A stretch of 64,000 nucleotides of DNA from a virus, in the IMG/VR virus record IMGVR_UViG_3300005327_000002, positions 1-64,000 of that record; one strand, given 5' to 3'. The first letter of the stretch is position 1, and the number at the start of each line of letters is the position of its first letter. The notes below the pieces were generated by a model that was given only the letters and a program-made list of their open reading frames with translations, ran no database searches and was not told where the DNA came from. Position numbers and translations under genes: made by a program. Below, one piece after another: positions 1 to 64,000 of this stretch.

Positions 1-1
1 G

Positions 2-328
2 GTGGAGGCCGGTGCGGGCGGCAGCGGCTGCGGGGAGGCCCAGCAGGAGGAGCCCCGAACCCAGCTCCCCTCCGGCGTCACCTGCCCGGAGTGCCTGGAG
101 ACCATCGCGGAGCGGGCGAAGGACGCGGCCGCCGACGACATCCCGGCCGTCCTGGAGCGCAGCGTGCTGGCCACGGTCCGGGTCGGCGGCCAGGAGCCGG
201 TGCTGACCGGGGACGTCGTCGGCCTGGGCCGCACCCGCACCGGCCTGTGGCAGGTGGCCGTCCTGTTCGCCTCCCTGGGCGTGGAGGAGCCGCTGATCTT
301 CCCCGCCGACCAGGTCACCCGCGCCTGA
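2..328 (+). CDS. Hypothetical protein, 5' end possibly cut by window edge
   Basis: The frame is open to the window edge. A GTG at position 2 could be the start, but the true start may lie upstream. About 108 residues are visible. There is one CPEC motif (around residue 28) without a partner CxxC, followed by a short beta-rich segment ending in FPADQVTRA. It is the first of a rightward series with the next two genes. I do not recognise a family and see no membrane segment or catalytic motif. Confidence 0.5.
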   Translation: MEAGAGGSGCGEAQQEEPRTQLPSGVTCPECLETIAERAKDAAADDIPAVLERSVLATVRVGGQEPVLTGDVVGLGRTRTGLWQVAVLFASLGVEEPLIFPADQVTRA

Positions 329-383
329 CCCGACGGCCCCGGGCAACCGGCCCGGGGCCCCTACCCCCTGGAAGGGGAACACC

Positions 384-863
384 ATGACCGCCAGCACCAC
401 CTACACCGCCACCGAGGACGACGTCTGGGAGGCCCTGAAGCCGCACGGCTACCGCCCCCGGCCGGAGTCCTTCGGGGAGATCCTGCGCGCCGTGGAGAAG
501 ACCGCCGGGGTGGAAGTGAAGTACTCCATGGGCCACGTCGTGAAGACCGGCCCGACCGTCGCCCAGGCCGCCCTGAAGAAGCTGCTGGCCGCGATGGTGG
601 AGACCGGCCAGGTGGCCGTCTACACCCAGGCCGACTCCGGCCCGGTGGAGGGCCTGTCCCTGCACCACATCCGCCCCGGCGCGACCTACTACCTGCGCGC
701 CGACGCCTACCGCGCCGCCCGGGAGGCCGGGGACCGCGCCCAGGCACTGAACGCCCTGGGCGCCGCGCAGGCGGCCGCCCTGAAGGCGCTGGCCCGGGAG
801 TTCCCGCAGCGCTACCAGGAGCTGGTGGAGGCCCACCTGCGCGGCGACGCCGACCGCTCCTGA
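384..863 (+). CDS. Hypothetical protein
   Basis: A 159-residue soluble protein starting at ATG 384, preceded by a GGAAGGGG ribosome site. The N-terminal half contains a predicted helical stretch (VWEALKPHGYRP...EILRAVEKTAG), and the C-terminal 60 residues are Ala-rich helices (AYRAAREAGDRAQALNALGAAQ). No zinc, membrane or enzyme signature is visible. It lies 55 nt after the preceding gene and about 70 nt before the next, in the same direction, so it is probably co-transcribed. Function unknown. Confidence 0.65.
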   Translation: MTASTTYTATEDDVWEALKPHGYRPRPESFGEILRAVEKTAGVEVKYSMGHVVKTGPTVAQAALKKLLAAMVETGQVAVYTQADSGPVEGLSLHHIRPGATYYLRADAYRAAREAGDRAQALNALGAAQAAALKALAREFPQRYQELVEAHLRGDADRS

Positions 864-934
864 ACGACCTGCCGGGCGCCCGCTGGCGTGGCGCCCACAC
901 CCGAACCGCCCACACCCGAGAGGACCGCACCGAG

Positions 935-2197
935 ATGACCGACACCACCAGCACCGCTGCCGCAGACGGCCAGAGCTACTACCTGCTGGACCAGCCGGAC
1001 ATGATCTACCCCAGCCTGGACGACTACGGAGCCGCGCCGCACGACTACCTGACCGCCAGCGCGGAGCCCGCCTCCTTCGGCCCGCTGGACCCGGAATCCG
1101 GCGTGCAGGAGCAGTACCGCGACCTGGCCGTGATCGTGCCGCTGGCCGACCTGGAGCACCGCCAGATCCGGGTGGGCTCCCAGGCCCTGGAGGCGGAGCT
1201 GATGCGCATCTCCCGCCGCCTGGAGGAGGACCGGGAGCTGTGGGAGCGGGCCAAGGCCCGGGCCACGGAGGACTTCACCCACGCCCGCGCCCGCTACGCC
1301 CCGCTGGAGCAACTGCTGCGCCAGCGGTCGGCGGAGGTGCTGGCCGGGCAGGCGGCCGCCCGGGAGATGGAGGAGCACCGGGCGCAGGAGCGGGCGGCGG
1401 CCGCGCAGGCGGCGGAGGACGCGGAACTGGGCCCGCGCGACTTCGTGGTGCGGCGCCCCCGGGACACCGGCCAGCACTCCTCCGAGATGGACGTCCCCAC
1501 TGTCCACCTGGCGACGTGCGGGACGCTGAAGGACGCCCGGGAGTCGGGCCCCTCCAGCCGCCGGGTGCAGTGGCGCCTGGTGCGGGCGGCGGAGGCCTTC
1601 GAAGCGCTGATGGACGGCGCGACGCGGCGCCGCAAGCGCCTCAGCGCCTGGGACAAGGACCCGGACGGGGAGCGTCTGGAGGGCAAGGTGTGCCGCTCCT
1701 GCAAGCCCGGTGAGCGGCTGGCGGAGGTGGCGCCGGAGACCTACGCGGCCTGGGAGGCGCGCATGGACGCGGTGCAGCCGAAGACGGCGCCGACGGCGGC
1801 CGCCCTGATCCGGGACCTGGGCAAGGTCGGCGTCCGGGTGCAGAAGTTCGCCTCCCGGCCGGACATGTGGGCGGAGGCGCGCCTGTGGGCGGAGAACCTG
1901 CGCCGGGACGGTCTGCTGGCCCCGTACGAGACCGTGATCGGCTACCTGGTCCAGCCGGAGGGGGAGAGCAGCCCGGTCTGGGCGGACGGCGTCCTGGAGC
2001 GGCTGCCGGAGCTGGCGCCGCTGGCGGCCCGGGCGGGGCTGGCGGTGCGCGCGGTGCAGCGGCCCGTGCAGACCTGGGAGGAGGCCCAGCGGAAGGCGGA
2101 GGGCCTGGAGGACACGCCGCTGTCGGAGTACTACCTGGCGGTGCGACGGATGACGCGCGCGGAGATCAAGCGGGAGCGGGAGACGCGGGCGGCGTGA
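935..2197 (+). CDS. Hypothetical protein with central coiled coil
   Basis: A 420-residue protein starting at ATG 935 with GAGAGGA upstream. Residues about 70-170 are Glu/Arg/Ala-rich and would form a long coiled coil (RRLEEDRELWERAKARATEDF, then AAQAAEDAEL). A CRSC pair sits near residue 252. The C-terminal part has ordinary globular composition and ends in a basic helix. It is followed by a strong hairpin terminator and closes the first transcription unit of the window. I recognise no family. A structural or DNA-associated role would be a guess. Confidence 0.65.
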   Translation: MTDTTSTAAADGQSYYLLDQPDMIYPSLDDYGAAPHDYLTASAEPASFGPLDPESGVQEQYRDLAVIVPLADLEHRQIRVGSQALEAELMRISRRLEEDRELWERAKARATEDFTHARARYAPLEQLLRQRSAEVLAGQAAAREMEEHRAQERAAAAQAAEDAELGPRDFVVRRPRDTGQHSSEMDVPTVHLATCGTLKDARESGPSSRRVQWRLVRAAEAFEALMDGATRRRKRLSAWDKDPDGERLEGKVCRSCKPGERLAEVAPETYAAWEARMDAVQPKTAPTAAALIRDLGKVGVRVQKFASRPDMWAEARLWAENLRRDGLLAPYETVIGYLVQPEGESSPVWADGVLERLPELAPLAARAGLAVRAVQRPVQTWEEAQRKAEGLEDTPLSEYYLAVRRMTRAEIKRERETRAA

Positions 2198-2207
2198 GCG
2201 GCCGGGC

Positions 2208-2236
2208 GGCCCCCGGGGAGGCCTTCCCCGGGGGCC
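2208..2236 (+). terminator. Intrinsic terminator after 935-2197
   Basis: A perfect 12-bp inverted repeat (GGCCCCCGGGGA arms) with a 5-nt loop sits 11 nt after the stop codon. There is no T-run, as is usual for Streptomyces-type terminators. Confidence 0.75.
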
Positions 2237-2372
2237 GTCGGCGTCTCCAGGAGCCCCCGACTCCATGGACAAATAGGACAAATCAGGCGGCCTCCGAGCA
2301 CCCCGTGTCCAGCATGTGGACACCCGGGCACCCAGCCCCACCTGCGCTTTCTCAAATGGGTTATCAAGTGAT

Positions 2373-2413
2373 TTGACAAGACGCTTTGCTGGTCCTAAGC
2401 TGGCGAAGCCAGC
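2373..2413 (+). promoter_or_regulatory. Promoter of the 2438 gene with a hairpin on the -10
   Basis: A consensus TTGACA (2373-2378) is followed after 17 nt by TAAGCT (2396-2401). A GCTGGC-GAA-GCCAGC dyad (2399-2413) begins inside the -10 box and covers the likely start point. It could be an operator or an initially transcribed hairpin. The local sequence is clearly lower in GC than the neighbouring genes. Confidence 0.6.
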
Positions 2414-2437
2414 ACAGACCGACCGAAGGAGCCCCCG

Positions 2438-5400
2438 ATGGCCCGCACCGCCGCCACCAGCTACACCGCCCAGGCGACCGCCGAGACCACCGGAGAGACC
2501 TTCACCCGCACCATCCAGCTGGTGCAGCTGGCGGACGCGGTCCTGAAGGACGGCCCGGTCCTGCCGCTGGGGAAGAAGGACCTGGGGTACGGCAAGTCCT
2601 TCCGGACCGTGGTCATCACCGTGGCGGGCATCGGCTACGAGTTCGCCCGCACCAGCGGCGGCCTGCGCTTCGTCTGCGACACCTGCGACAACCACGGCTC
2701 CGGCCACCGCCGGGCCTACGCGGGCCTGCACGGCGGCCAGTGCTACCCCTGCAACGGCACCGGCCTGCAGGGTGAGGGCCGCACGGAGCAGGAGGCGATC
2801 ACCTACCTGGTGCGCCGCGCCAACGCCAACCGCCGCGCCGCCGCCCGCGCCGACGTGAAGTCCCAGGCCTCCGTCACCGACCGGGACAACCGCCGCGCCG
2901 CCTACCTGGCCGACAAGCCGGAGCTGGCCGCCTACGCCGCCACGGAGGCCGGTGAGTTCGTCGCGGACATGCTGCTGCGCACCGGCACCCTGACGGACAA
3001 CCAGCTGGCCGCCGCCGAGAAGGCCATGGCCCGGGACGCCGCCAAGGCCGCGAAGGCCGCCGCCTCCACCTACGCCGGGGCCAAGGGCGACAAGGTCACC
3101 GTCACCGGCACCGTGAAGGTCGCCAAGGTCCTGAACGGTGAGTTCGGGTCGAAGATGCTGATCATCGTGGAGGCGGCGGGCGGCGTCACCGTCAAGACCT
3201 TCTCCACCGCCGCCAGCGCCTGGGAGGTGAACACCGGCGACTACGTCACCGTCACCGCCACCGTGAAGGAGCTGGAGACCTACGACGGTGTGGCGCAGAC
3301 CGTGGTCACCCGCTCGAAGTTCACCCCCGCCCAGGCCCCCGCCGAGACCGCCGCCCCCGCCGCCGCCGCCGCCGTGGAGCCCCCGGCCCAGCCGGTCGCC
3401 CCGGCCGTGGAGGCCGCCGCCGCCGAGACCACCGCCCCGGCCTACACCCACAGCTACACCGTGGAGCGCCAGGAGCTGGAGGACGGGGAGGAGCAGTTCT
3501 GGGTGATCGAGGGCAAGACCGGCCGCCAGGTCACCTTCTTCGCCAGCCCGGAGGGCGCCGCCGAGACCGCCGACGACCTGAACCGGGGTGAGGCCACGGA
3601 GGAGGAGGTGCGCCACCCCTTCTACGACGGTCCCGGCACCGTCGCCCGCGCCGTGGCGGCCACCGCCTACTCCGTCCAGGCGCTGGCCGACCGCCAGGAG
3701 GCCGACGCCGCCGAGATCGCCACCAACGCCCAGGGCGTGCGCTACCGCACCGACACGGGCCGGATCGTCTCCCTCCCGCTGGAGATCACCACCCACCGCC
3801 GCACTGCCCGCGACACCTACACCGACGCCCGCACCCGCGTGATCGACACCCGGGGCGCCAAGCACGCCCGCGCCATCGTGCGGGCCGTCGCCCGGGACGG
3901 GGAGCTGGTGTCCGCCCGCTTCACGGAGCCGCTGGGCCGGGGCGCCGTCCACCACACCATCACCCTGCACACCGACGACGTCACCGGCTCCGACCGCGCC
4001 GGGACGTGGCGGCACTTCGGCACCAGCCGGGACGCCGTCCACTACGACCTGGACGCCAAGCCCGCGTTCCTGGACCTTCCCGACGACCCCCAGACTCCGG
4101 CCGCCCCGGCCGGGCACGACCGGCCGGACACCGACCCGGCCAGCACCACCGACACCGACGACACGAAGGAGGCCCCCGTGGCCGACCCCACCCCGGACGA
4201 CCTGGCCGCCGCCCAGCAGGCCGTGGCCGACGCCAAGGCCGCCCTGCCCGACGTCCACGTGACCCTCACCCGCACCCAGGTGGACCTGTTCCTGGAGGAC
4301 CGGGAGCACTACGCCGACGACGACTCCGCCGGGGGCGACGAAGACCGCCGCGCCCTCTACGCCCTGATGGGCCGCGCCACCGGGAAGAAGAACGTCTCCC
4401 TGGTCCTGGACGCCGGGCAGGCCTGCGACCTGCTGGACGCCTTCGACACCGTCTTCCAGCTCCTGGGCGATCAGGCCGCCTACGACGTGGCCGCCCGCAA
4501 CCGGCGCCGGGCCGCCGACGGCGCGGCGGAGCGCCTGGAGAAGGCCGGGGCCCTGCACATCCACAACTACAACGGCAAGCTGCAGGCCCTGAAGGGCGCC
4601 CGCAGCGTCCTGAAGAAGCTCCAGCAGGCCGGGCAGCCCCAGGAGGCCCCCGCACCGACCGGGGAGCAGCCGGTCCAGGAGCCCGCGCCGGGCCGCGACG
4701 TCCGCTCCGCCGCCGACGTCCCCGCCTTCCCCGCCACCTGGGAGGCCACCAACCGCAACGGCCTCCTGGAGCGCGGCTGGACGGCCCACCTCCTGGAGAC
4801 CCGCCTGGGCCAGCCCGACCGCCTGGACAACGTCCAGTGCGGCACCGCCACCCGCCGGGTCGGCGCCTGGAACCGGGACCGCGTCCTGCAGGAGGAGCGG
4901 GAGCTGCGCGGGGAGACCCGCGCCGACACCGCCACCCCGGCGGGCACCCGCGTGCGGATCGAGTCCACCGGCCGCACCGGCACGATCGGCGCCCTGCAGC
5001 TGGCCGCCGACGGGGGCGCCCCCGCCGACCAGGTCTCCGTGGACCTGGACCACCTCCTGCCCGGCGGCATCACCACGGAGCGCGCCCCACTGGCCGACGG
5101 CGTCACCGTCCTGGCCGACCAGACCCCCGTGGAGAGCGACGCCCGCACCCGGATGAACACCCGCCGGGAGGAGCTGCGACGTACCCGGGAGGAACTGCAG
5201 CACCAGGCCCGCGTCCTGGAGGCCCAGGAGCGGGCCCTGGAGGCCCTGGACCGCGACCGGCACGCCCTGGTGGCCGTCGACCTGCCGCAGCCCTTCCGGG
5301 TCCTGCTGGAGTCCCGCGAGGAGATCGCCGGACCGGAGCCCACCGACCTGGCGGCCGCGAAGCTGCGCCTGGCCTGGCGCTCCTCCCTGGTGATCGCCGA

Positions 5401-5590
5401 CCACGCCGGGCGCACGGACGGCCTGCTGCTGGTGTGCCTGCCGGAGACCGCCGCCCTGGTCGGCCGACTGGCCCGGGAGGTGGAGCAGGCGCCGCAGTGG
5501 ACCCTGGCGGACGACACCGACCGGGCCGCCGCCCGCGCCGTCCGCCAGAACGTGAACGCCGCCCTGGGCCGCCCCGCCCCGCAGGACTGA
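2438..5590 (+). CDS. Large protein with zinc motif and OB-like segment
   Basis: A 1050-residue protein starting at ATG 2438 behind GAAGGAG. Residues about 79-108 hold a zinc-ribbon-like arrangement (CDTCDNHGSGHRR...CYPCNGTG). Residues about 212-290 look like an OB-fold strand pattern (VTVTGTVKVAKVL...GDYVTVTATVKELE). An Ala/Pro-rich linker follows, then a beta-rich region. The C-terminal third is helical and hydrophilic. Zinc plus OB-like parts suggest nucleic-acid contact, for example DNA replication or recombination support, but this is inference. A GTG at 4178-4180 with a perfect GAAGGAGG just upstream may start a second, shorter in-frame product. The gene has its own promoter. Confidence 0.6.
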   Translation: MARTAATSYTAQATAETTGETFTRTIQLVQLADAVLKDGPVLPLGKKDLGYGKSFRTVVITVAGIGYEFARTSGGLRFVCDTCDNHGSGHRRAYAGLHGGQCYPCNGTGLQGEGRTEQEAITYLVRRANANRRAAARADVKSQASVTDRDNRRAAYLADKPELAAYAATEAGEFVADMLLRTGTLTDNQLAAAEKAMARDAAKAAKAAASTYAGAKGDKVTVTGTVKVAKVLNGEFGSKMLIIVEAAGGVTVKTFSTAASAWEVNTGDYVTVTATVKELETYDGVAQTVVTRSKFTPAQAPAETAAPAAAAAVEPPAQPVAPAVEAAAAETTAPAYTHSYTVERQELEDGEEQFWVIEGKTGRQVTFFASPEGAAETADDLNRGEATEEEVRHPFYDGPGTVARAVAATAYSVQALADRQEADAAEIATNAQGVRYRTDTGRIVSLPLEITTHRRTARDTYTDARTRVIDTRGAKHARAIVRAVARDGELVSARFTEPLGRGAVHHTITLHTDDVTGSDRAGTWRHFGTSRDAVHYDLDAKPAFLDLPDDPQTPAAPAGHDRPDTDPASTTDTDDTKEAPVADPTPDDLAAAQQAVADAKAALPDVHVTLTRTQVDLFLEDREHYADDDSAGGDEDRRALYALMGRATGKKNVSLVLDAGQACDLLDAFDTVFQLLGDQAAYDVAARNRRRAADGAAERLEKAGALHIHNYNGKLQALKGARSVLKKLQQAGQPQEAPAPTGEQPVQEPAPGRDVRSAADVPAFPATWEATNRNGLLERGWTAHLLETRLGQPDRLDNVQCGTATRRVGAWNRDRVLQEERELRGETRADTATPAGTRVRIESTGRTGTIGALQLAADGGAPADQVSVDLDHLLPGGITTERAPLADGVTVLADQTPVESDARTRMNTRREELRRTREELQHQARVLEAQERALEALDRDRHALVAVDLPQPFRVLLESREEIAGPEPTDLAAAKLRLAWRSSLVIADHAGRTDGLLLVCLPETAALVGRLAREVEQAPQWTLADDTDRAAARAVRQNVNAALGRPAPQD
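4178..5590 (+). other. Possible internal in-frame translation start in the 1050-residue gene
   Basis: GAAGGAGG lies about 5 nt before GTG 4178, in frame with the large protein, right after a low-complexity Thr/Asp linker (TDPASTTDTDD). Initiation here would give a C-terminal product of about 470 residues (MADPTPDDLAAAQQAV...). Such internal starts are known to make separate domain proteins from phage genes; its use here is untested. Confidence 0.35.
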
Positions 5591-5650
5591 CCGACCGCCA
5601 GCCCCCGGCCGCCCGGCCGGGGGCCCGTCCCGTACGAAGGAGAAGACGAC

Positions 5651-6151
5651 GTGAGGAACCGAAAGGACCGGTGGCTGGGCTTCGCGCAGGCCGCAGCCGC
5701 CGGGCTCCTGATGGCCGTGGCCGTGGCCTACGCCACCGGCGCCGGAAACACCCGGGTGATCGCGCCCCTGCTGTCCGTGTGCGCGCTGGCCGTGCTGCTC
5801 ACCACCCTGGCCCGCAGCTTCGGACCGCCCCCGGCCCTGGACGACCTGGACCGCCTCTACCGGCTGGGCCGCCTGGTGGAGGACCTGGCCCGCTGCCAGC
5901 ACGGCCACCTGCCGGGCCAGCCCTGCCGGTGCTGCGGGGGCTTCTCCCGGGGCAACCGCCTGCTGCACGCGGGCCAGCGCCTGGGGCACGACGGACCCGG
6001 CCGGGGCATCTTCTACCCCGGCCACGTCCAGCGCACCGACCCGGCCGCCTGGCGTATCCAGCCCGTCGTGGTCGACCAGGCGTGCACCGTCGACCCTGGC
6101 AGCCCGGCCGCCGTGAACCTGCTGAAGGACGAAGGGACCGACAAGCCGTGA
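5651..6151 (+). CDS. Small membrane protein with Cys/His cluster
   Basis: A 166-residue protein beginning at GTG 5651, eight or so nt after AAGGAG. Two hydrophobic helices (residues about 10-28 and 35-53) form a hairpin. They are followed by a cytosolic or periplasmic domain carrying CQHGHLPGQPCRCCGGF, a possible metal site. Its stop overlaps the start of the next gene (GTGA), so the two are translationally coupled. The family is not recognised. Confidence 0.65.
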   Translation: MRNRKDRWLGFAQAAAAGLLMAVAVAYATGAGNTRVIAPLLSVCALAVLLTTLARSFGPPPALDDLDRLYRLGRLVEDLARCQHGHLPGQPCRCCGGFSRGNRLLHAGQRLGHDGPGRGIFYPGHVQRTDPAAWRIQPVVVDQACTVDPGSPAAVNLLKDEGTDKP

Positions 6152-6849
6152 CCACCACCGCCAGCGACGCCGCCGAGTGTGGGCCCGTGCTGCTCCCCAT
6201 GAACGTGCTGGGCCTGCTCCTGCACCAGGCCTCCGTGGACGCCGACGGCCGCCTGTACCGCCTGCTGACCGAAGGCCCCCGCGCCGCGTCCGGCGGCTAC
6301 CAGACCGGCCGCTTCCGCTCCCCCGGCATGGACCCGGAAGAAGCCCGCCACCTGCTGGCCGCCCTGACCCGGCTGCGCTCCGCCATGAACGCCCGCACCC
6401 TCCAGGTCGTCGGCACCACCGCCCAGGAAGTCCACCAGGTCGTGCGCGCCGTCCAGGACGCCCTGCGCCCGCCCCGGCCCGCCGACGACCTGATGCCCAT
6501 GGAGGAGCGCAGGCAGTGCGGCCCCTTCCAGCTGCGCGCGGACGTCGGATTCCTGCTGGCCGCGTTCCTCTCCACCCAGGGCGACACCCGGGTGATGGGG
6601 CTGCTCCTGCAGCGCCACCACCTGGCCCAGCCCGCCGACCGCTCCGCCTTCTACCTGGCGTTCGGACAGGGGGACCTCACCGTCGGGGAGGCCCGCCAGC
6701 TGCACACCGCGCTGCGCCAGCTGCTGGGCGCGGTGGACGACACCCGGTCCTTCCCGCTGCGGGAGATCGACTTCCCCACCGTCCGCTACGGGGACGTGGA
6801 CCGGGCCCTGCAGGACCTGGACGACGCCATGGACCCCCGCGCGCGCTGA
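6148..6849 (+). CDS. Hypothetical protein with internal duplication
   Basis: A 233-residue protein. GTG 6148 was chosen because it overlaps the stop of the gene before it (GTGA). Two halves align: CGP...L..V..LL......R...LL (residues 11-40) with C124-R154, and EARHLLAALTRLRSA (65-79) with EARQLHTALRQLLGA (181-195). The protein thus seems to be two copies of a roughly 75-residue helical unit. No enzyme motif is visible. It closes the rightward operon and is followed by a strong shared terminator. Confidence 0.65.
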   Translation: MTTTASDAAECGPVLLPMNVLGLLLHQASVDADGRLYRLLTEGPRAASGGYQTGRFRSPGMDPEEARHLLAALTRLRSAMNARTLQVVGTTAQEVHQVVRAVQDALRPPRPADDLMPMEERRQCGPFQLRADVGFLLAAFLSTQGDTRVMGLLLQRHHLAQPADRSAFYLAFGQGDLTVGEARQLHTALRQLLGAVDDTRSFPLREIDFPTVRYGDVDRALQDLDDAMDPRAR

Positions 6850-6866
6850 CCCGCCGCACACAGCAC

Positions 6867-6899
6867 GAAGGCCCCCGGAGGCGTCCTCCGGGGGCCTTC
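6867..6899. terminator. Bidirectional terminator between convergent genes
   Basis: A perfect 15-bp stem (GAAGGCCCCCGGAGG arm) with a 3-nt loop sits between the rightward gene ending at 6849 and the leftward gene ending at 6912. It can stop transcription from both sides. Confidence 0.8.
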
Positions 6900-6911
6900 C
6901 GCGTTCCGGGC

Positions 6912-7286
6912 TCACTGCAGCCGCTGGCGGGCCTTGCGCACCATCAGGCCCAGCGCCTCCCCGGCCGCGACGTGCACGCGCAGCGGCCGCGCCGGGTCGC
7001 CCTGCCCGTGCGCCCGGCAGTCCGCCCGCTGCAGCTCCAGCAGCGCCTCCAGGCCGTCCAGTACGTCGTGGTCCACGGTGATGTACCGGCCCGTGCCCGT
7101 GCCGGAGCGGCGCACCCGGCCGGAGCGGATCGCGGCCCGCAGCGCCGGGGACACGGACACCCGCCCGGCGCCCGTGGGGACCAGGTCGGAGTTCAGGCGG
7201 GCCCACTCCAGGAACGCCCCGGACAGCGACAGCTGCACCGGCCCGGTCGCGGAATCGCGGGGCGTGTTGTACGCGGAGGTGTACAT
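6912..7286 (-). CDS. Hypothetical protein, possibly DNA-binding
   Basis: A 124-residue basic protein. ATG 7286 (MYTSAYNTPRD...) has an AAAGGA site upstream on the minus strand. The middle reads like an HTH-containing fold (SGAFLEWARLNSDLV...SPALRAAIRSGRVRRSG...YITVDHDVLDGLEALLEL), followed by an Arg-rich C-terminal helix (VRKARQRLQ). It lies downstream of the DUF457 and GntR genes on the same strand but is separated from them by a hairpin. Function unknown. Confidence 0.6.
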   Translation of the reverse strand: MYTSAYNTPRDSATGPVQLSLSGAFLEWARLNSDLVPTGAGRVSVSPALRAAIRSGRVRRSGTGTGRYITVDHDVLDGLEALLELQRADCRAHGQGDPARPLRVHVAAGEALGLMVRKARQRLQ

Positions 7287-7327
7287 GACGTCGGGTCCTT
7301 TCGTGTGATCATCGGTTCGGGGACAGA

Positions 7328-7360
7328 CGGGCCCGGGTGCGCGGGGAGCACCCGGGCCCG
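7328..7360. terminator. Hairpin between 7375 gene and 6912 gene
   Basis: A perfect 13-bp stem (CGGGCCCGGGTGC arm) with a 7-nt loop lies just after the leftward DUF457 gene stop and upstream of the next leftward gene. Confidence 0.7.
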
Positions 7361-7374
7361 CTGTGGTCTCCGGG

Positions 7375-7941
7375 TCAGGCCAGCGGCCAGACCCACCAGC
7401 AGCCGACCACCGCCACGGCGGCCACCACCCAGTCGGAGGCCGCGCCGGAGCGCAGGCGGCCCAGGCGGACCATGTGCCAGCGGCGGCCGCGCACCGGCAG
7501 CGGCCACAGCAGGGGCACACCCATGCGGGTGCAGGCGTCGGCCAGCAGGTGGGACAGCCACCCGGCGAAGAACGCCCAGCCGACGGGCGCCCCCGCGAAC
7601 AGGTAGAACGGGGCCGCGCTGACGGCGGCCGCCAGCGCGGTGTGGGTGAGCGCGCGGTGGTCCGGGTCGATGCCGTGGTGGGAGCAGCGGTGCCAGGCGT
7701 CGTGGTCGCGGCCGCTGCCGGTGAGCTGGCGCAGGTTCCACGACGCGGCCCGGGCGGTGCGCTGGGCGGGGCGCCCCAGCGGGCCCAGGTAGCGGATCGC
7801 GGCGGAGCGGTGCGGGTGGTCCAGGTCGGGCAGCAGGGCGGCGGCCGCGCCGACCGCCAGCAGCCACGGCTGGCCGCCGCCGACCGCCACGACGGGCAGG
7901 ACGGCGGCGGCGCCGATCAGCAGGTGAGCCTCCGCGCGCAT
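7375..7941 (-). CDS. Membrane-bound metal-dependent hydrolase, DUF457/YdjM-like
   Basis: A 188-residue integral membrane protein. The family hallmarks are present: an N-terminal His (AEAHLLIGAAAV), LLPDLDHPHR around residues 36-45 as the Asp/His metal motif, DHRALTHT near residue 95, and WLSHLLADACTRMGVPLLWP near residue 127. About four transmembrane segments are seen. YdjM-type proteins are inner-membrane hydrolases of poorly known substrate, and in E. coli ydjM is an SOS gene. In this element it sits between the GntR regulator and a hairpin, so it may be GntR-controlled. Its role in a phage-plasmid is unclear; membrane remodelling is possible. Confidence 0.8.
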   Translation of the reverse strand: MRAEAHLLIGAAAVLPVVAVGGGQPWLLAVGAAAALLPDLDHPHRSAAIRYLGPLGRPAQRTARAASWNLRQLTGSGRDHDAWHRCSHHGIDPDHRALTHTALAAAVSAAPFYLFAGAPVGWAFFAGWLSHLLADACTRMGVPLLWPLPVRGRRWHMVRLGRLRSGAASDWVVAAVAVVGCWWVWPLA

Positions 7942-7997
7942 GGGTCAGGCCTCCAGAAGGTGCGTCGGGGACGGCGCGCCCGCCCGGATCAGGTAGA

Positions 7998-8672
7998 TCA
8001 CTGCTCCACCCCTGGCAGGTACGTGTCCACGGCGACCTCCAGGACCACGGGGGTCTCCCCGGTGACGTGCTCGGAGGCCGGGGCGGTCCACACGCAGACG
8101 ACCTGGCGCACGGTCAGGTCGTCCCCGTCCAGCAGGCCCAAGGCGGCCGCCTCCTGGGTGTCGCCCTGGGTGACCAGGCCGTCCGAGTGCAGGCCGACCG
8201 TCAGCGGCGTGCCGGTGCGCTGGGTGTACAGGCGCTGCCAGCCGCCGGGCATCCGGTCTTCGGTGACCAGCTCCGGGACGAACTGCAGGACGGACCGGGC
8301 GATCCAGGACACGGAGTATCCGATGGTGCGCCCGTGCTTCGTGATGGTCCGGTCCCGGCGCAGCGCGGGCTGGCCGGACAGGAGCTGCGCCGCGACCCCG
8401 GAGGGGCTGGTCTCGGTGACGCGCCGGTAGGTGACCACGGTCCCGCTGGTGTTGGCGTCCACCAGCCCCTCCGCCTTCAGGGTGGCCAGCGCGGCGGAGG
8501 CCGTCTGAATGGCCACGCCGAAGTCCTCCGCGATCTTGCGTCGGGGCGGGAGGGTGTCGCCGTACGCCAGGCGGCCGCCGTAGATCGCGGCGCGGTAGTG
8601 GTCGGCGATGCGGGCCTGTGCGCCGGAGCGGGCCCGGCTGCGGCCGGTCGGGGTTTCGTTCGGGTCGGACAT
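7998..8672 (-). CDS. GntR-family repressor with UTRA domain (KorSA-like)
   Basis: A 224-residue regulator. The winged helix-turn-helix spans residues about 20-80 (RIADHYRAAIYGGRLAYGDTLPPRRKIAEDFGVAIQTASAA in outline). A UTRA-type effector domain follows to the end (YTQRTGTPLTVG...EVAVDTYLPG). In actinomycete plasmids and AICEs, GntR/UTRA proteins of this kind (KorSA, KorA/TraR) repress tra and spd genes and themselves. Its start abuts the divergent promoter region at 8.7 kb, which carries repeated GTCATAG sites. It is therefore the most likely master repressor of the transfer module to its right. A ribosome site (AAAGGAGAT) precedes the ATG. Confidence 0.8.
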   Translation of the reverse strand: MSDPNETPTGRSRARSGAQARIADHYRAAIYGGRLAYGDTLPPRRKIAEDFGVAIQTASAALATLKAEGLVDANTSGTVVTYRRVTETSPSGVAAQLLSGQPALRRDRTITKHGRTIGYSVSWIARSVLQFVPELVTEDRMPGGWQRLYTQRTGTPLTVGLHSDGLVTQGDTQEAAALGLLDGDDLTVRQVVCVWTAPASEHVTGETPVVLEVAVDTYLPGVEQ

Positions 8673-8709
8673 GGCCTTGATCTCCTTTAGTTACGGATTG
8701 TGTTGGTCT

Positions 8710-8756
8710 GTCATAGCTTAGTGCTTGACACCCTGTGTGTCATAGAACACTCTATG
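8710..8756. promoter_or_regulatory. Overlapping divergent promoters with GTCATAG operator repeats
   Basis: On the minus strand, ATGACA is followed after 17 nt by TAAGCT, reading into the GntR gene. On the plus strand, a perfect TTGACA (8725-8730) reads the other way, with a weak -10 near 8748-8756. GTCATAG occurs at 8710-8716 and 8739-8745, and its inverse CTATG at 8752-8756. The repeats overlap both promoters, as expected for autorepression plus control of the rightward module. Confidence 0.6.
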
Positions 8757-8872
8757 TGTACGCCCGGCAAGACGGTAGACCCAATCCGCCGGGTGAGATG
8801 ACCCACCAGCCGCCCGGAGGCGACCCGAGAGGGCCCGTGCCGGAAGCGCAAGTCATTTGATAACTGAATGGA

Positions 8873-8935
8873 GACCGGCCGCATGAGCGCCGCCCCTACG
8901 CCGGGGGTGGGCGGGTTCGATGCCCGCGCCGGTCG
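8873..8935 (+). ncRNA. tRNA-like structure lacking a D-arm
   Basis: A perfect 7-bp acceptor stem (GACCGGC 8873-8879 with GCCGGTC 8928-8934) encloses a classic T-arm (GCGGG-TTCGATG-CCCGC, 8911-8927). The centre can form a 5-bp anticodon-like stem (GCCCC/GGGGT) with loop TACGCCG. That loop lacks the expected T at position 33, and there is no room for a D-arm (63 nt in all). No encoded CCA follows directly. It may be a degenerate tRNA, a tRNA mimic or the remnant of a tRNA attachment site. Confidence 0.45.
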
Positions 8936-9065
8936 CTGGCCACCCACCGCCGATCCGGGGAGGACGTCGTGGCCCGTCGTAGGAGGAACGATCCGGCCCC
9001 GGGCCAGGACCCGCTGCCGGGCATAGACGACTACCTCACCGGAATGGCGGCCCCGGGTGGTCACC

Positions 9066-9443
9066 ATGGGTCGCATGACGACCTTGGGAGAACGGACCTG
9101 GTACGCGATCCGTCGCGTGCCGCTGCAGAACAGCCCGCTGTGGGAGTCGCTGCAGAACGGTCAGATGGACCGGGACGTGCTGATGATCGCAGCCGACCCG
9201 GCGATGATCACGGCGGTGCGGGCGGCCGTCCGGATGACCGGCACGCCGGTCAGCAGGCAGGAGGCCGTGGCCCGGCTGCTGTACACCGCCGACCTGGGCC
9301 TGACCGGGCACCAGGCGCAGCAGGGTGCCGCCGCCGTGATCCGGTACGTGCGTAAGCGCAGGAACGAGAGGGAGGAGGCCCGCCGGTGCCCCGCGCCGCA
9401 AGCCGACTCATCGTCCGAGTCACCCGGCCCGATGGCCGCGTGA
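9066..9443 (+). CDS. Small hypothetical protein
   Basis: About 125 residues if ATG 9066 is used; GTG 9057 and ATG 9075 are alternatives, and none has a strong ribosome site. The sequence is protein-like: TWYAIRRVPLQNSPLWESLQ, then MIAADPAMITAVRAAVRMTG, then a basic helix VIRYVRKRRNEREEARR. A short upstream reading frame from GTG 8969 (MARRRRNDPAPGQDPLPG) overlaps in another frame and has a better ribosome site, so the true N-terminus is uncertain. It is the first gene of the rightward transfer-like module. Function unknown. Confidence 0.5.
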   Translation: MGRMTTLGERTWYAIRRVPLQNSPLWESLQNGQMDRDVLMIAADPAMITAVRAAVRMTGTPVSRQEAVARLLYTADLGLTGHQAQQGAAAVIRYVRKRRNEREEARRCPAPQADSSSESPGPMAA

Positions 9444-9553
9444 GTCGGACGGAGGTTCGGGAGACGTCCGGTGGCGCGCCCGCGCCGTCGGAGACCTACC
9501 GGGAGCTGTCGCAGGTCGGGTACCCGCCCTGCCGCTGCCCGGGCTGCAGGTAG
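9386..9553 (+). CDS. Very small Cys-tailed protein
   Basis: A 55-residue frame starting at GTG 9386 with a strong GGGAGGAGG eight nt upstream, overlapping the end of the previous gene. The N-terminus is basic (MPRAASRLIVRVTRPDGRV) and the C-terminus ends in PPCRCPGCR, three cysteines that could bind a metal. A strong terminator follows 15 nt later. No family is recognised; the ribosome site and codon bias argue that it is real. Confidence 0.55.
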   Translation: MPRAASRLIVRVTRPDGRVSRTEVRETSGGAPAPSETYRELSQVGYPPCRCPGCR

Positions 9554-9568
9554 AACAGAGCCCCACGA

Positions 9569-9604
9569 CGAAGGCCCCCGGCGTGATCGCGCCGGGGGCC
9601 TTCG
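9569..9604 (+). terminator. Hairpin terminator before the 9630 gene
   Basis: A perfect 15-bp stem (CGAAGGCCCCCGGCG arm) with a 6-nt loop. The ribosome site of the next gene follows about 10 nt downstream, so read-through must feed it, or an unseen promoter overlaps. Confidence 0.75.
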
Positions 9605-9629
9605 CACTTCTGACGGAAGGAAGCATCCC

Positions 9630-10748
9630 ATGGAGGAGACGAAGGCGCCGCCCCGGCAGACCCGGGTGTGGCGTGATCCGCTGAACCTGGCGGCGGTCGT
9701 GATCGCGGCCGTAGTGATCGTGGTGGGTATCCACAACACCGGCGGGGCCATCGGCTACTGGAACGCGATGGGCCTGGCGGCTGGCACGGAGCTGTTCGTG
9801 GGTATCGCGGGCGCGGCCAGCGTCACGGCGGCCCGCAACGGGACCACGGCGCTGGCGGCGCGCCGGATCATGTGGTCCATGCCGCTGGCGGCGGTGGTCG
9901 CCAACGTGGCGATCTACGCCGGGCGGCCGGACTTCCACTGGGCGCAGGCGATGATCAACGCGCTTCCGGCGGCCACCAGCTGCGCCGCGCTGGAGCTGAT
10001 CGCCTACCGCAAGCGCCTGGACATCGCGGCGGAGGACGGCCTGCCGGGCCTGCGCCGATCGGCGGCCGTCGACATCGAGCGGCGCACGATCGCCGACCGG
10101 TTGTCGGCGGACCAGCGGGACCGGGACCGGCGCCTGCAGCTGCGGGAGGCGGAGCTTTTCTTCTGGATCGCCCGGTATGAACGTAAGCGCGGCCCGTCGA
10201 AGTGGTGGGCGGAGCACCGGGTGTGGGGGCTGCTGCGCAGCGCCGCCCTGGACGACCCGGCCCGCACGCAGATGATGTCCGCGACGGTGGACGGCGCGCT
10301 GCGCACGTGGATCAAGGGCAACGGCGGGGCGGGCGCGCTGTCCCGCTTCGCGTCCGTGGCGGAGGTGCCCGGACAGCCGCCGGTGCTGCCGCCGTCCGAG
10401 GCGGACACGGGGGAGGACACCGGGCCGATCTACCTGTCCGACCCGGATGACACCGTCCCGGACAACCCCCCGGACAACGCGGACACGGACGATGAATCCG
10501 CAGGTCAGGCCCCGGACGGCGGGGAGGACAACGCGGACCAGGACCAGGACGTCCCGGACCTGGTCCCCACCGACTGGGACGACCTGATCCCCCTGGAACC
10601 GGGTGCGGCGGAGGCCGTCCAGACGCTCCTGGACCGGGGCCTGTCCGGCCCGGACATCACCCGGATTCTGACCGACCTCCGGCCGAACTGGGACAAGGCG
10701 ACGATCAAGCGCACCGTCCGCCGCAAGACGGCCGCCCAGAAGTCCTGA
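9630..10748 (+). CDS. DUF2637-like (Spd-type) membrane protein with C-terminal soluble domain
   Basis: A 372-residue protein; ATG 9630 follows GGAAGGAAG. Four transmembrane helices lie in residues about 20-120 (LAAVVIAAVVIVVGIH; ELFVGIAGAASVTAA; MPLAAVVANVAIYAG; ALPAATSCAALELIAY). A charged helical domain with many Arg follows, then a long Asp/Pro-rich linker (residues 255-310) and a C-terminal helical domain resembling a resolvase-type HTH (LLDRGLSGPDITRILTDL...DKATIKRTVRRK). DUF2637 proteins sit beside tra genes in actinomycete plasmids and are counted among the Spd or spread functions that pass DNA through septa. The position after the KorSA-like gene and before TraB agrees with this. Confidence 0.65.
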   Translation: MEETKAPPRQTRVWRDPLNLAAVVIAAVVIVVGIHNTGGAIGYWNAMGLAAGTELFVGIAGAASVTAARNGTTALAARRIMWSMPLAAVVANVAIYAGRPDFHWAQAMINALPAATSCAALELIAYRKRLDIAAEDGLPGLRRSAAVDIERRTIADRLSADQRDRDRRLQLREAELFFWIARYERKRGPSKWWAEHRVWGLLRSAALDDPARTQMMSATVDGALRTWIKGNGGAGALSRFASVAEVPGQPPVLPPSEADTGEDTGPIYLSDPDDTVPDNPPDNADTDDESAGQAPDGGEDNADQDQDVPDLVPTDWDDLIPLEPGAAEAVQTLLDRGLSGPDITRILTDLRPNWDKATIKRTVRRKTAAQKS

Positions 10749-10846
10749 CGCTTCCCGGCGCCTCCGGCCAGCACCCGCTGTCCGGCGGCGTCGGAGCCCG
10801 CCAGGGCCCACGAAGAACGCCCCACCGAGACGATTGGAACCCGTCG

Positions 10847-11329
10847 ATGGAGCGCAACGACCAGTCTCCCCTGCCCCTGGACTTCACCGTCCCCGACACC
10901 CCGGCGGCCCTGGACGGGCTGCTGGACCGCATCCCGCCGGGCGTCACCCCGGTGGACGTGCGCCGGATCATCGCGGAGACGCTGGCCAGCCTGCCCCCGC
11001 AGGCGCCCGCCTCTCTGCCCGGACCGTCCCCGGCACCGGCTGCCGACGCCCGCCCGCGCCGCCTCCCCGCGTGGCCGACCACCTGGACGAAGCCCGCCGC
11101 GCTGGGCACCGCCGCGCTGGGGGGCCTGTACGGCGGGACCGCCGCCGTGTCCGCCGCCACCGGCCTGGGCCTGGCGCCCTCCTTCGGCCTGCTGGTCGGC
11201 GTCCCGGCCGCCGGGATCGCCTGGTGGAAGGGCCGGGGCTGGGGCTCCGGCGGCAGCGCCGACGGCCAGCAGTCCACCGCCTGCACCACCACCGTGACCA
11301 CGACCACCACCGTCACCCACCAGCACTGA
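10847..11329 (+). CDS. Small two-helix membrane protein, SpdB-like
   Basis: A 160-residue protein starting at ATG 10847. A Pro/Ala-rich soluble N-terminus (residues 1-80) leads to two hydrophobic helices (AALGTAALGGLYGGTAAVSA and GLLVGVPAAGIAWW), and then a Thr/His tail (TTVTTTTTVTHQH). The architecture matches small Spd/SpdB proteins of Streptomyces plasmids, which help intramycelial plasmid spread together with TraB. Assignment is by architecture and position only. Confidence 0.5.
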   Translation: MERNDQSPLPLDFTVPDTPAALDGLLDRIPPGVTPVDVRRIIAETLASLPPQAPASLPGPSPAPAADARPRRLPAWPTTWTKPAALGTAALGGLYGGTAAVSAATGLGLAPSFGLLVGVPAAGIAWWKGRGWGSGGSADGQQSTACTTTVTTTTTVTHQH

Positions 11330-11344
11330 AAGGACTCCCCGGCC

Positions 11345-11890
11345 ATGACCCAGCAGCAGGAGCCGCCCGTCTTCGGCGGCACGGTGGAGGAGACCCTGCA
11401 GTCCCTGCCGCCGTACATCGCGCACTACGTGCTGAACGTGGGCCGCGACGCCCACCGCATGCAGTCCCAGCTCCACGGCCTGCGGGCGCAGCTGGCCTCC
11501 ACGCACTTCGACCACGACACCCCGGTGGCCCGCCTGGTGCGGGCCCGCCGCCTGGTGCGGCTGTTCGCGCAGGCGGAGCGCGGCCTGCAGGACTCCGTGA
11601 AGGCGCTGGAGAAGTTCCAGGCGGCCTACGTCGCGGAGATGGTCGCCAAGCCCCAGCAGCGGACCGCGAAGGCCCTGGACAAGGCCACCCGGAAGGAGGC
11701 GCAGCAGCTGGAGCGGAAGGTGCGCAACGCGGCGCTGGCGGCCTCCCTGCAGCAGGCCGCGCAGGAGGCGCAGGACGCCGGGTCGGTGTACCAGGCGCCG
11801 GAGCCGAAGGTCCCGGCGCAGGGCGCGGCGGACCGTCCCCGGTCGGTGTCGGAGACGCTGGCGGACCTCCTGAAGAAGCAGACCGCGTGA
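11345..11890 (+). CDS. Helical coiled-coil protein of transfer module
   Basis: A 181-residue protein starting at ATG 11345. It is almost wholly helical and charged (LVRARRLVRLFAQAERGL; KALDKATRKEAQQLERKVRNAAL). No membrane segment or active site is visible. Its stop overlaps the start of the next gene (GTGA), and it follows the Spd-like gene by 15 nt, so it belongs to the same operon. Unknown function; a structural or adaptor role is plausible. Confidence 0.55.
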   Translation: MTQQQEPPVFGGTVEETLQSLPPYIAHYVLNVGRDAHRMQSQLHGLRAQLASTHFDHDTPVARLVRARRLVRLFAQAERGLQDSVKALEKFQAAYVAEMVAKPQQRTAKALDKATRKEAQQLERKVRNAALAASLQQAAQEAQDAGSVYQAPEPKVPAQGAADRPRSVSETLADLLKKQTA

Positions 11891-12069
11891 GCGGCCAGCA
11901 GTCCCCGGCGCGGGGCGGTCAGCGGTTCTGGCAGGAGCGTTTCGACGCCGTGAAGGACGACGCCGGGTACCTGCGGGTGGTCCTGCAGTGGGCGCTTCGA
12001 CAGGCGAAGGCGAAGGACCGTCGGCGGGAGCTGGCGGAGTACATCCGGGCCTGGCCGCACTTCAAGTGA
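11887..12069 (+). CDS. Small basic protein
   Basis: A 60-residue protein translationally coupled to the gene before it (GTGA overlap at 11887). It reads SGQQSPARGGQRFWQERFDA and continues into a basic amphipathic helix (LRQAKAKDRRRELAEYIRAW). It is followed by a hairpin terminator. Family not recognised. Confidence 0.55.
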   Translation: MSGQQSPARGGQRFWQERFDAVKDDAGYLRVVLQWALRQAKAKDRRRELAEYIRAWPHFK

Positions 12070-12102
12070 CCGCTACGCAGCGTCACCAATTCATCTTCAT
12101 CA

Positions 12103-12159
12103 TGGGCCCCCGTCGGACGACCGGCGGGGGCCCACCGTATACGCGCGTGCATACGCGCG
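12103..12159 (+). terminator. Terminator plus ATACGCGCG direct repeat upstream of 12175
   Basis: Arms 12103-12116 and 12121-12134 form a 14-bp stem with one G-T pair and a 4-nt loop. Directly after it, ATACGCGCG occurs twice (12139-12147 and 12151-12159), 12 bp apart, immediately before the ribosome site. The repeat could be an operator or translational control site. Confidence 0.55.
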
Positions 12160-12174
12160 AGGAGGTGACCGGCT

Positions 12175-14109
12175 GTGTCCGGTGATGTGATCGAGTTCCC
12201 CGGCGGCGCGGCGCCGCCGGAGGCCGCCTGGACCCCTCCCGTGGACGGCCGGGACATGCCGTGGTGGAGCAGTGACAGCTCCTCCGCGCTGCGCCTGGAG
12301 TCGCCCCCGGCGAGCACTCCGGCCCCCGGGTCGGCGGCGGTCCCGGCGACGTTCGCGGCCCCTGCGCCGCCCGCCGGTGCGGCTGGTTCGGCGGGGGTGG
12401 GCGGGGCGGAGACGGTGGCCGTGTCGGTCTCCGCGCTGGCCGCGCTGACGGTGGCGACGGTGGGGGCGCTGGTGTCCGTCACCGCGTCGCTGGCGGAGCG
12501 GGCGGCGGCCTGGCGCAAGGGCGGCGAGAAGCCCGGCACGGGGGGCCTCACGGGCTCCGGCGGCGGGTCTTCCGGCGTCCCGGGCGGGGGCAGCCGGGGC
12601 GGAGGTTCTGGCGGAGGCCCTGGAGGGCTTTCTGGCGGCCGTGGAGGGCCCGGCGGGTCCCAGTCGGCGCAGCAGGGCTCGGGAGGGCGTCAGGGGCCGC
12701 CTGGAGGGCCGCAGGACCGCCAGCGCGACCGGCGCCAGGGTGGTGGAAACGACCGTCCCGGCGGGCCGCACTCCCCCGGCAGCCCGGGCCCGGGGCGGGG
12801 TGGACAGGACCCGCACAAGGGCGGGAAGGGTCCCGCCCCGGCCACTGGCGGTACGTCCGGCGGGGGCGGACAGGCCCCCGGGGCGAAGGCGTCCGGGGGC
12901 GGACACGGCAGCCGGACAGGGGCGGACAAGGGCGCGGACAAGCCGCCCGCGAAGACCCCGGACAAGGCGGACAAGGGGGCGGACAAGACCACCACCGCCA
13001 AGGGCGCCAAGCCCGACACCGCCGCCGCCCCGGACAAGGCGTCCGCCCCGAAGGACCGCAGCTCAGCAGGCGCCGGGGGCAAGTCGCCCGGCAAGGGCGC
13101 GGACAAGGCGCCGTCCGGGCCGGACATGTCCAAGGACCCGTCCGCGAAGGGCGCGGACAAGACCGCGTCCGCCTCGGGCGCGGGGGCGGACACGGGGGCG
13201 GACAAGCCGGACAGCCTGGCGGACGCCCTGGGCGCCCCGACCGGTCCGGGGGCGGACAAGGCCTCCTCCGGGGCGGACACGGGGGCGGACGGGCCCGCGC
13301 CGTCCACCGATCCGTCTGCCGATCCGGGCGGCACCCCCGGCGCCGACGCGGGCGCGGAGGACGACGCCGACGCGGAGGAGCCGGAGGAGGACCGGCGGGA
13401 GCACTTCCGCTTCTCCTACGCGGAGTGGAAGCGCCAGAAGGCGGAGGAGCAGGCGCGCCTGAAGGCGGAGTGGGAGGGCCGCCGGGAGCAGGAGGAGAAG
13501 GAGAGGGCGACGGGCTGGGCCGGGGTGCCGACCACGGAGCACTGGGTGTCGGAGCGCACCGACCGGCCGAAGGGGCCGCGCACCCCGGTGGCCGCCGTCC
13601 GGCCCGCCGCGAAAGTTGAGCGACCGGGACTCAACCCGGGGACAGGAGCAGCACCCATGACCGTGCCCGTCACCACCGGCCCGGGTGTCCAGATCCACCT
13701 GCGCGCCAGCGGGGCCGACCTGGAGCCCGACCAGGTCACCGACATCAGCGCCGTGGAGGCGGTGCGCCGCTACGGCGCGCTGGCCGCCGAGATCGGCAAC
13801 GACAACGACCGCGCAGGCGAGCTGGAGGAGGAGCTGATCAAGCTGGGAGACCGCCTGGACGACTTCCGCCGCCAGCTGAAGCGGCAGAACGTCAAGGGCC
13901 GGACGCAGCGCAGGGCCAAACGGCTGCGCGACCGGGCCGCTGACGCGGCGGCGCTGGCTGCAGAGCTGTACGCCTCCGCCACCGACGGCTGGGAGCAGGC
14001 CCTGGAGACCCAGGCCTACCTGGAGGACCACTACGTGCCGGTCACCGACACCACGGCCGACATGGGCCTGACCACCCCGTCCACCCGCGAACACAACCAG
14101 GAGGGCTGA
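12175..14109 (+). CDS. Gly-rich, ADK-repeat membrane protein of transfer module
   Basis: A 644-residue protein from GTG 12175 (GAGGAGG upstream). Residues about 80-105 form one hydrophobic segment (VAVSVSALAALTVATVGALVSV). Then come a Gly/Ser-rich stretch (about 120-250), a disordered stretch with many ADKGADK-type repeats (about 245-370), an acidic patch and a Lys/Glu/Arg coiled coil (WKRQKAEEQARLKAEWEGRR). The last 150 residues are a helical domain that might also be made separately from ATG 13657, which has its own GGAG site. It resembles anchored, extended transfer proteins in architecture only. It stops 3 nt before the next gene. Confidence 0.55.
   Translation: MSGDVIEFPGGAAPPEAAWTPPVDGRDMPWWSSDSSSALRLESPPASTPAPGSAAVPATFAAPAPPAGAAGSAGVGGAETVAVSVSALAALTVATVGALVSVTASLAERAAAWRKGGEKPGTGGLTGSGGGSSGVPGGGSRGGGSGGGPGGLSGGRGGPGGSQSAQQGSGGRQGPPGGPQDRQRDRRQGGGNDRPGGPHSPGSPGPGRGGQDPHKGGKGPAPATGGTSGGGGQAPGAKASGGGHGSRTGADKGADKPPAKTPDKADKGADKTTTAKGAKPDTAAAPDKASAPKDRSSAGAGGKSPGKGADKAPSGPDMSKDPSAKGADKTASASGAGADTGADKPDSLADALGAPTGPGADKASSGADTGADGPAPSTDPSADPGGTPGADAGAEDDADAEEPEEDRREHFRFSYAEWKRQKAEEQARLKAEWEGRREQEEKERATGWAGVPTTEHWVSERTDRPKGPRTPVAAVRPAAKVERPGLNPGTGAAPMTVPVTTGPGVQIHLRASGADLEPDQVTDISAVEAVRRYGALAAEIGNDNDRAGELEEELIKLGDRLDDFRRQLKRQNVKGRTQRRAKRLRDRAADAAALAAELYASATDGWEQALETQAYLEDHYVPVTDTTADMGLTTPSTREHNQEG
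13657..14109 (+). other. Possible internal start giving a 150-residue C-terminal product
   Basis: ATG 13657 is in frame, preceded by ACAGGAGCAGCACCC, and lies just after a GTTGAG...CTCAAC dyad (about 13615-13635). The product would be the helical domain MTVPVTTGPGVQIHLRASG through NQEG. Composition changes sharply here from disordered to folded, which suggests a fusion of two ancestral genes. Confidence 0.35.
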
Positions 14110-14112
14110 CCG

Positions 14113-14583
14113 ATGGCGAAGGACCTGATCCCCCGGGGTGACGGGAAGAAGCCGAAGAAGACGGCGGGCGAATGGATGGTGGACGCGGTGGTGGACACCG
14201 CCGTGGCCGCCGCCGGTGCCGTCAACTACGTCAACACCCAGGCCGCGATGCTCGCCCTGTCGGCCAAGTTGCGCGTCACCGTGGCCCGGGTGGAGGCCCT
14301 GCAGCGCCGCAAGCGCGCCCGGGCGCAGCAGGCCACCCGGGTGCACGGCCTGCTGGAGCGGGCCGGGGTCAGCGGGGAGGGCCTGGCCCGGGCGCAGGAG
14401 ACCGCCGACGCCATGGCCGCCCACGCCCAGGCCTGCGACGAACTGGCCGCCGAACTGGCCGGTGTGGCGCGGGACGCCCAGGCGGTGCAGCAGACGCACC
14501 AGGCCGAATACGGCCCGATCAAAGAGACGGTCGACGCAATGGGCGTCGACCAGGCCCGCGCCGGGTTCTACGAGACGAAGTAG
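14113..14583 (+). CDS. Helical protein of transfer module
   Basis: A 156-residue protein starting at ATG 14113, three nt after the preceding stop. A weakly hydrophobic segment (VDAVVDTAVAAAGAVNYV) near residue 25 is followed by a long Ala/Arg/Glu helical region (RVEALQRRKRARAQQATRVHGL). It lies between the ADK-repeat protein and the TraB-like ATPase with tight spacing, so it is a likely partner in the same complex. Not recognised by family. Confidence 0.55.
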   Translation: MAKDLIPRGDGKKPKKTAGEWMVDAVVDTAVAAAGAVNYVNTQAAMLALSAKLRVTVARVEALQRRKRARAQQATRVHGLLERAGVSGEGLARAQETADAMAAHAQACDELAAELAGVARDAQAVQQTHQAEYGPIKETVDAMGVDQARAGFYETK

Positions 14584-14596
14584 GAGGGGAACGCAG

Positions 14597-16792
14597 ATGC
14601 ACGCCCGATGGATCATCGCCCCCGCTGCCGCCGTGGTGCTGTGCGCCACCGGCAGCCCCGCCACCGCCCTGGTCGCCGGAGGAACCGGCGTGCTGGTCGG
14701 CGCCGGACTGCTGAAGACCGACTGGAGCAAGCTGGCCCACCGCACCCTGGAGTGGACCCGCCGGGGCCTGTGCGTGATCACCGGCTGCGCCCTGCACGCC
14801 TTCGCCGCGACCGGCCACCTGGAGAGCCCCGGCCTGTGGGCCGCCGGGGCCGCCTGGGCGGCGGGGTCCATGTTCCTGTGGCCCCGCCGGTCGCGGGCGC
14901 CGCGCCTGTCCCGCCAGGTCGTCCTGCCGCTGCCCGCGCCCCGGGTGGAGGCCATCGACCCGGAGGCCGACCGGCGGCGCACCTTCGAGATGGCCCCGGC
15001 GGCGTGGGCCGCCGACCCCCGGCAGGCCTGGAACCTGGCCATCGCCCGGGAGGCCGCCCCCGGGGTGACCATGCTGGAGTACACCGCCGGGGAGGACGGC
15101 GCCTTCACCGCCGTGCTGCACGCCGGGCACGGCCAGCCGATGCCGCACCTGGACCTGCGCAAGGTGGAGGCGATGGCGGGGCTGCCCGCCAAGTCCCTGG
15201 AGCTGGAGCCGGTGGAGGGCGCCAGCCCGTCCTACGGGCGGCTGCGCTCCTGGGGCTCCGGAGCGGCCTCCGACGGGTACGGCAGCGACCTGGAGCGGGA
15301 CTGGGCCCGGCTGGTGGCCGGTGCGGGCGGTCCGGCGCCCGGCACCCGGGTGCGGACCGTGCGCCGGGCCGACAACGGCGTGCGGGTGCTGATCGAGCGC
15401 AACGACGGGGAGCCGCTGTCGGTCGACGTCGCCCGGCTGGCCACGAAGCTGGGCCTGGGGGAGACACCGGAGCTGCTGGTGGTCGACAAGCGCAACGTCT
15501 CCGCCGTGGTGTCGATCTACGACCGGGACCCGCTGGCGTCTATGCCCAACGCGGCGCTGGAGCTGCTGCAGTGCAACGACGCCGGGGAGGTGACCCTGGG
15601 CCTGACCCACGACGGGAAGCCCGGCCGGATCAAGCTGATCGATCCGAAGCGCGGCGCAGTCCACTCCTTCGTCGTGGGCATGACCGGGTCCGGGAAGTCG
15701 CAGCTGGCCCTGCTGTGCGTGATCGCGGAGCGGGTCAACGGCATCGCCTCCCGGGTCCTGGACTGCGGCGGCGCCGGGATGCCGGAGCTGGAGGGCCGGG
15801 TGCCGTACTTCAAGGGCGTGCCCGCCGTCCTGCAGGAGCTGCAGCGCCTGACCCGGGAGGCCGCCTGGCGCAAACAGGAGCTGGCCCGCCTGGGCGTGGG
15901 TTCGATCGCCGACCTGGCGCCGGAGGACCAGCCCTTCCCGTACCTGAACGTCAGCATCGATGAGTTCAACGCGCTCTCCCGCTGGCCGGACGCCAAGGCC
16001 CGCAAGCGCGCCCGCGCGATCTGCGAGACGGCCGTCTCGGAGTGGCGCAAGCTCGGCATCGGCTTCCGCATCCTGGGCCAGTCGCTCCTGCTGGCCGACA
16101 TGCTGGGCTCCAACGTCCTGCGGGAGCAGGGCCGCTCCGGCGGCGGCGTCATGCTGCGGGTCGCCTCCGACATGACCGCCCGCAAGTCGCTGGAAGGCCT
16201 GGTGGACGACACGGACACGATCGTCAACGTCCCGCCGTACGTGCTGCGCCCCCTCACGGAGGAGGAGCTGCTGGCCGGGGCGGAGGAGGAGAAGCAGCCG
16301 ACCTACGGCGCCGGGTACGTCCTGGACGGCGCCCGGGCGCTGAAGTTCCGGGCGCTGAACGTCTCCCCGAAGATCATCACCGGGATGCTGGACGCCACCC
16401 ACGAAGTGCTCACCGGGGACGGCTGGCAGGGCGTGGAGGGCATGCCCGTCCCGGCTGCCAAGGGCGACGCTGACGACGAAGACGGGGACGACGACTACGG
16501 GGACGGGGAGGACTGGGCCGACGACGCGGACGACGATGCGGACGACCCGCAGGAGGAGGCGGACGGACCGGCCACCGTGGCGGACGTCATCCTGCGGGTG
16601 CTGGCCGACACGGACGACCCCATGCAGACCGCCGACATCGTCTCCGCCGTCCGGGCGCGCCTTGACGTCGGATCGGGGGCCGTGCAGAACAAGATCAGCG
16701 ACATGGCCCGCTCCGGGGAGATCGCCCGCCTCAAGCGCGGCCTGTACCGGCTGGCGAGCGTCTCGGGAGGTTCGAGTGGCGACGACGACTGA
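14597..16792 (+). CDS. TraB/FtsK-type DNA translocase
   Basis: A 731-residue protein; ATG 14597 was chosen for the perfect AGGAGGGG seven nt upstream. Three to four hydrophobic segments occupy residues about 4-95. The ATPase core has Walker A GMTGSGKS (361-368) and Walker B LNVSIDEF with D455/E456. A very acidic linker (about residues 620-650) precedes a C-terminal winged helix (DVILRVLADTDDPMQTADIV...KRGLYRLA). Actinomycete TraB proteins are membrane-anchored hexameric pumps that move double-stranded DNA between mycelia and recognise 8-bp repeats through their C-terminal winged helix. Context (GntR repressor, Spd-like genes) supports transfer rather than chromosome segregation. A packaging-related role in the phage cycle cannot be excluded. 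Confidence 0.85.
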   Translation: MHARWIIAPAAAVVLCATGSPATALVAGGTGVLVGAGLLKTDWSKLAHRTLEWTRRGLCVITGCALHAFAATGHLESPGLWAAGAAWAAGSMFLWPRRSRAPRLSRQVVLPLPAPRVEAIDPEADRRRTFEMAPAAWAADPRQAWNLAIAREAAPGVTMLEYTAGEDGAFTAVLHAGHGQPMPHLDLRKVEAMAGLPAKSLELEPVEGASPSYGRLRSWGSGAASDGYGSDLERDWARLVAGAGGPAPGTRVRTVRRADNGVRVLIERNDGEPLSVDVARLATKLGLGETPELLVVDKRNVSAVVSIYDRDPLASMPNAALELLQCNDAGEVTLGLTHDGKPGRIKLIDPKRGAVHSFVVGMTGSGKSQLALLCVIAERVNGIASRVLDCGGAGMPELEGRVPYFKGVPAVLQELQRLTREAAWRKQELARLGVGSIADLAPEDQPFPYLNVSIDEFNALSRWPDAKARKRARAICETAVSEWRKLGIGFRILGQSLLLADMLGSNVLREQGRSGGGVMLRVASDMTARKSLEGLVDDTDTIVNVPPYVLRPLTEEELLAGAEEEKQPTYGAGYVLDGARALKFRALNVSPKIITGMLDATHEVLTGDGWQGVEGMPVPAAKGDADDEDGDDDYGDGEDWADDADDDADDPQEEADGPATVADVILRVLADTDDPMQTADIVSAVRARLDVGSGAVQNKISDMARSGEIARLKRGLYRLASVSGGSSGDDD

Positions 16793-17036
16793 CAGGGCCT
16801 CCGGCGGGGGCTCCGACCGGTCCCACCGCCTGGCCCAGGTCCACCTGTCCTGGGTGCCGCCGACCACCGAAGTGGCCGCGTGCATCGGTGACACCCGCTT
16901 CGATGCCCAGATCGACGGGCGCGTTCCCTCCGGCCAGCTGCAGGCCCGCCTGCCGCAGGGCCTGCGCAAGGATCTGGCCCAGGTGTGCGCGGGGTGCCGT
17001 GTCAGCACGTGCCAGTGGCGGGTACAGTCGGCGTAG
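16776..17036 (+). CDS. WhiB-like small Cys protein, degenerate
   Basis: An 86-residue protein from GTG 16776 (GGGAGG upstream), overlapping the translocase stop. It reads like a shortened WhiB: AACIGDTRFDAQIDG, then DLAQVCAGCRVSTCQWRV. WhiB proteins use C-x(22-29)-C-x2-C-x5-C to hold a 4Fe-4S cluster. Here the spacing is C...C-x2-C-x4-C, and the usual G(V/I)WGG turn and basic tail are missing. It may still bind a cluster, or may be a decoy or antagonist of host WhiB factors. Phage-borne WhiB-like proteins are established in actinophages. Confidence 0.5.
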   Translation: MATTTDRASGGGSDRSHRLAQVHLSWVPPTTEVAACIGDTRFDAQIDGRVPSGQLQARLPQGLRKDLAQVCAGCRVSTCQWRVQSA

Positions 17037-17057
17037 TCGGTAGTTCGGTCGAAGCGG

Positions 17058-17091
17058 AGGCCGCCCCGGGGTCACAACCCCAGGGCGGCCT
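17058..17091. terminator. Bidirectional terminator
   Basis: A 14-bp stem with one mismatch and a TCACAA loop lies between the convergent WhiB-like and DUF6011-like genes. The stop codon of the leftward gene lies in the loop. Confidence 0.75.
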
Positions 17092-17326
17092 TTCGCTTGT
17101 CCCGCTTCTGCCGGGCCCGGGCCGCCGACGTGGAGACCGCCGCACCCAGCCGGGCCAGGCAGGCCGGACCGGCGCCGGTCAGCTGGGAGTCCCGGGTGCG
17201 CAGCACGTGGCGGCAGTAGCGGCAGGTGCGGCGCGGGCCCAGGGCGGAGTTCCAGTCGTCCAGGGACACGCCGATGTCCTCCGGGCCGAACAGGGTGTCC
17301 ATCTCGGTGGTGTGGTCGTGCTGCAC
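17072..17326 (-). CDS. DUF6011-like zinc-ribbon protein
   Basis: An 84-residue protein. GTG 17326 was chosen because GGGGAGGA lies six nt before it. The C-terminal half carries CRYCRHVLRTRDSQLTGAG followed by PACLARLG, the pattern seen in many small actinobacterial and phage proteins of the DUF6011 type (C-x2-C-x2-L...S...G-x-G-P-x-C). It is probably a small zinc or nucleic-acid-binding protein, and its function is unknown in the family. It is monocistronic and ends in the shared terminator. Confidence 0.6.
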   Translation of the reverse strand: MQHDHTTEMDTLFGPEDIGVSLDDWNSALGPRRTCRYCRHVLRTRDSQLTGAGPACLARLGAAVSTSAARARQKRDKRKAALGL

Positions 17327-17445
17327 GGGTCCTCCCCAGGGCGTGCTGGCGGCTGCTGGGGACCAGATTCGCACGGGGCGCCGTCGGCGGGCAGGTGCGC
17401 CGCCGATCCCGGGCCGCTGTCAGACCCTTGCCCTAGCGTCCAACC

Positions 17446-17724
17446 ATGGTGCGCAACTGGCGAGTTATGGCCGTGGTGACCGGCCACGAGACGAGACCCA
17501 TCCTGCGCGGGGACGTGCAGGCGCCGACCGCCCAGGAGGCCCTGGAGGCCGTCCTGCCGGACGTGGAGGAGATGGTGACCGGCGCCATGGCCTGGGTCGG
17601 CCTGGAGGGCTCCCTGGAGTACACCGTGGCGATCCTGGAGCCCGGCTTCCGGGCCGGGGACAAGGCAGCCGCCCATCGGCGGGTGCGGACGGTGATGCTC
17701 CTGGAGGACCCGCTGGCGGCGTGA
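17446..17724 (+). CDS. Small hypothetical protein
   Basis: A 92-residue soluble protein from ATG 17446 (MVRNWRVMAVVTGHETRPI...). A beta-strand start, a helix (APTAQEALEAVLPDVEEMV) and another strand pair suggest a compact alpha/beta fold. No ribosome site is obvious; a start at the second ATG (17467) is possible. A perfect terminator follows. No family is recognised. Confidence 0.5.
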   Translation: MVRNWRVMAVVTGHETRPILRGDVQAPTAQEALEAVLPDVEEMVTGAMAWVGLEGSLEYTVAILEPGFRAGDKAAAHRRVRTVMLLEDPLAA

Positions 17725-17734
17725 GGACATGGAA

Positions 17735-17768
17735 GGGCCCGTCCCCCGGGGAAGTGGGGGACGGGCCC
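17735..17768. terminator. Bidirectional terminator
   Basis: A perfect 13-bp stem (GGGCCCGTCCCCC arm) with an 8-nt loop separates the rightward gene ending at 17724 from the leftward gene ending at 17779. Confidence 0.8.
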
Positions 17769-17778
17769 TGACCCTTTC

Positions 17779-18021
17779 TCAGGAAGGTTCGCGGGGCGGG
17801 TAGATCGGGGCGCCCTGCGGTTCCGGTGGACCGGGCCGCACGTGCACTCCTCCCCCGCCGCCGCTGCCGTGGTCGTCCGGCGCACGCCGTGGCGGCCTGT
17901 GCTGCTGGCCCTTCACGAACTGCGCGACGACCGCACGCAGCGCCGTGTAGACCAGCACCGCCACCCCCAGGCTGATCCCCAGCGCCAAGCCGGAGATCAG
18001 CAGGGACAGGGAGCCTTCCAT
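17779..18021 (-). CDS. Small single-span membrane protein
   Basis: An 80-residue protein from ATG 18021. One strong transmembrane helix at the N-terminus (LLISGLALGISLGVAVLVYTALRAVV) is followed by a basic and then Gly/Pro-rich tail (PPRRAPDDHGSGGGGG). The N-out/C-in pattern with a disordered tail resembles small phage membrane proteins. A holin-like or spanin-like role cannot be claimed. Its ribosome site is weak. Confidence 0.5.
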   Translation of the reverse strand: MEGSLSLLISGLALGISLGVAVLVYTALRAVVAQFVKGQQHRPPRRAPDDHGSGGGGGVHVRPGPPEPQGAPIYPPREPS

Positions 18022-18091
18022 CCGTCGATCATCCGATGATCAGCGCGCCGGAACGGGGAGCGTCCCCCGTGTGGCGCAGCGGTTCACCCGG

Positions 18092-18859
18092 CTAGTCCAG
18101 CAGCTCCGCCTCCATCGCGGGGCCCAGCTGCGCCCGGCCGCTGGCGGCGTCCAGGCGGACGGCGGAGGCCTGGACGACGGGCAGCGGGGGCAGGCGCTCC
18201 GTGGAGGTGGGAACCCAGCCCTCCAGGGAGCGGACCGCGCACTTCAGCCACATCTGGTCCTCCCAGCGCTGCCACGGGGACTTCGGGTTCTGCCAGCCCG
18301 CCGACATGGCGCGGCGCTTGTGTACGTCCCGCTTGTTGAGCACCACGACGCGGGACAGGCCGCCGGAGGCCAGCTGGGCGTAGGCGTAGACCTTGACCAG
18401 CTCCCCGGGGTCGTCGTCCCCGTCGTAGGGGGTGTGGTCCGGGACGGCGCCCAGGGCGGGCTTGTAGCTGAACCGGTCGCGGGCGTGGACCACCTCCGCG
18501 ATCACGGCCAGCACGGCGCCGGAGTTGAAGATCCGGGAGACGATGCCCTTCCAGGACTCCGACCCGCGCACCTCCGACCCCTGGGGGATCAGGTAGAAGC
18601 GGTCCGTCCCGGGTTCGTGGCCCAGCCGGGCGGCCTCCATCAGCGCGGAGGCGAAGCTGACCGGGTTGCGGGCGGCGCACGCGGCCAGGTCCTCATTGCG
18701 GCGCAGCAGGCCCTGGGCCAGGCGCATCCACGTCTCCGGCCGGACGTGGGTGGGCAGGACGCTGGCGAAGTCGTCGGCGTAGGTGGTGATCATCTGGGAG
18801 GCCGGGTTCTCCCGGCGGGCCAGGGCGCCGCCCACGCTGCGGTCGGGGCTGGTGGTCAT
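18092..18859 (-). CDS. recT: RecT-family single-strand annealing protein
   Basis: A 255-residue protein whose ATG (18859) overlaps the stop of the upstream exonuclease gene (ATGA). RecT-family signatures are clear: QMITTYADDFASVLPTHVRP (residues 22-41), NPVSFASALMEAARLGHEPG (65-84), FYLIPQG, then KGIVSRIFNSGAVLAVIAEVVHARDRF, and SGGLSRVVVLNKRDVHKR. RecT binds single-stranded DNA ends made by a 5'-3' exonuclease and anneals them to homologous DNA. It forms a coupled pair with the YqaJ gene and ends the leftward structural operon. A second, unrelated annealing protein (ERF) is at 33.1 kb. Confidence 0.9.
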   Translation of the reverse strand: MTTSPDRSVGGALARRENPASQMITTYADDFASVLPTHVRPETWMRLAQGLLRRNEDLAACAARNPVSFASALMEAARLGHEPGTDRFYLIPQGSEVRGSESWKGIVSRIFNSGAVLAVIAEVVHARDRFSYKPALGAVPDHTPYDGDDDPGELVKVYAYAQLASGGLSRVVVLNKRDVHKRRAMSAGWQNPKSPWQRWEDQMWLKCAVRSLEGWVPTSTERLPPLPVVQASAVRLDAASGRAQLGPAMEAELLD

Positions 18860-19941
18860 GCCGGGCACTCCTTCGTGGGGCTGGTGGCGTGGCGCTGCAG
18901 GTGGTGGCCGGGCATCAGGGCCCGGGTGCGGCCGGTGCTGGCGCTGATCTGGCGGTAGGCGATGGTGTCGGTGCCGACCTTGGCGCGGCGGCCGCCGCCG
19001 ATGCACAGCAGCACCTGGGAGCGGCGCAGGTTGGCCTCCTCCTCCGCGCGGGCGGAGCCGTTGACGGCGTCGGCGTAGGCGCGGGCCAGGTCGGGGTCCA
19101 GCTGGACGTCCTGCTCCGCGTCCGGGTCGGCGCCGGGCAGCAGCTCCTTCACGGCGTTCAGGGTGGCGCTGTGGCCGTCCAGGGGCGGCGGGGTGCCGTC
19201 CTGGAGGGACTGCACGAAGTCCTGCCCGGCGCGGCGCATCAGCTCCAGGTCCTCCTGGTCGGCCTCCACGCTGTAGTGGCGCAGGGTGTGGCCGGACATC
19301 AGGACGGCGATACGAGCGCGCTGAAGGCCCAGGATGTCCAGGTACCACAGCACCTGGCAGCGGTAGTAGACGGGGATCTGGTCGGTGCCCTCCTCCCCCC
19401 AGTCCTCCGACCGGTCGGACAGCTTGATCTCCAGCACCTCCCGGCGGCGGGCCAGGGTGGGGCAGGTGGGGCAGTGCTCGCAGCAGGGCCCGCAGTCGTC
19501 CGGGTCGCAGCAGGCGCGGGTGCACGACGGGCACGGGGAGCCCGGCGGGCACAGGCAGGAGCGGGCGCGGTGCAGGCCGCAGTCGCAGGCCGGGATCAGG
19601 ATGCGGTCGGGGGAGCCGATCTGCCACGGGCGCTTCGGGTGGGCGCGCAGGGGGACGGGGAGCATCTGCCACTGGGGGTGCAGCTGGGCGTAGCGGTCGG
19701 CCACCACGGGTTCGATCAGGCGGCCCCACATCATGCGCTCGGAGTCCTCCTGGCCCAGGGAGCGCAGCGGGGGCAGGTCGTGGCCGGGCGGGACGGCCAG
19801 GATCGCGCGCTTCTTGTGCCACAGGGAGAAGGCCGACTCCCAGGGGGACAGGCCCAGGACGGCCGCGATCTCGGAGCCGCCGAGTCCGGCGGCGCGGGCG
19901 CGGTGCCAGTCGGGTGTGCCGTGCAGGGGTGCTGTCTTCAT
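18856..19941 (-). CDS. YqaJ-family exonuclease with Cys-rich insertion
   Basis: A 361-residue protein from ATG 19941 (MKTAPLHGTPDWHRARAAG). YqaJ/lambda-exo motifs are visible: GLGGSEIAAVLGLSPWES (residues about 19-36), WGRLIEPVVADRY with the catalytic Glu, QIGSPDRILI with the Asp, and LEIKLSD with the Lys. Between the SPD and EIK motifs is an insertion of about 50 residues with 13 cysteines (CDCG, CLC, CPSC, CC, CGPCC, CEHCPTC). This is not part of a standard YqaJ fold and could hold a cluster or zinc ions. It resects double-stranded ends for RecT, with which it is translationally coupled. Confidence 0.85.
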   Translation of the reverse strand: MKTAPLHGTPDWHRARAAGLGGSEIAAVLGLSPWESAFSLWHKKRAILAVPPGHDLPPLRSLGQEDSERMMWGRLIEPVVADRYAQLHPQWQMLPVPLRAHPKRPWQIGSPDRILIPACDCGLHRARSCLCPPGSPCPSCTRACCDPDDCGPCCEHCPTCPTLARRREVLEIKLSDRSEDWGEEGTDQIPVYYRCQVLWYLDILGLQRARIAVLMSGHTLRHYSVEADQEDLELMRRAGQDFVQSLQDGTPPPLDGHSATLNAVKELLPGADPDAEQDVQLDPDLARAYADAVNGSARAEEEANLRRSQVLLCIGGGRRAKVGTDTIAYRQISASTGRTRALMPGHHLQRHATSPTKECPA

Positions 19942-19976
19942 GTCGTCACCGTAGGTATCTGCTCGGACACTGCCGG

Positions 19977-20531
19977 TCAGGAGGTGCGGGCGGCGGCCGG
20001 GGGAGCGACGGCCCGCAGGGGCGGGGGCACCAGCTCGAAGGAGGCCTGTGCGCCGATGCACCCGCCCGCCGGGCCGATCTGCCGGACCTCCGACAGGCCG
20101 ATGGCGTAGGGCTTCAGCGGGGCGCAGCAGGTCAGGGCCTGCTGGACCAGCAGTTCGTCCCAGGCGGTGTCCGCCGTGAAGGCGGTCATGTCGGCGCAGG
20201 GCAGGCCGTTCTTCGGCTCCGGCCAGCAGCGCACCACCCCGGCCTGCACCTCCCACACCTCCTGGCGGCGCACCCCGCAGGCCGCGCCGCCGAAGCCGCG
20301 CTGGGGCGGGAGGGCGTCGAAGCGGCGGCGGGCCAGGCGGATGAACGCGGTACCGGCGCCGGTGTCGCACTTGCAGTGGCAGCCGTAGGCCAGGGGGCCG
20401 CGCTGGCCGGGAATCCACCAGCAGCAGCACACGCCGCGCCCGGCGGCGGCCAGGGTGTCGCACAGGCACTGCAGGACGGCGCGCAGGACGGTCTCCGCGC
20501 GGGGGTCGCCCTGGATCGGGGGCTGGGTCAC
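19977..20531 (-). CDS. Cys-rich head-tail connector (probable neck protein)
   Basis: A 184-residue protein from GTG 20531, overlapping the stop of the preceding gene (GTGA), with GGAG about 11 nt before it. The first half has many cysteines (CLCDTLAAAGRGVCCCWW; CHCKCDTG). The fold reads as alpha/beta, and the C-terminus contains LTCCAPLKPYAIGLSEVRQIG. Its place after the adaptor in the capsid operon suggests a head-tail joining or neck component, which is inference from synteny. Confidence 0.5.
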   Translation of the reverse strand: MTQPPIQGDPRAETVLRAVLQCLCDTLAAAGRGVCCCWWIPGQRGPLAYGCHCKCDTGAGTAFIRLARRRFDALPPQRGFGGAACGVRRQEVWEVQAGVVRCWPEPKNGLPCADMTAFTADTAWDELLVQQALTCCAPLKPYAIGLSEVRQIGPAGGCIGAQASFELVPPPLRAVAPPAAARTS

Positions 20532-21442
20532 GTGGTCGTCTCCGGGGAGCAGCAGCGGGGGATGGGCGGGGCGTCCTTGATCCGGTCGAATTCGGAGACG
20601 CCCCGGAAGGTCCAGCGGGGAAGGTCGGGGCTGTACAGGCGGGCGATCTGGCGGCGGCGCTGGCCGTTGGGACCGGGCGGGTTGACGATGTCCAGCCATT
20701 CGTCCGCCTCCGGCACGCCGGTGTCACCGGCGCCCGGGGTCAGGTCCCACTCCACCCCGTCGCGGGAGACCCGGGTGGCGCCCTTCAGGGCGCCTTCGCA
20801 GGAGGGATCGCACATGCGCCGATAGAGGGCGCAGGCCAGCGCGGAGACGGCCCGGATCGCGTCGGGGTCCGCCGCCGGGTCGATCCCCCGCAGGTAGCGC
20901 ACGCAAAAGGACCCCTCCTGGGCGCAGGTGGCGCGGAAGTTCTGGGAGTGCGGCCAGCAGCCGTCCGTCCGGATCAGGCGGCCCTCCCCGTCCACCCACC
21001 AGTCGGCGGGGTCCAGCTCGCAGCCGTCCATCGTCACGGCCAGCACGCGGGCGACCGGCCCGGGCAGCGGCAGGGCGCACCCGACGTCGCAGGCGCAGGA
21101 GCACCCGCAGTTGTACATCCGGCCGTCGGCGACGTACGGGCGCAGCACCGGGTTGAAGTAGGAGCCCGCGCCGTAGGGCCCGCAGCCGACCGGCTGGCGG
21201 CACTGGGTGGGGCCGCAGGGTCTCAGCAGGTCTTCGCACAGCCCCCAGCGGAACGCGGTCAGCGCCCGCAGGCGGCTGGAGGCGATGGCCTGGGCGGACA
21301 GGGCGCGCCGTTCGCTGGCGGTCAGCTCCCGGTCCGGGCGGCCGGTGGTGATCTCCTCCCACGTGTCCGGCCAGTCGGAGCAACAGCACGGGTCGATTGG
21401 CCACGCGCAGCACGGCGTGGTCTCGGGTCCCCGGTAGGCCAC
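20528..21442 (-). CDS. Cys-rich head-to-tail adaptor
   Basis: A 304-residue protein from ATG 21442, MAYRGPETTPCCAWPIDPCC being the start. It contains more than 20 cysteines, including PCCCSDWP, CGCSCACDVGC and the C-terminal CCSPETTT. The helical segment ERRALSAQAIASSRLRALTA and the later AVSALACALYRRMCDPSC resemble head-tail adaptor (gp6/Ad1-like) proteins of actinophages that dock under the portal. A pair of hairpins separates it from the tail protein upstream, so its level may be lower than that of the capsid genes. Assignment is from position and general pattern. Confidence 0.55.
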   Translation of the reverse strand: MAYRGPETTPCCAWPIDPCCCSDWPDTWEEITTGRPDRELTASERRALSAQAIASSRLRALTAFRWGLCEDLLRPCGPTQCRQPVGCGPYGAGSYFNPVLRPYVADGRMYNCGCSCACDVGCALPLPGPVARVLAVTMDGCELDPADWWVDGEGRLIRTDGCWPHSQNFRATCAQEGSFCVRYLRGIDPAADPDAIRAVSALACALYRRMCDPSCEGALKGATRVSRDGVEWDLTPGAGDTGVPEADEWLDIVNPPGPNGQRRRQIARLYSPDLPRWTFRGVSEFDRIKDAPPIPRCCSPETTT

Positions 21443-21466
21443 GGGGGGCTCCTCTCGAACGTGGGA

Positions 21467-21552
21467 GCGCCCCGCCTCCGGGTCTCGGGTCCGGGTGGCG
21501 GGGCGCGGGTCCCCGGCCCGGCGCCTCCCCTGGTGTGGGCGCCGGGCCGGGG
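21467..21552 (-). terminator. Two consecutive hairpins between tail-tube gene and adaptor
   Basis: A perfect 15-bp stem (arms 21511-21525 and 21538-21552) lies just after the leftward tail-protein stop. A second 10-bp stem (21467-21476 with 21497-21506) follows. They probably attenuate transcription from the strongly expressed capsid and tail-tube genes into the neck and recombination genes. Confidence 0.65.
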
Positions 21553-21554
21553 TG

Positions 21555-22874
21555 CTACTTGGACGCCGCCCCGGCGGGGGCCAGCGCCGCCGGGGGCGCG
21601 GCGTCGGCCGGGATCGGCGCGTAGGTGACCTGGCACTGGGAGATGGACTTGCGCTTGGCCCAGGACGCGCAGACCCGGTAGCGGCCCGGGTACTTGTAGT
21701 CGTGGGTCAAGGTCGCCTTGCCGGTGGACTGGGAGACCTTCGCGGAGGACGTCTGCTGGTCGCCCCAGTCGATCACCACGTCAACGTCCTGCTGCGGCGT
21801 CATCTTGTACGCCTGCGCGGGCAGGGTGACCTCCAGGCTGACGCGGTTGGGGTGGGTCGCGTCGTCGGCGGCCGTGAAGGCCAGCACCGGCTTGTCCCCG
21901 GTGGCCGGGTCCGGCAGCGGCAGGGGCAGCGGGCCGATCTGGCGGCAGACGGTGGGCTCCGTCTTGTCGCACACCTTGATCGTGACCGGGTCGGCCACGG
22001 TGCCCGCGTAGGTGTGGCTGACCGTGGTCAGCTCCGCGACGTCCTGGACCGGGGTTCCGTCGCCCCAGTCGACGGTGACCGGGCCCAGGCCCGCGTTGTC
22101 GGCCATCAGCCGCGCGGTGCGGCGGGGCGACTCCCCGTCCACGCCGGTGACCACCACGGTGGCGGGCTCCGGGATCGGGCGGGGCACCTCCTCGCAGTCG
22201 CAGGAGGCCTGTGGCGGCGGGAGCGTGACGATGCCCTCCCAGAACGGTTCGTCCAGGGCCGGGTCAAAGGCGTCCGGGAGCCCGGCCGGGACGCCTTCGG
22301 ACAGCGTGATCTGGTAGGGGCCCTTGCCCCAGCGGGTGCCCGTCTTCGTCCGGCCGGTCATGACGAAGGACACTTCGTCGGTGCCGCCCATGGTCAGGTC
22401 GCCCGGGGTGCCGCCGGTCACCCAGGGGTAGACGCGGTAGTACCAGGCGCCCACGCCGTCCTCACCGGTGCAGGCGTCATTGCTGCCCCCGGCGGAGGCC
22501 CACACCTCCACGGCGTACCCGGCGGAGCACTCGATCTTGTTGTTGGCGAACAGGCCGATGACCTCACCGGTGGCGGGGTCGAAGGACGCGCGCAGGCCCG
22601 GGTTCATGATCCGGAAGCCGTCCATGCTGATCTGCGACCAGGTCACCTCCAGCGTGTGGAAGTTGACGGTGTCGCAGCCCGCGCGGGTGTAGCAGGGCTT
22701 GCCGTCGAAGCCGGTCTGGGTCCGGGTGTCGGCGGTGGTGACGTCGGCGGAGTCCGCGATGGTCGCAATGCAGCGGGAGACGACCGCGCAGGCCCCGTAG
22801 ATCGGGCGCCCGCAGGCGTCCACGGGGGTGATCCGGACCACTTCCCACTGGTCCGGGATGAGACAGGTACCCAT
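21555..22874 (-). CDS. Major tail (tube) protein with two PKD/Ig-like domains
   Basis: A 439-residue protein from ATG 22874. Residues about 1-210 form a beta-rich core of phage tail-tube type (WSQISMDGFRIMNPGLRASF; GTDEVSFVMTGRTKTGTRWG). Two PKD-like beta-sandwiches follow: VTVDWGDGTPVQDVAEL...SHTYAG (about 255-320) and VDVVIDWGDQQTSSAK...HDYKYPGRYRV (about 350-415). PKD and Ig domains on tail-tube proteins project from the virion and are thought to bind surfaces weakly. It is the third gene of the capsid operon, a usual place for the tube protein, though elsewhere the tube gene normally precedes the chaperones. Confidence 0.7.
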   Translation of the reverse strand: MGTCLIPDQWEVVRITPVDACGRPIYGACAVVSRCIATIADSADVTTADTRTQTGFDGKPCYTRAGCDTVNFHTLEVTWSQISMDGFRIMNPGLRASFDPATGEVIGLFANNKIECSAGYAVEVWASAGGSNDACTGEDGVGAWYYRVYPWVTGGTPGDLTMGGTDEVSFVMTGRTKTGTRWGKGPYQITLSEGVPAGLPDAFDPALDEPFWEGIVTLPPPQASCDCEEVPRPIPEPATVVVTGVDGESPRRTARLMADNAGLGPVTVDWGDGTPVQDVAELTTVSHTYAGTVADPVTIKVCDKTEPTVCRQIGPLPLPLPDPATGDKPVLAFTAADDATHPNRVSLEVTLPAQAYKMTPQQDVDVVIDWGDQQTSSAKVSQSTGKATLTHDYKYPGRYRVCASWAKRKSISQCQVTYAPIPADAAPPAALAPAGAASK

Positions 22875-22875
22875 G

Positions 22876-23700
22876 TCAGCCTCCAGGAGGTGGGGTCGGG
22901 GCGCAGGTCGGGAGGTTCACTACGGCGGCCAGGCAGTCGGCGGTGGCCACGAAGGTCCGTTCCGCGATGCCCAGGTGCTCATTGGTGGCGTGGTCCACGT
23001 CGGAGTTGGCGAAGGGGTTGCTGCGCCACAGCGTGACCTGGCCGGTGATCAGGACGGGCGTGGTCGTGGGGACCGGGTCCACCGCCGGGTCGGAGTACCC
23101 GGCACCGGCGACCACCGGGGTGCCCCAGGTCGTCTCCAGGCCGGTGGCGGTGCGCACCAGCATGTGCTGGCGGGTCATCTCCGGCACCAGGCGGACGGGG
23201 ACGTGCAGGACGGGCCGCCCGGCGTAGTGACCGGCGGCCCAGGACTCCAGCAGGCCCAGGGCGCAGGCCAGCTGGGTGTCCCCGTCGGGCGGGGTGGGGA
23301 CGGTGTGCAGGTCTTCGCGGGCCAGCTGGTCGCGCCAGAAGACCTGCTCCAGGCGGTACTGGTCGCCCCGGGACAGCTGCGCCAGGGCCTCCTGCCGGGA
23401 GTCGAAGCCGGGCTGCGTGCACACCGTCCCGGAGTGGACGGTGCGCGGGGCGCCGGTGACGCGCACCGGCCGGAAGGGGGTGAATTCCTTGTCCGACCCC
23501 TCCACCGGGCAGAAGCCGTCCAGGGAGCCGGTCTCCAGGTTGCAGTTGGGGCTCCAGTACTCCACGCCCCGTTCGAAGGTCCCGGCCGGGGGCGGCGCCC
23601 CTTCGGCCGCCTGGGAGGGCAGGCCGAAGGGGCGCGGCTGGGCCGCCGGGGGTGCCACCGTGAACCGGACATCGGTCCCCGGGATGGGCGGCGTGCTCAC
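22876..23700 (-). CDS. Head-associated structural protein, unrecognised
   Basis: A 274-residue protein from GTG 23700, between the major capsid and tail-tube genes. The N-terminal 40 residues are Pro/Ala-rich. The middle is an alpha/beta domain (FDSRQEALAQLSRGDQYRLEQVF), and the C-terminal part is beta-rich (RTATGLETTWGTPVVAGAGY; VLITGQVTLWRSNPFANSD). Position and strand composition fit a minor capsid, decoration or neck protein, but I cannot name the family. Confidence 0.55.
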   Translation of the reverse strand: MSTPPIPGTDVRFTVAPPAAQPRPFGLPSQAAEGAPPPAGTFERGVEYWSPNCNLETGSLDGFCPVEGSDKEFTPFRPVRVTGAPRTVHSGTVCTQPGFDSRQEALAQLSRGDQYRLEQVFWRDQLAREDLHTVPTPPDGDTQLACALGLLESWAAGHYAGRPVLHVPVRLVPEMTRQHMLVRTATGLETTWGTPVVAGAGYSDPAVDPVPTTTPVLITGQVTLWRSNPFANSDVDHATNEHLGIAERTFVATADCLAAVVNLPTCAPTPPPGG

Positions 23701-23726
23701 GGGTCACTCCTCCAGGTCGGCCCGGG

Positions 23727-25898
23727 TCACTTCTTCGTGGACCGGGTGGAGACGGCGGCGCTGGCGGCCAGCCCGGCCGCCGCCGACGTCTTGCCCGTCT
23801 TCAGGACCGGGGAGGACTTGCCCCCGGGGCCCACGGCCACGAACTCCACTTCGTAGGTGGTGTCCGCGTCCAGTCCGGTGAAGGTGTGGCTGGTCGAGCT
23901 GGCGCCCTTGGCGGTCACCGCCGACCAGGTCCCGGTGGAGGCCGGGGTCCGGTACCGCAGTTCGTAGCCGGTGATGTCTCCTCCGGTGGCGGGGGCGTCC
24001 CAGGTGGCCGTCAGGCTGGAGGATGTCGGGGTCCCGACGGCCGCAGACTCGGGGGAGGCGGGCGCCTCCGCCGCCGGAGCGGTGGGCGGGGGCCCGTAGC
24101 AGGGCCCCGGGTTCAGCGGGTACTCCGCGAAGCCGCCGGAGACGCCGCCCGGGCAGAACGGCACCTTGAAGGCCGCGATGGGCCCGCAGCGGTAGGCCAC
24201 GCAGTACATGTCCTCCGCGAACAGGCGGATCTCCCGGTTCTGGGACAGGAGCGCCTTGTCGTGCACCATCTCGATCTGGACGGACGGGCCGTTGATCGCC
24301 ACGAAGGCGCCCGCCTTGTACATCATGAACTCGAAGCTGGTCGGCCAGGCGGTGACCGCCCCGGCGGCGCCGATCGCGTCGTCCTGCCAGTCCCACACGA
24401 ACTGGGCGCGGATGCCCCGGGAGAGCAGGTACCGCTGCAGGTCGGCGTCGGTGATGTCGTAGCGGGAGCGGTCCCAGCCGCCCTTCTTCGACAGGTCGGC
24501 GCGCATGATCCCCAGCGCGAAGCGCGGGAAGACGGCCTCCAGGGTCGTGTTCAGCGCCAGGCGGCGGCGGGTGCGGATGTGCTCCGCCTGCAGCTCCACG
24601 AAGGAGAGCAGCGACTCGAACGCGCCCGGGCCGTGGGTGGCCCAGTCGGTCGCACCGGCGCCGGTGGTCATGTCGGTGTACGCGCCGCTGGTCGCCTTGA
24701 TCTTGTTGTAGACGGCCCGGATGCGCTTGGCGTTCAGGGACCGCTGGTGGGCGATCATCAGTTCCGCGATGGCCCGCTGAACCTGGGACGGGTCGATGCG
24801 GGCCTGCAGGATGCCGGTCTCCAGGCACAGGGAGCAGGCGGTGAGGCGGCACTCGTCCCAGCCGTCGGGGCAGGGGATGGAGACGCACGGCTTGTTGACG
24901 GCCACCGGCGGGTCGTCGGTGGTCATCATGTCTTCGGTGAAGCAGTACGACCGGTAGAGCGCGCTGTAATCCGTGTTGTGCGGCCACATGACGCCGCCAC
25001 GGGTGGTGACCATCGTCGGGAGGTCCAGCATCGCGTCCAGGCTGCCCTCAATCGGGCACAGCTCCGTGCGGATCTCCATGGGCCCGCACCAGGCCCAGCC
25101 GACGGTGGCGGCGGTGAGCGCGTTCATCTGCGCGGTGGGCAGCACGCTGGAGGCCGACAGGCCCGGCACCGAGTTCATGCGCTTCAGGAGCGCGGCGGCC
25201 AGGGAGCCGCCGGGCATGGAGAACTCGTCGGCGGCCGCGTCCATGCGGTGCCAGTCGCGCATCTCGTCCGCGATCAGGTGCGTCTCCGGGACCTGGCGCT
25301 GCAGGGAGACGACCGGGACCTGCCGACCGGCGCCGGAGCGGGCCAGGGTCCGGGAGCGGGAGATGACAGCGGCGGTCAGGTCCGTCATGGACCCGATGGT
25401 CTGGCCGGAGAAGAAGCCCGGCAGGTCGCTGGAGGCGACCATCTGAATGGCCTCCCGGCGCACCACCGGCAGGCTGGCGCCCTGGTGGCTGACCACGGTG
25501 CCGGTGTGCACGGAGCCGCCGGAGGCCGCCACGGTGCCGGAGCCGCCGGTGCCGTCGGACAGGACCTTCGTGGAGGCGATGCGCTCCGCCAGCTTGGCGG
25601 CGTGCTCCGCGCGGGCGGCCTTCTCCCGCTGCTCCTCGATCGCCTCCACCCGGACGGAGATCGCGTCGGAGATGTCCGCCAGAAGGGCGAACTCCACCAG
25701 CGCCTCCGGCGTGATGTCGGAGGCCTCCGGGTTCACGTTGCGGGCCTTCTCCGTGACGGCGGCGGTCACGGCCGTCAGGTCCACGGCGGAGTTGGACAGG
25801 ATCTCCGCCAACAGGAGCTTGCGGGCGTCGGCCTGGTCTTCGGGGCCCAGGTCCCCGTCTACGTCACGGAGTTGCGTGAGGATGTCGTCCAGAGTCAC
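23727..25898 (-). CDS. Major capsid protein with C-terminal fibronectin type III domain
   Basis: A 723-residue protein from GTG 25898. Residues about 1-115 are helical and charged (an HK97-type delta/scaffold-like region). The capsid fold follows: VPVVSLQRQVPETHLI; WCGPMEIRTELCP; HIRTRRRLALNTTLEAVFP; PTSFEFMMYKAGAFVAINGP. A linker (PPPTAPAAEAPASP) leads to an FN3 domain at about 614-703 (SLTATWDAPATGGDITGYEL ... DADTTYEVEFVAVGPGGK). FN3 domains on capsids decorate the head surface. It is the first gene of a leftward operon, divergent from the DUF1360 and portal operon. A role as capsid is strongly supported by the whole pattern. Confidence 0.85.
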   Translation of the reverse strand: MTLDDILTQLRDVDGDLGPEDQADARKLLLAEILSNSAVDLTAVTAAVTEKARNVNPEASDITPEALVEFALLADISDAISVRVEAIEEQREKAARAEHAAKLAERIASTKVLSDGTGGSGTVAASGGSVHTGTVVSHQGASLPVVRREAIQMVASSDLPGFFSGQTIGSMTDLTAAVISRSRTLARSGAGRQVPVVSLQRQVPETHLIADEMRDWHRMDAAADEFSMPGGSLAAALLKRMNSVPGLSASSVLPTAQMNALTAATVGWAWCGPMEIRTELCPIEGSLDAMLDLPTMVTTRGGVMWPHNTDYSALYRSYCFTEDMMTTDDPPVAVNKPCVSIPCPDGWDECRLTACSLCLETGILQARIDPSQVQRAIAELMIAHQRSLNAKRIRAVYNKIKATSGAYTDMTTGAGATDWATHGPGAFESLLSFVELQAEHIRTRRRLALNTTLEAVFPRFALGIMRADLSKKGGWDRSRYDITDADLQRYLLSRGIRAQFVWDWQDDAIGAAGAVTAWPTSFEFMMYKAGAFVAINGPSVQIEMVHDKALLSQNREIRLFAEDMYCVAYRCGPIAAFKVPFCPGGVSGGFAEYPLNPGPCYGPPPTAPAAEAPASPESAAVGTPTSSSLTATWDAPATGGDITGYELRYRTPASTGTWSAVTAKGASSTSHTFTGLDADTTYEVEFVAVGPGGKSSPVLKTGKTSAAAGLAASAAVSTRSTKK

Positions 25899-26045
25899 GT
25901 GGACGCGCCCCCCTTCATGGTGATGGGTCGGGTACGTGGCTCGCCCGGCCCAGAGTCACCAGCGGCGCGTCCGCCTTACATGGTAGGCCGGATTCCGCAT
26001 TTCTGGCTGATAGTGATGGGTGATAGCGCTCTGTATTCTCGGGAT
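25899..26045. promoter_or_regulatory. Divergent promoter region between capsid and portal operons
   Basis: About 147 bp separate the two structural operons. The part 25976-26045 is markedly lower in GC, with CTGATAGTGATGGGTGATAG repeats of TGATAG and a TATTCT box at 26034-26039 that would place a start point at or near GTG 26046. No clear -35 element is seen on either strand, so an activator or alternative sigma factor may be needed. Confidence 0.4.
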
Positions 26046-26366
26046 GTGGTCGAAATCATCCTGATCGTGACACTTGCGACATTGGCGACAGCCCGTCTGA
26101 ACCGGCTGATCACCACCGACCGGATCACCAACAGGCTGCGCACCTGGGCCACCCGCCCGCGCGACCCGCAGGACCCCTCCCAGGGGGCCCGCCACCCGAT
26201 GCTGGGATACCTGGTCACCTGTACCTGGTGCGTCGGCATCTGGACCGCCGCCGCCACCACCGCGTACGCCTTCGCCCTCACCGGCTGGCCCTGGCCCTGG
26301 TACCCCCTGGTGCTCCTGGCCGCCGCCTACGCCTCCGCCCTGCTGGCCACCCACGCGGAGGGCTGA
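26046..26366 (+). CDS. DUF1360 membrane protein
   Basis: A protein of about 106 residues (start GTG 26046; ATG 26016 would add ten). Features of DUF1360 are visible: an N-terminal helix with ATARLNRLITTDRITNRLR, then YLVTCTWCVGIWTAA, and a closing helix pair (WYPLVLLAAAYASALLA). DUF1360 proteins are small integral membrane proteins common in Streptomyces genomes and phages, with unknown role. A holin-like function is sometimes suspected and not shown. It lies directly before the portal gene. Confidence 0.65.
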   Translation: MVEIILIVTLATLATARLNRLITTDRITNRLRTWATRPRDPQDPSQGARHPMLGYLVTCTWCVGIWTAAATTAYAFALTGWPWPWYPLVLLAAAYASALLATHAEG

Positions 26367-26369
26367 CCC

Positions 26370-28271
26370 GTGCGCCGTCCAGCATCACCCGGCCGCCGTC
26401 TCACGGCCTCCTCCATGCTGGACCCGCGCAGCGTCGGCGGGATCATCCCGACCCGGGGTGAGGGCAGCAGGCCCTGGGACCTCTACCGGCAGGTGCCGGA
26501 GCTGCGCTCCGGAATCCAGTGGCTGGCCGCCGCGATCAGCCGGGCCGACCTGTACGTGGCCCGCATCGAACCGGAGGGCCCGGTCCGGGAGGACGATCCG
26601 GAGATCACGTGCGTGCTGGACGAACTGTTCAGCACCGGCCCGTCCATGTCGGACATGCTGAAGCGGATGATCCTCCACCTGGAGTGCCCCGGGGAAACGT
26701 TCCTGGCGCCCTGGGTGGACGACCGGATGGGCCGGGTCTGGTCGGTGGCCTCCGCGAAGGAGCTGCGCTCCAACGGCTCCGGGCAGGTCGAGTACCAGCG
26801 GGACCTGAACGTGTGGGTGCCCTGCGACGGGAAGGTGGGCCGGATCTGGCACGCCGACCCGGAGGAGGGCTGGCGCGCCGACTCCCCCGTGGTCGCCATG
26901 GAGTCGATCCTGCACAACATCATCTCCCTGACCGCCCGCCTGACCGCCATCGGCCAGTCCCGGGCGGCGGGCAACGGCCTGCTGGGCATCGCCGACACCC
27001 TCTCCGTGCAGTCGCCCGCCAGCGAAGGCGTCAACCCGATCCACAGCCGCGACATCGCCACCTCCCTGGAGGACGCGATGGTGGCGCCCATGACGGACCG
27101 GGGCCTGGCCTCCTCCGTCGTGCCGCTGCTCCTGGTCGGCCCGAAGGAGGACCTGAAGGACGGCATCATCCGCGTCAATTTGGCCTCCGACCTGGACGCG
27201 CAGCTGCCCGACCAGCTGGACCAGGCGCTGCGCCGACTGGGCATCTCCCTGGCCATCCCGCCGGACGTGCTGACCGGCCTGGGGGAGGTGAACCACTGGT
27301 CCGGCGCGGTCATCCTGGAGGAGGCCGTGCAGGTCGCGGTGGAGCCCCGCACCGACACGGTGTGCGCGGCCTTCACGTCGATGTTCCTGCGGCCGCACGT
27401 GGAGAAGCTGGGCCTGGACCCGGCGTCGTACGCGGTGCTGGCCGACCTGATGGACCTCACCGTCAAGCCCGACAAGTCGCAGTCCGCGATGACCGCCCGC
27501 CAGCAGGGCCTGCTGACGGACGAAGCCTGGGCCCGCTACAGCGGCTTTGAGGAGTCCGACGTGCCGAAGGGCAAGGACCGGGAGCGCATCCTGCTGGAGC
27601 GCGTCATGCTCGCCGACCCGACCACCGCGCCGTTCATCCTGCCGAAGCTGGGCATCAGCGTGCCGGGCCTGACCGCCGCGCCGGTGCAGGCCGACCCGGA
27701 GGAGGACCTGCCGACGGCCGGGGACGTGGAGCCCGCGCTGGACACCGTCGCGCCGCCGGAGCGGCTGCCCACGCCCGGCCAGGGCGGCCGGGTGCTCCCC
27801 TCCCCGTCCCCCTCCCCCGAGATCGCCCCGCCGGACGCCGCGCACCGCACCCAGCCCCTGACCCGGGCGGCGCTGGCAGCGTCCGTGCTGACCGACCCGG
27901 AGGCGGAGGACGACGCGGCCAACGACGTGGAGGAGCAGGTGGTCACCGCCGTGGAGGCCTGCGTGCTGGCCGCCCTGGACCGCGCGGGGGCGCGCCTGCT
28001 GCGCTCCCACTCCCGGTCCCACCGGGCCGGGCTGCGGGAGGTGCCGAACGCTGAGATGCACCTGCACCTGCCGGTCACCGCGTCACTGAAGGCGCACATG
28101 CTGAAGGGCGCGTTCGCCCCGTGGGAGCAGTCCATGCCGCGCCTGGCACTGATGGCCGACTCCTACGTGGGGTACCTGCTGGACAATCGCGTCCGGCACT
28201 CCCGGGAGCTGCTGAAGGAGACCCTGTACCGGCTCTCCGACCACTGGGACCAGCAGGGAGAGGCGGCCTGA
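26370..28271 (+). CDS. Portal protein
   Basis: A 633-residue protein from GTG 26370, three nt after the DUF1360 stop. Portal features: ELRSGIQWLAAAISRADLYVAR (about 48-69), the wing region, ADSPVVAMESILHNIISLTAR, the long crown helix set, and LGISLAIPPDVLTGLGEVNHWSGAVILEEAVQVAVEP around 290-330. These are typical of actinophage portals. The C-terminal 180 residues are Pro/Ala-rich and then helical. It forms the dodecameric ring for DNA entry and docks the terminase encoded at 60-62 kb. It is co-transcribed with the MuF-protease gene one nt away. Confidence 0.9.
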   Translation: MRRPASPGRRLTASSMLDPRSVGGIIPTRGEGSRPWDLYRQVPELRSGIQWLAAAISRADLYVARIEPEGPVREDDPEITCVLDELFSTGPSMSDMLKRMILHLECPGETFLAPWVDDRMGRVWSVASAKELRSNGSGQVEYQRDLNVWVPCDGKVGRIWHADPEEGWRADSPVVAMESILHNIISLTARLTAIGQSRAAGNGLLGIADTLSVQSPASEGVNPIHSRDIATSLEDAMVAPMTDRGLASSVVPLLLVGPKEDLKDGIIRVNLASDLDAQLPDQLDQALRRLGISLAIPPDVLTGLGEVNHWSGAVILEEAVQVAVEPRTDTVCAAFTSMFLRPHVEKLGLDPASYAVLADLMDLTVKPDKSQSAMTARQQGLLTDEAWARYSGFEESDVPKGKDRERILLERVMLADPTTAPFILPKLGISVPGLTAAPVQADPEEDLPTAGDVEPALDTVAPPERLPTPGQGGRVLPSPSPSPEIAPPDAAHRTQPLTRAALAASVLTDPEAEDDAANDVEEQVVTAVEACVLAALDRAGARLLRSHSRSHRAGLREVPNAEMHLHLPVTASLKAHMLKGAFAPWEQSMPRLALMADSYVGYLLDNRVRHSRELLKETLYRLSDHWDQQGEAA

Positions 28272-28272
28272 C

Positions 28273-30930
28273 ATGGCGAAGGAGATCGTCCTGGAGCCCG
28301 TCGGGGAGGACGACCTGACGGAGGCCTTCACGGCGGCGCTGGAGCAGTGGCTGGCCATCGCGCGCGGGGACAAGGCGGCGCCGGTGGTGCGCTCCTCCTT
28401 CGCGGCCAGCGCGAAGATCCAGCAGCGCACGGTGCGCCGGTGGCTGGACCACGGGTCGCTGACGGCGGCGGTGTCGTGGCCCACCGCGCGGATCTGGCGG
28501 GCCCTGGTGGACGACCACGTCCTGCCGGTGTCCGACCGCCTGTACCGGGCGGCGGCCAGCACCGTGGACGGGACGCTGCTGCAGACGTTCCTCACCGGGG
28601 TGCGCTGGCGGCTGACGGAGGTGTCCACGCTGCTGGACGACATCAAGGCCGCCTACCGCCAGCACGGGGAGGCGGCCCTGGACATCGACTGGGGCGGCGC
28701 CGACGGCACGTCCCTGCCGTGGCGCAGCCGGGCGTCCCTGACCGGCCAGAACGAATCCCAGGTCACCGGCATGCAGGCCGGGGTGGATTCCGCCCCAGTG
28801 GGGGCCATGAAGCGCTGGGTGACCCGGGGTGACGACAAGGTCCGGGCCACCCACGTCAAGGCCGGGCGCTCCGACCCGGTCCCCGTCGGCCAGCCGTTCA
28901 GGGTCGGCGGCCACGACCTCCAGTACCCGGGGGACCCGGCCGGTCCGGCCTCCGAGACGATGCGGTGCCGCTGCCACGCCGTACTGGTGCCGCCCGCGCC
29001 CACCGCACCACCGAGAGAGAGCAGGAAAGCCGCCATGACGGTGGACCACATCACGGCGGCCGTGTCCGCCGACCTGAAGGCGCCGTTCGCGCCCCGGGAC
29101 ACCTCCTGGGACTCCCAGGCCGCCAAGGACGCGCTGCGCACCTGGGCGACCACGGACGGGACCCTGGACGAAGACAAGCTGGCGCAGGGGTACCTGTGGC
29201 GCTCCGACGGCCCGCCGTCGGACTGGTCGCTGCCCGTGGCCACCGTCCGCGACGGCCAGCTGCAGCTGGTCTGGGACGGCGTCACGGCGGCGGCCGCAGC
29301 CGCGCAGGGCGCCCGCACCCCGCTGGCCCTCCCGGCCGCCGACGTCGACCGGATCAAGGCCGCCATCAGCACGCTCTACAAGCGCGCCGGGCAGGAGTTC
29401 GGGGACGACTCCCTGGAGGCCCCCTGGGACCGGCAGACCGCCGCCCTGGGTCCGGGCCTGGACGTCGTCATGGCCGCGCTGCGCACCGCGCCGGGCCTGG
29501 AGCTGGACCTGCTGGCCGCCGCGCAGGCGCGCCTGGAGCAGGACCGCCGCTCCGAGCTGGCGCAGCAGGAGCGGGCACTGATCGCCTCCGCGCTGGGGGA
29601 CGCGATCAAGGCCGCGCCGGAGTGGACGCCCCCGGCGGCGTGGTTCCTCGCCCCGGACGGTTCCCAGAAGGAACTCATCTCCCCGGAGGGCCGGGTGGCG
29701 GGGTACGTCGCCACGTGGCTGGACGACCAGGGCAATCCGACCTGCCACACCGGCTACGCCTCCCAGGGGTACTGCGAACCGGTCCCGCGCGGGGGCGACT
29801 ACTCGTACTTCCACCAGGCGAACGTGGTCCTGACCCTGGACGACGGAACCCAGGTGCACCCCGGCCTGCTGACCACCGACATCGGGCACGGCTCCCCGGC
29901 CGCGCAGTCCGTGGACGCCCAGGCCGCGCACTATGACAACCCGCTGGCCATCGCGGCCGCCGTGGTCGTCGGGGAGGACGAGAAAGGCATCTGGATGGCG
30001 GGGTCCGTCCTGCCGGACGTCCTGCAGGACGCGGACCGGCTGCGGCGCCTGCGCCTGGCCTCCGTCTCCGGGCACTGGGCGCCGACGATGCCCGGCGGCC
30101 CCATGGACATGATCGCGGTGACGGCCGTCAACCACCCCGGCTTCGCCCAGCGCAGCCGGGGGCGCTACGCCCTGGCCGCGTCGCTGGCGGCCGCGCTGCA
30201 GGGCGACGACCAGAAGTACGCCACCGCGCTGCTGGACGTCCTGGAGCAGGCCCTGGTGCTGTCCTCCAACTACCTGGAGTCGGGCGCCGGTGCGGCCTCC
30301 GGCATGGCGGAGCTGGCGGCGGAGGTGCTGGAGAACGTCGGGGAGGCCGTGGCCACCCTGCAGGAGTGGACCAGCGGCGCCTCCCCGGAGGGCGACGCGC
30401 CGCCGGAGGACATGGCGGCGTCCGGCCGCACGCTGCGCGCCCAGGCCAAGGCCCAGATCCGGGTCCTGGCCACGCTCCTGGACCAGCTGACCGACCCGCA
30501 GGAGCAGCTGGCGCCGGTGATCCCGCTGCAGGCCGGTGGCGACGGCTGCGGCTGTTCCGGGGCGGCTCCCGAAGGCGCTCCGGCGTCGGAGCCGGTGGCG
30601 GCCTCCGGCGGCGCGCTGGCGGCGCTGCCCGACGGCCTGGAGCCGGAGCTGGTGGCCGCCGCCCGCGCGGCCCTGGCGGAGCTGGCGGACGCCAAGGCCC
30701 TGAAGGCGGCGTCCGTCCCGGACCAGGTGACGCTGCCGAAGTGCCTGCAGATCCTGTCCGACTACCTGTCCGAGACCGGCGCGGACTCCCCGCAGCAGTC
30801 CCGGGCGGCGGCGGTGAAGGCGGCGGAGTCCATCTGCCGCAGCGGTGAAGTGATCGACGCGGCGCTGCGGGCCAAGGCCTGCCGCCTGCTCTCCGAGTAC
30901 CGGGTGAAGTCCGGTGGAAAGGCGGCCTGA
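28273..30930 (+). CDS. MuF-like head morphogenesis protein fused to capsid maturation protease
   Basis: An 885-residue protein. Residues 1-250 form a MuF-type minor head protein ending in the hallmark RWVTRGDDKVRATHVKAGR ... PASETMRCRCHAVLV. Residues about 450-620 form a capsid protease as seen in actinophages (GYVATWLDDQGNPTCHTGY; YSYFHQANVVLTLDDGTQVHPG; AHYDNPLAIAAAVVVGEDEKGIWMAG; LASVSGHWAP). His in FHQ and Ser/His in SVSGHW are candidate catalytic residues. The C-terminal 240 residues are helical. The protein would ride inside the prohead, process the capsid N-terminal region and be injected or removed at maturation. Confidence 0.85.
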   Translation: MAKEIVLEPVGEDDLTEAFTAALEQWLAIARGDKAAPVVRSSFAASAKIQQRTVRRWLDHGSLTAAVSWPTARIWRALVDDHVLPVSDRLYRAAASTVDGTLLQTFLTGVRWRLTEVSTLLDDIKAAYRQHGEAALDIDWGGADGTSLPWRSRASLTGQNESQVTGMQAGVDSAPVGAMKRWVTRGDDKVRATHVKAGRSDPVPVGQPFRVGGHDLQYPGDPAGPASETMRCRCHAVLVPPAPTAPPRESRKAAMTVDHITAAVSADLKAPFAPRDTSWDSQAAKDALRTWATTDGTLDEDKLAQGYLWRSDGPPSDWSLPVATVRDGQLQLVWDGVTAAAAAAQGARTPLALPAADVDRIKAAISTLYKRAGQEFGDDSLEAPWDRQTAALGPGLDVVMAALRTAPGLELDLLAAAQARLEQDRRSELAQQERALIASALGDAIKAAPEWTPPAAWFLAPDGSQKELISPEGRVAGYVATWLDDQGNPTCHTGYASQGYCEPVPRGGDYSYFHQANVVLTLDDGTQVHPGLLTTDIGHGSPAAQSVDAQAAHYDNPLAIAAAVVVGEDEKGIWMAGSVLPDVLQDADRLRRLRLASVSGHWAPTMPGGPMDMIAVTAVNHPGFAQRSRGRYALAASLAAALQGDDQKYATALLDVLEQALVLSSNYLESGAGAASGMAELAAEVLENVGEAVATLQEWTSGASPEGDAPPEDMAASGRTLRAQAKAQIRVLATLLDQLTDPQEQLAPVIPLQAGGDGCGCSGAAPEGAPASEPVAASGGALAALPDGLEPELVAAARAALAELADAKALKAASVPDQVTLPKCLQILSDYLSETGADSPQQSRAAAVKAAESICRSGEVIDAALRAKACRLLSEYRVKSGGKAA

Positions 30931-30931
30931 C

Positions 30932-31165
30932 ATGGCTGGTTCGTGCTGCGGAGGAGGCGCTGCGGCGCCCCGTCCGGCGGTGTCCGTCCCGGGCGGCGGC
31001 TCCGGCCCGCTGGTGACGCGCCACGGCGTGCTGGAGTGGGTGCACATCTCGGCGGGCGGCGCGGAGTCGTTCTACGCCAGCGCGGCGGAGGTGGACTCCG
31101 CCATTGAGCTGTTCGGCGGGAGCAAGGACCACCGGCCCGCCCCCGGGTCGAAGCCGACCGCGTGA
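30932..31165 (+). CDS. Small CCGGG-start phage protein
   Basis: A 77-residue protein from ATG 30932, one nt after the protease stop. It begins MAGSCCGGGAAAPRP and then has a short beta-rich domain (GPLVTRHGVLEWVHISAGGAESFYASAAEVDSAI in outline). Small proteins with a Cys/Gly-rich start next to head genes are frequent in actinophages. Their role is unknown; a minor structural protein is likely. A strong terminator follows. Confidence 0.55.
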   Translation: MAGSCCGGGAAAPRPAVSVPGGGSGPLVTRHGVLEWVHISAGGAESFYASAAEVDSAIELFGGSKDHRPAPGSKPTA

Positions 31166-31200
31166 CGGGGCGCCAGCGGTAGCATGCCGCCAGCAACCCG

Positions 31201-31231
31201 GGCCCCCGGCCGCGATCAGCGGCCGGGGGCC
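31201..31231 (+). terminator. Terminator after head-protein operon
   Basis: A perfect 13-bp stem (GGCCCCCGGCCGC arm) with loop GATCA lies 35 nt after the stop at 31165. Confidence 0.8.
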
Positions 31232-31258
31232 TCCCACGTTCGGCAGCAGGAGAAGCAC

Positions 31259-31786
31259 ATGGACGACCGGCCGGAGAACCTGGTGCACAAGCTGATGGAC
31301 CACGTGGCCGTCCAGGCCGTCGGCGACGCCATGCCGCTGGTGGGCCAGCCCGCCACCCAGGAGGGGAAGCTGGACTGGGACAACCCAAGCGCGGTCTACC
31401 TGCAGCTGGACACCCAGGTCCGCATGATGCGCGACCTGACCCGCATCCCCGGGGAGAAGCTGGCCGACCCGGACTACCGGCTGCGCACCCAGGCCGCCCT
31501 GCAGTGCCTGGGTGCCGGGTACCTGCTGCTGCTGTCCGTCGACTCCGAACCGGGCTCCGCCGCCCTGGCGTCCGGCGGCACCGTGGGCGACCTGACCGCG
31601 CTGCACGGCCTGCGCTACCGCAACCTGGCACGGACGCTCCTGGACCACGAAGTGGAGTGCCCGGGCCACGCGGAGCCCAGCGGCCTGCGGGTGGCGGTGG
31701 ACCTGCACGTGGAGAACGTGCCCGGCGGTGCTCCGTCCGGGGGAGTCCCGGGCCGGACGGACGGCGCGGACGGCGGCTCCCGGTAG
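31259..31786 (+). CDS. Hypothetical helical protein
   Basis: A 175-residue protein from ATG 31259 (AGGAG seven nt upstream). Mostly helical: PENLVHKLMDHVAVQAVGDA, then VYLQLDTQVRMMRDLTRIPG and LRTQAALQCLGAGYLLLLSV. The last 25 residues are Gly/Pro-rich. It is separated from the portal operon by a terminator and followed by another, so it is probably a single-gene unit. The family is not recognised. Confidence 0.55.
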   Translation: MDDRPENLVHKLMDHVAVQAVGDAMPLVGQPATQEGKLDWDNPSAVYLQLDTQVRMMRDLTRIPGEKLADPDYRLRTQAALQCLGAGYLLLLSVDSEPGSAALASGGTVGDLTALHGLRYRNLARTLLDHEVECPGHAEPSGLRVAVDLHVENVPGGAPSGGVPGRTDGADGGSR

Positions 31787-31810
31787 GGTCGGCACCGACG
31801 CACCACGCGG

Positions 31811-31848
31811 CGAAGGCCCGCCCCGACGGACATGGGGGCGGGCCTTCG
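31811..31848. terminator. Bidirectional terminator
   Basis: A perfect 14-bp stem (CGAAGGCCCGCCCC arm) with a 10-nt loop lies between the convergent genes ending at 31786 and 31860. Confidence 0.8.
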
Positions 31849-31859
31849 TCGTGCGGGCG

Positions 31860-32186
31860 CTACAGGGACTGGACGACCAGGTGTCCGGCGCGGTGCAGCA
31901 GGGCCAGGTGGTGGCGCAGCTGGTCCTTGTGCTCGCTGGGCGGGCCGTCCGGGTGGGTGCAGCCGGTGCAGCCGAAGCGCGCCCCGGCGGGCACCCAGAA
32001 CTCCAGCAGGTCGGCGTGCTGGCGGGCCAGGTGGGCCGTCAGCCGCTCGAAGGCCGACAGGGCGCCCTGGTCGGGACGGCCCGGACCGGCCAGCCGGGGC
32101 GGGTACTCCAGGCGCAGCAGGAGGGCGGCGTGGCCCTTCTCGCACTCCTCGCAGCCCTGCGCCCAGCGGACCGGAGCGGCGCTCAC
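31860..32186 (-). CDS. Small Cys-pair protein
   Basis: A 108-residue protein. GTG 32186 overlaps the stop of the gene before it (GTGA). Two CxxC pairs (CEEC near residue 12, CTGC near residue 78) flank a helical region with RLTAHLARQHADLLEF, so a zinc site is possible. The C-terminal helix is HHLALLHRAGHLVV. No family is known to me; it is the last gene of the 36.5-31.9 kb leftward block. Confidence 0.55.
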   Translation of the reverse strand: MSAAPVRWAQGCEECEKGHAALLLRLEYPPRLAGPGRPDQGALSAFERLTAHLARQHADLLEFWVPAGARFGCTGCTHPDGPPSEHKDQLRHHLALLHRAGHLVVQSL

Positions 32187-32707
32187 CGGACGGCCTCCGC
32201 CCGGGCCAGCCGGACGTGGGCGACGTCGTCCACCATGTCGAACTCCAGCGTGCCGTCCTCCCGCCAGACGTCCACCTGGTGGTTGAAGGCGATCATGTGG
32301 ACGCCTCCCTGGACCTCCATCACCCAGTGCTCCAGGTCCTGCACGGTGGTGAAGCCCCGGGGGTCGGCGTCCGGGAAGTCGGGGTCCTCCGGCTGGTCGA
32401 AGTACGCCCGGATGACCTTCTGCGCCTGGGCCACCTCCTGCCCCTTCTCCAGGGAGAACAGCTGCAGGGCCCGGGTGATCTCGGCGCCGGGCTCCAGCAG
32501 GAAGCCCCAGAAGTCCTCCACGGCGCTGGTCGGGCGCAGGACCCTGCCGCCAGTGCTGCCGGGCTGGGGCGCGATCCACACGCGGTGGGTGGTGTCGACG
32601 TAGGCGACGGGGTGGGAGCTGTATTCGCTCCATCCGCCCTGCCGGTGGGGGTTGACGACGACGAAGCGCCAGTCCGGCATGAGGATGGCGGGGGTGGGCT
32701 GGGTCAT
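32183..32707 (-). CDS. Hypothetical protein
   Basis: A 174-residue soluble protein from ATG 32707 (GGAAGGA upstream). It begins MTQPTPAILMPDWRFVVVNP and has an aromatic-rich beta-strand pattern with one helix (ITRALQLFSLEKGQEVAQAQ). The C-terminal strands resemble a small beta-sandwich (HWVMEVQGGVHMIAF). No motif is recognised. It is translationally coupled to the Cys-pair protein. Confidence 0.55.
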   Translation of the reverse strand: MTQPTPAILMPDWRFVVVNPHRQGGWSEYSSHPVAYVDTTHRVWIAPQPGSTGGRVLRPTSAVEDFWGFLLEPGAEITRALQLFSLEKGQEVAQAQKVIRAYFDQPEDPDFPDADPRGFTTVQDLEHWVMEVQGGVHMIAFNHQVDVWREDGTLEFDMVDDVAHVRLARAEAVR

Positions 32708-32765
32708 GTCGGTGATCCTTCCGGTTCGATCGGTCGAAGTGCTGTAGTCGGTTGGTGACAGCGTG

Positions 32766-33035
32766 TCAGGCGGTGGGGGTGTCGTCGGCGGGCTTGGCGA
32801 ACTCCGCCGTGTAGCGGGCCAGCCACCAGCCCAGGAACTCCACGGCCTTGTTCCGGGCCGCCTGCTCCGTCTGGAAGCGCTGCTGGGCCAGGCGCAGGGC
32901 GGCGCGGCCGGGCAGCTTGCAGTCCAGGACGTACATTCCGCCGGGGTCGCGGGTGGTGGCGTAGCCGACGGTGAACATCTCGGTGGTGCCGAGCGTCCCC
33001 ACGGTCGTGTTGCGGGTCTTCGTCCAGGCGAGCAT
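32766..33035 (-). CDS. Hypothetical protein
   Basis: An 89-residue protein from ATG 33035 with GAGAGGG upstream. The N-terminal half is beta-rich (MFTVGYATTRDPGGMYVLDC) and the C-terminal half is a long amphipathic helix (ALRLAQQRFQTEQAARNKAV, then FLGWWLARYTAEF). It lies between the ERF gene and the 32183 gene in the same direction. Function unknown. Confidence 0.55.
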   Translation of the reverse strand: MLAWTKTRNTTVGTLGTTEMFTVGYATTRDPGGMYVLDCKLPGRAALRLAQQRFQTEQAARNKAVEFLGWWLARYTAEFAKPADDTPTA

Positions 33036-33106
33036 GTGCGTGCCCTCTCGGGTCGGTGGCGGGCCCCCGGCCGGGCGGCCGGGGGCAGTGGTGCGATCGT
33101 GCCGGG

Positions 33107-34150
33107 TCAGTCGCTGCCGGGCGGCCAGGGCTTGGACCAGCCCCACGCCGACGGGTCGTCCCCCAGGCAGTCCGGGCAGGAGCCGCAGTCGTTGCAGGAC
33201 TCGTACGGGAGCGGGGTGCGGTCGCCGTACTTCGACGCCGCCGGGTCGGCGCCCGGGTGGGCGTGCTCCGGGTGGACCAGCTTCGACGGGTCGCGGCGCT
33301 CCGGCTGCGGCCGGGCCGGGGCCTGGGCGCGTCCGGCGGCGGGCAGCTGCTGGCGGGACGGGGCATTCAGCGCGGCCAGCGCGGTGCGCAGCTGATGCTC
33401 CGTGGCGTCGTTCGGGTTGTGGCCGTAGGTCCGGGTGTACTGGTCCACCAGCTGCTCCCGGGACCAGCCCAGGGCGTGGGCGGCGTCCTTCAGCTGGCGC
33501 GCGGCCTGGGACCGTCCGGACGGCTGCTGCCCGGAGGGCTGGCGGCCCTGCTGCGGGCGCTGGCCCTGGCGCTGGCCTCCACGGTCCGGGCGCTGCCCCC
33601 GGGGCTGCTGGCGGCCGCGCTGCGCCCCGCCGTCGGCCATCTCCTGGCGGCCGCGCTCCATCATCCGGGCCTCATGCTCCGCCTTGTGGCGGTCGGGGGT
33701 GTCGGAGTCCCCGTCGGCCAGGCCGTCCACCGGGATGTGGAACAACGCGGTGAGCATGTACTTCAGGGCGGCGGTCTCCGCCTTCATGGTGGCCTTGTCC
33801 GCGACGTCCCCGCCCTCACCCCAGTACGCGGCGGTGAAGGTGGAGCCGTCGGGGCCCACCAGGGTGTACTCCACCCGGACGGCCACGTAGTTCTGGCGGC
33901 CGCGCTGCTCGGAGACGCGCTCACCGGCCACGGGGATGATGACCAGCTGGTGCTGGACCAGGGCCCGGTTGAAGGCCGCCAGCACGTCCTCAATGGACCT
34001 GTAGGAGTAGCTGCTGTGGTCGTTCCAGCCGGACTTGCCGATGCCCACCGTGCCGATGGTGTGCATCACGTCCAGGACGGCCTGGTGGACGGTGCGGGGC
34101 GCCGCCCCCCGGGAGGGGGCGGCGGTCGTGATGACTGCTTCGACGGTCAC
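33107..34150 (-). CDS. erf: ERF-family single-strand annealing protein
   Basis: A 347-residue protein from GTG 34150, coupled to the preceding WYL gene (GTGA overlap). Residues about 20-135 carry the ERF core: QAVLDVMHTIGTVGIGKSGW, SYSYRSIEDVLAAFNRAL, VEYTLVGPDGSTFTAAYWGE and DKATMKAETAALKYMLTALF. A long Gln/Arg/Gly-rich linker follows (about 165-220), then a helical domain and a C-terminal CNDCGSCPDC tail. ERF proteins anneal single strands, as in P22. The element thus has two unrelated annealing proteins (RecT at 18 kb). The Arg/Gly linker may bind DNA or a single-strand-binding-protein partner. Confidence 0.85.
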   Translation of the reverse strand: MTVEAVITTAAPSRGAAPRTVHQAVLDVMHTIGTVGIGKSGWNDHSSYSYRSIEDVLAAFNRALVQHQLVIIPVAGERVSEQRGRQNYVAVRVEYTLVGPDGSTFTAAYWGEGGDVADKATMKAETAALKYMLTALFHIPVDGLADGDSDTPDRHKAEHEARMMERGRQEMADGGAQRGRQQPRGQRPDRGGQRQGQRPQQGRQPSGQQPSGRSQAARQLKDAAHALGWSREQLVDQYTRTYGHNPNDATEHQLRTALAALNAPSRQQLPAAGRAQAPARPQPERRDPSKLVHPEHAHPGADPAASKYGDRTPLPYESCNDCGSCPDCLGDDPSAWGWSKPWPPGSD

Positions 34151-34584
34151 GCGGCCAGGCCCATCCGGGCGGCGCGGGCGGTGGCGATGCCCTCACGGAC
34201 ACCGGCCAGCAGGCCGTCCGCGTCGTAGGTCTTGCGGGTCTGGCGCTCCGTCACGCTCTCGTCGGCGGAGGCCATGTCCTCCACGGAGGCGCGGAACATG
34301 GAGAAGAAGGCGGTGACCTTCGGCTGCGGGCCGCGCCACACACGGCGGGTGGTGCGGTGGCGGGTGATGCGGTCCAGGCGGAAGGTGCGCATCTCGCCGC
34401 GCAGCTGGCAGTAGGCGCGGATGACGATGTCCCCGGCCTTCGTGACGTCGATCGAGTGGATCTCGATCGTCCGGACCTCCACCTCCGGGGAGTCCTTCCC
34501 GCACTCGTAGGTGATGGTGACGGGGCGCAGGGCTTCGGCGGCGGTGGTGAGCTGGGCCAGGCGGCGGGTCTCGGTGATCGGCAC
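34147..34584 (-). CDS. Stand-alone WYL-domain protein
   Basis: A 145-residue protein; GTG 34584 is the best start. Residues about 1-70 fit a WYL domain: LAQLTTAAEALRPVTITYE, VEVRTIEIHSIDVTKAGDIV, then IRAYCQLRGEMRTFRLDRI. WYL domains bind nucleic acids or nucleotides and control several defence and phage regulators; most are fused to an HTH, which is absent here. Its gene starts about 90 nt after the TTGCAT/TACTAT promoter at 34.7 kb, and its stop overlaps the start of the ERF gene. A role as regulator or ligand sensor for this regulon is inference. Confidence 0.65.
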   Translation of the reverse strand: MPITETRRLAQLTTAAEALRPVTITYECGKDSPEVEVRTIEIHSIDVTKAGDIVIRAYCQLRGEMRTFRLDRITRHRTTRRVWRGPQPKVTAFFSMFRASVEDMASADESVTERQTRKTYDADGLLAGVREGIATARAARMGLAA

Positions 34585-34682
34585 GGTAGGGTCGTCCTTG
34601 CTCTCGGTGGGACCGGGGGTGCTGGGCCCCTCCCGCGTGCTGGCGTGCGATCGGGTGGGGCCCTTCGTTGTACTGCCTTGTG

Positions 34683-34736
34683 ATAGTACACCGAAGCCCC
34701 GCCATGATGCAACATGATGTGGCATCTTGGCGGGGC
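34683..34736 (-). promoter_or_regulatory. Terminator-operator-promoter element A (drives 34584 leftward)
   Basis: The 19-bp near-palindrome at 34707-34725 has arms ATGCAACAT/ATGTGGCAT. Its right half (minus strand) contains -35 TTGCAT, with TACTAT (34683-34688 on the top strand as ATAGTA) 18 nt away. The palindrome sits inside a larger hairpin (GCCCCGCCA 34696-34704 with TGGCGGGGC 34728-34736) that can terminate the leftward gene ending at 34751. Confidence 0.65.
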
Positions 34737-34750
34737 CGGGTTGTGGCCGG

Positions 34751-35716
34751 TCAGGCTTGCTTCTGGACCACCAGCAGGTCGCCCAGGCCGTATCCGGAGA
34801 CGTCCCAGCGCTGCTCCAGGAGCGCGCGGACCTCCTCCAGGCGGCGGGCGACCGTGCTGCCGTCGGAGTCCAGTGCGGCGTGGCTCTCGGTGTAGCCGAC
34901 CACCACGCCGCCGGAGGCCCGGGTGCGCACGCGAGCACCTTCCGACCAGCGGCGCCCACCCGGGGCGGTCTTGCTCAGGGCGACGCCGTGGCGGGCCAGG
35001 TAGCGACGGACGGCGTCGTAGGCGGCCTCCGGGCCCGGGCCGGTCGGGATGCGCGGGGAGGCGATGGCGTCCGGCGGCAGCTGGCGGGTGGAGCCGTCGG
35101 CGTAGTGCTCCACCCAGCCCAGGGAGCCGTCCACGTTGGGCTTGTGCGCCTGATCGACCTGCAGCAGGCGCCCGCACGCGGTGCACCAGCTGCCGGAGCG
35201 GTCGACCACGCGGCCCTGGGCGGTGCACAGCACCTCCGTGCGGCGGGTCGCGGGGTGGATCATCTGGTACTGCGTGCGGCGCTGCGGTGCGGTCACCGGC
35301 GCGGCGGCGGGCTTGGCGGTGGCGGGCACGGGCTCCTCCTGGGCGGCCGGGGCGGGGGTCTCCTCCGCCTCCTGCGTGGTGTCGGTGATGCCGGGCACGT
35401 CCTGGCGGACCCGGGGGCCGCTGTTGGAGATGCTGCAATCGGCCCGGCCGTTGAAGTTGTAGACGCTGACCCGGAACGGGAAGCCCTCCGCGTCCGTCGC
35501 TGCTTCGATCGCGTCGGCGTGACGGGCAACCGTGTTGTTGGCCTCCCGGCTGTAGAGGATCACCAGGGTGTACAGGCGCTCCCCGGCGGAGTTGTACTGG
35601 CCCGTCACGCTGAAGTCCCGGCGGCCCGCGCCGCCGCGCTGCTGCAGGCCCAGGGCGCGCAGCGCGCGGGCGACGGCGACGGTCGGGGTCTTCGCGGGGG
35701 CGGGCTTGCGGGCCAT
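34751..35716 (-). CDS. Hypothetical protein with zinc-ribbon half-motif
   Basis: A 321-residue protein from ATG 35716 (AAGGAG eight nt upstream). The N-terminal 95 residues look like a small folded unit (VAVARALRALGLQQRGGAG; LYTLVILYSREANNTVARHA). An Ala/Pro linker, a WCTACGRLL pair around residue 180 and a C-terminal domain (EAAYDAVRRYLARHGVALS) follow. It is driven by element B and terminated by element A. Function unknown; several parts suggest DNA association. Confidence 0.6.
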   Translation of the reverse strand: MARKPAPAKTPTVAVARALRALGLQQRGGAGRRDFSVTGQYNSAGERLYTLVILYSREANNTVARHADAIEAATDAEGFPFRVSVYNFNGRADCSISNSGPRVRQDVPGITDTTQEAEETPAPAAQEEPVPATAKPAAAPVTAPQRRTQYQMIHPATRRTEVLCTAQGRVVDRSGSWCTACGRLLQVDQAHKPNVDGSLGWVEHYADGSTRQLPPDAIASPRIPTGPGPEAAYDAVRRYLARHGVALSKTAPGGRRWSEGARVRTRASGGVVVGYTESHAALDSDGSTVARRLEEVRALLEQRWDVSGYGLGDLLVVQKQA

Positions 35717-35754
35717 CGGGGGCTCCTTCGGGTCGGTCGTGCTGGCGTCCCCCG

Positions 35755-35811
35755 ATGATGACACACGAAGACCCCTGATGCAACATCATGAGGCATCAGG
35801 GGTCTTCGTGT
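35755..35811 (-). promoter_or_regulatory. Terminator-operator-promoter element B (drives 35716 leftward)
   Basis: Operator 35778-35796 (ATGCAACATCATGAGGCAT). On the minus strand, -35 TTGCAT and -10 CATCAT are separated by 17 nt. A perfect 15-bp outer stem (35763-35777 with 35797-35811) makes it also a terminator for the leftward gene ending at 35816. Confidence 0.7.
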
Positions 35812-35815
35812 CCGG

Positions 35816-36238
35816 TCACGCCACCGTCGCGGGGTAGGTGCGCTCCTGGGCTCCGTCCGGGACGGGCAAGCTGTAGTGCTCGCCCTCCCGGGACGGCCAG
35901 GTGAACACCCGGATGTCCCGGCCGTCCACGGCCCACGGCATGGTGTCCCGGGTGTCCTGGGCCACCTGGTCGGCCAGGTCCTGCTCCGTGGCCGACCAGG
36001 CGGAGGAGCCGTACCTGCTGGCCCGGTCGGCGTCCCCGACGAACACCCGGTAGGTCAGGTCACGGGTGCCGGGCTGCGCGCCGCCGACGTGGTCCCAGCC
36101 CCAGCTGCCCATGGCCAGCAGGCTGGCGAAGGGGCAGCTGTCCAGCGCGGTCCGGGCGGCGGCGTGGTCGGTGCCCTTGTACAGCTCCGTCACGCTGCGG
36201 CCGTCGGAGGTGACCACGGAGTACATGCGGGCGCTCAC
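35816..36238 (-). CDS. Hypothetical protein
   Basis: A 140-residue protein from GTG 36238, coupled to the HTH gene before it (GTGA). It starts VSARMYSVVTSDGRSVTELY and contains a helix (DHAAARTALDSCPFASLLAM), a WSATEQDLADQVAQDTRDTM stretch, and a C-terminal strand-rich part (RVFTWPSREGEHYSL). No motif is recognised. It ends at element B. Confidence 0.55.
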   Translation of the reverse strand: MSARMYSVVTSDGRSVTELYKGTDHAAARTALDSCPFASLLAMGSWGWDHVGGAQPGTRDLTYRVFVGDADRASRYGSSAWSATEQDLADQVAQDTRDTMPWAVDGRDIRVFTWPSREGEHYSLPVPDGAQERTYPATVA

Positions 36239-36468
36239 CGGGCGGCCTGCGTGCGGGCGCGGGGCTTGGAGCGGCCCGGGAACTGGGTGCCGTAGCGGCG
36301 CCGGACGGTCTCCCGGGTCACGCCCAGGATGCCGGAGACGGAGTTGACCACGCCGTCCACGCGGGTGGCCAGGATCTCCCGGGCCAGACCGTCGATCTTC
36401 TCCTGCAGGTCGGCCTGCTGCTGCTGCAGGCCTTCCAGCTCCTGAATCTTGCTCTCGGTGGTGTCCAT
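36235..36468 (-). CDS. Small HTH DNA-binding protein
   Basis: A 77-residue protein from ATG 36468. An N-terminal coiled coil (KIQELEGLQQQQADLQEKID) precedes a helix-turn-helix, VVNSVSGILGVTRETVRRRY, and a basic tail (GRSKPRARTQAAR). The coiled coil would dimerise it, fitting recognition of a palindromic operator. Its promoter (element C1) carries the same operator as the five other units, so it is a candidate for the regulator of this set. This is inference. It is coupled to the next gene. Confidence 0.65.
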   Translation of the reverse strand: MDTTESKIQELEGLQQQQADLQEKIDGLAREILATRVDGVVNSVSGILGVTRETVRRRYGTQFPGRSKPRARTQAAR

Positions 36469-36474
36469 GGCCCC

Positions 36475-36516
36475 ATGATGGAGCACGAAGACGCTTAATG
36501 CAACAGGGTGCGCCAT
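36475..36516 (-). promoter_or_regulatory. Promoter-operator element C1 (drives 36468 leftward)
   Basis: Minus-strand -35 TTGCAT (ATGCAA at 36498-36503) and -10 CATCAT (36475-36480) are 17 nt apart. The operator 36498-36516 is a diverged copy (ATGCAACAG...GCGCCAT). It forms an extended dyad of about 25 bp with element C2. Confidence 0.65.
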
Positions 36517-36538
36517 TGGGCCTACAGACGGTAACCCA

Positions 36539-36594
36539 ATGCCACATCCTGTTGCATTGAGGGGACTTGCGTGTCATGCTGGCTTCTGCCAGCA
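36539..36594 (+). promoter_or_regulatory. Promoter-operator element C2 (drives 36623 rightward)
   Basis: Operator 36539-36557 (ATGCCACATCCTGTTGCAT). -35 TTGCAT (36552-36557) and -10 CATGCT (36575-36580) are 17 nt apart. A GCTGGC-TTCT-GCCAGC dyad (36578-36593) overlaps the -10, like the dyad at the 2.4-kb promoter. Confidence 0.7.
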
Positions 36595-36622
36595 CGGAAC
36601 AGCCCGCCGAGAGGAACCCGAC

Positions 36623-37123
36623 ATGACCGCCTCCGAGACCCCCGCCCGCACCGGGATGCACGTCCGCACCGAGAACGGCACCCGCACCCTGGTGACCACC
36701 CGGGCCGCCCTGGACGAGATGAACGCGGCCATGATGGACAAGGCCGTGAAGCGCACCGTCCGGGAGATGTCCGCCAGCCGCGACAGCGCCGACATCACGT
36801 ACCGGGACGGTCGCAAGGGCCGCAAGGTCAGCCTGCGCCCGGCCAGCGCCCAGGACGTGGCCGACCTGACCCCCGCGCCGGAGACGGAGCCGGAGGCGCC
36901 CGTGGAGAGCGCCCCGGCGGCGCCTGAGTGGCGCACCCTGAAGGGCCTGCGCGTCGGGGACACCGTCCGCCTGTGGTCGGGCAACCGGAAGACCGGACCG
37001 ACCGGAGAGGGCCGGGAGGCCACCCTGGTGGAGATCCGCACCGGCTGGGTCTTCCAGTACACCGACACCGGATGGACGGGCTGGATCGGCGGCGCCGCGT
37101 CCAAGCACTGGGTCTCCGTCTGA
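36623..37123 (+). CDS. Hypothetical protein with SH3-like C-terminal part
   Basis: A 166-residue protein from ATG 36623 (GAGAGGA upstream). A helical N-terminal part (ALDEMNAAMMDKAVKRTVRE) is followed by an acidic linker. The C-terminal 60 residues resemble a small beta-barrel (GLRVGDTVRLWSGNRKTGP; EATLVEIRTGWVFQYTDTGW). The fold guess is from strand pattern only. It is the first gene of the rightward unit controlled by element C2. Confidence 0.6.
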   Translation: MTASETPARTGMHVRTENGTRTLVTTRAALDEMNAAMMDKAVKRTVREMSASRDSADITYRDGRKGRKVSLRPASAQDVADLTPAPETEPEAPVESAPAAPEWRTLKGLRVGDTVRLWSGNRKTGPTGEGREATLVEIRTGWVFQYTDTGWTGWIGGAASKHWVSV

Positions 37124-37189
37124 CCGTCACCGCCCCACGGGGCGCAGCCGCCCGGCTGCGCCCCTGCCCTTACCGAGAGGAACCGAACG

Positions 37190-37273
37190 ATGGCCCGCAA
37201 GACACAGCAGCCCCGCAGGCTGACCGACGCGCCCGGCTGGGTCCGCGACGTCCTGGACGGGGGGCTGCGGTGA
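37190..37273 (+). CDS. Tiny basic protein
   Basis: A 27-residue frame (MARKTQQPRRLTDAPGWVRD, then VLDGGLR) with a good GAGAGGAA site nine nt before ATG 37190. It overlaps the next start (GGTGA). It may act mainly as a leader that couples translation of the following gene. Confidence 0.4.
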   Translation: MARKTQQPRRLTDAPGWVRDVLDGGLR

Positions 37274-37461
37274 GCGCGGGTGTCGCCTGCCGGGTGCGGG
37301 CGCACCGGGGTCTGTGGCGGGTGACGGTCCGCAAGGCCAACTACTCCGCCTTCAACGGCGGGCGCCGGACGCCGTCGGCCTGGTCCCAGCTGCGCTGCCC
37401 GGCCTGCTCCACGTCCTGGCGGAGCAAGGGCGCCTACGTGGACAACGTCCCCGACGCCTGA
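37270..37461 (+). CDS. Small Cys-pair protein
   Basis: A 63-residue protein from GTG 37270, overlapping the stop of the tiny gene before it. It has an RVRAHRGLWRVTVRKANYS basic beta-rich start and a CPACSTSWRSKG segment; one CxxC only. Possibly a nucleic-acid or zinc-binding miniature protein. It ends at element D, which would terminate the transcript. Confidence 0.5.
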   Translation: MSAGVACRVRAHRGLWRVTVRKANYSAFNGGRRTPSAWSQLRCPACSTSWRSKGAYVDNVPDA

Positions 37462-37469
37462 CCTGCGCC

Positions 37470-37522
37470 GAAGACCCCCAATGCCACATGATGTTGCATT
37501 GGGGGTCTTCGTGTGTCATTCT
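37470..37522 (+). promoter_or_regulatory. Terminator-operator-promoter element D (drives 37561)
   Basis: Operator 37481-37499 (ATGCCACATGATGTTGCAT) is one base short of a perfect palindrome. -35 TTGCAT (37494-37499) and -10 CATTCT (37517-37522) are 17 nt apart. The outer stem GAAGACCCCCA/TGGGGGTCTTC (37470-37480, 37500-37510) gives a terminator for the upstream gene. Confidence 0.75.
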
Positions 37523-37560
37523 GGTCTCTCGACCGCACGACCGACCCGAAGGAGCACGAC

Positions 37561-38460
37561 ATGGCGACCATCTCCCCGCGCATGCAGGACGCGATCCGCA
37601 CCGGAGCCGACGGCGCGGTGGTCTTCTGCGAGCGCGCCGACACGGAGTCCGCCCTGATCCGGCACGGCCTGATCCACCCGGTGCAGTCCACCCTCACCGA
37701 GTACGGCCAGCAGGTCCTGGCGGGCCTGCTGGAGGCCGACGCGGCGGCGCAGGCCGCCACCGGCGGCACAGTGCACCGGCCGCAGTCCTGCGCCCAGGAC
37801 GCCGACGCCCCGGCGGAGTGGGAGGGCTTCGCCTTCAGCCGGGTGGCGGTGGGCGACTACGTCCGCTTCCAGACCCGGGAGACCGGCTTCGACGGGCGCG
37901 GCCTGTACTACCGGGAGGGCTGGGTGATCCGCGTCACGGAGTCCTCCATGGTGGTCAGGGTCGGCCACAACGAGACCGCCCGCATCAGCGCGCAGTCCTT
38001 CATGGAGCGGGATGTGGCCCGCAAGCCCGGGATCAAGGTCCCCTACCACCCCGACTTCGCGCACCGGGTCGTCCGGGGCGCGAACGTGACCGTGATCTGG
38101 TCGCCCTTCCCGATCATCGACGCGGCGGCCGTGGTGGACAACTTCCTGGACGCCCGCTACCGGGACGTGGAGACCGTCGCGGAGGCCGCCCGCTTCACGA
38201 AGGCGGAGGGGGCCGACTTCTCCGGCTGGGTGGTGCGCAGCGGGCTGGACTACTCGGACCCGCGACGGACCCGGAAGGCCGCCCTGGAGCAGCTGGAGAT
38301 GGCGGTGGCGGACTACTTCGGCGCGGCCGTGGACTACCTGCGCCAGGGCCCGCAGCCGGTGGAGGACCGGCCCACCCCGATGGCCGCGAAGGTGGCGGCC
38401 TTCCAGGAGCTGGCGAAGGAGCTGGAGGCGGCCGGGCTCAACGTGCGCGCCCTGCTCTGA
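37561..38460 (+). CDS. Hypothetical protein
   Basis: A 299-residue protein from ATG 37561 (GAAGGAG upstream). A winged-helix-like N-terminus (RMQDAIRTGADGAVVFCERA ... LTEYGQQVLAGLLEA) is followed by a beta-rich central domain (VGDYVRFQTRETGFDGRGLY; GWVIRVTESSMVVRVGHNET) and a C-terminal helical part (ALEQLEMAVADYFGAAVDYL). The first part could bind DNA; this is a weak reading. It is a single-gene unit between elements D and E. Confidence 0.6.
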   Translation: MATISPRMQDAIRTGADGAVVFCERADTESALIRHGLIHPVQSTLTEYGQQVLAGLLEADAAAQAATGGTVHRPQSCAQDADAPAEWEGFAFSRVAVGDYVRFQTRETGFDGRGLYYREGWVIRVTESSMVVRVGHNETARISAQSFMERDVARKPGIKVPYHPDFAHRVVRGANVTVIWSPFPIIDAAAVVDNFLDARYRDVETVAEAARFTKAEGADFSGWVVRSGLDYSDPRRTRKAALEQLEMAVADYFGAAVDYLRQGPQPVEDRPTPMAAKVAAFQELAKELEAAGLNVRALL

Positions 38461-38470
38461 CCCCTGCCGG

Positions 38471-38525
38471 ACAACGACCCCTGATGCGACATGATGTTGC
38501 ATCAGGGGTCGTTGTGTGTCATGAT
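38471..38525 (+). promoter_or_regulatory. Terminator-operator-promoter element E (drives 38585)
   Basis: Operator 38484-38502 (ATGCGACATGATGTTGCAT). -35 TTGCAT (38497-38502) and -10 CATGAT (38520-38525) are 17 nt apart. The outer stem ACAACGACCCCTG/CAGGGGTCGTTGT (38471-38483, 38503-38515) is a perfect 13-bp terminator. Confidence 0.75.
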
Positions 38526-38584
38526 GGCGCTTCGACCGAAACACCCGCCGCGCCCGCCAGCCGGGCCGCCGAAAGGACACCGAC

Positions 38585-39025
38585 ATGAACGCCCCCGTCT
38601 GCGGCTACTCCGCCGCCCACACCGCCGCAGCAGTCCCCGCCGACCTCCGGGTGGGCATGGGCCCGCTGGGCCAGGTCCCCTGCTGCACCCCCTGCGCCGA
38701 CACCTACGACCGGCTGAACGGGGTGCCCGGTGAGCGCCTGCCGCTGGCCGCCGTCCGGTTCGCGGTCGTCGCCACGGAGGCGACCTACGACGAAGACGAC
38801 GCCGAGATCATCGCGGTGACCGGCCCCCTGGCCTTCGGCGACAGCCTGGAGCAGGCCCTGAAGGCGCTGCCCGGGGAGACCGTCGGGGAGGTGTACGCGG
38901 TGTGGGCCTCCGCCGACGTGGAGCAGCGCGCGGGCGGCTGCCGCCCCGACTCCCTGGTGATGATCAACGTCTACGGGGACGCCATGGCGCTGGCCGACAC
39001 CTACCTGCAGATCGTGGCGATCTGA
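38585..39025 (+). CDS. Hypothetical protein, member of a three-copy family
   Basis: A 146-residue protein from ATG 38585. The N-terminal part contains CCTPC (around residues 34-38). The C-terminal 60 residues (SLEQALKALPGETVGEVYAV, then RPDSLVMINVYGDAMALADTYL) are related to the genes at 39422 and 39733 by the pattern AVW...RPD.L...V...GD...LA..YL. It is first in a four-gene rightward unit under element E. Function unknown. Confidence 0.6.
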   Translation: MNAPVCGYSAAHTAAAVPADLRVGMGPLGQVPCCTPCADTYDRLNGVPGERLPLAAVRFAVVATEATYDEDDAEIIAVTGPLAFGDSLEQALKALPGETVGEVYAVWASADVEQRAGGCRPDSLVMINVYGDAMALADTYLQIVAI

Positions 39026-39399
39026 TGGCCCGCCGCGCCTTCGTCCGCACCGCCGTGGCCAACCAGGTGCACGACCTGGTGGAGGAGCGCCTGGCCCCCC
39101 TGCAGATCCCCGCCGGGAACCTGTCCTTCGGCTACGCCCTGGCGGAGGACATCCTGGCCCTGGTCCGGGGCCAGGAGCCCGACACCGGCCGGAACCTGGA
39201 CCGGGAGTGCTACGGCACCCTGTGCAAGGTCGCGCCGACCTGGCGGGCCCGCCTGTCCCCCACCCCGGAGGACGAGACCGGCGGCACGTGGCTGGGCGCC
39301 TGCGGCCGCCACCTGGCCTGGGTGTGCGACCAGATCTCCGACGGGGAGAACGTCGACCTGGACGTGGAGCGCATCCGCGCCTCCCTGACCGCCCGCTGA
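39025..39399 (+). CDS. Hypothetical protein
   Basis: A 124-residue protein from ATG 39025, overlapping the preceding stop by one base (TGATG). It is helical with RTAVANQVHDLVEERLAPLQ and contains ECYGTLCKVAPTW and GACGRHLAWVCDQI, so four cysteines and a histidine could form a zinc site. It sits between two members of the AVW/GDL family. Not recognised. Confidence 0.55.
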   Translation: MARRAFVRTAVANQVHDLVEERLAPLQIPAGNLSFGYALAEDILALVRGQEPDTGRNLDRECYGTLCKVAPTWRARLSPTPEDETGGTWLGACGRHLAWVCDQISDGENVDLDVERIRASLTAR

Positions 39400-39421
39400 A
39401 CTACCCGAGAGGACACAGCAC

Positions 39422-39733
39422 ATGACCGAGCACTACGCCGTCCAGAAGACCACCGCCACCGAGACCGCCGACGGGGCCGCCTTCGTGCTGGACGGGGACG
39501 GCCGGGTCTCCCTGGGCCTGGTCAACGCGGTGCACCGCATCGGCGCCTGGGCCGGGAACGTCTTCGCGGTGTGGACCGCCGACGGCCGGGACGCGGCGCT
39601 GGAGGCGCAGCGGACCCGCAGGCCCGACGCCCTGTACACCGTGACCGACTCCGGCGACCTGCTCCAACTGGCGGACCGCTACCTGGAGTTCGTGGTCCGC
39701 ATCGACCGGGCGACCGGCGGATGGGCCGCCTGA
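39422..39733 (+). CDS. Hypothetical protein, AVW/GDL family copy 2
   Basis: A 103-residue protein from ATG 39422 behind GAGAGGA. It reads HYAVQKTTATETADGAAFVL, then VNAVHRIGAWAGNVFAVWTA and RRPDALYTVTDSGDLLQLAD, ending RYLEFVVRID. The C-terminal half matches the proteins at 38585 and 39733. Its stop overlaps the next start (TGATG), so the genes are coupled. Probably a tandem duplication product. Confidence 0.55.
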   Translation: MTEHYAVQKTTATETADGAAFVLDGDGRVSLGLVNAVHRIGAWAGNVFAVWTADGRDAALEAQRTRRPDALYTVTDSGDLLQLADRYLEFVVRIDRATGGWAA

Positions 39734-40077
39734 TGGGCGCCTTCCTGTCGGCCAGCCGCTACGCGGTGCGCCGGGTGGTCCCGCGCGGGACCACCGGCGG
39801 CGGCGGCTGGGACCTGGTCCTGGAGCAGGACGGTCCCGTGTGGACCGGGGACAGCTGGTCGCGGGGCGCCAACGCGCTGCAGCTGCCGCTGGGCGGCGTG
39901 CTGGCGGTGTGGGCGGACCCGGCCTGGGAGGAGCGGCCGCCGTCCCGGCCGGACCGCCTGTACGCGGTGCTGGGCAGCGGGGACCTGGTGGCGATGGCGC
40001 CGGAGTACCTGACCGGGGTTCAACTCCCGTACTGGGAGCGTCACGGAACGCAGTTGCCCGTGGTGATCAAGGGGTAA
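39733..40077 (+). CDS. Hypothetical protein, AVW/GDL family copy 3
   Basis: A 114-residue protein; ATG 39733 was chosen for the TGATG overlap with the gene before. SRYAVRRVVPRGTTGGGGWD at the start parallels HYAVQKTTATE in copy 2, and GGVLAVWADPAWEER...RPDRLYAVLGSGDLVAMAPEYL matches the family pattern. The last gene of the unit, followed by a strong terminator. Unknown function. Confidence 0.55.
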   Translation: MGAFLSASRYAVRRVVPRGTTGGGGWDLVLEQDGPVWTGDSWSRGANALQLPLGGVLAVWADPAWEERPPSRPDRLYAVLGSGDLVAMAPEYLTGVQLPYWERHGTQLPVVIKG

Positions 40078-40095
40078 GATCCCCGAAATGCAACA

Positions 40096-40121
40096 GGGCC
40101 CCCGCCCGGAGGCGGGGGCCC
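40096..40121 (+). terminator. Terminator with adjacent operator half-site
   Basis: A perfect 11-bp stem (GGGCCCCCGCC arm) with loop CGGA. The 12 bp AATGCAACAGGG just before and into it (40087-40098) are identical to the left part of element C1, an orphan operator half. Confidence 0.75.
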
Positions 40122-40254
40122 TTCACACTCGGTGCCGGTGAACTTTGGCGAGCGACCCGGCGCCCCGAACGTAAGACGTGGACCACCGTACAGGGCCCGT
40201 GCGCGGTTGCGCACCTGGGGACCCGTCGGTGCGTCGGCGTCGTAGGAGCAGCGC

Positions 40255-41367
40255 ATGTCCTTCACCGCCATCACCTGGGCCCTGGAAGACGCCCCCGTGG
40301 CCGACACCGTGGAGCGGGCCATCCTGGTCAAGCTGGCCAGCCACGCCGACCACGACGGTCGGGCCGCCTTCCCGTCGAAGAAGACCATGGCCCGCGTGGC
40401 CCTGTGCGACCCGAAGACCGTCCAGCGCAAGCTGGCCGCGATGGTCCGCCGGGGGCTGATCGCCCTGGGCGACCAGGAGGCCGCCCGCATGATCCCGAAG
40501 CACCTTCGCCCCACGGTCTACGACCTCCTGATTCCGGCGGCCTGGTACGGGCCGGAGCAGCTGGAGCGCGTCAACCGGGACCGGGTCTACGTCGGCCTGC
40601 CGCCGCTGGACGCTCTGGACCGCCCCGGCCTGGCCCCCGCCCCGGAGCGCGCGAAGCGGTCGGACGCCGGGGTGCCCCGCCCGCGCCGGGACGCCCAGGA
40701 GACCGGGGACGGAGTTGTCCACAGGGGGGACTCACAGTCCCCCCACCCGGGGACTGTGAGTCCCCCCACCCGGGGACTGACAGTCCCCCAAACCAGTACT
40801 AGTAACCAGTCCAGTGAACCTGTCCCTCCGTCTCCCGCCCGCAGGGCGGCAGGTGCGGGTAGTGGGCGCGCGGGCGCGGGGCGGCCCGCTTCGCGGGGAG
40901 ATGGGGAGGCAGCGACCGGAGCGACCGAAGGCCTGGTGATCCACGACCGCCCCGACGGGGCCGTGGCGGCCGTCCTGGAGGCCGTGCCCGGCATCGTGCG
41001 GGCGCTGACCCCCGGACAGCTGCGCCTGGCCTCCAGGGCCGTCCTGGGCGTCCTCCAGGGGCCCTTCCAGGACCCGGCCGCCCTGGCCGCCCACCTGGAG
41101 GCCCGGCTGGCGCCCATGTCGCTGACCGACGACTGCGACCCCCGGGCGTTCATCCGCGACCCCTACGCCTGGCTGATCTCCCAGCTGCCGGACATCACCG
41201 TGTGCCAGGGCGGCTGCGGGCGCACCGTCCACGCCACGGCCGGGCGCAGCGGGCTGCGGTGCGCTTACTGCTCGGACGGCGTCGACCCGGCCCGGGCGCT
41301 GGCGGAGCTGGCGCGGGAGAACGCGGCCGTACTCGGCGACGGGTGCCCTCCGCCGGACTGGGCGTGA
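40255..41367 (+). CDS. Replication-initiator-like HTH protein
   Basis: A 370-residue protein from ATG 40255 (AGGAG seven nt upstream). The N-terminal winged helix (residues about 1-95: ITWALEDAPVADTVERAILV; PSKKTMARVALCDPKTVQRK; AAMVRRGLIALGDQE) is the helix-turn-helix type found in Rep proteins of Streptomyces linear plasmids and in phage initiators. A disordered middle (130-225) is encoded by DNA containing three palindromic iteron-like repeats. The C-terminal part is helical, with a zinc-like CQGGCGRT...CAYC (about 318-343). Origins inside rep genes are known for actinomycete linear plasmids, so this is the best candidate replication locus. Direct proof is lacking. Confidence 0.6.
   Translation: MSFTAITWALEDAPVADTVERAILVKLASHADHDGRAAFPSKKTMARVALCDPKTVQRKLAAMVRRGLIALGDQEAARMIPKHLRPTVYDLLIPAAWYGPEQLERVNRDRVYVGLPPLDALDRPGLAPAPERAKRSDAGVPRPRRDAQETGDGVVHRGDSQSPHPGTVSPPTRGLTVPQTSTSNQSSEPVPPSPARRAAGAGSGRAGAGRPASRGDGEAATGATEGLVIHDRPDGAVAAVLEAVPGIVRALTPGQLRLASRAVLGVLQGPFQDPAALAAHLEARLAPMSLTDDCDPRAFIRDPYAWLISQLPDITVCQGGCGRTVHATAGRSGLRCAYCSDGVDPARALAELARENAAVLGDGCPPPDWA
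40726..40788. repeat. Three iteron-like palindromes inside the Rep-like gene
   Basis: GGGGACTNNNAGTCCCC occurs at 40726-40742, 40749-40765 and 40772-40788. Start-to-start distance is exactly 23 bp each time, and the central triplets are CAC, GTG and GAC. Arms are identical in all three copies although they lie in coding DNA in a region of low protein complexity. This suggests selection on DNA, as origin iterons or an autoregulatory operator. Confidence 0.75.
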
Positions 41368-41618
41368 GTTTCACCGGATCGGGTGACTAACGGTCGGGGG
41401 CTGCCGCCCGGGCGGCGTATCGTCGGCGGCTCCGGTGCTCCCGGGGGGCTGGTCCTCCGGGCGGGCGCCGACCCGCCGCCCCCGGGCGGCCCTCCGCGCA
41501 CCCCACGGCGGCCATCACCCCGGCCGCAGGTCCGCAGCCGCCACGGCCCCCAGGCATCCGGCGGTGCGGACCCCCTCCCCGCGCGGTCGGCCTCCCGGGG
41601 GCGCCGCGCTTCCCGGGC
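41368..41618. other. Convergent intergenic region
   Basis: About 250 bp between the Rep-like gene and the leftward fibre gene. GCCGCCCGGGCGGC near 41402 can form a hairpin and may terminate either transcript. I see no credible gene or promoter here. Confidence 0.4.
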
Positions 41619-43361
41619 CTACGGCGCGGGCGGGATGTACACCGCGCCGACGGCCAGCCGGGCCGTCAGCTTCGGGACGTCCCCGGCCTGGCCGCTGCTC
41701 TGGGCCATCACCCGCAGCTGCGTGCCGCCGGGAATCCGGGCGCTGCGGGACATGAACAGCTGCAGCGGGTTGCGGCCCTTGCCGATGGTGGCGCTGATCT
41801 CCTGCTGGTCGGTGTCGACGGTCTCCGTCCCGTCGCCCCAGCGCAGCCACACCCGCAGCGTCGCCCAGTAGGGCTCCTGGGCGGTGCTGGCCAGCAGCAG
41901 GCGCCCGGCGATCGTCCACAGTCCGGTGGAGGCCGGGGTGAGCGTGCCGTCCGCGCCGACCGCCAGGCCCTCCGGGGGCTGCTCCGGCACCAGCAGGAGC
42001 TGCACGGCGGTGCCGGAGGGGAGCGACTGCGCGGCCGCGTCCAGGAGGGCGCCTGCGGACTGCGCGGCCGGTCCGGGCGCCCCGGTGTCGCCCTTCGGCC
42101 CGGGGTCGCCCTGGTCGCCCTGCGGGCCCCGCAGGTTGGCCAGCTTCACCCAGTCGGTGCCGCGCTTGACGTAGAAGTCGCCGGTGAGCTGGTCCGTGTA
42201 CAGGTCCCCGTCGGCACCCAGGTCCGGGGCGGGGACACCGGCGGCGCCGTAGACCGCAGGGGTGCGGCCGTCGCGGCCGTCGGCGCCCGGGGCCCCGTCG
42301 GCGCCCTTGTCGGCGGCCAGCTCCCAGGGCGACTGCGGGGGCTCCGTCCCGGCGGGCACCTCCTGGGCGGTGGAGTACGACCGGCCGCCGTGCCCCACGA
42401 CGGAGTCCGGCGGGTACGTCACGGAGTCGACCCACTCCCCGGCCCAGGTCAGGCCGCCGCCGGTGGAGCCGCCGTCCATCGTGGCCAGCAGCAGCCACTG
42501 GCCGTCCGTGCCCGGGGTGCTGACCGCGTGGTCCTCCACCGCGCCCCACAGGCGGCGGCTGAAGGTCACCACGGTGCCGCGCCGGTAGTAGTCGCCGGGC
42601 ACCCAGGCCCCGGCCAGCAGCATCCAGGTGTCCGTGCCGCCGTTGGGCAGCTGCGGGTCCGGGGTGCGCGGCGCCAGGCCCTGGGCGGGCACCAGGAGGG
42701 CCGCGCCGGGGGTGCCTTCACGGACCTGCAGGCGCGACAGCAGCGCACCGCCGGAGACCTTCACCGTGGTGTCGGACTCCCGGCCGAAGGTCTGGCACCA
42801 CAGCTCGAACTGCTCGCCCACGTCCATGGGGACGTCGAAGGCGATCGGCTGGGCGATCTTCTGGCCGCCGCCGATCAGGCCGGAGCCGCGCACCGGCAGG
42901 GACGTGACGCTCTGCCCGCCCCGCGTCCACGACAGCCACAGCTCCACGTCCATGGTGTAGGCCGTCGGGGAGTCGGAGGTGAGGACCAGGCCGCCGATCC
43001 AGGACCAGGACGCGGCCGTGTCGGAGGAAACCCGGCCGTCGGCCACCGTGATGCCCTCCGCGTCGCCCACCTCCAGGAGCAGCGGCAGCCGGGCCGGGCC
43101 GACGGGCGCCAGCTGCTCCTGGACGGACAGCTCCCCGCCCTCCGGCAGGGTGCTCCCGGCCGGGCTGAACAGCTGCCAGGGCGGCTGCGGCGGGGCGGCC
43201 GCGCCCGGGCTGGCGGTGGCGATGAACACGCCGTCGGGGGTGGAGACCAGGTCGCCCCGGCGGTAGCAGCCACCGGGCTGGAAGTCGCCCCGGTAGGAGT
43301 CGATCACGGAGCCCGGCGGACCCACCACGCCGTAGCCGCCGCACTGTGTGGGGTGCGTCAT
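41619..43361 (-). CDS. Tail fibre with CBM5/12-like modules and collagen repeats
   Basis: A 580-residue protein from ATG 43361 (MTHPTQCGGYGVVGPPGSV). Three short modules of chitin-binding CBM5/12 type recur: YRRGDLVSTPDGVFIATASP...PPWQLF (about 22-60), GDYYRRGTVVTFSRRLWGAV...GQWLLL, and YPPDSVVGHGGRSYSTAQEV...SPWELA. They are followed by two collagen-like Gly-X-Y tracts (GADGAPGADGRDG; GPQGDQGDPGPKGDTGAPGP) and a C-terminal beta-sandwich. It would form a trimeric fibre that contacts the host surface. As last gene of the late operon it fits a receptor-binding role. Confidence 0.75.
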   Translation of the reverse strand: MTHPTQCGGYGVVGPPGSVIDSYRGDFQPGGCYRRGDLVSTPDGVFIATASPGAAAPPQPPWQLFSPAGSTLPEGGELSVQEQLAPVGPARLPLLLEVGDAEGITVADGRVSSDTAASWSWIGGLVLTSDSPTAYTMDVELWLSWTRGGQSVTSLPVRGSGLIGGGQKIAQPIAFDVPMDVGEQFELWCQTFGRESDTTVKVSGGALLSRLQVREGTPGAALLVPAQGLAPRTPDPQLPNGGTDTWMLLAGAWVPGDYYRRGTVVTFSRRLWGAVEDHAVSTPGTDGQWLLLATMDGGSTGGGLTWAGEWVDSVTYPPDSVVGHGGRSYSTAQEVPAGTEPPQSPWELAADKGADGAPGADGRDGRTPAVYGAAGVPAPDLGADGDLYTDQLTGDFYVKRGTDWVKLANLRGPQGDQGDPGPKGDTGAPGPAAQSAGALLDAAAQSLPSGTAVQLLLVPEQPPEGLAVGADGTLTPASTGLWTIAGRLLLASTAQEPYWATLRVWLRWGDGTETVDTDQQEISATIGKGRNPLQLFMSRSARIPGGTQLRVMAQSSGQAGDVPKLTARLAVGAVYIPPAP

Positions 43362-43461
43362 GCGCCCAGTATCTGACGGTATGTCCGCAATCCGACGGCA
43401 CCCGGGCGGGTGACCGCCGCACGGGGTGTCCGGCCGGGTGGCGCTGCGCCATGCTGGTGCG

Positions 43462-43611
43462 ATGCCTGTCACCCATCTGCACTACACCTGCTGGGCCTGC
43501 GGGGCGGACAACGTCCTGCACGGCACGTCGGAGGACTGCTGCGACCTGGTCCACGGCATCCCGGAGGAGTGGGAGTGCTGGAACTGCGACGCGCTGAACG
43601 CGACCCCGTGA
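43462..43611 (+). CDS. Tiny zinc-ribbon protein
   Basis: A 49-residue frame from ATG 43462: HLHYTCWACGADNVLHGTSE, then WECWNCDALNATP. Two CxxC pairs separated by about 30 residues make a clear zinc ribbon. No strong ribosome site is seen; an in-frame GTG at 43426 would add 12 residues. It is a rightward gene inside the leftward late region, so a moron-like cargo gene is likely. Confidence 0.5.
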   Translation: MPVTHLHYTCWACGADNVLHGTSEDCCDLVHGIPEEWECWNCDALNATP

Positions 43612-43688
43612 CCGTCAACGGCGCTGGTGTGCATTCCACCCCGCCGGGGGACTTGACGCACCATCACAGGTCAGGGGAGCCTGGATGT

Positions 43689-44012
43689 ATGAACACACGC
43701 CAGCACACCCCCTCCCGCGTCCGCATCGGGGAGACCTTGCACCTGATCGCGGCCTGGACCCGGGAGTCCACCCGCGACCTGGCCCCCTACGTCGGCGCCA
43801 CCGACGACCGCCCCGGCGGCGTCGACCACACCACCGTCTCCCGCCTCCTGCGCCAGGGCCCCGGCAACCTGGACCACGTGGACGACCTGTGCCGCCACTG
43901 GGGCATCACCCTGACGGAGCTGCTGGCCGGGTTCGGATGGCTGGAGGAGAAGGGCCGCCTTCCCCGCGCCGTCCGCGACGCCAAGGCCACCGGCCAGCAG
44001 CTGCTGGCCTAG
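43689..44012 (+). CDS. XRE-like helix-turn-helix protein
   Basis: A 107-residue protein from ATG 43689 (GGGGAG upstream). Residues about 12-82 fit a Cro/CI-type five-helix domain: LHLIAAWTRESTRDLAPYVG, VDHTTVSRLLRQGPGNLDHV, DDLCRHWGITLTELLAGF. TTGACG at 43653-43658 could be a -35 element. It stands as a single rightward gene in the leftward late region. It may be a lysogeny or superinfection regulator, or a cargo gene; the data do not decide. Confidence 0.65.
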   Translation: MNTRQHTPSRVRIGETLHLIAAWTRESTRDLAPYVGATDDRPGGVDHTTVSRLLRQGPGNLDHVDDLCRHWGITLTELLAGFGWLEEKGRLPRAVRDAKATGQQLLA

Positions 44013-44599
44013 CCGCCCAGCCGCTCCTGCAGGTCCCGCAGGTCCTGCTCCCGGGCGGCCCGCACAGCCTCCTGGTCCGGGTCGTCCACCTCCGCCGCCA
44101 TCCGCACGTAGCTGAACAGCCCCGCGATCTCCTCCGGCCCGGCGCCCTGGAAGTCCTCCAGGGCCCGGGCCATCCGTTCGTCGTAGACCGCGCTGGCCGA
44201 CACCTTCAGCCAGTCCGTGGCCATCTTCCGCGCCGCCCCCGGCGCCAGCGCCCCGTGCTGGCCCAGGCCCTCCAGCACCACCACGGCCCGCCGCGCCCGG
44301 GAGTTGGCCGTGGCCATCAGGTCCCGCGCCAGCTGCTCCACCTGGTCGGCGTCCACCACCGCCTGCCCGTGCCCCCAGCGGATCACGCACGGCGGCGGCC
44401 CCACCCGCATCTCACCCGGCGCCAGGCGCGGGGAGCCGATGATGTCCAGCACCGGCACCGGCTCCGCGACCACCGGCGCGGGCGCCAGCAGCGCCGCCAG
44501 CTCCTCCTGCGCCGCCGCCTGTCGGGCCGGGCGGGTGCGCCCCTCCCCGACGCGCCGACCGATCCGCCGCCGCCGCCGCCGCCGTCCGCCCTTGCCCAC
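44009..44599 (-). CDS. Hypothetical basic/helical protein
   Basis: A 196-residue protein; GTG 44599 was chosen because GGGAGGAG lies about 11 nt upstream. It begins with an extreme Arg run (GKGGRRRRRRRIGRR) that could bind DNA or RNA. A Pro-rich region follows, and then a helical domain (DADQVEQLARDLMATANSRA ... MARALEDFQGAGPEEIAGLF). Its stop overlaps the rightward XRE gene's stop region. No family is recognised. Confidence 0.55.
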   Translation of the reverse strand: MGKGGRRRRRRRIGRRVGEGRTRPARQAAAQEELAALLAPAPVVAEPVPVLDIIGSPRLAPGEMRVGPPPCVIRWGHGQAVVDADQVEQLARDLMATANSRARRAVVVLEGLGQHGALAPGAARKMATDWLKVSASAVYDERMARALEDFQGAGPEEIAGLFSYVRMAAEVDDPDQEAVRAAREQDLRDLQERLGG

Positions 44600-44624
44600 G
44601 CCGCACTCCTCCCGCTCCGCCGCC

Positions 44625-45017
44625 CTAGTCCAGGCGGTCGCTGTGCGCCACAGCGTAGAGCGGGTGCCAGGACGGCTCCCCCGTCGGCAGCAGTTCACCC
44701 AGGGCGTAGAACTCACCCGTACGGCCCGACAGCCAACCGACCTGACGCCACACCGTCCGCTCCCCGCCGCACGTCGTCACCCGCTCCGGGCCCGCGTCCG
44801 ACAGCATCCGCACCGGCCGCACCTCCGGAGGCGCCCCGGTGAGCACCACCGGGACGTCCGCCGCCCCCGGCGCCGGGATCTCCGGCTCCAGGCGGAAGCC
44901 GTACAGCACCGTGCGCTCCGGCGGCCCCAGCGGCCTGCCGCCCGGGTCCAACCGGGTCACGTGCGCCACGGTGCGGTCGGGGAACTCCGGGTCAGGCCCG
45001 GTCGCGTTCGTCGTCAC
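44625..45017 (-). CDS. Hypothetical beta-rich protein
   Basis: A 130-residue protein from GTG 45017 with GGGAGG upstream. Strand-rich sequence (RTVAHVTRLDPGGRPLG; ERTVLYGFRLEPEIPAPGAA; ERTVWRQVGWLSGRTGEFYA) ending HPLYAVAHSDRLD. It is probably co-transcribed with the Arg-rich gene 26 nt downstream. Unknown function. Confidence 0.5.
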   Translation of the reverse strand: MTTNATGPDPEFPDRTVAHVTRLDPGGRPLGPPERTVLYGFRLEPEIPAPGAADVPVVLTGAPPEVRPVRMLSDAGPERVTTCGGERTVWRQVGWLSGRTGEFYALGELLPTGEPSWHPLYAVAHSDRLD

Positions 45018-45066
45018 CTGGCCAGCCTCCCAGGACTGCCGGGTGCAGCGTGGGACCCTGCCCGGC

Positions 45067-45684
45067 ATGAACCGACCGCCCCGCCGCCAGCCGCGCGGCC
45101 GCCGCGCCACCCTCACCCAGGACCAGCTCTGGGCCGACGCCGAACCCCGGGACCTGGCCCGCCTGTTCCGCACCGCCGCGACCGTCGGCGTACCAGAGCC
45201 CACCCCCGACTGGGCGCAGGCCTGGGCCCAGGTCGTGGCGATGATCGAAGGCTCCCCCGCCCGCTGGGCCTTCGGCCGGACCGGCGGCCCGCTGCTCCCC
45301 GCCTGGGCGACCGGGGAGAACCCGGAGGACGTGCTAATCCGCCTGGACTGGACGGAGAACCCCGGCGGCCACCCCGACCTGGAATACGCCATGGCCGCAC
45401 GCCAGCGCGCCTCCCGGGAGCAGCGCGTACTGGCCGACGTGGAGCGCCGCCAGGCCGCCCTGGAGCTGGAGCGCCTGCTGAACGCCAAGGCCGCCCGTCG
45501 GGGGCTCCCCCGCGACCAGTCCGACTGCCTGGACGGGCTCTGCTCCCACGGCGCGCCGGACTCCGCCGACACGGCGCCCCCGGCCGTCTACGGAAAGCCC
45601 TCCGCCACCGTCTACCCCGACCCCGGGACCGGAACGGTATGGCTGGGGAACTGCCCCATCAGCCCACCGGGCAGCGCCCAGTGA
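45067..45684 (+). CDS. Hypothetical protein, tail-module cargo
   Basis: A 205-residue protein from ATG 45067, rightward and divergent from the gene at 45017. It has a basic start (NRPPRRQPRGRRATLTQDQL), a helical centre (DLEYAMAARQRASREQRVLA ... RRQAALELERLLNAKAARRG) and a CLDGLCSHG segment. There is no clear ribosome site. No family is recognised. It converges with the first GDPD-fold tail gene. Confidence 0.5.
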   Translation: MNRPPRRQPRGRRATLTQDQLWADAEPRDLARLFRTAATVGVPEPTPDWAQAWAQVVAMIEGSPARWAFGRTGGPLLPAWATGENPEDVLIRLDWTENPGGHPDLEYAMAARQRASREQRVLADVERRQAALELERLLNAKAARRGLPRDQSDCLDGLCSHGAPDSADTAPPAVYGKPSATVYPDPGTGTVWLGNCPISPPGSAQ

Positions 45685-45696
45685 AGGGCCCGGGGC

Positions 45697-47694
45697 TCAC
45701 AGGTACCAGGGGTTCCCGTCGCCCAGGTTGAACCTCATCTTGCGGAACGACACCCCCGGGGTGCCGTTGGTGCTCCCCGACTGCGTGATGGCCACGTACG
45801 TGTACCGGTGCGGCACCGTGTCGTCGTTCAGCACCGCCCGGTAGCGCGGGACCGCCCCCGGGGACGACGTGTCGTACATGCTGAACTGCACAGACCCGGC
45901 GGCCACCGACAGCTTGAACTTGTACCAGGTGTTCTGCTGCAGCGCCCCGGCCTGGGTCGACTGGTAGGAGCCCGCCACGCCGTTCTGCCGCCAGGTGGAG
46001 AACATCTCCCCGTTCTGGCGGCAGCCCACCAGGCCGTAGTTGGGCGGGATCTGGTCCTCCCGCACCCGGGAGTCGTCCCGCAGCGACCACACCAGGCCCC
46101 CGAAGTCGGCGCTGTTCGCGGAGAACTGGTCGAAGCGCATCCACCAGGTGGCCATCCATGACTGCGGGTTGGGCAGCGGGCACGCCCAGCCCAGCACGAC
46201 GGAGGACGCGAAGCTGGCGCCGTTGACCAGCGGCGTGGGCAGCTTCCATCCGCCGTCGAAGTTGCCCGCCCCGTTGCGGGAGCCCTGCCCGCGCAACCAG
46301 AACGGCCGGTAGTCGTAGGTGGAGAAACCGTCATGGAGCTGCCCCGACATGTACGCCACCGAACCGCCCGCGCCACTCAGGGAGATGGGCCAGGTGTCCT
46401 TCTGCCGCACCGGGGTCCGATACCCGTAGTACATCGGGTCGGTGACGCACACCCCCCGCACCGCGTAGGTCCGCTCCGTCGGCTCGTTCACCCGACGGTT
46501 CAGCCCGTGGTAGACGACCTGCAGCCCGGCCGCGACGTACGGCGCCGCGCTGCTCCCGTAGACGTAGCCGCCCGGCGCGCCGGTCGGGTTGACGGGCACG
46601 AACACCCACGTGACCCCGGCGCGCACCAGCTGCGCGGGCGGGTTGGCCGTGATGTCGGCCTGGTCGGCCAGCCACACCCCGCGCGCGTAGTTCGCGGCCG
46701 CCCAGCCGGTCGTGTCGGCGCTCTCTCCTGGGAACCGGGCCGTGGTGACGTCCTGGTACTGGCCGTTGGCCAGGACGACGGAGGACTGCCGCACGCACTG
46801 GCGTTGCAGGGTCGGCAGCAGCGCCTTGTTGGCGGCCAAGTGGGTGGGGTCCACGGTGCCGGTGAAGGTGTCGGACGCCGGGGAGGTGGTCGTGTTGTTG
46901 CGCGGCAGCCGGTAGAAGACGGCCAGGCGGCCGCCGACTTCGTCCAGCATGTCGTCCACGGTCTCCCCGCCGGTCTGGAAGAACTCCCCGCCGCCGAACC
47001 AGCTGGGCCACGAGTCGTTCAGCCATGGCACGCCGTCTTTCGTGATGTTCAGCTGCCGCCACTGGGCCAGCGTCAGCTCCTCGTAGCGGTAGCCGGTGAA
47101 GCGGTCGGCCGACGCCGTCCAGGACTGACCGGCGCCCGGCACCGAGCTGTTCGCGGGCTTCGGGTCGGCGCTCAGTCCGAAGCGGTAGTAGGGGCACAGC
47201 ACGGAGGTGCCGTCCCCCAGGCCGGAGACGTCGATGTGCACCGCCTCCAGGCCATCGTCCACGGCCCCCCGGACCGACTTCGCCAGGTTCCACGGCATCA
47301 CGTTCTCCCCGTAGCCGGACCTGCCGACGATCAGCCCCGGGCCCCCGGCCGTCTTCCCCAGCGGCAGCTGGCCCAGCGTCACCGTGCACGCCGGGGACGG
47401 CTCCGGGGGCGTGCCCGGCTTCAGCAGCCCGCCGTCCGGCCCGAACGTCAAGCTGTTGCCGTCCCGGCTGGACACCCCCAGCTGCCACTTCGCCGGGGAG
47501 CCGCCGGAGGACTTCGTCCCGGACCCGGCCCACACCGGGGCGCAGCCGCCCGCCTGGTCGCACACCCCCGTCCACGGGCCCGCCAGGTTCAGCCCGATCT
47601 GGACCGTGTCGGCGTCGGGCTGGGTGATCTCCACCGCTTCGTTGCCCGGCTTCCAGTGGCAGGCGCACTTGTCGGAGCATCCCGCGCGGCCCAT
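45697..47694 (-). CDS. GDPD-fold minor tail protein, copy 3
   Basis: A 665-residue protein from ATG 47694. An N-terminal Cys motif (MGRAGCSDKCACHW) is shared by the three paralogs. Residues about 115-420 follow a glycerophosphodiester phosphodiesterase barrel pattern: GRSGYGENVMPWNLAKSVRG...GLEAVHIDVSGLGDGTSVLC corresponds to the family's HRG...ENT...E.D...DG..V. The first catalytic His is Ser here (RSGYGEN). C-terminal about 170 residues form a lectin-like beta-sandwich (WYKFKLSVAAGSVQFSMYD). Known actinophage tails carry such domains, thought to act on teichoic or lipid polyols. This copy may bind rather than cut. Confidence 0.65.
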   Translation of the reverse strand: MGRAGCSDKCACHWKPGNEAVEITQPDADTVQIGLNLAGPWTGVCDQAGGCAPVWAGSGTKSSGGSPAKWQLGVSSRDGNSLTFGPDGGLLKPGTPPEPSPACTVTLGQLPLGKTAGGPGLIVGRSGYGENVMPWNLAKSVRGAVDDGLEAVHIDVSGLGDGTSVLCPYYRFGLSADPKPANSSVPGAGQSWTASADRFTGYRYEELTLAQWRQLNITKDGVPWLNDSWPSWFGGGEFFQTGGETVDDMLDEVGGRLAVFYRLPRNNTTTSPASDTFTGTVDPTHLAANKALLPTLQRQCVRQSSVVLANGQYQDVTTARFPGESADTTGWAAANYARGVWLADQADITANPPAQLVRAGVTWVFVPVNPTGAPGGYVYGSSAAPYVAAGLQVVYHGLNRRVNEPTERTYAVRGVCVTDPMYYGYRTPVRQKDTWPISLSGAGGSVAYMSGQLHDGFSTYDYRPFWLRGQGSRNGAGNFDGGWKLPTPLVNGASFASSVVLGWACPLPNPQSWMATWWMRFDQFSANSADFGGLVWSLRDDSRVREDQIPPNYGLVGCRQNGEMFSTWRQNGVAGSYQSTQAGALQQNTWYKFKLSVAAGSVQFSMYDTSSPGAVPRYRAVLNDDTVPHRYTYVAITQSGSTNGTPGVSFRKMRFNLGDGNPWYL

Positions 47695-47695
47695 C

Positions 47696-49669
47696 TCAGA
47701 CCTTCTTCCACTCGAAGTTCGCCCAGGACCCGGACGCCCGGTCGGCGGGGTCCTGGCGCTTGTGCAGGGCCACGTAGCCGCCCCGTGGGCCGCCCGCCAG
47801 CGCGGGCGTGGACGCCGTGGCCGACTGGGCGCCGTTGATGCCCCACGCGGGCAGCGGGAACTGCTCCATGACCACGCCGACCGCCGGGGTCACGGTCACG
47901 CGGAAGTGGTACCAGGTCGCGGCGGACACCAGCACCCCGGCGGCGGACATCGCGGTCACCGGCGCCTGCCCGGTCCGGTACATCGTGACCACCAGGCGGC
48001 CGCTGGCGGTCTGCAGCGCTGTGAAGTAGTCCCGGTCCCAGGTGGTGTCCCGCAGGTCCCGGTCGTCGGGCAGAGCGAAGGCCAGGCCCAGGCCGTTGGG
48101 CTCCGCCCGCGCGGCCGCGCCCGCCGGGATCGAGTTCCACAGGTGCGACCACGCCACGGTGTAGGAGTTCGGGTCGGCCACCGGGGACGCCCACCCCAGC
48201 ACCGTGGTGACCCGGCCCCACGTCGTGCCGTAGTCCGCCGACGTCTCGAACGACGTCTCCGGGCGCCACCCCACGTACGGCTTAGGGTCGGCCGGGACGG
48301 CGCAGTACGGCGGGTAGCCGAGCGAACCGGGGTCGCCCATGGTCGACTGGCCGCGCCACAGCGCGGAGGTGTCGTCCTCCGCCAGCGGCGCCAGCTGCCC
48401 CTCCGTGAACGCACCCATCGCCCAGGTGTCCCGGGTCATCACCGGCATGGAGGCGTACCCCACCATGGCGTCGCGCCGGTAGTAGGCCGGGTCCGTCGAC
48501 ACCACCCCGGCGTAGCCGTTCGCCGCGACCTGGGCGCGGTGGGTGCGGCGCTGCACCGCGCCGTTGATGACCACCCGCAGTCCGGCCGTGACGAACGGCG
48601 CCAGGGAGGACGCCGGGATACGCCAGTCGGCGAACACCCAGTCGACGCCGTTTCCCAGCAGGGTGGCCGCGCTCACCGCGTCCGCGTCCGCCTGGGAGCG
48701 CGCCAGGTAGCCGGTCTGGATACCGGCCTGGGAGGCCGCCGTCAGGTTGGCGATGTTGCGGGACGCCACCACGGACGACGACTGGGTGCAGGCCCGCAGG
48801 ATCGTCGCCACCAGCTTCGTGGCCACGTCCGGGCGGGTGTCCGTCGTCAGCCCCAGGGCGTAGACGTACACCATGCTGCGCCCGGTCTCCCCCAGCAGCT
48901 GCGCCACCGTGTTGATCCCGATCTGCGGCAGGCCCGCGAACTTGCCGTAGTAGGGCCCGGTCGTCACCCGGCCCTGCTCGCCCGGCCACACCCCGGCGGG
49001 CCAGCGGTGGGTGCCCTGCCGGTACCAGTTGTTCACGGCCAGTACCAGGTTGCGCGCGGACTGGGTCGTCAGGTCGGACCAGTTCAGGTCCACGGCCGGG
49101 TCGGACAGGCTCCCGTCGTAGCCGCCCGTGATGCACCAGTTGTCCAGCTGGTCGGTGCCCAGGTAGCAGTTGCGCAGGTACGGGGTGCCGTCGGCCAGGC
49201 CGTCGATGTCCAGCTGCACGCCGTCCAGCTCCAGGTCCACCGCTGCCCTGCAGGAGCGCAGCAGGCCCTGCGGGAAGCCGTTGACGCCGTACCCCCGGTC
49301 GCCCATCACGATGTCCCCGGCGGTGCGCCCGGCCGTCGGCGGGAGGATGTCCGCGACGGTGCGCCCGCAGGCGGTGGCCGACTGCGGGGAGTACAGGCCA
49401 TCGCTCTCCACGGTGACGGTGTTGCCGGACGCCTCCGAGATGCGGACCCTGATCCGGCCGGTGGCCGGGTCGTAGACCAGGCCGGTGCCCAGGTGCGCGC
49501 CCATGCACTGCGCGGCCTGCCCGCACACGCCCAGGTTCGCGGACGTCGGGTCGTAGAACTGGCCGGACACCACGAAGTCGTTGCCCTCCGCGCCGGTGCC
49601 GGTGACCGTGGTGCCCGCGCCATTGCGCATGTAGCACTGGCAGGAGGCTTCGTGCAGGCAGTCCGCCAT
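47696..49669 (-). CDS. GDPD-fold minor tail protein, copy 2
   Basis: A 657-residue protein from ATG 49669 (AAGGGAG upstream). It starts MADCLHEASCQCYMRNGAG, then has MGDRGYGVNGFPQGLLRSC and LDGVQLDIDGLADGTPYLRN. This is the GDPD start with Asp in place of His (DRGYG) and Val/Asn instead of EN. TVAQLLGETGRSMVYVYALG and IANLTAASQAGIQTGYLARS continue the barrel. C-terminal lectin-like sandwich (WYHFRVTVTPAVGVVMEQF). The paralog stop lies one nt before the next gene, so all three are co-transcribed. Confidence 0.65.
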   Translation of the reverse strand: MADCLHEASCQCYMRNGAGTTVTGTGAEGNDFVVSGQFYDPTSANLGVCGQAAQCMGAHLGTGLVYDPATGRIRVRISEASGNTVTVESDGLYSPQSATACGRTVADILPPTAGRTAGDIVMGDRGYGVNGFPQGLLRSCRAAVDLELDGVQLDIDGLADGTPYLRNCYLGTDQLDNWCITGGYDGSLSDPAVDLNWSDLTTQSARNLVLAVNNWYRQGTHRWPAGVWPGEQGRVTTGPYYGKFAGLPQIGINTVAQLLGETGRSMVYVYALGLTTDTRPDVATKLVATILRACTQSSSVVASRNIANLTAASQAGIQTGYLARSQADADAVSAATLLGNGVDWVFADWRIPASSLAPFVTAGLRVVINGAVQRRTHRAQVAANGYAGVVSTDPAYYRRDAMVGYASMPVMTRDTWAMGAFTEGQLAPLAEDDTSALWRGQSTMGDPGSLGYPPYCAVPADPKPYVGWRPETSFETSADYGTTWGRVTTVLGWASPVADPNSYTVAWSHLWNSIPAGAAARAEPNGLGLAFALPDDRDLRDTTWDRDYFTALQTASGRLVVTMYRTGQAPVTAMSAAGVLVSAATWYHFRVTVTPAVGVVMEQFPLPAWGINGAQSATASTPALAGGPRGGYVALHKRQDPADRASGSWANFEWKKV

Positions 49670-49680
49670 GGCCAACTCCC

Positions 49681-51714
49681 TTACAGGGTCGTACTGCTGG
49701 TGATGGTCAGGGACCGGTACAGGCCGGGGAAGTTCGCCTCCGTGGCCACCTTGACCTTGCGCAGGGAGGCGTACTTCAGGTCCGGGGTGGTGCGCAGCCG
49801 CGTCTGCTCGGAGGCGGTGTGCGTCATGACCACGGACTGCTCCACCGCGCCGGTGCCGGTGTTCAGGCGCTGCAGCTCCACGTTGGCGGAGCGCACGATC
49901 AGCCGGAAGCGCTGCCAGGTGCCCGCCGTCGGCGCCACCAGGGTGCCCGTGGGGGTCGACACCACCCCGGTGAAGGCGGCGCCGTTGGCCTTGCCGTCGA
50001 TCGCCAGGGAGCCGTCCCGCTTCTGGTACCCGAAGTAGTAGTCCGGCGGGTCGTAGTTGAGCACCGGGGCGGGGGTGGGACGGTCGATGCCGGGCTGATC
50101 GGTGGGCTGCAGGATCACCAGGCCCAGGCCCAGCGTCGCGGACGCGCCGGGGAAGGCCGGGACGGGGTCGGTCGTGCAGTCGTTCATGTCCGGCATGGGT
50201 TCGCTGGGGGCCCACATCTGGTCCCACTGGTACACCAGCCGGTTGGTGCCGATGGCCGACACCGGGCCGGGTGTCGCCCACGCCAGCAGGATGTCCCGGC
50301 GGGTCTCCCCGACCCCCACGGCGCCCTGGCCCAGGTTCGGCATCACCCACACCCCCGGGTTGCCGTTGTTGGCCACCGGAGCCGCCCAGTTGTAGCCGCG
50401 CCGGTTGGTGCGGTAGCCGCCGATGTCCATGTCCCCGTGGAACTGGCCGTCCGGGTGGCCGCCGAAGGGCCACGGGTCCTTCCGCATCGGCTTCAGGGCG
50501 CCCTTCGTGTAGACGCCGTTCTCCGACAGCACCCCCTTGAAGCCCTTCCCGGCCGCGATGGCGGCGGCCTTCACGGGCATGCGTGTGGCGTTGGTGGCCA
50601 CCGTCGTCAGCCCGGCGCCGGAGTACGCCAGCGGGTCGTACAGGGCGGGCTGGTCGTTCCAGTTCAGGAACGCCCACTTCGCCCCGGTCCCGGCCACCTG
50701 CGCCGGGGTGTTGGCCGTGTAGTCGCCCGACCCGGACAGGAACACCCCGTACTGCAGGCCGGAGCCGTTCAGCGGCGTCAGCAGGCTGTAGAGGTTCGTC
50801 AGGATGATCACGGACTTCTGCAGGCACCGCCGCTCGATCATGCGGCGCAGGATCGGGATCGCCCGCTGCACCGCCACGTCGTTGTTGCCCGGGGTGTAGC
50901 CGTTGCGGAACAGGTAGAAGGCGATGCCGATCTTCCCGCCCATCTCGTCCAGGACCTCACCGACGGTGTTCCCGCCCCACTGGTTGGAGTGCTGCGGGAA
51001 GCTGTAGACCTCCGAGTTGACGATCATCGTCTTCCATGCCGACAGCGTCAGGCGGTCGTACTCGATCGGCGTCGGGGGCAGCGACTTGTCCGGCGTCTGC
51101 CGCGCCCAGGGCAGGTAGTCCAGGACGTTGTTGCAGTCGTTGGTGGCCGCGCCGCCGGTCTGGGTCCCGGGCGACATCACGCAGGACGGATAGGTCCAGT
51201 TGTTCAGCATCGACCCGTACGGGGCGACGACCAGCGCGCCGTCCGCCAGCACCGCGACCGACAGCGTCATGCCTTCCAGGTTCTGCGACACCGCGTTGCG
51301 GGCGGAGCGGATCGTGCCCCACGGGGCTGAGATCGGCCCCGCCCCGTCGTGCCCCCACACGTGCCCGACCGGGAACGCCGTCACGTCCCGCTGGCATGAC
51401 CTGGTGGCCGCCTCCGCAGCGGGCACGTACAGGCCGTCCGGGCGCACCTGCACCAGGTTGCCCGGCTGCCCCGACACCTCCAGGCACACCGTGCCGGGCT
51501 GCGCCGGATCGTCGGGCACCGGCGGGCACCATCCCAGCCCGTTGCCCGTCACCCGGGGCACGCAGTCCCGCATGAACCGCAGGCACCCGTCCCCGCCGGA
51601 GATGTCGACGTTCACCGCGTACGCCGTCAGCAGCGACCCGTTGCCCGACACCGTGGCGCCGTCCCCGGCGATCACCCGGCACCGGCACTGCCCGGAGCAT
51701 CCGCACCCAGCCAC
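49681..51714 (-). CDS. GDPD-fold minor tail protein, copy 1
   Basis: A 677-residue protein from GTG 51714, with the Cys-rich start MAGCGCSGQCRCRVIAGDG. The barrel-like part reads HVWGHDGAGPISAPWGTIRS, LEGMTLSVAVLADGALVVAP, TVGEVLDEMGGKIGIAFYLF and QKSVIILTNLYSLL. This is the most diverged copy of the catalytic region; HD is present but the RG...E...E.D set is not. The C-terminal sandwich contains WQRFRLIVRSANVELQRLNT. Likely a tail-tip protein for host-surface binding. Confidence 0.65.
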   Translation of the reverse strand: MAGCGCSGQCRCRVIAGDGATVSGNGSLLTAYAVNVDISGGDGCLRFMRDCVPRVTGNGLGWCPPVPDDPAQPGTVCLEVSGQPGNLVQVRPDGLYVPAAEAATRSCQRDVTAFPVGHVWGHDGAGPISAPWGTIRSARNAVSQNLEGMTLSVAVLADGALVVAPYGSMLNNWTYPSCVMSPGTQTGGAATNDCNNVLDYLPWARQTPDKSLPPTPIEYDRLTLSAWKTMIVNSEVYSFPQHSNQWGGNTVGEVLDEMGGKIGIAFYLFRNGYTPGNNDVAVQRAIPILRRMIERRCLQKSVIILTNLYSLLTPLNGSGLQYGVFLSGSGDYTANTPAQVAGTGAKWAFLNWNDQPALYDPLAYSGAGLTTVATNATRMPVKAAAIAAGKGFKGVLSENGVYTKGALKPMRKDPWPFGGHPDGQFHGDMDIGGYRTNRRGYNWAAPVANNGNPGVWVMPNLGQGAVGVGETRRDILLAWATPGPVSAIGTNRLVYQWDQMWAPSEPMPDMNDCTTDPVPAFPGASATLGLGLVILQPTDQPGIDRPTPAPVLNYDPPDYYFGYQKRDGSLAIDGKANGAAFTGVVSTPTGTLVAPTAGTWQRFRLIVRSANVELQRLNTGTGAVEQSVVMTHTASEQTRLRTTPDLKYASLRKVKVATEANFPGLYRSLTITSSTTL

Positions 51715-51728
51715 CTAGCGCTCCTCTC

Positions 51729-53039
51729 TCACGCCGCGTCCACGCGGGCCGCGATCTCCACCCGGACCCGGGCCGAACCGTCCACCGGCGACTGCGCGAC
51801 CAGCTCCACGCACCAGCCGCCCCCGCACCCGAACACCGGCCAGGAGAAGCTGCTGCCCTGCGGGCCCGTCATCACCGGCCGACCGCTGCCGCCCGGGCAC
51901 GACATGGACGCGCGCAGCTGGCGGCCGTCCAGGACCACGGTGGAGCGCTTCGGCAGGTACGCGATGTTCAGATCGGCGCACGCGGAGCACGGGTCCGGGT
52001 CCTGCTCGGTGCACGGGATGCCCAGCGGGTTGGAGTAGAAGCGCACCGTCAGGCGCCGCAGGTCCGTCTCCCCCGTCTCGATCGTCACCACCGGCACCGA
52101 CTCCCACCAGTCCGGCACGTGGTCCGGGGCGACCGTCAGCAGGGTGCGCTGCGCCGCCATCGCCCCGGTGGGGTAGCAGGCGTTCGCGGGCAGCGCCGGG
52201 AAGAACGGGAACGGCGGCGGCGGGCAGTTGGGGTCCGACGGGCACGGGGACGCCGCCACGGACGCGCACTGGGCGTAGATCGCGTCCGGGTCGTAGTCGG
52301 GCACGAAGGAGCCGTGGGACAGGTCGACCCACCCGCCGGAGGCATCGGTGGGCTGGCAGTAGATCCAAGGGTTGGCCAGCGCCAGGGTGACCTCCACCGT
52401 CAGCAGCACCGGCACGCCGGGGTCGCAGCCCTGCGGACCGCACCCGGCCGACCCCGGCAGGTACTCCCGCGCGGTCTCCGAAGGCCCGTCGATCACGCCG
52501 ACGTCGTACATGGTGCGCAGCTCCTGCTCCCCGGGGAGCCGGTCGGCGCCGGAGGGCGGGGTGCAGCCCGGGCAGCAGGCGTACATGCACATCACGTCCC
52601 CGCCGCAGGCGTCCGGGCGGCACAGGCGGCCCTTCAGCGCCGCCGACAGGTACCCCAGCGCGTAGGACGCCGCGCAGTCACCCAGTGCCAGCACCTGGAA
52701 CTGCAGGCGCACCTCCCGGTGCGGGGTGCGCAGCCCCGACAGGATGCCGCCTCCGCCCGGCAGGTCGGTGACCGTGCGGGCCGTCGGCGCGCTCTGGAAT
52801 CCGTCCGCGCCGGTGCACCACACGCCCAGCAGCTGGCCGGACTCCGGCCGCGACGGGTCCCACCACGGCGCGTCGTCGGCCTCCGGCGTCTCGTAGTACG
52901 GCCAGCCCAGGACCTGCTCCAGCCCGTCGCACGGCGGGCAGGCGACCTGGACGCCGTAGCGGTCGGCGTAGGCCCGGGCCCGGGCCGTGTTGGCCAGCTC
53001 CGACCCGGCGAAGGCGATCCACCCCGTGTACATCAGCAC
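51729..53039 (-). CDS. Minor tail protein, distal-tail-like
   Basis: A 436-residue protein from ATG 53039. The start MLMYTGWIAFAGSELANTAR, then ARAYADRYGVQVACPPCDGL, is the pattern of a conserved minor tail protein of Streptomyces phages found after the tail hub gene. Cysteines are frequent (CMYACCPGC; CGPQGCDPG). Two related beta domains (LRTPHREVRLQFQVLALGDC; VPVLLTVEVTLALANPWIYC) look like a Dit-type ring protein. It overlaps the small gene before it by seven nt. Confidence 0.65.
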   Translation of the reverse strand: MLMYTGWIAFAGSELANTARARAYADRYGVQVACPPCDGLEQVLGWPYYETPEADDAPWWDPSRPESGQLLGVWCTGADGFQSAPTARTVTDLPGGGGILSGLRTPHREVRLQFQVLALGDCAASYALGYLSAALKGRLCRPDACGGDVMCMYACCPGCTPPSGADRLPGEQELRTMYDVGVIDGPSETAREYLPGSAGCGPQGCDPGVPVLLTVEVTLALANPWIYCQPTDASGGWVDLSHGSFVPDYDPDAIYAQCASVAASPCPSDPNCPPPPFPFFPALPANACYPTGAMAAQRTLLTVAPDHVPDWWESVPVVTIETGETDLRRLTVRFYSNPLGIPCTEQDPDPCSACADLNIAYLPKRSTVVLDGRQLRASMSCPGGSGRPVMTGPQGSSFSWPVFGCGGGWCVELVAQSPVDGSARVRVEIAARVDAA

Positions 53040-53317
53040 ACCCTCCGGAAGCGCAGGGACCCGTCGTCGGCCACGTACCGCTCATAGCGGGGGCACGTGC
53101 CGTCCGCAGCGGCGGAGGCCGCCACAGGGCCCGCCAGGGCCGCCCGCGCGGCCGTGGAGGACACGCCCCCGGTGGTGCCGTCCTCCCAGACGCTCACCAG
53201 CTGGGTGCCGTTGGGCGAGTTGAGCACCGGCTGCGCCCGCAGCGCCGCCAGCAGCTGCTGCAGGCGGACGGCGGACGGCAGCCCCGGCACGGCGCCGGGA
53301 ACGGCGTACAGCGGCAT
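53033..53317 (-). CDS. Small tail-tip-region protein
   Basis: A 94-residue protein from ATG 53317 (MPLYAVPGAVPGLPSAVRLQ). A helical first half (QQLLAALRAQPVL) is followed by VSVWEDGTTGGVSSTAARAA and a short strand pair (YERYVADDGSLRFRRVC). It lies between the hub-like and distal-tail-like genes in the late operon, 10 nt after one and overlapping the other. Probably a minor structural or assembly protein. Confidence 0.5.
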   Translation of the reverse strand: MPLYAVPGAVPGLPSAVRLQQLLAALRAQPVLNSPNGTQLVSVWEDGTTGGVSSTAARAALAGPVAASAAADGTCPRYERYVADDGSLRFRRVC

Positions 53318-53327
53318 CAGGGCCTCC

Positions 53328-54545
53328 TCACGGGTTGTCGGTCGGCAGGGCCATCAGCGGCGCCAGCGAGACGGTGACCTTCTCCCCGCCGGTCGACCAC
53401 TCCCCGCCGACGTAGACCAGGCGCAGCCCCTGGCGGACCTCCACGCACCGGTCGGTGAACAGCACGTCCACCCGCACCCCGGGGATGAGTCGCTTGATGT
53501 CCACCGGCGCGGTCGGTGCCAGCTGCGCCCGGTCCCCGACTTCGAAGGACACCGGCCACACGGTGCGGCCGCGCAGCAGCTCCTGGGCGTAGCGGGTCAG
53601 CAGCTGCTGCTCCTGGCCCTGCTGGTCCTGGGGGATGGAGACCTTCGTGCCGACGTCCAGGCGCCCGAACAGGCGCGTCCAGCGGTTGTCCTCCCCGGAC
53701 GGGTCGACGCACCGCACCCCGGCGGTCACCGCCATGCCGGAGTTCTCCGTGGTCTGGGAGGTGGCCCAGGCCCGGGTGGCGATCTGGTCGATCGACCGGA
53801 CCACGCGCACCGCGCCGCCCAGGTCTTCGGCGGTGAGCAGCGCCTGGGCGTTGGTCCACCACAGGTTGCCCGTCGGGTCGGGGGTGAGCCCGGCGCCGGG
53901 CTTCACCAGCAGGGAGCGCCGGTACACCGTCCAGTCGAAGCCCTGGTCCGACAGGTCGTTCAGGATCTCCAGCAGCGGCACGTACCAGGAGTCCCGGGTG
54001 GTCGACTCCCACCGCACCCCGGTGTAGTAACCCACCATGCTGTCCAGCATGTTGGGCCAGTCCGGCTCACAGGAGTAGTCGCTGTCCAGGAGGTTGTCCG
54101 CGATCGTGCCCAGGGCCACGTCCATGATGTCGCGGGGGCTGTCGGGCAGGCCCTGGATCACCTTCGTGTTCCAGCAGCGGCCCAGCCACAGCCCCATGTC
54201 CTGGGCCTGGATCGTGATCTGGGAGCCCTCCGTGGAGGTGTGGGTGACCGGGCCGCACCACACCAGGTCCGCGTCCCGGTAGACGTGCAGTTCGTGGCCG
54301 CCGGGCATCAGCTTGGACAGCGGTTCGCAGCACTCGGTGGAGGCCTGCGCCAGGTCCAGCACGCACTCCGCCTCCGAGACGTCGCACAGGCGCCGGTCCC
54401 ACTTCACCGTGAGCAGCATGCGGTCCGTCTGGTCGGCCTGCAGGTACGGCACCGTGCCGCCGCGCCAGAACAGGGCGACGTGCAGGGCCTGCGGGCAGCC
54501 CAGGGTGTCGCCCGGCTTCAGGTTCTCCCACACCCCCAGGGACAT
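53328..54545 (-). CDS. Tail hub/baseplate-like protein (gp27/Tal N-domain-like)
   Basis: A 405-residue protein; ATG 54545 overlaps the tape-measure stop. The sequence follows hub proteins of siphophages: LLTVKWDRRLCDVSEAECVL, KLMPGGHELHVYRDADLVWC, QITIQAQDMGLWLGRCW, then VPLLEILNDLSDQGFDWTVY and RRSLLVKPGAGLTPDPTG, with a C-terminal domain SFEVGDRAQLAPTAPVDI...VDVLFTDRCVEV. Such proteins cap the tail tube next to the tape measure. Position agrees exactly. Confidence 0.7.
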   Translation of the reverse strand: MSLGVWENLKPGDTLGCPQALHVALFWRGGTVPYLQADQTDRMLLTVKWDRRLCDVSEAECVLDLAQASTECCEPLSKLMPGGHELHVYRDADLVWCGPVTHTSTEGSQITIQAQDMGLWLGRCWNTKVIQGLPDSPRDIMDVALGTIADNLLDSDYSCEPDWPNMLDSMVGYYTGVRWESTTRDSWYVPLLEILNDLSDQGFDWTVYRRSLLVKPGAGLTPDPTGNLWWTNAQALLTAEDLGGAVRVVRSIDQIATRAWATSQTTENSGMAVTAGVRCVDPSGEDNRWTRLFGRLDVGTKVSIPQDQQGQEQQLLTRYAQELLRGRTVWPVSFEVGDRAQLAPTAPVDIKRLIPGVRVDVLFTDRCVEVRQGLRLVYVGGEWSTGGEKVTVSLAPLMALPTDNP

Positions 54546-57500
54546 CAGACCCACGCCCCCTGGACGGAGGAGCCGAACAGGGAGCCGACGCGGGCGGCCA
54601 CCAGGTTGGCCAGCAGCCGGGAGTCCTGCGCCTGCGACTGGATCACGAACGTCTGGGTGACCTGGGCGCCGCCGTCCGGCTGCTGGCCGTCGCGGCGCTG
54701 GATCATCGCGGTAAGGCCGGACAGGTCGGCCAGCTGCAGCGCCCGCTGGCGGTTGGTCAGCGGGATGACGACCTCCGCCCCGGCCTCACCGATCAGCGCG
54801 GTGGTGGGGCCGGTGACGATCGCGCCCCGGGCCAGGCGGGGAATGTGCGGGATGTCCACCGGGGAGAAGTCGTTGAAGCCGTCGGCAAACTTGTTGATCA
54901 GGTCGATTCCCTGATTGATCATCGCCTTCAGTCCGGACCAGATGGTGGAGCCGAAGGACGACAGCGCGGAGCCGATCTTGCCCGGCAGGCCGGAGAAGAA
55001 GCCCGCGATCCGGTCGATCCCCTCCGAAGCTTTCTGACCGGCCCAGGACAGGGCGCTTGACACGGCGTCACCGACCGAACTGCCCAGCGACGCAAGGGCG
55101 TTGTAGGCCCGGCCGGGCAGCGCGCGGAACCACGCCAGGACGGCGTCACCCCAGGACGGCAGGGTGACCGCCACGAAGTTGATCGCGGATTCGAAGACGC
55201 TTGCGATCATGGAACCCAGGGACGACAGGGCAGAGCCGATCCGGCCCGGCAGGTCCTTGAACCACTGCAGGACGGCGTCGATCGCGGCCGGGATCGCCTG
55301 GATCAGGAACTGCACGGCCCCGATCACGACCGATACGAGCATGCCCGCCAGCGCACCCAGGGCGTACGCGATCCGGCCGGGCAGCGCCGCGAAGAAGTCC
55401 ACCACGGCCTGGAACCACACCGGCAGGGTCTCCGTCACGAACGACGCCGCCGCCGTCCAGGCCGCCGTCAGCCCTTGCACCAGCAGGTCGCCCAGGGAGG
55501 AGAACCAGCCGGGCACCGTGACCGTGAAGAAGTCGGCCACGGCCGTGCCGATCGGCGCCAGCCACTCACCGATCTTGCCCGCCAGGCCGACGACAGCGCC
55601 GACGATCGCGGCGCCGATCGCCACCGCGATCACTGTAGGCAGCGCCGCGAAGAACAGCACCACCTTGGCCGCGATGGGCCCCCACTGGTCGATGCTGGAG
55701 CCGATCTTGTCACCCAGGGAGAAGACGGCGGACAGCACCTTCGGCGCGGCATCCTCCACCCCCTGGGCAACCTTTTCGATCAGCTGGCCGCCCAGGTCAA
55801 GGGCCGCCTTCGCCAGCGGCGGCCCGTACGTCTTCGCCCCGTCGATCAAGGACCCGATCACCCGGGCGCCGGTCTCCTTCAGATCCGGCCAGGCCTTCTT
55901 CAGGTTGTCCGCCGCCTGGGAGATCGCGGTCTTCAGGGCGGGCAGCGCGTCCTCCACGGACGCTTCGAACTCCCCGATCCCGGAGAAGTCCCCGGAGAAG
56001 ATCCCGCCCAGCAGCGTCCGGGCGTTGCGCGCCACGGACTGCAGCTTCGTACCCAGGTTGTCGCGCAGGGCGTCCGCCGCCTTGTCGCTGGCCCCGGCGA
56101 CGTCGCCCAGCGACTGGGCGGCGGTCTGCAGGTTCAGGTTGAAGAAGGCCTCACCCTGGGTGATGCCCGGGTCACCGAACAGGGCGCGCACCGCGTTGAC
56201 CGCGTCCTGCGACCCGGGCCCCAGCTCCCGGATTCGGTCCAGGACCTTTCCCAGCCCGGCCCGGGCGGAGTCACCGCCCTTCAGCACCTGGGCGGACAGG
56301 TCGTCGAAGTCGATCCCGATCGCCTTCAGGGCATCGGTGGTCCCCTGCGCCTCCGTGGTGGCCTTCTCGAAGAACTGCGTGATGCCGTCGGCCAGGGCGT
56401 CGCTGTCCTTGGCGCCCTTCTGCAGGCCCTGGTTGAGCAGGCCCATGGCGTCGCTGGCGTTCAGGCCCAGCTGGTGGAACATCACCGGGTACTCGGAGAA
56501 GGTGTCCAGCAGGTCGTCCGCGATGCCCACGTTCAGCTGCTGGCCCCGGATCAGGATGTCCATGGCCTCCTGGGCGGACCCGGCCAGCTGGTTCTTCAGG
56601 ATCGTGGACACCGCCCGCGCGGCGCCGCCCACGTCCCCCTCCAGGACCGTGGCCACGTCCTGCAGCTTCGTGGACAGCCCCTCCAGCCCCAGGCCCGTGG
56701 TGTCGAAGTTCAGCAGCCCCTGGCGCAGCACCTGCTTGACGGCGTCGGCGCCCTCCTCCACGGAGTCCGTGACGCCCTTGGTGTACAGGTGCCCGGCCAC
56801 GGTCCCGGCTTCGTGCGCGGCGTCGTCGCTGGCCCCCAGGGCGGCCCGCAGCGAGCCCTCCAGGACCTGGCGGTCCATCATCTGGGAGAAGGCCTCCGTG
56901 AACTGCTCCCGGACCGTGTCGGCGACCTTCAGGAACACGCCCACGGTGATGGCGGCCGCCGCCGCCACGGCCGCCGCAGCCCCGGCCTTGGCCGACGCCC
57001 CGAAGGACGCCATGAAGCCGCCCCCGGCCTCCTCCCCGGCCGCGTCGATGCCCTCCGTGTCGGCGTCCACCTCCACGGTCACCGGGTCCGCTTCGATCCC
57101 GTCGATCTCCGCTTCGGCCCGGGAGGTGTCGGCCGTGACCTCCACCTGGACGCGCTGCGCCGCGTCCCCGACGTCGCGCACCTCCGACTCCGCGCGGGAG
57201 GTGTCCGCGATCACGTCGATCTGGACCACCTCACCGTCCAGGCGGTCGATCTCCCGGGCGACGTCGCCGGTGTCGGCGTCCACCTGGACTTCGACGTCCG
57301 GCACCCGGGTGGACTCGATCTCCTGGACCAGGCCGTCCGTGTCGGCGGTCACCTCCACGTCGGCGGTCAGGTCCTGGGAGGCGCGGTCCAGGTCGCGGCG
57401 CAGCCCCTGCAGCAGCTCCCGGGCGTCGGCGGTCAGGGCGATGCTGGCGGTGATCCCGCCGATCGCGTCGCGCACCGCCCGGGCGAAGCCGTTCAGGTCG

Positions 57501-57616
57501 GGGGCCATCTTGACCTTGAAGGCGGGCATCCGCGCCAGCTTGCGGGCCAGGTCCTGCTGGAACTTGGCCGTGTCCGCTTCTACTTCAACCGCCGCTGTGG
57601 CGTAGGGAGTTGACAC
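54545..57616 (-). CDS. Tape measure protein
   Basis: A 1023-residue protein from GTG 57616. Residues about 55-200 are repeats of VEVTADT...DV..E (for example TSRAEAEIDGIEADPVTVEV). A hydrophobic segment (AGAAAVAAAAAITVGVFL) near 215 and a long helical middle (phage tail tape-measure core with LLNQGLQKGAKDSDALADGI) follow. Then membrane-like segments (IAAKVVLFFAALPTVIAVAI) and WF..LPGRI..AL..LG repeats (about 775-935). The end carries ARGAIVTGPTTALIGEAGAE, a common motif of tape-measure C-termini. Length predicts a tail of roughly 150 nm using 0.15 nm per residue. Confidence 0.9.
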   Translation of the reverse strand: MSTPYATAAVEVEADTAKFQQDLARKLARMPAFKVKMAPDLNGFARAVRDAIGGITASIALTADARELLQGLRRDLDRASQDLTADVEVTADTDGLVQEIESTRVPDVEVQVDADTGDVAREIDRLDGEVVQIDVIADTSRAESEVRDVGDAAQRVQVEVTADTSRAEAEIDGIEADPVTVEVDADTEGIDAAGEEAGGGFMASFGASAKAGAAAAVAAAAAITVGVFLKVADTVREQFTEAFSQMMDRQVLEGSLRAALGASDDAAHEAGTVAGHLYTKGVTDSVEEGADAVKQVLRQGLLNFDTTGLGLEGLSTKLQDVATVLEGDVGGAARAVSTILKNQLAGSAQEAMDILIRGQQLNVGIADDLLDTFSEYPVMFHQLGLNASDAMGLLNQGLQKGAKDSDALADGITQFFEKATTEAQGTTDALKAIGIDFDDLSAQVLKGGDSARAGLGKVLDRIRELGPGSQDAVNAVRALFGDPGITQGEAFFNLNLQTAAQSLGDVAGASDKAADALRDNLGTKLQSVARNARTLLGGIFSGDFSGIGEFEASVEDALPALKTAISQAADNLKKAWPDLKETGARVIGSLIDGAKTYGPPLAKAALDLGGQLIEKVAQGVEDAAPKVLSAVFSLGDKIGSSIDQWGPIAAKVVLFFAALPTVIAVAIGAAIVGAVVGLAGKIGEWLAPIGTAVADFFTVTVPGWFSSLGDLLVQGLTAAWTAAASFVTETLPVWFQAVVDFFAALPGRIAYALGALAGMLVSVVIGAVQFLIQAIPAAIDAVLQWFKDLPGRIGSALSSLGSMIASVFESAINFVAVTLPSWGDAVLAWFRALPGRAYNALASLGSSVGDAVSSALSWAGQKASEGIDRIAGFFSGLPGKIGSALSSFGSTIWSGLKAMINQGIDLINKFADGFNDFSPVDIPHIPRLARGAIVTGPTTALIGEAGAEVVIPLTNRQRALQLADLSGLTAMIQRRDGQQPDGGAQVTQTFVIQSQAQDSRLLANLVAARVGSLFGSSVQGAWV

Positions 57617-57620
57617 GTGC

Positions 57621-58103
57621 TCACCCCCTGGCCTTCACGCCGGGCGGGGGCATGAACATGCGGGTGGACCAGCCCTTGACCTCCGCCGGGCCGTCCATCC
57701 GCTCCACCCGGTAGGCCACCGCGCTGGCCAGGATGCGCCGGGCGTCCTCCCGCTCCGGGTCGAAGCCCCTGCGCACGCACCACACCGTCCACGCCAGGTG
57801 CTCCTCCGCGACCTCCAGGAGGATGCGGTGGGCGGCCCACCACGGCATGCCGTACACCTGCTCCGCGACCGCGAAGGCCACCGGGCGCAGCGCCATGTAG
57901 TCCAGGACGTCGTCCGGGTCCTCCAGGCGCTCCTGCCACCAGGCGCGCTGATCGTCCGGCAGGTGGCCGGGGAACAGCGGGCGCCAGTCGTCGGCGGCCG
58001 CCCAGGTGCACGCCAGCGGTCCCGGCGGCTGCTCCATGGTGACCAGGTAGGCCTGGCCGTCCATGTCCACCGGGACAGCGACGGGGGCGACGGTGCCGAA
58101 CAC
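57621..58103 (-). CDS. Tail assembly chaperone, second gene
   Basis: A 160-residue protein from GTG 58103, two nt after the stop of the upstream chaperone gene. Acidic and aromatic (CTWAAADDWRPLFPGHLPDD; WWAAHRILLEVAEEHLAWTV), ending in MFMPPPGVKARG. In siphophages the second chaperone is usually made as a frameshift fusion to the first. I find no convincing slippery run at the junction, so re-initiation is more likely here. It precedes the tape measure, its expected client. Confidence 0.65.
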   Translation of the reverse strand: MFGTVAPVAVPVDMDGQAYLVTMEQPPGPLACTWAAADDWRPLFPGHLPDDQRAWWQERLEDPDDVLDYMALRPVAFAVAEQVYGMPWWAAHRILLEVAEEHLAWTVWCVRRGFDPEREDARRILASAVAYRVERMDGPAEVKGWSTRMFMPPPGVKARG

Positions 58104-58105
58104 CG

Positions 58106-58567
58106 TCAGCGGCGACCGGCCGCCACGGCGGCGCGGCGGGTGGAGGACTTCTTCGCCGGGGAGGCGGCCTTCTTCACCGGGATGGTGCGCGGCTTCTGGC
58201 CGGAGCCGATGGCCTTCAGCTGCTCCTGGACCTGGTCACCCCAGCGCGGGCCGTCCGGGTCGTTCAGCAGGTACTGGGTCAGCTGGTACAGCGTCGTGAT
58301 CGACACCTCCCCGTTGTCCGGGTCCAGCAGCATGGCCTCCACCCGGGCGGCCGGTTCGGTGCCCAGCATGGCGGCCATGAAGCGGGTGACCAGAGACAGG
58401 GAGCGCTTCTCCTCCTGGTAGATCATCACCAGGACGGAGTCCTTCGGGCAGTGCGCTTCGAAGACCTCCCCGCCGATGCGGACCCAGGCGGTGCGCCCGG
58501 TCTTCGTGGCCAGGGCGGCGGTGTCGATCTCGACAGCGGGGGTGGCGGGCGCGGCGGCGCGGGGCAT
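58106..58567 (-). CDS. Tail assembly chaperone, first gene
   Basis: A 153-residue protein; ATG 58567 has GGAAGG seven nt upstream. It reads VEIDTAALATKTGRTAWVRI, then PKDSVLVMIYQEEKRSLSLV and AMLLDPDNGEVSITTLYQLT, ending in a Lys/Ala-rich tail (KKAASPAKKSSTRR). This is the usual pattern of the first tail-assembly chaperone in actinophages. Position two genes before the tape measure supports it. Confidence 0.7.
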   Translation of the reverse strand: MPRAAAPATPAVEIDTAALATKTGRTAWVRIGGEVFEAHCPKDSVLVMIYQEEKRSLSLVTRFMAAMLGTEPAARVEAMLLDPDNGEVSITTLYQLTQYLLNDPDGPRWGDQVQEQLKAIGSGQKPRTIPVKKAASPAKKSSTRRAAVAAGRR

Positions 58568-58741
58568 CGGGGGCACCTTCCGGTAGGACCACCGACGACT
58601 CCCGGGGAGGGGGGCGCCGCCGGTGGATCTGGCAGCGGTCCCGCCCGGGGCGGCGGTACGGCCTGGTGCGACCTACACCCGATGTGACCCAGTATGCACC
58701 TTCTGTGACCCGGCCTGGTGGACCCGGCTACGCTCCGACGC
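58568..58741. promoter_or_regulatory. Divergent region with TGTGACCC direct repeats
   Basis: Between the leftward chaperone gene and a rightward cargo gene. TGTGACCC occurs at 58683-58690 and 58704-58711, exactly 21 bp apart (same helix face), 31 bp before ATG 58742. A likely operator or activator site; no clear -10 box is seen. Confidence 0.45.
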
Positions 58742-59302
58742 ATGACCGGAGCCCCGCACCGCTGCATCGACGCCTGCCACTGCCCCGACCACGGCACCCC
58801 GCTGCTGTTCGCCCCCGCCAGCGGGGAGCACGCCTGCCCGGACGCGGACTGCCGGTACTCCGGCGGCCTGGAGAGCGCGGAGGAGGCCCGGCGCACCGGC
58901 CTGTGGCTGAACGACGCCGCCGTGGACCACGGCTTCATCCAGGCCTGCATGTACGCGGGCCTGTGGACCGCCCGGAACGGAGCCGACCGGGCGGCCGGGG
59001 AGCTGCTGGACGCCCTGTACGCCCAGTCCAGGCTGCGCAAGCTGGCCGCCGGGAAGGCCCGGACCGGGGAAGGGGACAGCGCCTACGGGCCCGGCACGCC
59101 GTACCTGGAGCACCTGGTGCTGCGCCAGCACCTGGCCCTGGTGGCGGAGGGGACCGGTCCGGCCGACCCGCTGGTGACCGACCACGCCACCCTGCAGCAC
59201 GCCGCAGAGCGCGCCGGGTACCTGCTCACCCCGGAGCAGCGGGAGGAGATCCAGACCGTCGGCCAGCCCCTGGACTTCACCGTCCCGCCGCCCGGCCGCT
59301 AG
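58742..59302 (+). CDS. Zinc-site hypothetical protein (cargo gene)
   Basis: A 186-residue protein from ATG 58742, rightward inside the leftward late operon. The first 40 residues carry CIDACHCPDHGTPLLF and HACPDADCRYSGG, a probable zinc site. The rest is helical (NDAAVDHGFIQACMYAGLWT; LLDALYAQSRLRKLAAGKAR). It converges with the neck gene, with overlapping stops. It is a moron-like insertion by strand and position; function unknown. Confidence 0.6.
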   Translation: MTGAPHRCIDACHCPDHGTPLLFAPASGEHACPDADCRYSGGLESAEEARRTGLWLNDAAVDHGFIQACMYAGLWTARNGADRAAGELLDALYAQSRLRKLAAGKARTGEGDSAYGPGTPYLEHLVLRQHLALVAEGTGPADPLVTDHATLQHAAERAGYLLTPEQREEIQTVGQPLDFTVPPPGR

Positions 59303-59685
59303 TCGTTCTCCCGGATCGCGTACCGGTCGCCCAGCAGCTCCTTCAGCGCGTCGACCAGCCACGGCTGCGCGGCGGCCGCCCGCACCCGGCGCACGAAGCG
59401 CGGATAGGGGGATGGCAGCGGGCCCAGCACCTTGCCCGGCCGGGCCTGCACGGGACCGCGCCCCTGGTGGACGTACGGGGCGTAGGGGATCGCGGTGTAG
59501 ACCCAGCCGCGCACCCGGGTGCCCTCCGTCCAGACCTTGAACTTCTGCGACTTCCACAGGTCCCCGTCACGCTCCGGCGCGGTGCGCAGCGCCCGGTTCC
59601 AGACCCGCATCACGTCCCGCTCCACGGCCCCGCTGACCGCGTCCAGCAGGACGTCATCCCTCACCGTCAACAGCCTGATGGCCAT
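59299..59685 (-). CDS. Neck/tail protein, HK97 gp10-like
   Basis: A 128-residue protein from ATG 59685. DAVSGAVERDVMRVWNRALR, APERDGDLWKSQKFKVWTEG, then VYTAIPYAPYVHQGRGPVQA and AAAAQPWLVDALKELLG. The motif ...PYAPYVHQG... is typical of HK97-gp10-type tail-completion proteins. It stands between the terminase cluster and the tail chaperones in the late operon, as expected for a head-tail closure component. Confidence 0.7.
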   Translation of the reverse strand: MAIRLLTVRDDVLLDAVSGAVERDVMRVWNRALRTAPERDGDLWKSQKFKVWTEGTRVRGWVYTAIPYAPYVHQGRGPVQARPGKVLGPLPSPYPRFVRRVRAAAAQPWLVDALKELLGDRYAIREND

Positions 59686-59899
59686 CTTCGAACTCCTTCC
59701 ACGCGGTCCAGTGGGACAGGTCCCCGACGACGTCCACGAACACCGGGGCGCGCGGCGCCGGGACGGTGCCGGGGTCCAGGTCGTCGTAGGCGCCTTCGTC
59801 GGCGTACCGGTGGCAGCGCCCGCAGTAGCGGTGCTTGGCGTCGGCCGGGTGCTGCGACGTCGCGGTGCAGTGCGGGCAGGTGTAGGCCACGGCGGTCAC
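59654..59899 (-). CDS. Small zinc-ribbon protein
   Basis: An 81-residue protein from GTG 59899, overlapping the stop of the gene before it (GTGA). It begins VTAVAYTCPHCTATSQHPAD, then KHRYCGRCHRYADEG, a clean CPHC...CGRC zinc ribbon, and an acidic C-terminus. Such small ribbons are common in actinophage late regions, with no known role. It overlaps the gp10-like gene by 32 nt. Confidence 0.6.
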   Translation of the reverse strand: MTAVAYTCPHCTATSQHPADAKHRYCGRCHRYADEGAYDDLDPGTVPAPRAPVFVDVVGDLSHWTAWKEFEDGHQAVDGEG

Positions 59900-60288
59900 T
59901 TCCCCGGGGCGTAGGACGGCGGCCGGTGCCGCCAGGCGGTGCGCGTGGCACAGGCCATGTTGGTCAGCACGACGCCCAGGGCCACGCCGACGTAGTACCA
60001 GATCCCGGCGGAGGGGAGCAGCAGCACGGTGCCGATGCCGACCAGGAGCCCGTCCACGGCCACCTCCGCAGCGACCACCCGCCAGCCGGTCCAGCGGCGG
60101 CGCAGCCGGGGCGTGATGTGCGTCCACGCCGTCCAGGCGGCCACCAGCCACGCGGCCGTCCCGGCCACCAGCAGGGCGGCGCCGTCCGGGCCCGCGCGGT
60201 GCAGCGCCCGGGCGAAGGAGCCCAGGAGCAGCACCGCCAGCATCCACAGGACCAGGGCCCAGCCCGCGTCTGTCATGAACCTGCGCAT
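59896..60288 (-). CDS. Four-helix membrane protein
   Basis: A 130-residue protein from ATG 60288, two nt after the stop of a tiny membrane-protein gene. Four transmembrane segments: WALVLWMLAVLLLGSFARAL, ALLVAGTAAWLVAAWTAW, VAAEVAVDGLLVGIGTVLLL, and GIWYYVGVALGVVLTNMACA. It sits in the late operon after the terminase. A holin-like role is conceivable for a multi-span late membrane protein, but no endolysin is nearby. Confidence 0.6.
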   Translation of the reverse strand: MRRFMTDAGWALVLWMLAVLLLGSFARALHRAGPDGAALLVAGTAAWLVAAWTAWTHITPRLRRRWTGWRVVAAEVAVDGLLVGIGTVLLLPSAGIWYYVGVALGVVLTNMACATRTAWRHRPPSYAPGK

Positions 60289-60290
60289 GA

Positions 60291-60434
60291 TCACCATCCG
60301 ATCCAGCGTCCGAAGACGCACCAGACAATGCCGATGTACGTCAGCAGGGAGCCGCCGACGACCAGCGCGGCCAGCGCGGTGGACTCCGCGAACCGGCGCA
60401 GCGTCCGGCGCCACAGGGCCCTCCAGTCCGTCAC
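60291..60434 (-). CDS. Tiny membrane protein
   Basis: A 47-residue frame from GTG 60434 with GGGGAGGG five to ten nt upstream, 12 nt after the terminase stop. MTDWRALWRRTLRRFAESTA is followed by a single strong helix (LAALVVGGSLLTYIGIVWCV) and FGRWIGW. The basic N-terminus and one helix resemble small phage membrane proteins. It is tightly packed with the four-helix membrane gene. Confidence 0.5.
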   Translation of the reverse strand: MTDWRALWRRTLRRFAESTALAALVVGGSLLTYIGIVWCVFGRWIGW

Positions 60435-60446
60435 GCGGCCCTCCCC

Positions 60447-61997
60447 TCACCGGCCCGGCAGGCGGCGGCCCCCGGGCGACGTGCGGCCCTCCAGGCGCCG
60501 TCCGGCGCGGCCGCTGACGGTGTCCAGTCTGCGGGGCCCGGTCTCCTTCACCAGGTGCTCCGTCCCGGCGGGTCGCAGCAGGTTGATAGCGATGTACGCG
60601 GAGGCGTCCAGCGCGCCCGGGCTGTCGACCGACCCGGCGCGGTAGGAGGCCCACTGCCGCTGGAGGTGGGTGAGGCCGCCGACGAACAGGACGCGGCCCA
60701 TCGCCACCTCCTGGGCGACGGGCTCCGCCCGCAGCACCTTCCCGCGCAGCGCCCGCACCGAGATGATCGCGGGCATAAGGCCGCTGCGGGGCTTGCGGCT
60801 CCAGGCGGTGCGGATGGCCTGCTCCACCAGCCGGTTGGCGAAGTTGACCTCCAGCAGGATGCGGTCCGCCTGGGCGCGGTCGGCGATGTCGCACACCCGC
60901 TCCGGCCACTCCGTCACCGGCATCACGGCGGAGTCGTCGGCCGTGATGATCACCCGTTCGTCGTGGGTCTGGATACCGGTGATGATGCCGACTTCGTCCC
61001 CGCCGCCGCCGGACGGGTCGACCGCCACGACGACCAGGGACGCCTCCGGCAGCCGGGCCGCCGGGATGGTGGCCTCCTGGAGCTTGTCCCAGGAGATCAG
61101 CGCGCCCTCCCGGGGGTGCGGGTCGCCCTGGTACAGGGCGTGCCAGTCCAGCGCCAGCGGCAGGCCGGAGCGCTTGTCCTCCCAATGTTGCAGAAGACGC
61201 ACCACGTCCCGGTCCGGGATCTTCGGGTGCGTCAGCGGCTCCCCGTCACGCCTGCCCAACGGGTCCGTCCCGCCCGTCAGCTTCAGGTCCGCCAGCGCCG
61301 GGAGGTGGATCACCGACCACTTCCCGCCCTCCTCCGCCCGCCCCTCCCGGTCGATCAGGCGCAGCACCGGGTCCCGCTCCGTCCACAGCGTGCCGATCAT
61401 CACCACCGGGCTGGAGGGCGCCAGGCGCGTCAGCATGGACGACGACAGCCAGTCCCAGGCGGTCTGCTGCTCCGCCGGGCTCTCCGCCTGCGCGCGGTTC
61501 TTCCAGATGTCGTCCACCAGCACGATGTCCGCGTCGTAGCCGGTGATGCCGCCGCCGATGCCCGACGACTTCAGGCCGCCCCCGGCCGACGTCGACCACT
61601 CCGCCACCGACTTGGCGTCCCGCGCCAGCCGCACTCCGTACCGGCCGCCGATGTCCCGGACCAGGTTGCGCACCCGGCGTCCGTTGCGGTTGGCCAGGTT
61701 CTGGCCGTAGCTGGTCGTGATGATCTTCGTGTGCGGGTTGCGCATCAGCAGCCACGCCGGGGTCCACACGTTGGCCAGCTCCGTCTTGCCGACCTGCGGC
61801 GGCGTGATGATCGCCACCCGCGCGCCCGGGCGGCGCAGCGCGGCCGCCAGCTGCTCCCCGATCAGCTCCGTGTGCGCCCGGATCTTGAACCGGTCGCGGG
61901 GCGTGTGGCGGGCCGCCAGCAGGTGCGGGAAGCGCAGCGCCGCCAGGTCGGCGGAGCGCTGCTCCTGCGGGCTCTCACGCCGCTTCGTCGTCGGCAT
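60447..61997 (-). CDS. terL: Terminase large subunit
   Basis: A 516-residue protein; ATG 61997 overlaps the small-subunit gene by 23 nt. The ATPase has Walker A TPPQVGKT (65-72) and Walker B DIVLVDD (157-163), with SSGIGGGITGYDAD just before it. The C-terminal nuclease domain begins LVVVAVDPSGGGGDEVG (D327), continues with ILLEVNFANRLVEQAIR and ends around DASAYIAINLL. The large terminase pumps DNA into the prohead through the portal and cuts the concatemer. The first gene pair of the late leftward operon. Confidence 0.92.
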   Translation of the reverse strand: MPTTKRRESPQEQRSADLAALRFPHLLAARHTPRDRFKIRAHTELIGEQLAAALRRPGARVAIITPPQVGKTELANVWTPAWLLMRNPHTKIITTSYGQNLANRNGRRVRNLVRDIGGRYGVRLARDAKSVAEWSTSAGGGLKSSGIGGGITGYDADIVLVDDIWKNRAQAESPAEQQTAWDWLSSSMLTRLAPSSPVVMIGTLWTERDPVLRLIDREGRAEEGGKWSVIHLPALADLKLTGGTDPLGRRDGEPLTHPKIPDRDVVRLLQHWEDKRSGLPLALDWHALYQGDPHPREGALISWDKLQEATIPAARLPEASLVVVAVDPSGGGGDEVGIITGIQTHDERVIITADDSAVMPVTEWPERVCDIADRAQADRILLEVNFANRLVEQAIRTAWSRKPRSGLMPAIISVRALRGKVLRAEPVAQEVAMGRVLFVGGLTHLQRQWASYRAGSVDSPGALDASAYIAINLLRPAGTEHLVKETGPRRLDTVSGRAGRRLEGRTSPGGRRLPGR

Positions 61998-62529
61998 CGT
62001 CGCCCCCGGCCCCGGCGGGCGGGAAGAACTCATCGAAGCGGGCCACGGCGTCGTCCACGGCCGCCCGCAGGTCGTAGGAGTCGTCCTCCGCCGTGCCGTC
62101 CGGGATGACCGGGTGGGCGCTGCGCAGCGCGGTGGCCATGCGCATCACGTCGGCGGTCTGCACCCGCTCGATCGGCTGGCCCAGCAGGGACTCCGCCTTG
62201 TTGTTGATCAAGGTCATGACCTTCAGCACGGCGGAGGAGCGCAGCCGGGCGGCCTCCGTCAGGTCGGCCAGCACCCCGGCCCGGCTGTCCACCCGGTCGG
62301 CCAGCGACTGCTGCGCCTGCTCGGTGTCCCAGGCGATGGCGCGGGCGCTCCACCCCCAGTCGGCGGCCACCCGCCGCAGGTAGCTGTGGGACAGCCGCAG
62401 CACGTCCGCCGCGCGGTCCAGGCGGCGGTCCGGCAGCGCCAGCCAGTCCAGGAACCGTCCGTACTGCTTGTCCGGCTCCCCCGGCTGCTGCGCCCAGGCG
62501 TGTGGTCCGGTATCGGTGAGATCGTCCAT
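61975..62529 (-). CDS. terS: Terminase small subunit
   Basis: A 184-residue protein from ATG 62529 with GGAGGA upstream. An N-terminal HTH (RFLDWLALPDRRLDRAADVL; SHSYLRRVAADWGWSARAI) is followed by an oligomerisation helix region (TEAARLRSSAVLKVMTLINN) and an acidic end. It would bind the packaging site and hand DNA to TerL. Overlap with TerL supports the call. Confidence 0.75.
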   Translation of the reverse strand: MDDLTDTGPHAWAQQPGEPDKQYGRFLDWLALPDRRLDRAADVLRLSHSYLRRVAADWGWSARAIAWDTEQAQQSLADRVDSRAGVLADLTEAARLRSSAVLKVMTLINNKAESLLGQPIERVQTADVMRMATALRSAHPVIPDGTAEDDSYDLRAAVDDAVARFDEFFPPAGAGGDDADDEAA

Positions 62530-62710
62530 TGTGTCCTCCGATGACCGATTGTGCCTGTCCGGGCACGCGGCGTGAAGATCACGGAGGGGGTGGGGTCCCG
62601 GGCGCTGGGGGGTCTCGGAGGTGAAAGGCCCTCTCTCCACCCATGGCGGCAGCACAGCGGCTTTGACGCCCGGGACAGCGGGACGGCGAGCCATGGAGCA
62701 CGCGAATCCG
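62530..62710. other. Leader region upstream of terminase genes
   Basis: 180 bp with no convincing gene. On the minus strand CACAAT precedes the ribosome site by about 15 nt and might be a -10 box. A pac or cos site could lie here or in the next intergenic island; nothing in the sequence proves it. Confidence 0.3.
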
Positions 62711-63073
62711 CTACGAGTCTGCGCCCAGGGGGGTGTGCACCGGGCGCGGCGCGCCGGGCATCGGCGGCAGGTATCCGCACACCAGGACGGCCAGCTTGTC
62801 GGTGGGGGAGGCGATGGCCAGGCCGGGCAGGTGCACCAGGCCCTGGTCCACCAGGTCGCGCAGCAGGGAGGCGGAGACGCGCGGGCCCAGCGGGCGCCCG
62901 TGCTTGCCCCGCAGGTCGGCCAGCTGGCGCAGCGTCACCCGGCGGCGCGCGGCGGCGGCCCAGGTGACGTAGGAGAAGACGATCAGGTGTTCCACGTCCA
63001 TGGTCGCCACGTCGTCGGCGTCCAGGGGCGTCGGCCGGGTGTGCCGGTGGGGGCGGGCGTCGGTCACGGTCAT
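62711..63073 (-). CDS. Hypothetical winged-helix-like protein
   Basis: A 120-residue protein from ATG 63073. The centre reads as a small winged helix: VEHLIVFSYVTWAAAARRRV, TLRQLADLRGKHGRPLGPRV, SASLLRDLVDQGLVHLPGLA. This is typical of phage DNA-binding proteins encoded before the terminase. It is probably driven from the AT-rich island just upstream. It might regulate the late operon; this is inference from position. Confidence 0.6.
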   Translation of the reverse strand: MTVTDARPHRHTRPTPLDADDVATMDVEHLIVFSYVTWAAAARRRVTLRQLADLRGKHGRPLGPRVSASLLRDLVDQGLVHLPGLAIASPTDKLAVLVCGYLPPMPGAPRPVHTPLGADS

Positions 63074-63382
63074 GATCCCCAGGGTGCGGCCCGTACGTCC
63101 CGGGCCCGGGTGTTCGAGCGCCGTCCGGCGTGTCCCTACCCGCCCTTCGGTCGCGTCCCTAGTCCCTAGTCCCTAGCGCCCGCGCTCACTCTTCCGAACC
63201 GTTGACACCTCTCTGACCTGCTGTTACGCGCGATAACACACACAGCTGATGTCCGTTTTGTACACATTTATATAGTGGAGAGCGAGCGCGCCAGTCCCTA
63301 GAACTAGGGACTAGGGACACCCTGCTGCGGGCACGCGAAAGGCCCCCCGGGCTGCTCGCCGGGGGGCCCTTTGTTCGAACGG
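63074..63382. promoter_or_regulatory. Low-GC regulatory island with TCCCTAG heptamers
   Basis: A gene-free stretch. TCCCTAG lies in tandem at 63156-63162, 63163-63169 and 63170-63176, and again at 63295-63301, followed by its inverse CTAGGGA at 63304-63310 and 63311-63317. Between them is the lowest-GC DNA of the window (TTTTGTACACATTTATATAG around 63255-63275), with TTGACA at 63202-63207 and TATATA near 63269. The arrangement fits a divergent operator, a DNA-melting origin or a packaging region. Confidence 0.55.
63338..63372 (-). terminator. Terminator of the right-edge gene
   Basis: AAAGGCCCCCCGG and CCGGGGGGCCCTTT pair with one bulged base and an 8-nt loop, just after the stop of the leftward gene ending at 63383. 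Confidence 0.7.
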
Positions 63383-63988
63383 TCAGGCGCGGCCGCGCAT
63401 GAGCACGCCGCCCTCCAGGACCAGCAGCCCGGAGTTGACCGCGTACTCCAGGACGCGGGCCTTCGACCAGCCCGGCGCGTGCCGGTCAAGCTGGCGCTTC
63501 GTCAGGTAGTTCTGGTTCGCCTTCGTCTTCGTCAGGCCGCCCTGGTCGGCCACCTCCGCCAGCTTCTCCACCAGCTTGGCCACGTACGGCGGGACCGCCA
63601 TCTCCACCAGCTGCAGCTGCCGGGACTGCGCGGCCCGCGCGATGTACCGGGAGTCCTCCTCCAGGCGCCGCTGGCGGGCGTCCTCCAGCGCGGCCCGGTG
63701 GTAGGTGTCCCGGGCGTCCGCGTGCGCGTCCCACAACATCCTGGTGCGCCGCCAGACCTCCGGGTCCGGGTGGACGGAGCCGCACAGCAGGTTCAGCACG
63801 TGGTACATGGTGATCATCTGCCGGGGCCGGTGGACGTCCAGGTCCGACTCCAGCCCCTTGCCGGTGGCCTGGTCCAGCAGCTTGGCCACGTCCACCACCG
63901 CGTTGCTCGGCAGCTCCATGGTGCGGTCCGGCAGGGCGGACACCCACTGGCCCAGCGGCTGGCCGGTGGCGACCTTCAGCGACTCCAC
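63383..63988 (-). CDS. Hypothetical protein, 5' end possibly beyond the window
   Basis: At least 201 residues; GTG 63988 could be the start, but the frame is open to the window edge. Helical N-terminal half (SNAVVDVAKLLDQATGKGLE; QMITMYHVLNLLCGSVHPDP) and a charged centre (RAALEDARQRRLEEDSRYIA). The C-terminal 80 residues read like a winged-helix domain (VEKLAEVADQGGLTKTKANQ; LDRHAPGWSKARVLEYAVNS; GLLVLEGGVLMRG). Might be a regulator or replication protein. Not recognised. Confidence 0.5.
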   Translation of the reverse strand: MESLKVATGQPLGQWVSALPDRTMELPSNAVVDVAKLLDQATGKGLESDLDVHRPRQMITMYHVLNLLCGSVHPDPEVWRRTRMLWDAHADARDTYHRAALEDARQRRLEEDSRYIARAAQSRQLQLVEMAVPPYVAKLVEKLAEVADQGGLTKTKANQNYLTKRQLDRHAPGWSKARVLEYAVNSGLLVLEGGVLMRGRA

Positions 63989-64000
63989 CGGCGCCTGGGC

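Follow-up and report, generated by a model that had tools for sequence, protein, structure and literature searches.

The window, by which is meant the whole 64,000-nucleotide stretch that was analysed, covers positions 1 to 64,000 of IMG/VR virus record IMGVR_UViG_3300005327_000002. The record comprises 80,091 bases and carries genes for a portal, a head-tail adaptor, a tape measure, a terminase, ERF and a primase. It also encodes a DNA polymerase A and a tyrosine integrase, the genes of which sit outside the window, and a 60-bp direct terminal repeat (record positions 1-60 and 80032-80091) makes it probable that the record spans a full circle. Judged by gene content, the source of the window is a Streptomyces-type phage-plasmid, because its phage genes coexist with a TraB/FtsK translocase like that of Streptomyces plasmids. 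The tRNA-like element described here sits in the 296-nt leader that separates a divergent GntR gene from the transfer operon:

7998..8672, minus strand: regulator of the GntR family, transcribed divergently to the transfer operon (Pfam GntR, E 6e-11)
8725..8730, plus strand: TTGACA, a putative -35 promoter box for the operon, read by eye
8741..8756, no strand assigned: palindrome CATAGA-ACAC-TCTATG, putative GntR operator, as read in the sequence
8873..8935, plus strand: tRNA-like element of 63 nt (acceptor, mini-hairpin, hairpin at the anticodon position, T-arm, discriminator G)
8957..8963, plus strand: GGGGAGG, read in the sequence as a Shine-Dalgarno-like site serving GTG 8969
9057..9443, plus strand: the operon's first ORF with coding-like character (128 aa), for which searches returned no relative
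9630..10748, plus strand: protein assigned by position, its gene standing where related plasmids have DUF2637
14573..16792, plus strand: TraB/FtsK-type DNA translocase, with tblastn matches in 234 plasmid records

The putative -35 box is preceded by TAGTGC, as is also the case in NZ_CP109351 (TAGTGCTTGACC), and a consensus promoter scan called no promoter in the leader. The GTG at 8969 starts 33 nt 3′ of the element and has a good ribosome-binding site; its frame is plausible for about 30 codons, after which the coding-like frame is that of the ORF at 9057 (window 8969-9443), a change that could reflect overlapping genes, a frameshift or a sequencing error. The latter ORF has a codon score of 0.33, whereas the training genes lie at 0.43-0.79 per codon. 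The protein at 9630..10748 shows 19-26% identity (alignment A3) and has no Pfam match, and the translocase matches Pfam FtsK_SpoIIIE at E 8e-4, which lies under the Pfam cut-off. An ORF running through the element (8883-9026) was rejected as coding, since it scored under all 209 coding pieces of equal length; 246 of 636 stop-free non-coding pieces scored as high. Small ORFs with similar terminal cysteine motifs were noticed by eye after the leaders of the window (9440-9555, YPPCRCPGCR) and of the related locus L102 (4880-5075, YPPCQCPQHRGA).

The original prediction had described a 63-nt tRNA-like element with a perfect 7-bp acceptor stem (here 7/7 Watson-Crick), a canonical T-arm (here of 5 bp) with the loop TTCGATG, no D-arm, and an anticodon-like loop lacking T33. 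Re-reading bore out the sequence, the coordinates and both arms, as well as the missing T33 (the 7-nt loop at the anticodon position is TACGCCG); a true D-arm is indeed absent, but its place is taken by a 3-bp hairpin, which has unpaired spacers on neither side. The parts, all on the plus strand, are:

8873..8879: acceptor 5′ strand GACCGGC, pairing with 8928-8934
8880..8889: 3-bp mini-hairpin CGC-ATGA-GCG at the D-arm position, from the fold
8890..8910: 8-bp hairpin at the anticodon-arm position, without T33, from the fold
8911..8927: T-arm GCGGG-TTCGATG-CCCGC (8911-8915 paired with 8923-8927), read in the sequence
8928..8934: acceptor 3′ strand GCCGGTC, from the pairing
8936: C74, conserved across the class described below

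The discriminator position, 8935, is G and is followed by CTGG, so that there is no CCA at the element. The computed fold has an energy of -43.4 kcal/mol (z -3.08), equalled by none of 200 shuffles and by 49 of 17,784 overlapping 63-nt windows of the record, and the arms stay paired in transcripts of 233, 303 and 401 nt (lowest computed pair probability 0.87); in one 541-nt context extending into the GntR gene, the acceptor pairing falls to a mean of about 0.3.

The element is not a callable tRNA. ARAGORN called none there at default settings or in mitochondrial mode; Rfam gave no match in the window at the gathering cut-off, and RF00005 none in the whole record at E 10, the best tRNA-clan score at the element being 15.6 bits against a cut-off of 47. 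Once its thresholds were lowered, ARAGORN made hundreds of calls across the window (222 at 80 percent); a single one overlies the element, in another register. As regards the features of a functional tRNA, a 7-bp acceptor and a canonical T-arm are present, while the D-arm with GG and the U33 loop are lacking (AUGA loop; UACGCCG). BLAST with 76 nt around the element returned protein genes or unannotated DNA, with no annotated tRNA among the matches listed. A first covariance model, R1, built from 27 tRNAs, gave the element 21.6 bits, a score that was partly circular because one of these tRNAs had been chosen for the element's T-arm. It was replaced by R2, built from 24 tRNAs and no plasmid element, with the tRNA sharing the T-arm omitted, although 10 of the 24 come from an array (L097) itself located through that T-arm. 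R2 ranks the element first in the window at 18.5 bits; the next place reaches 12.1, and the best in 100 kb of genomic control 14.3.

When 12 related loci were scanned blindly with R2, ten matches of at least 16 bits were obtained, of which seven lie on the operon strand in leaders or gaps of transfer operons (L104 x2, L102, L106 x2, L116 and L114; by plasmid, two in NZ_CP108706, one in NZ_CP109351, two in NZ_CP108648, one in NZ_CP060743 and one in NZ_CP108279), and three fall in coding sequences (L108, L110, L115). A third copy in NZ_CP108706 scores 14.8 bits. NZ_CP109351 has the same layout as the window, with an antisense GntR gene, a leader and then DUF2637 and TraB genes, plus an extra hypothetical gene annotated antisense between leader and DUF2637, and its leader holds a 73-nt element that ARAGORN calls tRNA-Leu-like. 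Elements in the same leader are also found in NZ_CP108648 and NZ_CP060743, and elements in intergenic gaps of the operon in NZ_CP108706 (three), NZ_CP108279 and NZ_CP108648. NZ_CP108279 is likewise a phage-plasmid, with terminase and portal; two of its adjacent gaps (L114, 9568-9960) contain hairpins nearly identical to each other (GGGTCCGG...CCGGACCC), which do not resemble tRNA. The 32-kb record of NZ_CP108706 (L112) resembles a head-to-tail dimer of a 16-kb unit, judged by its repeated gene table.

A further model, R3, was built from nine elements, that of the window included, and applied to 23 plasmid or element sources, the window's record and 20 control stretches. All matches of at least 28.8 bits are such elements, the best control reaching 26.7. 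The distribution is patchy: elements occur in five of the 23 related sources, and R3 found none in the other 18, SCP2 and pSV2 among them. In 392 genomes of one genus, R3 gave 48 matches of 46-50 nt at 44.9-56 bits in 41 genomes, counts that are lower bounds because of strict filters and because 15 candidates were scored per genome. Beneath 44.9 bits came chiefly matches of 73-84 nt at 38-40 bits, which by their length are probably tRNAs. The window element scores 29.9 bits, far under this short form, whose acceptor (GCCCCGG/CCGGGGC) and length (46-50 nt) differ from its own (GACCGGC/GCCGGTC, 63 nt), and it belongs with the longer, variable members.

Thirty of the short-form loci were fetched. 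Within 1.5 kb, 18 of them have an upstream antisense GntR gene (14 loci), a sense DUF2637 gene (12 loci) or both, and the orientation is the same throughout. The remaining 12 were viewed as stretches of about 16 kb: DUF2637 is in sense in L149 and L151, GntR is divergent in L156, three loci are near a P4-type primase, and L150 has no such neighbour gene in its stretch; in L148, L149 and L152, unlike in the window, GntR has the same direction as the element. A transfer operon thus fits 21 of the 30 loci, and some copies therefore lie outside transfer operons. ARAGORN called none of the 30, and Rfam at the gathering score none in the 18 loci with relatives. The distance to the next Shine-Dalgarno and start is 24-50 nt at 13 loci and 94-148 nt at another 13 (n=29, with L143 left out; two spurious 'starts' at +1 and one locus without a start account for the rest). 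BLAST with one short element returned 23 Streptomyces plasmid records among 64; the Streptomyces matches listed fall outside annotated genes where the records are annotated, while many of those listed from other genera are located in genes and have the look of chance matches. pFP11 and NZ_CP109332, a portal-bearing plasmid, have sense copies in intergenic gaps.

At the other end of the size range, the gap between gp13 and gp14 of phiC31 holds an 87-nt near-complete tRNA-like form (40.2 bits with R3), the counterpart of which is annotated as tRNA-Gly in phage Lilbooboo. This element of phiC31 and phiBT1 has an acceptor and a T-arm close to the short form and lies in sense about 40 nt before a start codon, as in the class, but it has a recognisable D-arm. 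The class thus spans Streptomyces plasmids, integrative elements and phages, with forms of 87, 73, 63 and 59-60 nt down to the widespread 46-50 nt, and its members have in common an acceptor stem stacked on a T-arm, usually a purine at 73, and C74. The window element has the 7-bp acceptor, the T-arm of 5 bp with a 7-nt loop, G73, C74 and the middle hairpin kind of the class (loop ATGA), and lies on the sense strand in the leader of a GntR/DUF2637/TraB transfer operon, its DUF2637-like gene being so assigned by position.

Structural conservation was followed in 32 distinct short elements (without L143), in which all 12 pairs are retained. Compensatory changes on both sides were seen at T-stem pairs 3 and 4, and at acceptor pair 7 once; the short-form acceptor is mostly invariant and is therefore uninformative on covariation. 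Nine long and short members show double changes in 10 of the 12 pairs, in an alignment (A7) that was fitted to the model and structure. The short forms have a 3-bp middle hairpin with the loop RNRAN, of which 93 of 96 cells are paired, whereas shuffles gave at most 86 (0 of 2000 as high), a comparison that overstates independence because the sequences are related. Position 74 is C at all 30 loci and position 75 T at 26. Neither the middle hairpin nor C74 was selected by R3, since they are outside the model or unpaired in it. A C after the discriminator is also found in the window, NZ_CP109351, NZ_CP108706 (all three), NZ_CP108279, NZ_CP060743, phiC31, pFP11, NZ_CP109332 and one NZ_CP108648 element; in the second NZ_CP108648 element, the frame set by the model gives C and then T. 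The original prediction was to fall if related elements lacked covariance: the wider class does show compensatory changes, but orthologues of the window element were not found. Its leader had no match in plasmids or phages, single-protein queries with the 9057 ORF, TraB and GntR found no relative in viral contigs, and GntR had none at E 1e-15 in the 392 genomes. Three short viral contigs share the portal, none of them extending to the element region, and a portal alignment against genome contigs found nothing. No close relative of the record was found in these searches.

Our preferred reading, with a probability of roughly 0.55, is that the window element is a tRNA-derived leader element of a GntR-controlled transfer operon and a long member of a recurring class. 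That this class of tRNA-like mRNA elements is real appears very likely, and the membership of the window element is nearly as well founded; that tRNA enzymes process the class is a more tentative proposition, with odds a little below even. Recurrence, sense orientation, position in leaders or between cistrons, and compensatory changes are observed features of the class. The suggestion of a regulatory RNA next to the transfer-module promoter thus survives, as related transfer operons repeatedly carry similar elements, in operon sense, in their leaders and gaps.

The phage-plasmid might once have had a tRNA, as many actinophages do, that lost its D-arm and survives by chance. The canonical T-loop, the longer relative in a phiC31 gap and the patchy distribution would agree with such decay, as would the exact occurrence of the element's 17-nt T-arm in a tRNA-Gly of the L097 array. 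The array (G200:C4 near 586,126) packs 18 ARAGORN tRNA calls into less than 2 kb; the T-arm itself occurs in 6 of 394 genomes, two of the cases being in ARAGORN-called tRNAs with different acceptors. Against decay, none of the 12 base pairs in acceptor and T-arm is broken, and the reduced form occurs in 41 of 392 genomes with compensatory T-stem changes and set distances to start codons, which makes this explanation unlikely. Equally improbable is a generic GC-rich hairpin cluster, acting as a stability element or attenuator in which tRNA-recognising enzymes have no part. Some gaps in the same operons contain ordinary hairpins that are not tRNA-like, so that a simple stabiliser could serve equally, and, taken as a whole, the 233-nt leader shows no unusual degree of structure (z 0.14). 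However, the T-loop motif, C74 and the geometry of 7 and 5 bp recur across otherwise different sequences, and no terminator-like site was found at the element.

Chance is a very unlikely explanation, in which a reader going through many windows would have singled out one of the numerous tRNA-like folds that GC-rich DNA is expected to hold. Arms of 7 and 5 bp in tRNA geometry with any loop occur at 8 places in the 80-kb record and at 54 outside tRNAs in 1,095,028 control bases, so that arm pairing by itself is unremarkable, and the original claim that both arms would hardly arise by chance fails for pairing alone. It holds for arms with the T-loop: with TTCRANN the element is the sole case in the record, and with TTCRA there was none outside tRNAs in the 1.095 Mb of control or in 12 Mb of Markov sequence, from which about 0.002-0.003 are expected per 80 kb by arithmetic. 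A relaxed definition (TTCNA, G-U allowed) gave four cases outside tRNAs in the 1.095 Mb, which favours chance, as does the silence of ARAGORN and Rfam; against this, the element is a clear outlier under the independent model R2, and its leader position and strand match three related plasmids. A still broader loop pattern was widened after the relatives were known and is hence of no use as a test; four of its ten matches (window 32033, L024, L110, L113) are not operon-gap elements.

The least credible reading is a DNA element, whether for attachment, for binding of TraB (clt) or for packaging. Inverted repeats on a conjugative element and the repeats reported in Streptomyces clt sites (PMC3583192) would suit it. 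Against it stand the operon-sense orientation, spacing linked to ribosome-binding sites, relatives with up to three copies in successive gaps of one operon, a T-loop where direct repeats are described for clt, and an integrase located elsewhere. The attachment-site remnant originally proposed is not supported, the tyrosine integrase being about 13.7 kb away on the circle and the longest run shared with 32 distinct tRNAs of the analysed loci being 11 nt.

Among known systems, the mascRNA of MALAT1 is likewise tRNA-like and about 60 nt long, and RNase P and RNase Z recognise it by way of its acceptor and T-arm; it is eukaryotic and lies at the 3′ end of a lncRNA. What RNase P requires of a tRNA is the portion kept by all forms of the class, the acceptor stem on the T-arm with C74; U75 in place of C75 is not its best context. 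RNase P acts on tRNA-like structures and on operon mRNAs, and the structures it processes in bacterial polycistronic mRNAs are tRNA-like and located within or between cistrons (PMC11143913); the present class, of putative substrates, differs in recurring across mobile elements in a conserved minimal form. The pseudo-tRNA tRNAOther of Bacillus cereus is also tRNA-derived, outside translation, part of a larger RNA and linked to mobile DNA. It differs in its Trp anticodon and its place beside a genomic island (PMC3399842), whereas the window element, which has neither a proper D-arm nor a proper anticodon loop, is of the kind found in leaders or gaps of transfer operons. Among the papers listed in literature searches, which took in only part of the subscription literature, none described such elements in Streptomyces transfer operons, so that their absence in print is not established.

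In the preferred reading of a tRNA-derived leader element, the element would be transcribed within the operon mRNA and fold into an acceptor/T minihelix. tRNA-processing enzymes would recognise it, RNase P at the 5′ end and perhaps RNase Z at the 3′ end, and it would set the 5′ ends or the relative stability of mRNA segments just upstream of ribosome-binding sites. Since the part required by RNase P is kept and RNase P acts on operon mRNAs, the class is taken to represent processing or stability sites made from tRNA. More speculatively, and with the balance somewhat against it, the class may be a new family of 'punctuation' RNAs: Streptomyces conjugative plasmids, integrative elements and phages would have converted tRNA genes into acceptor/T-arm minihelices, set in operon leaders and between genes, at which essential tRNA-processing enzymes of the host divide a polycistronic mRNA into parts under separate control. 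On this view, the window element would stand midway from a complete tRNA to the minimal form of 46-50 nt. As a candidate case of bacterial mRNAs that mimic tRNA, the class is concrete and widespread, and its natural members, that of the textbook phage phiC31 among them, show several stages of the reduction from tRNA to minihelix. It can serve as a marker of transfer operons in Streptomyces, and would make the use of RNase P by plasmids to organise operon expression a testable idea.
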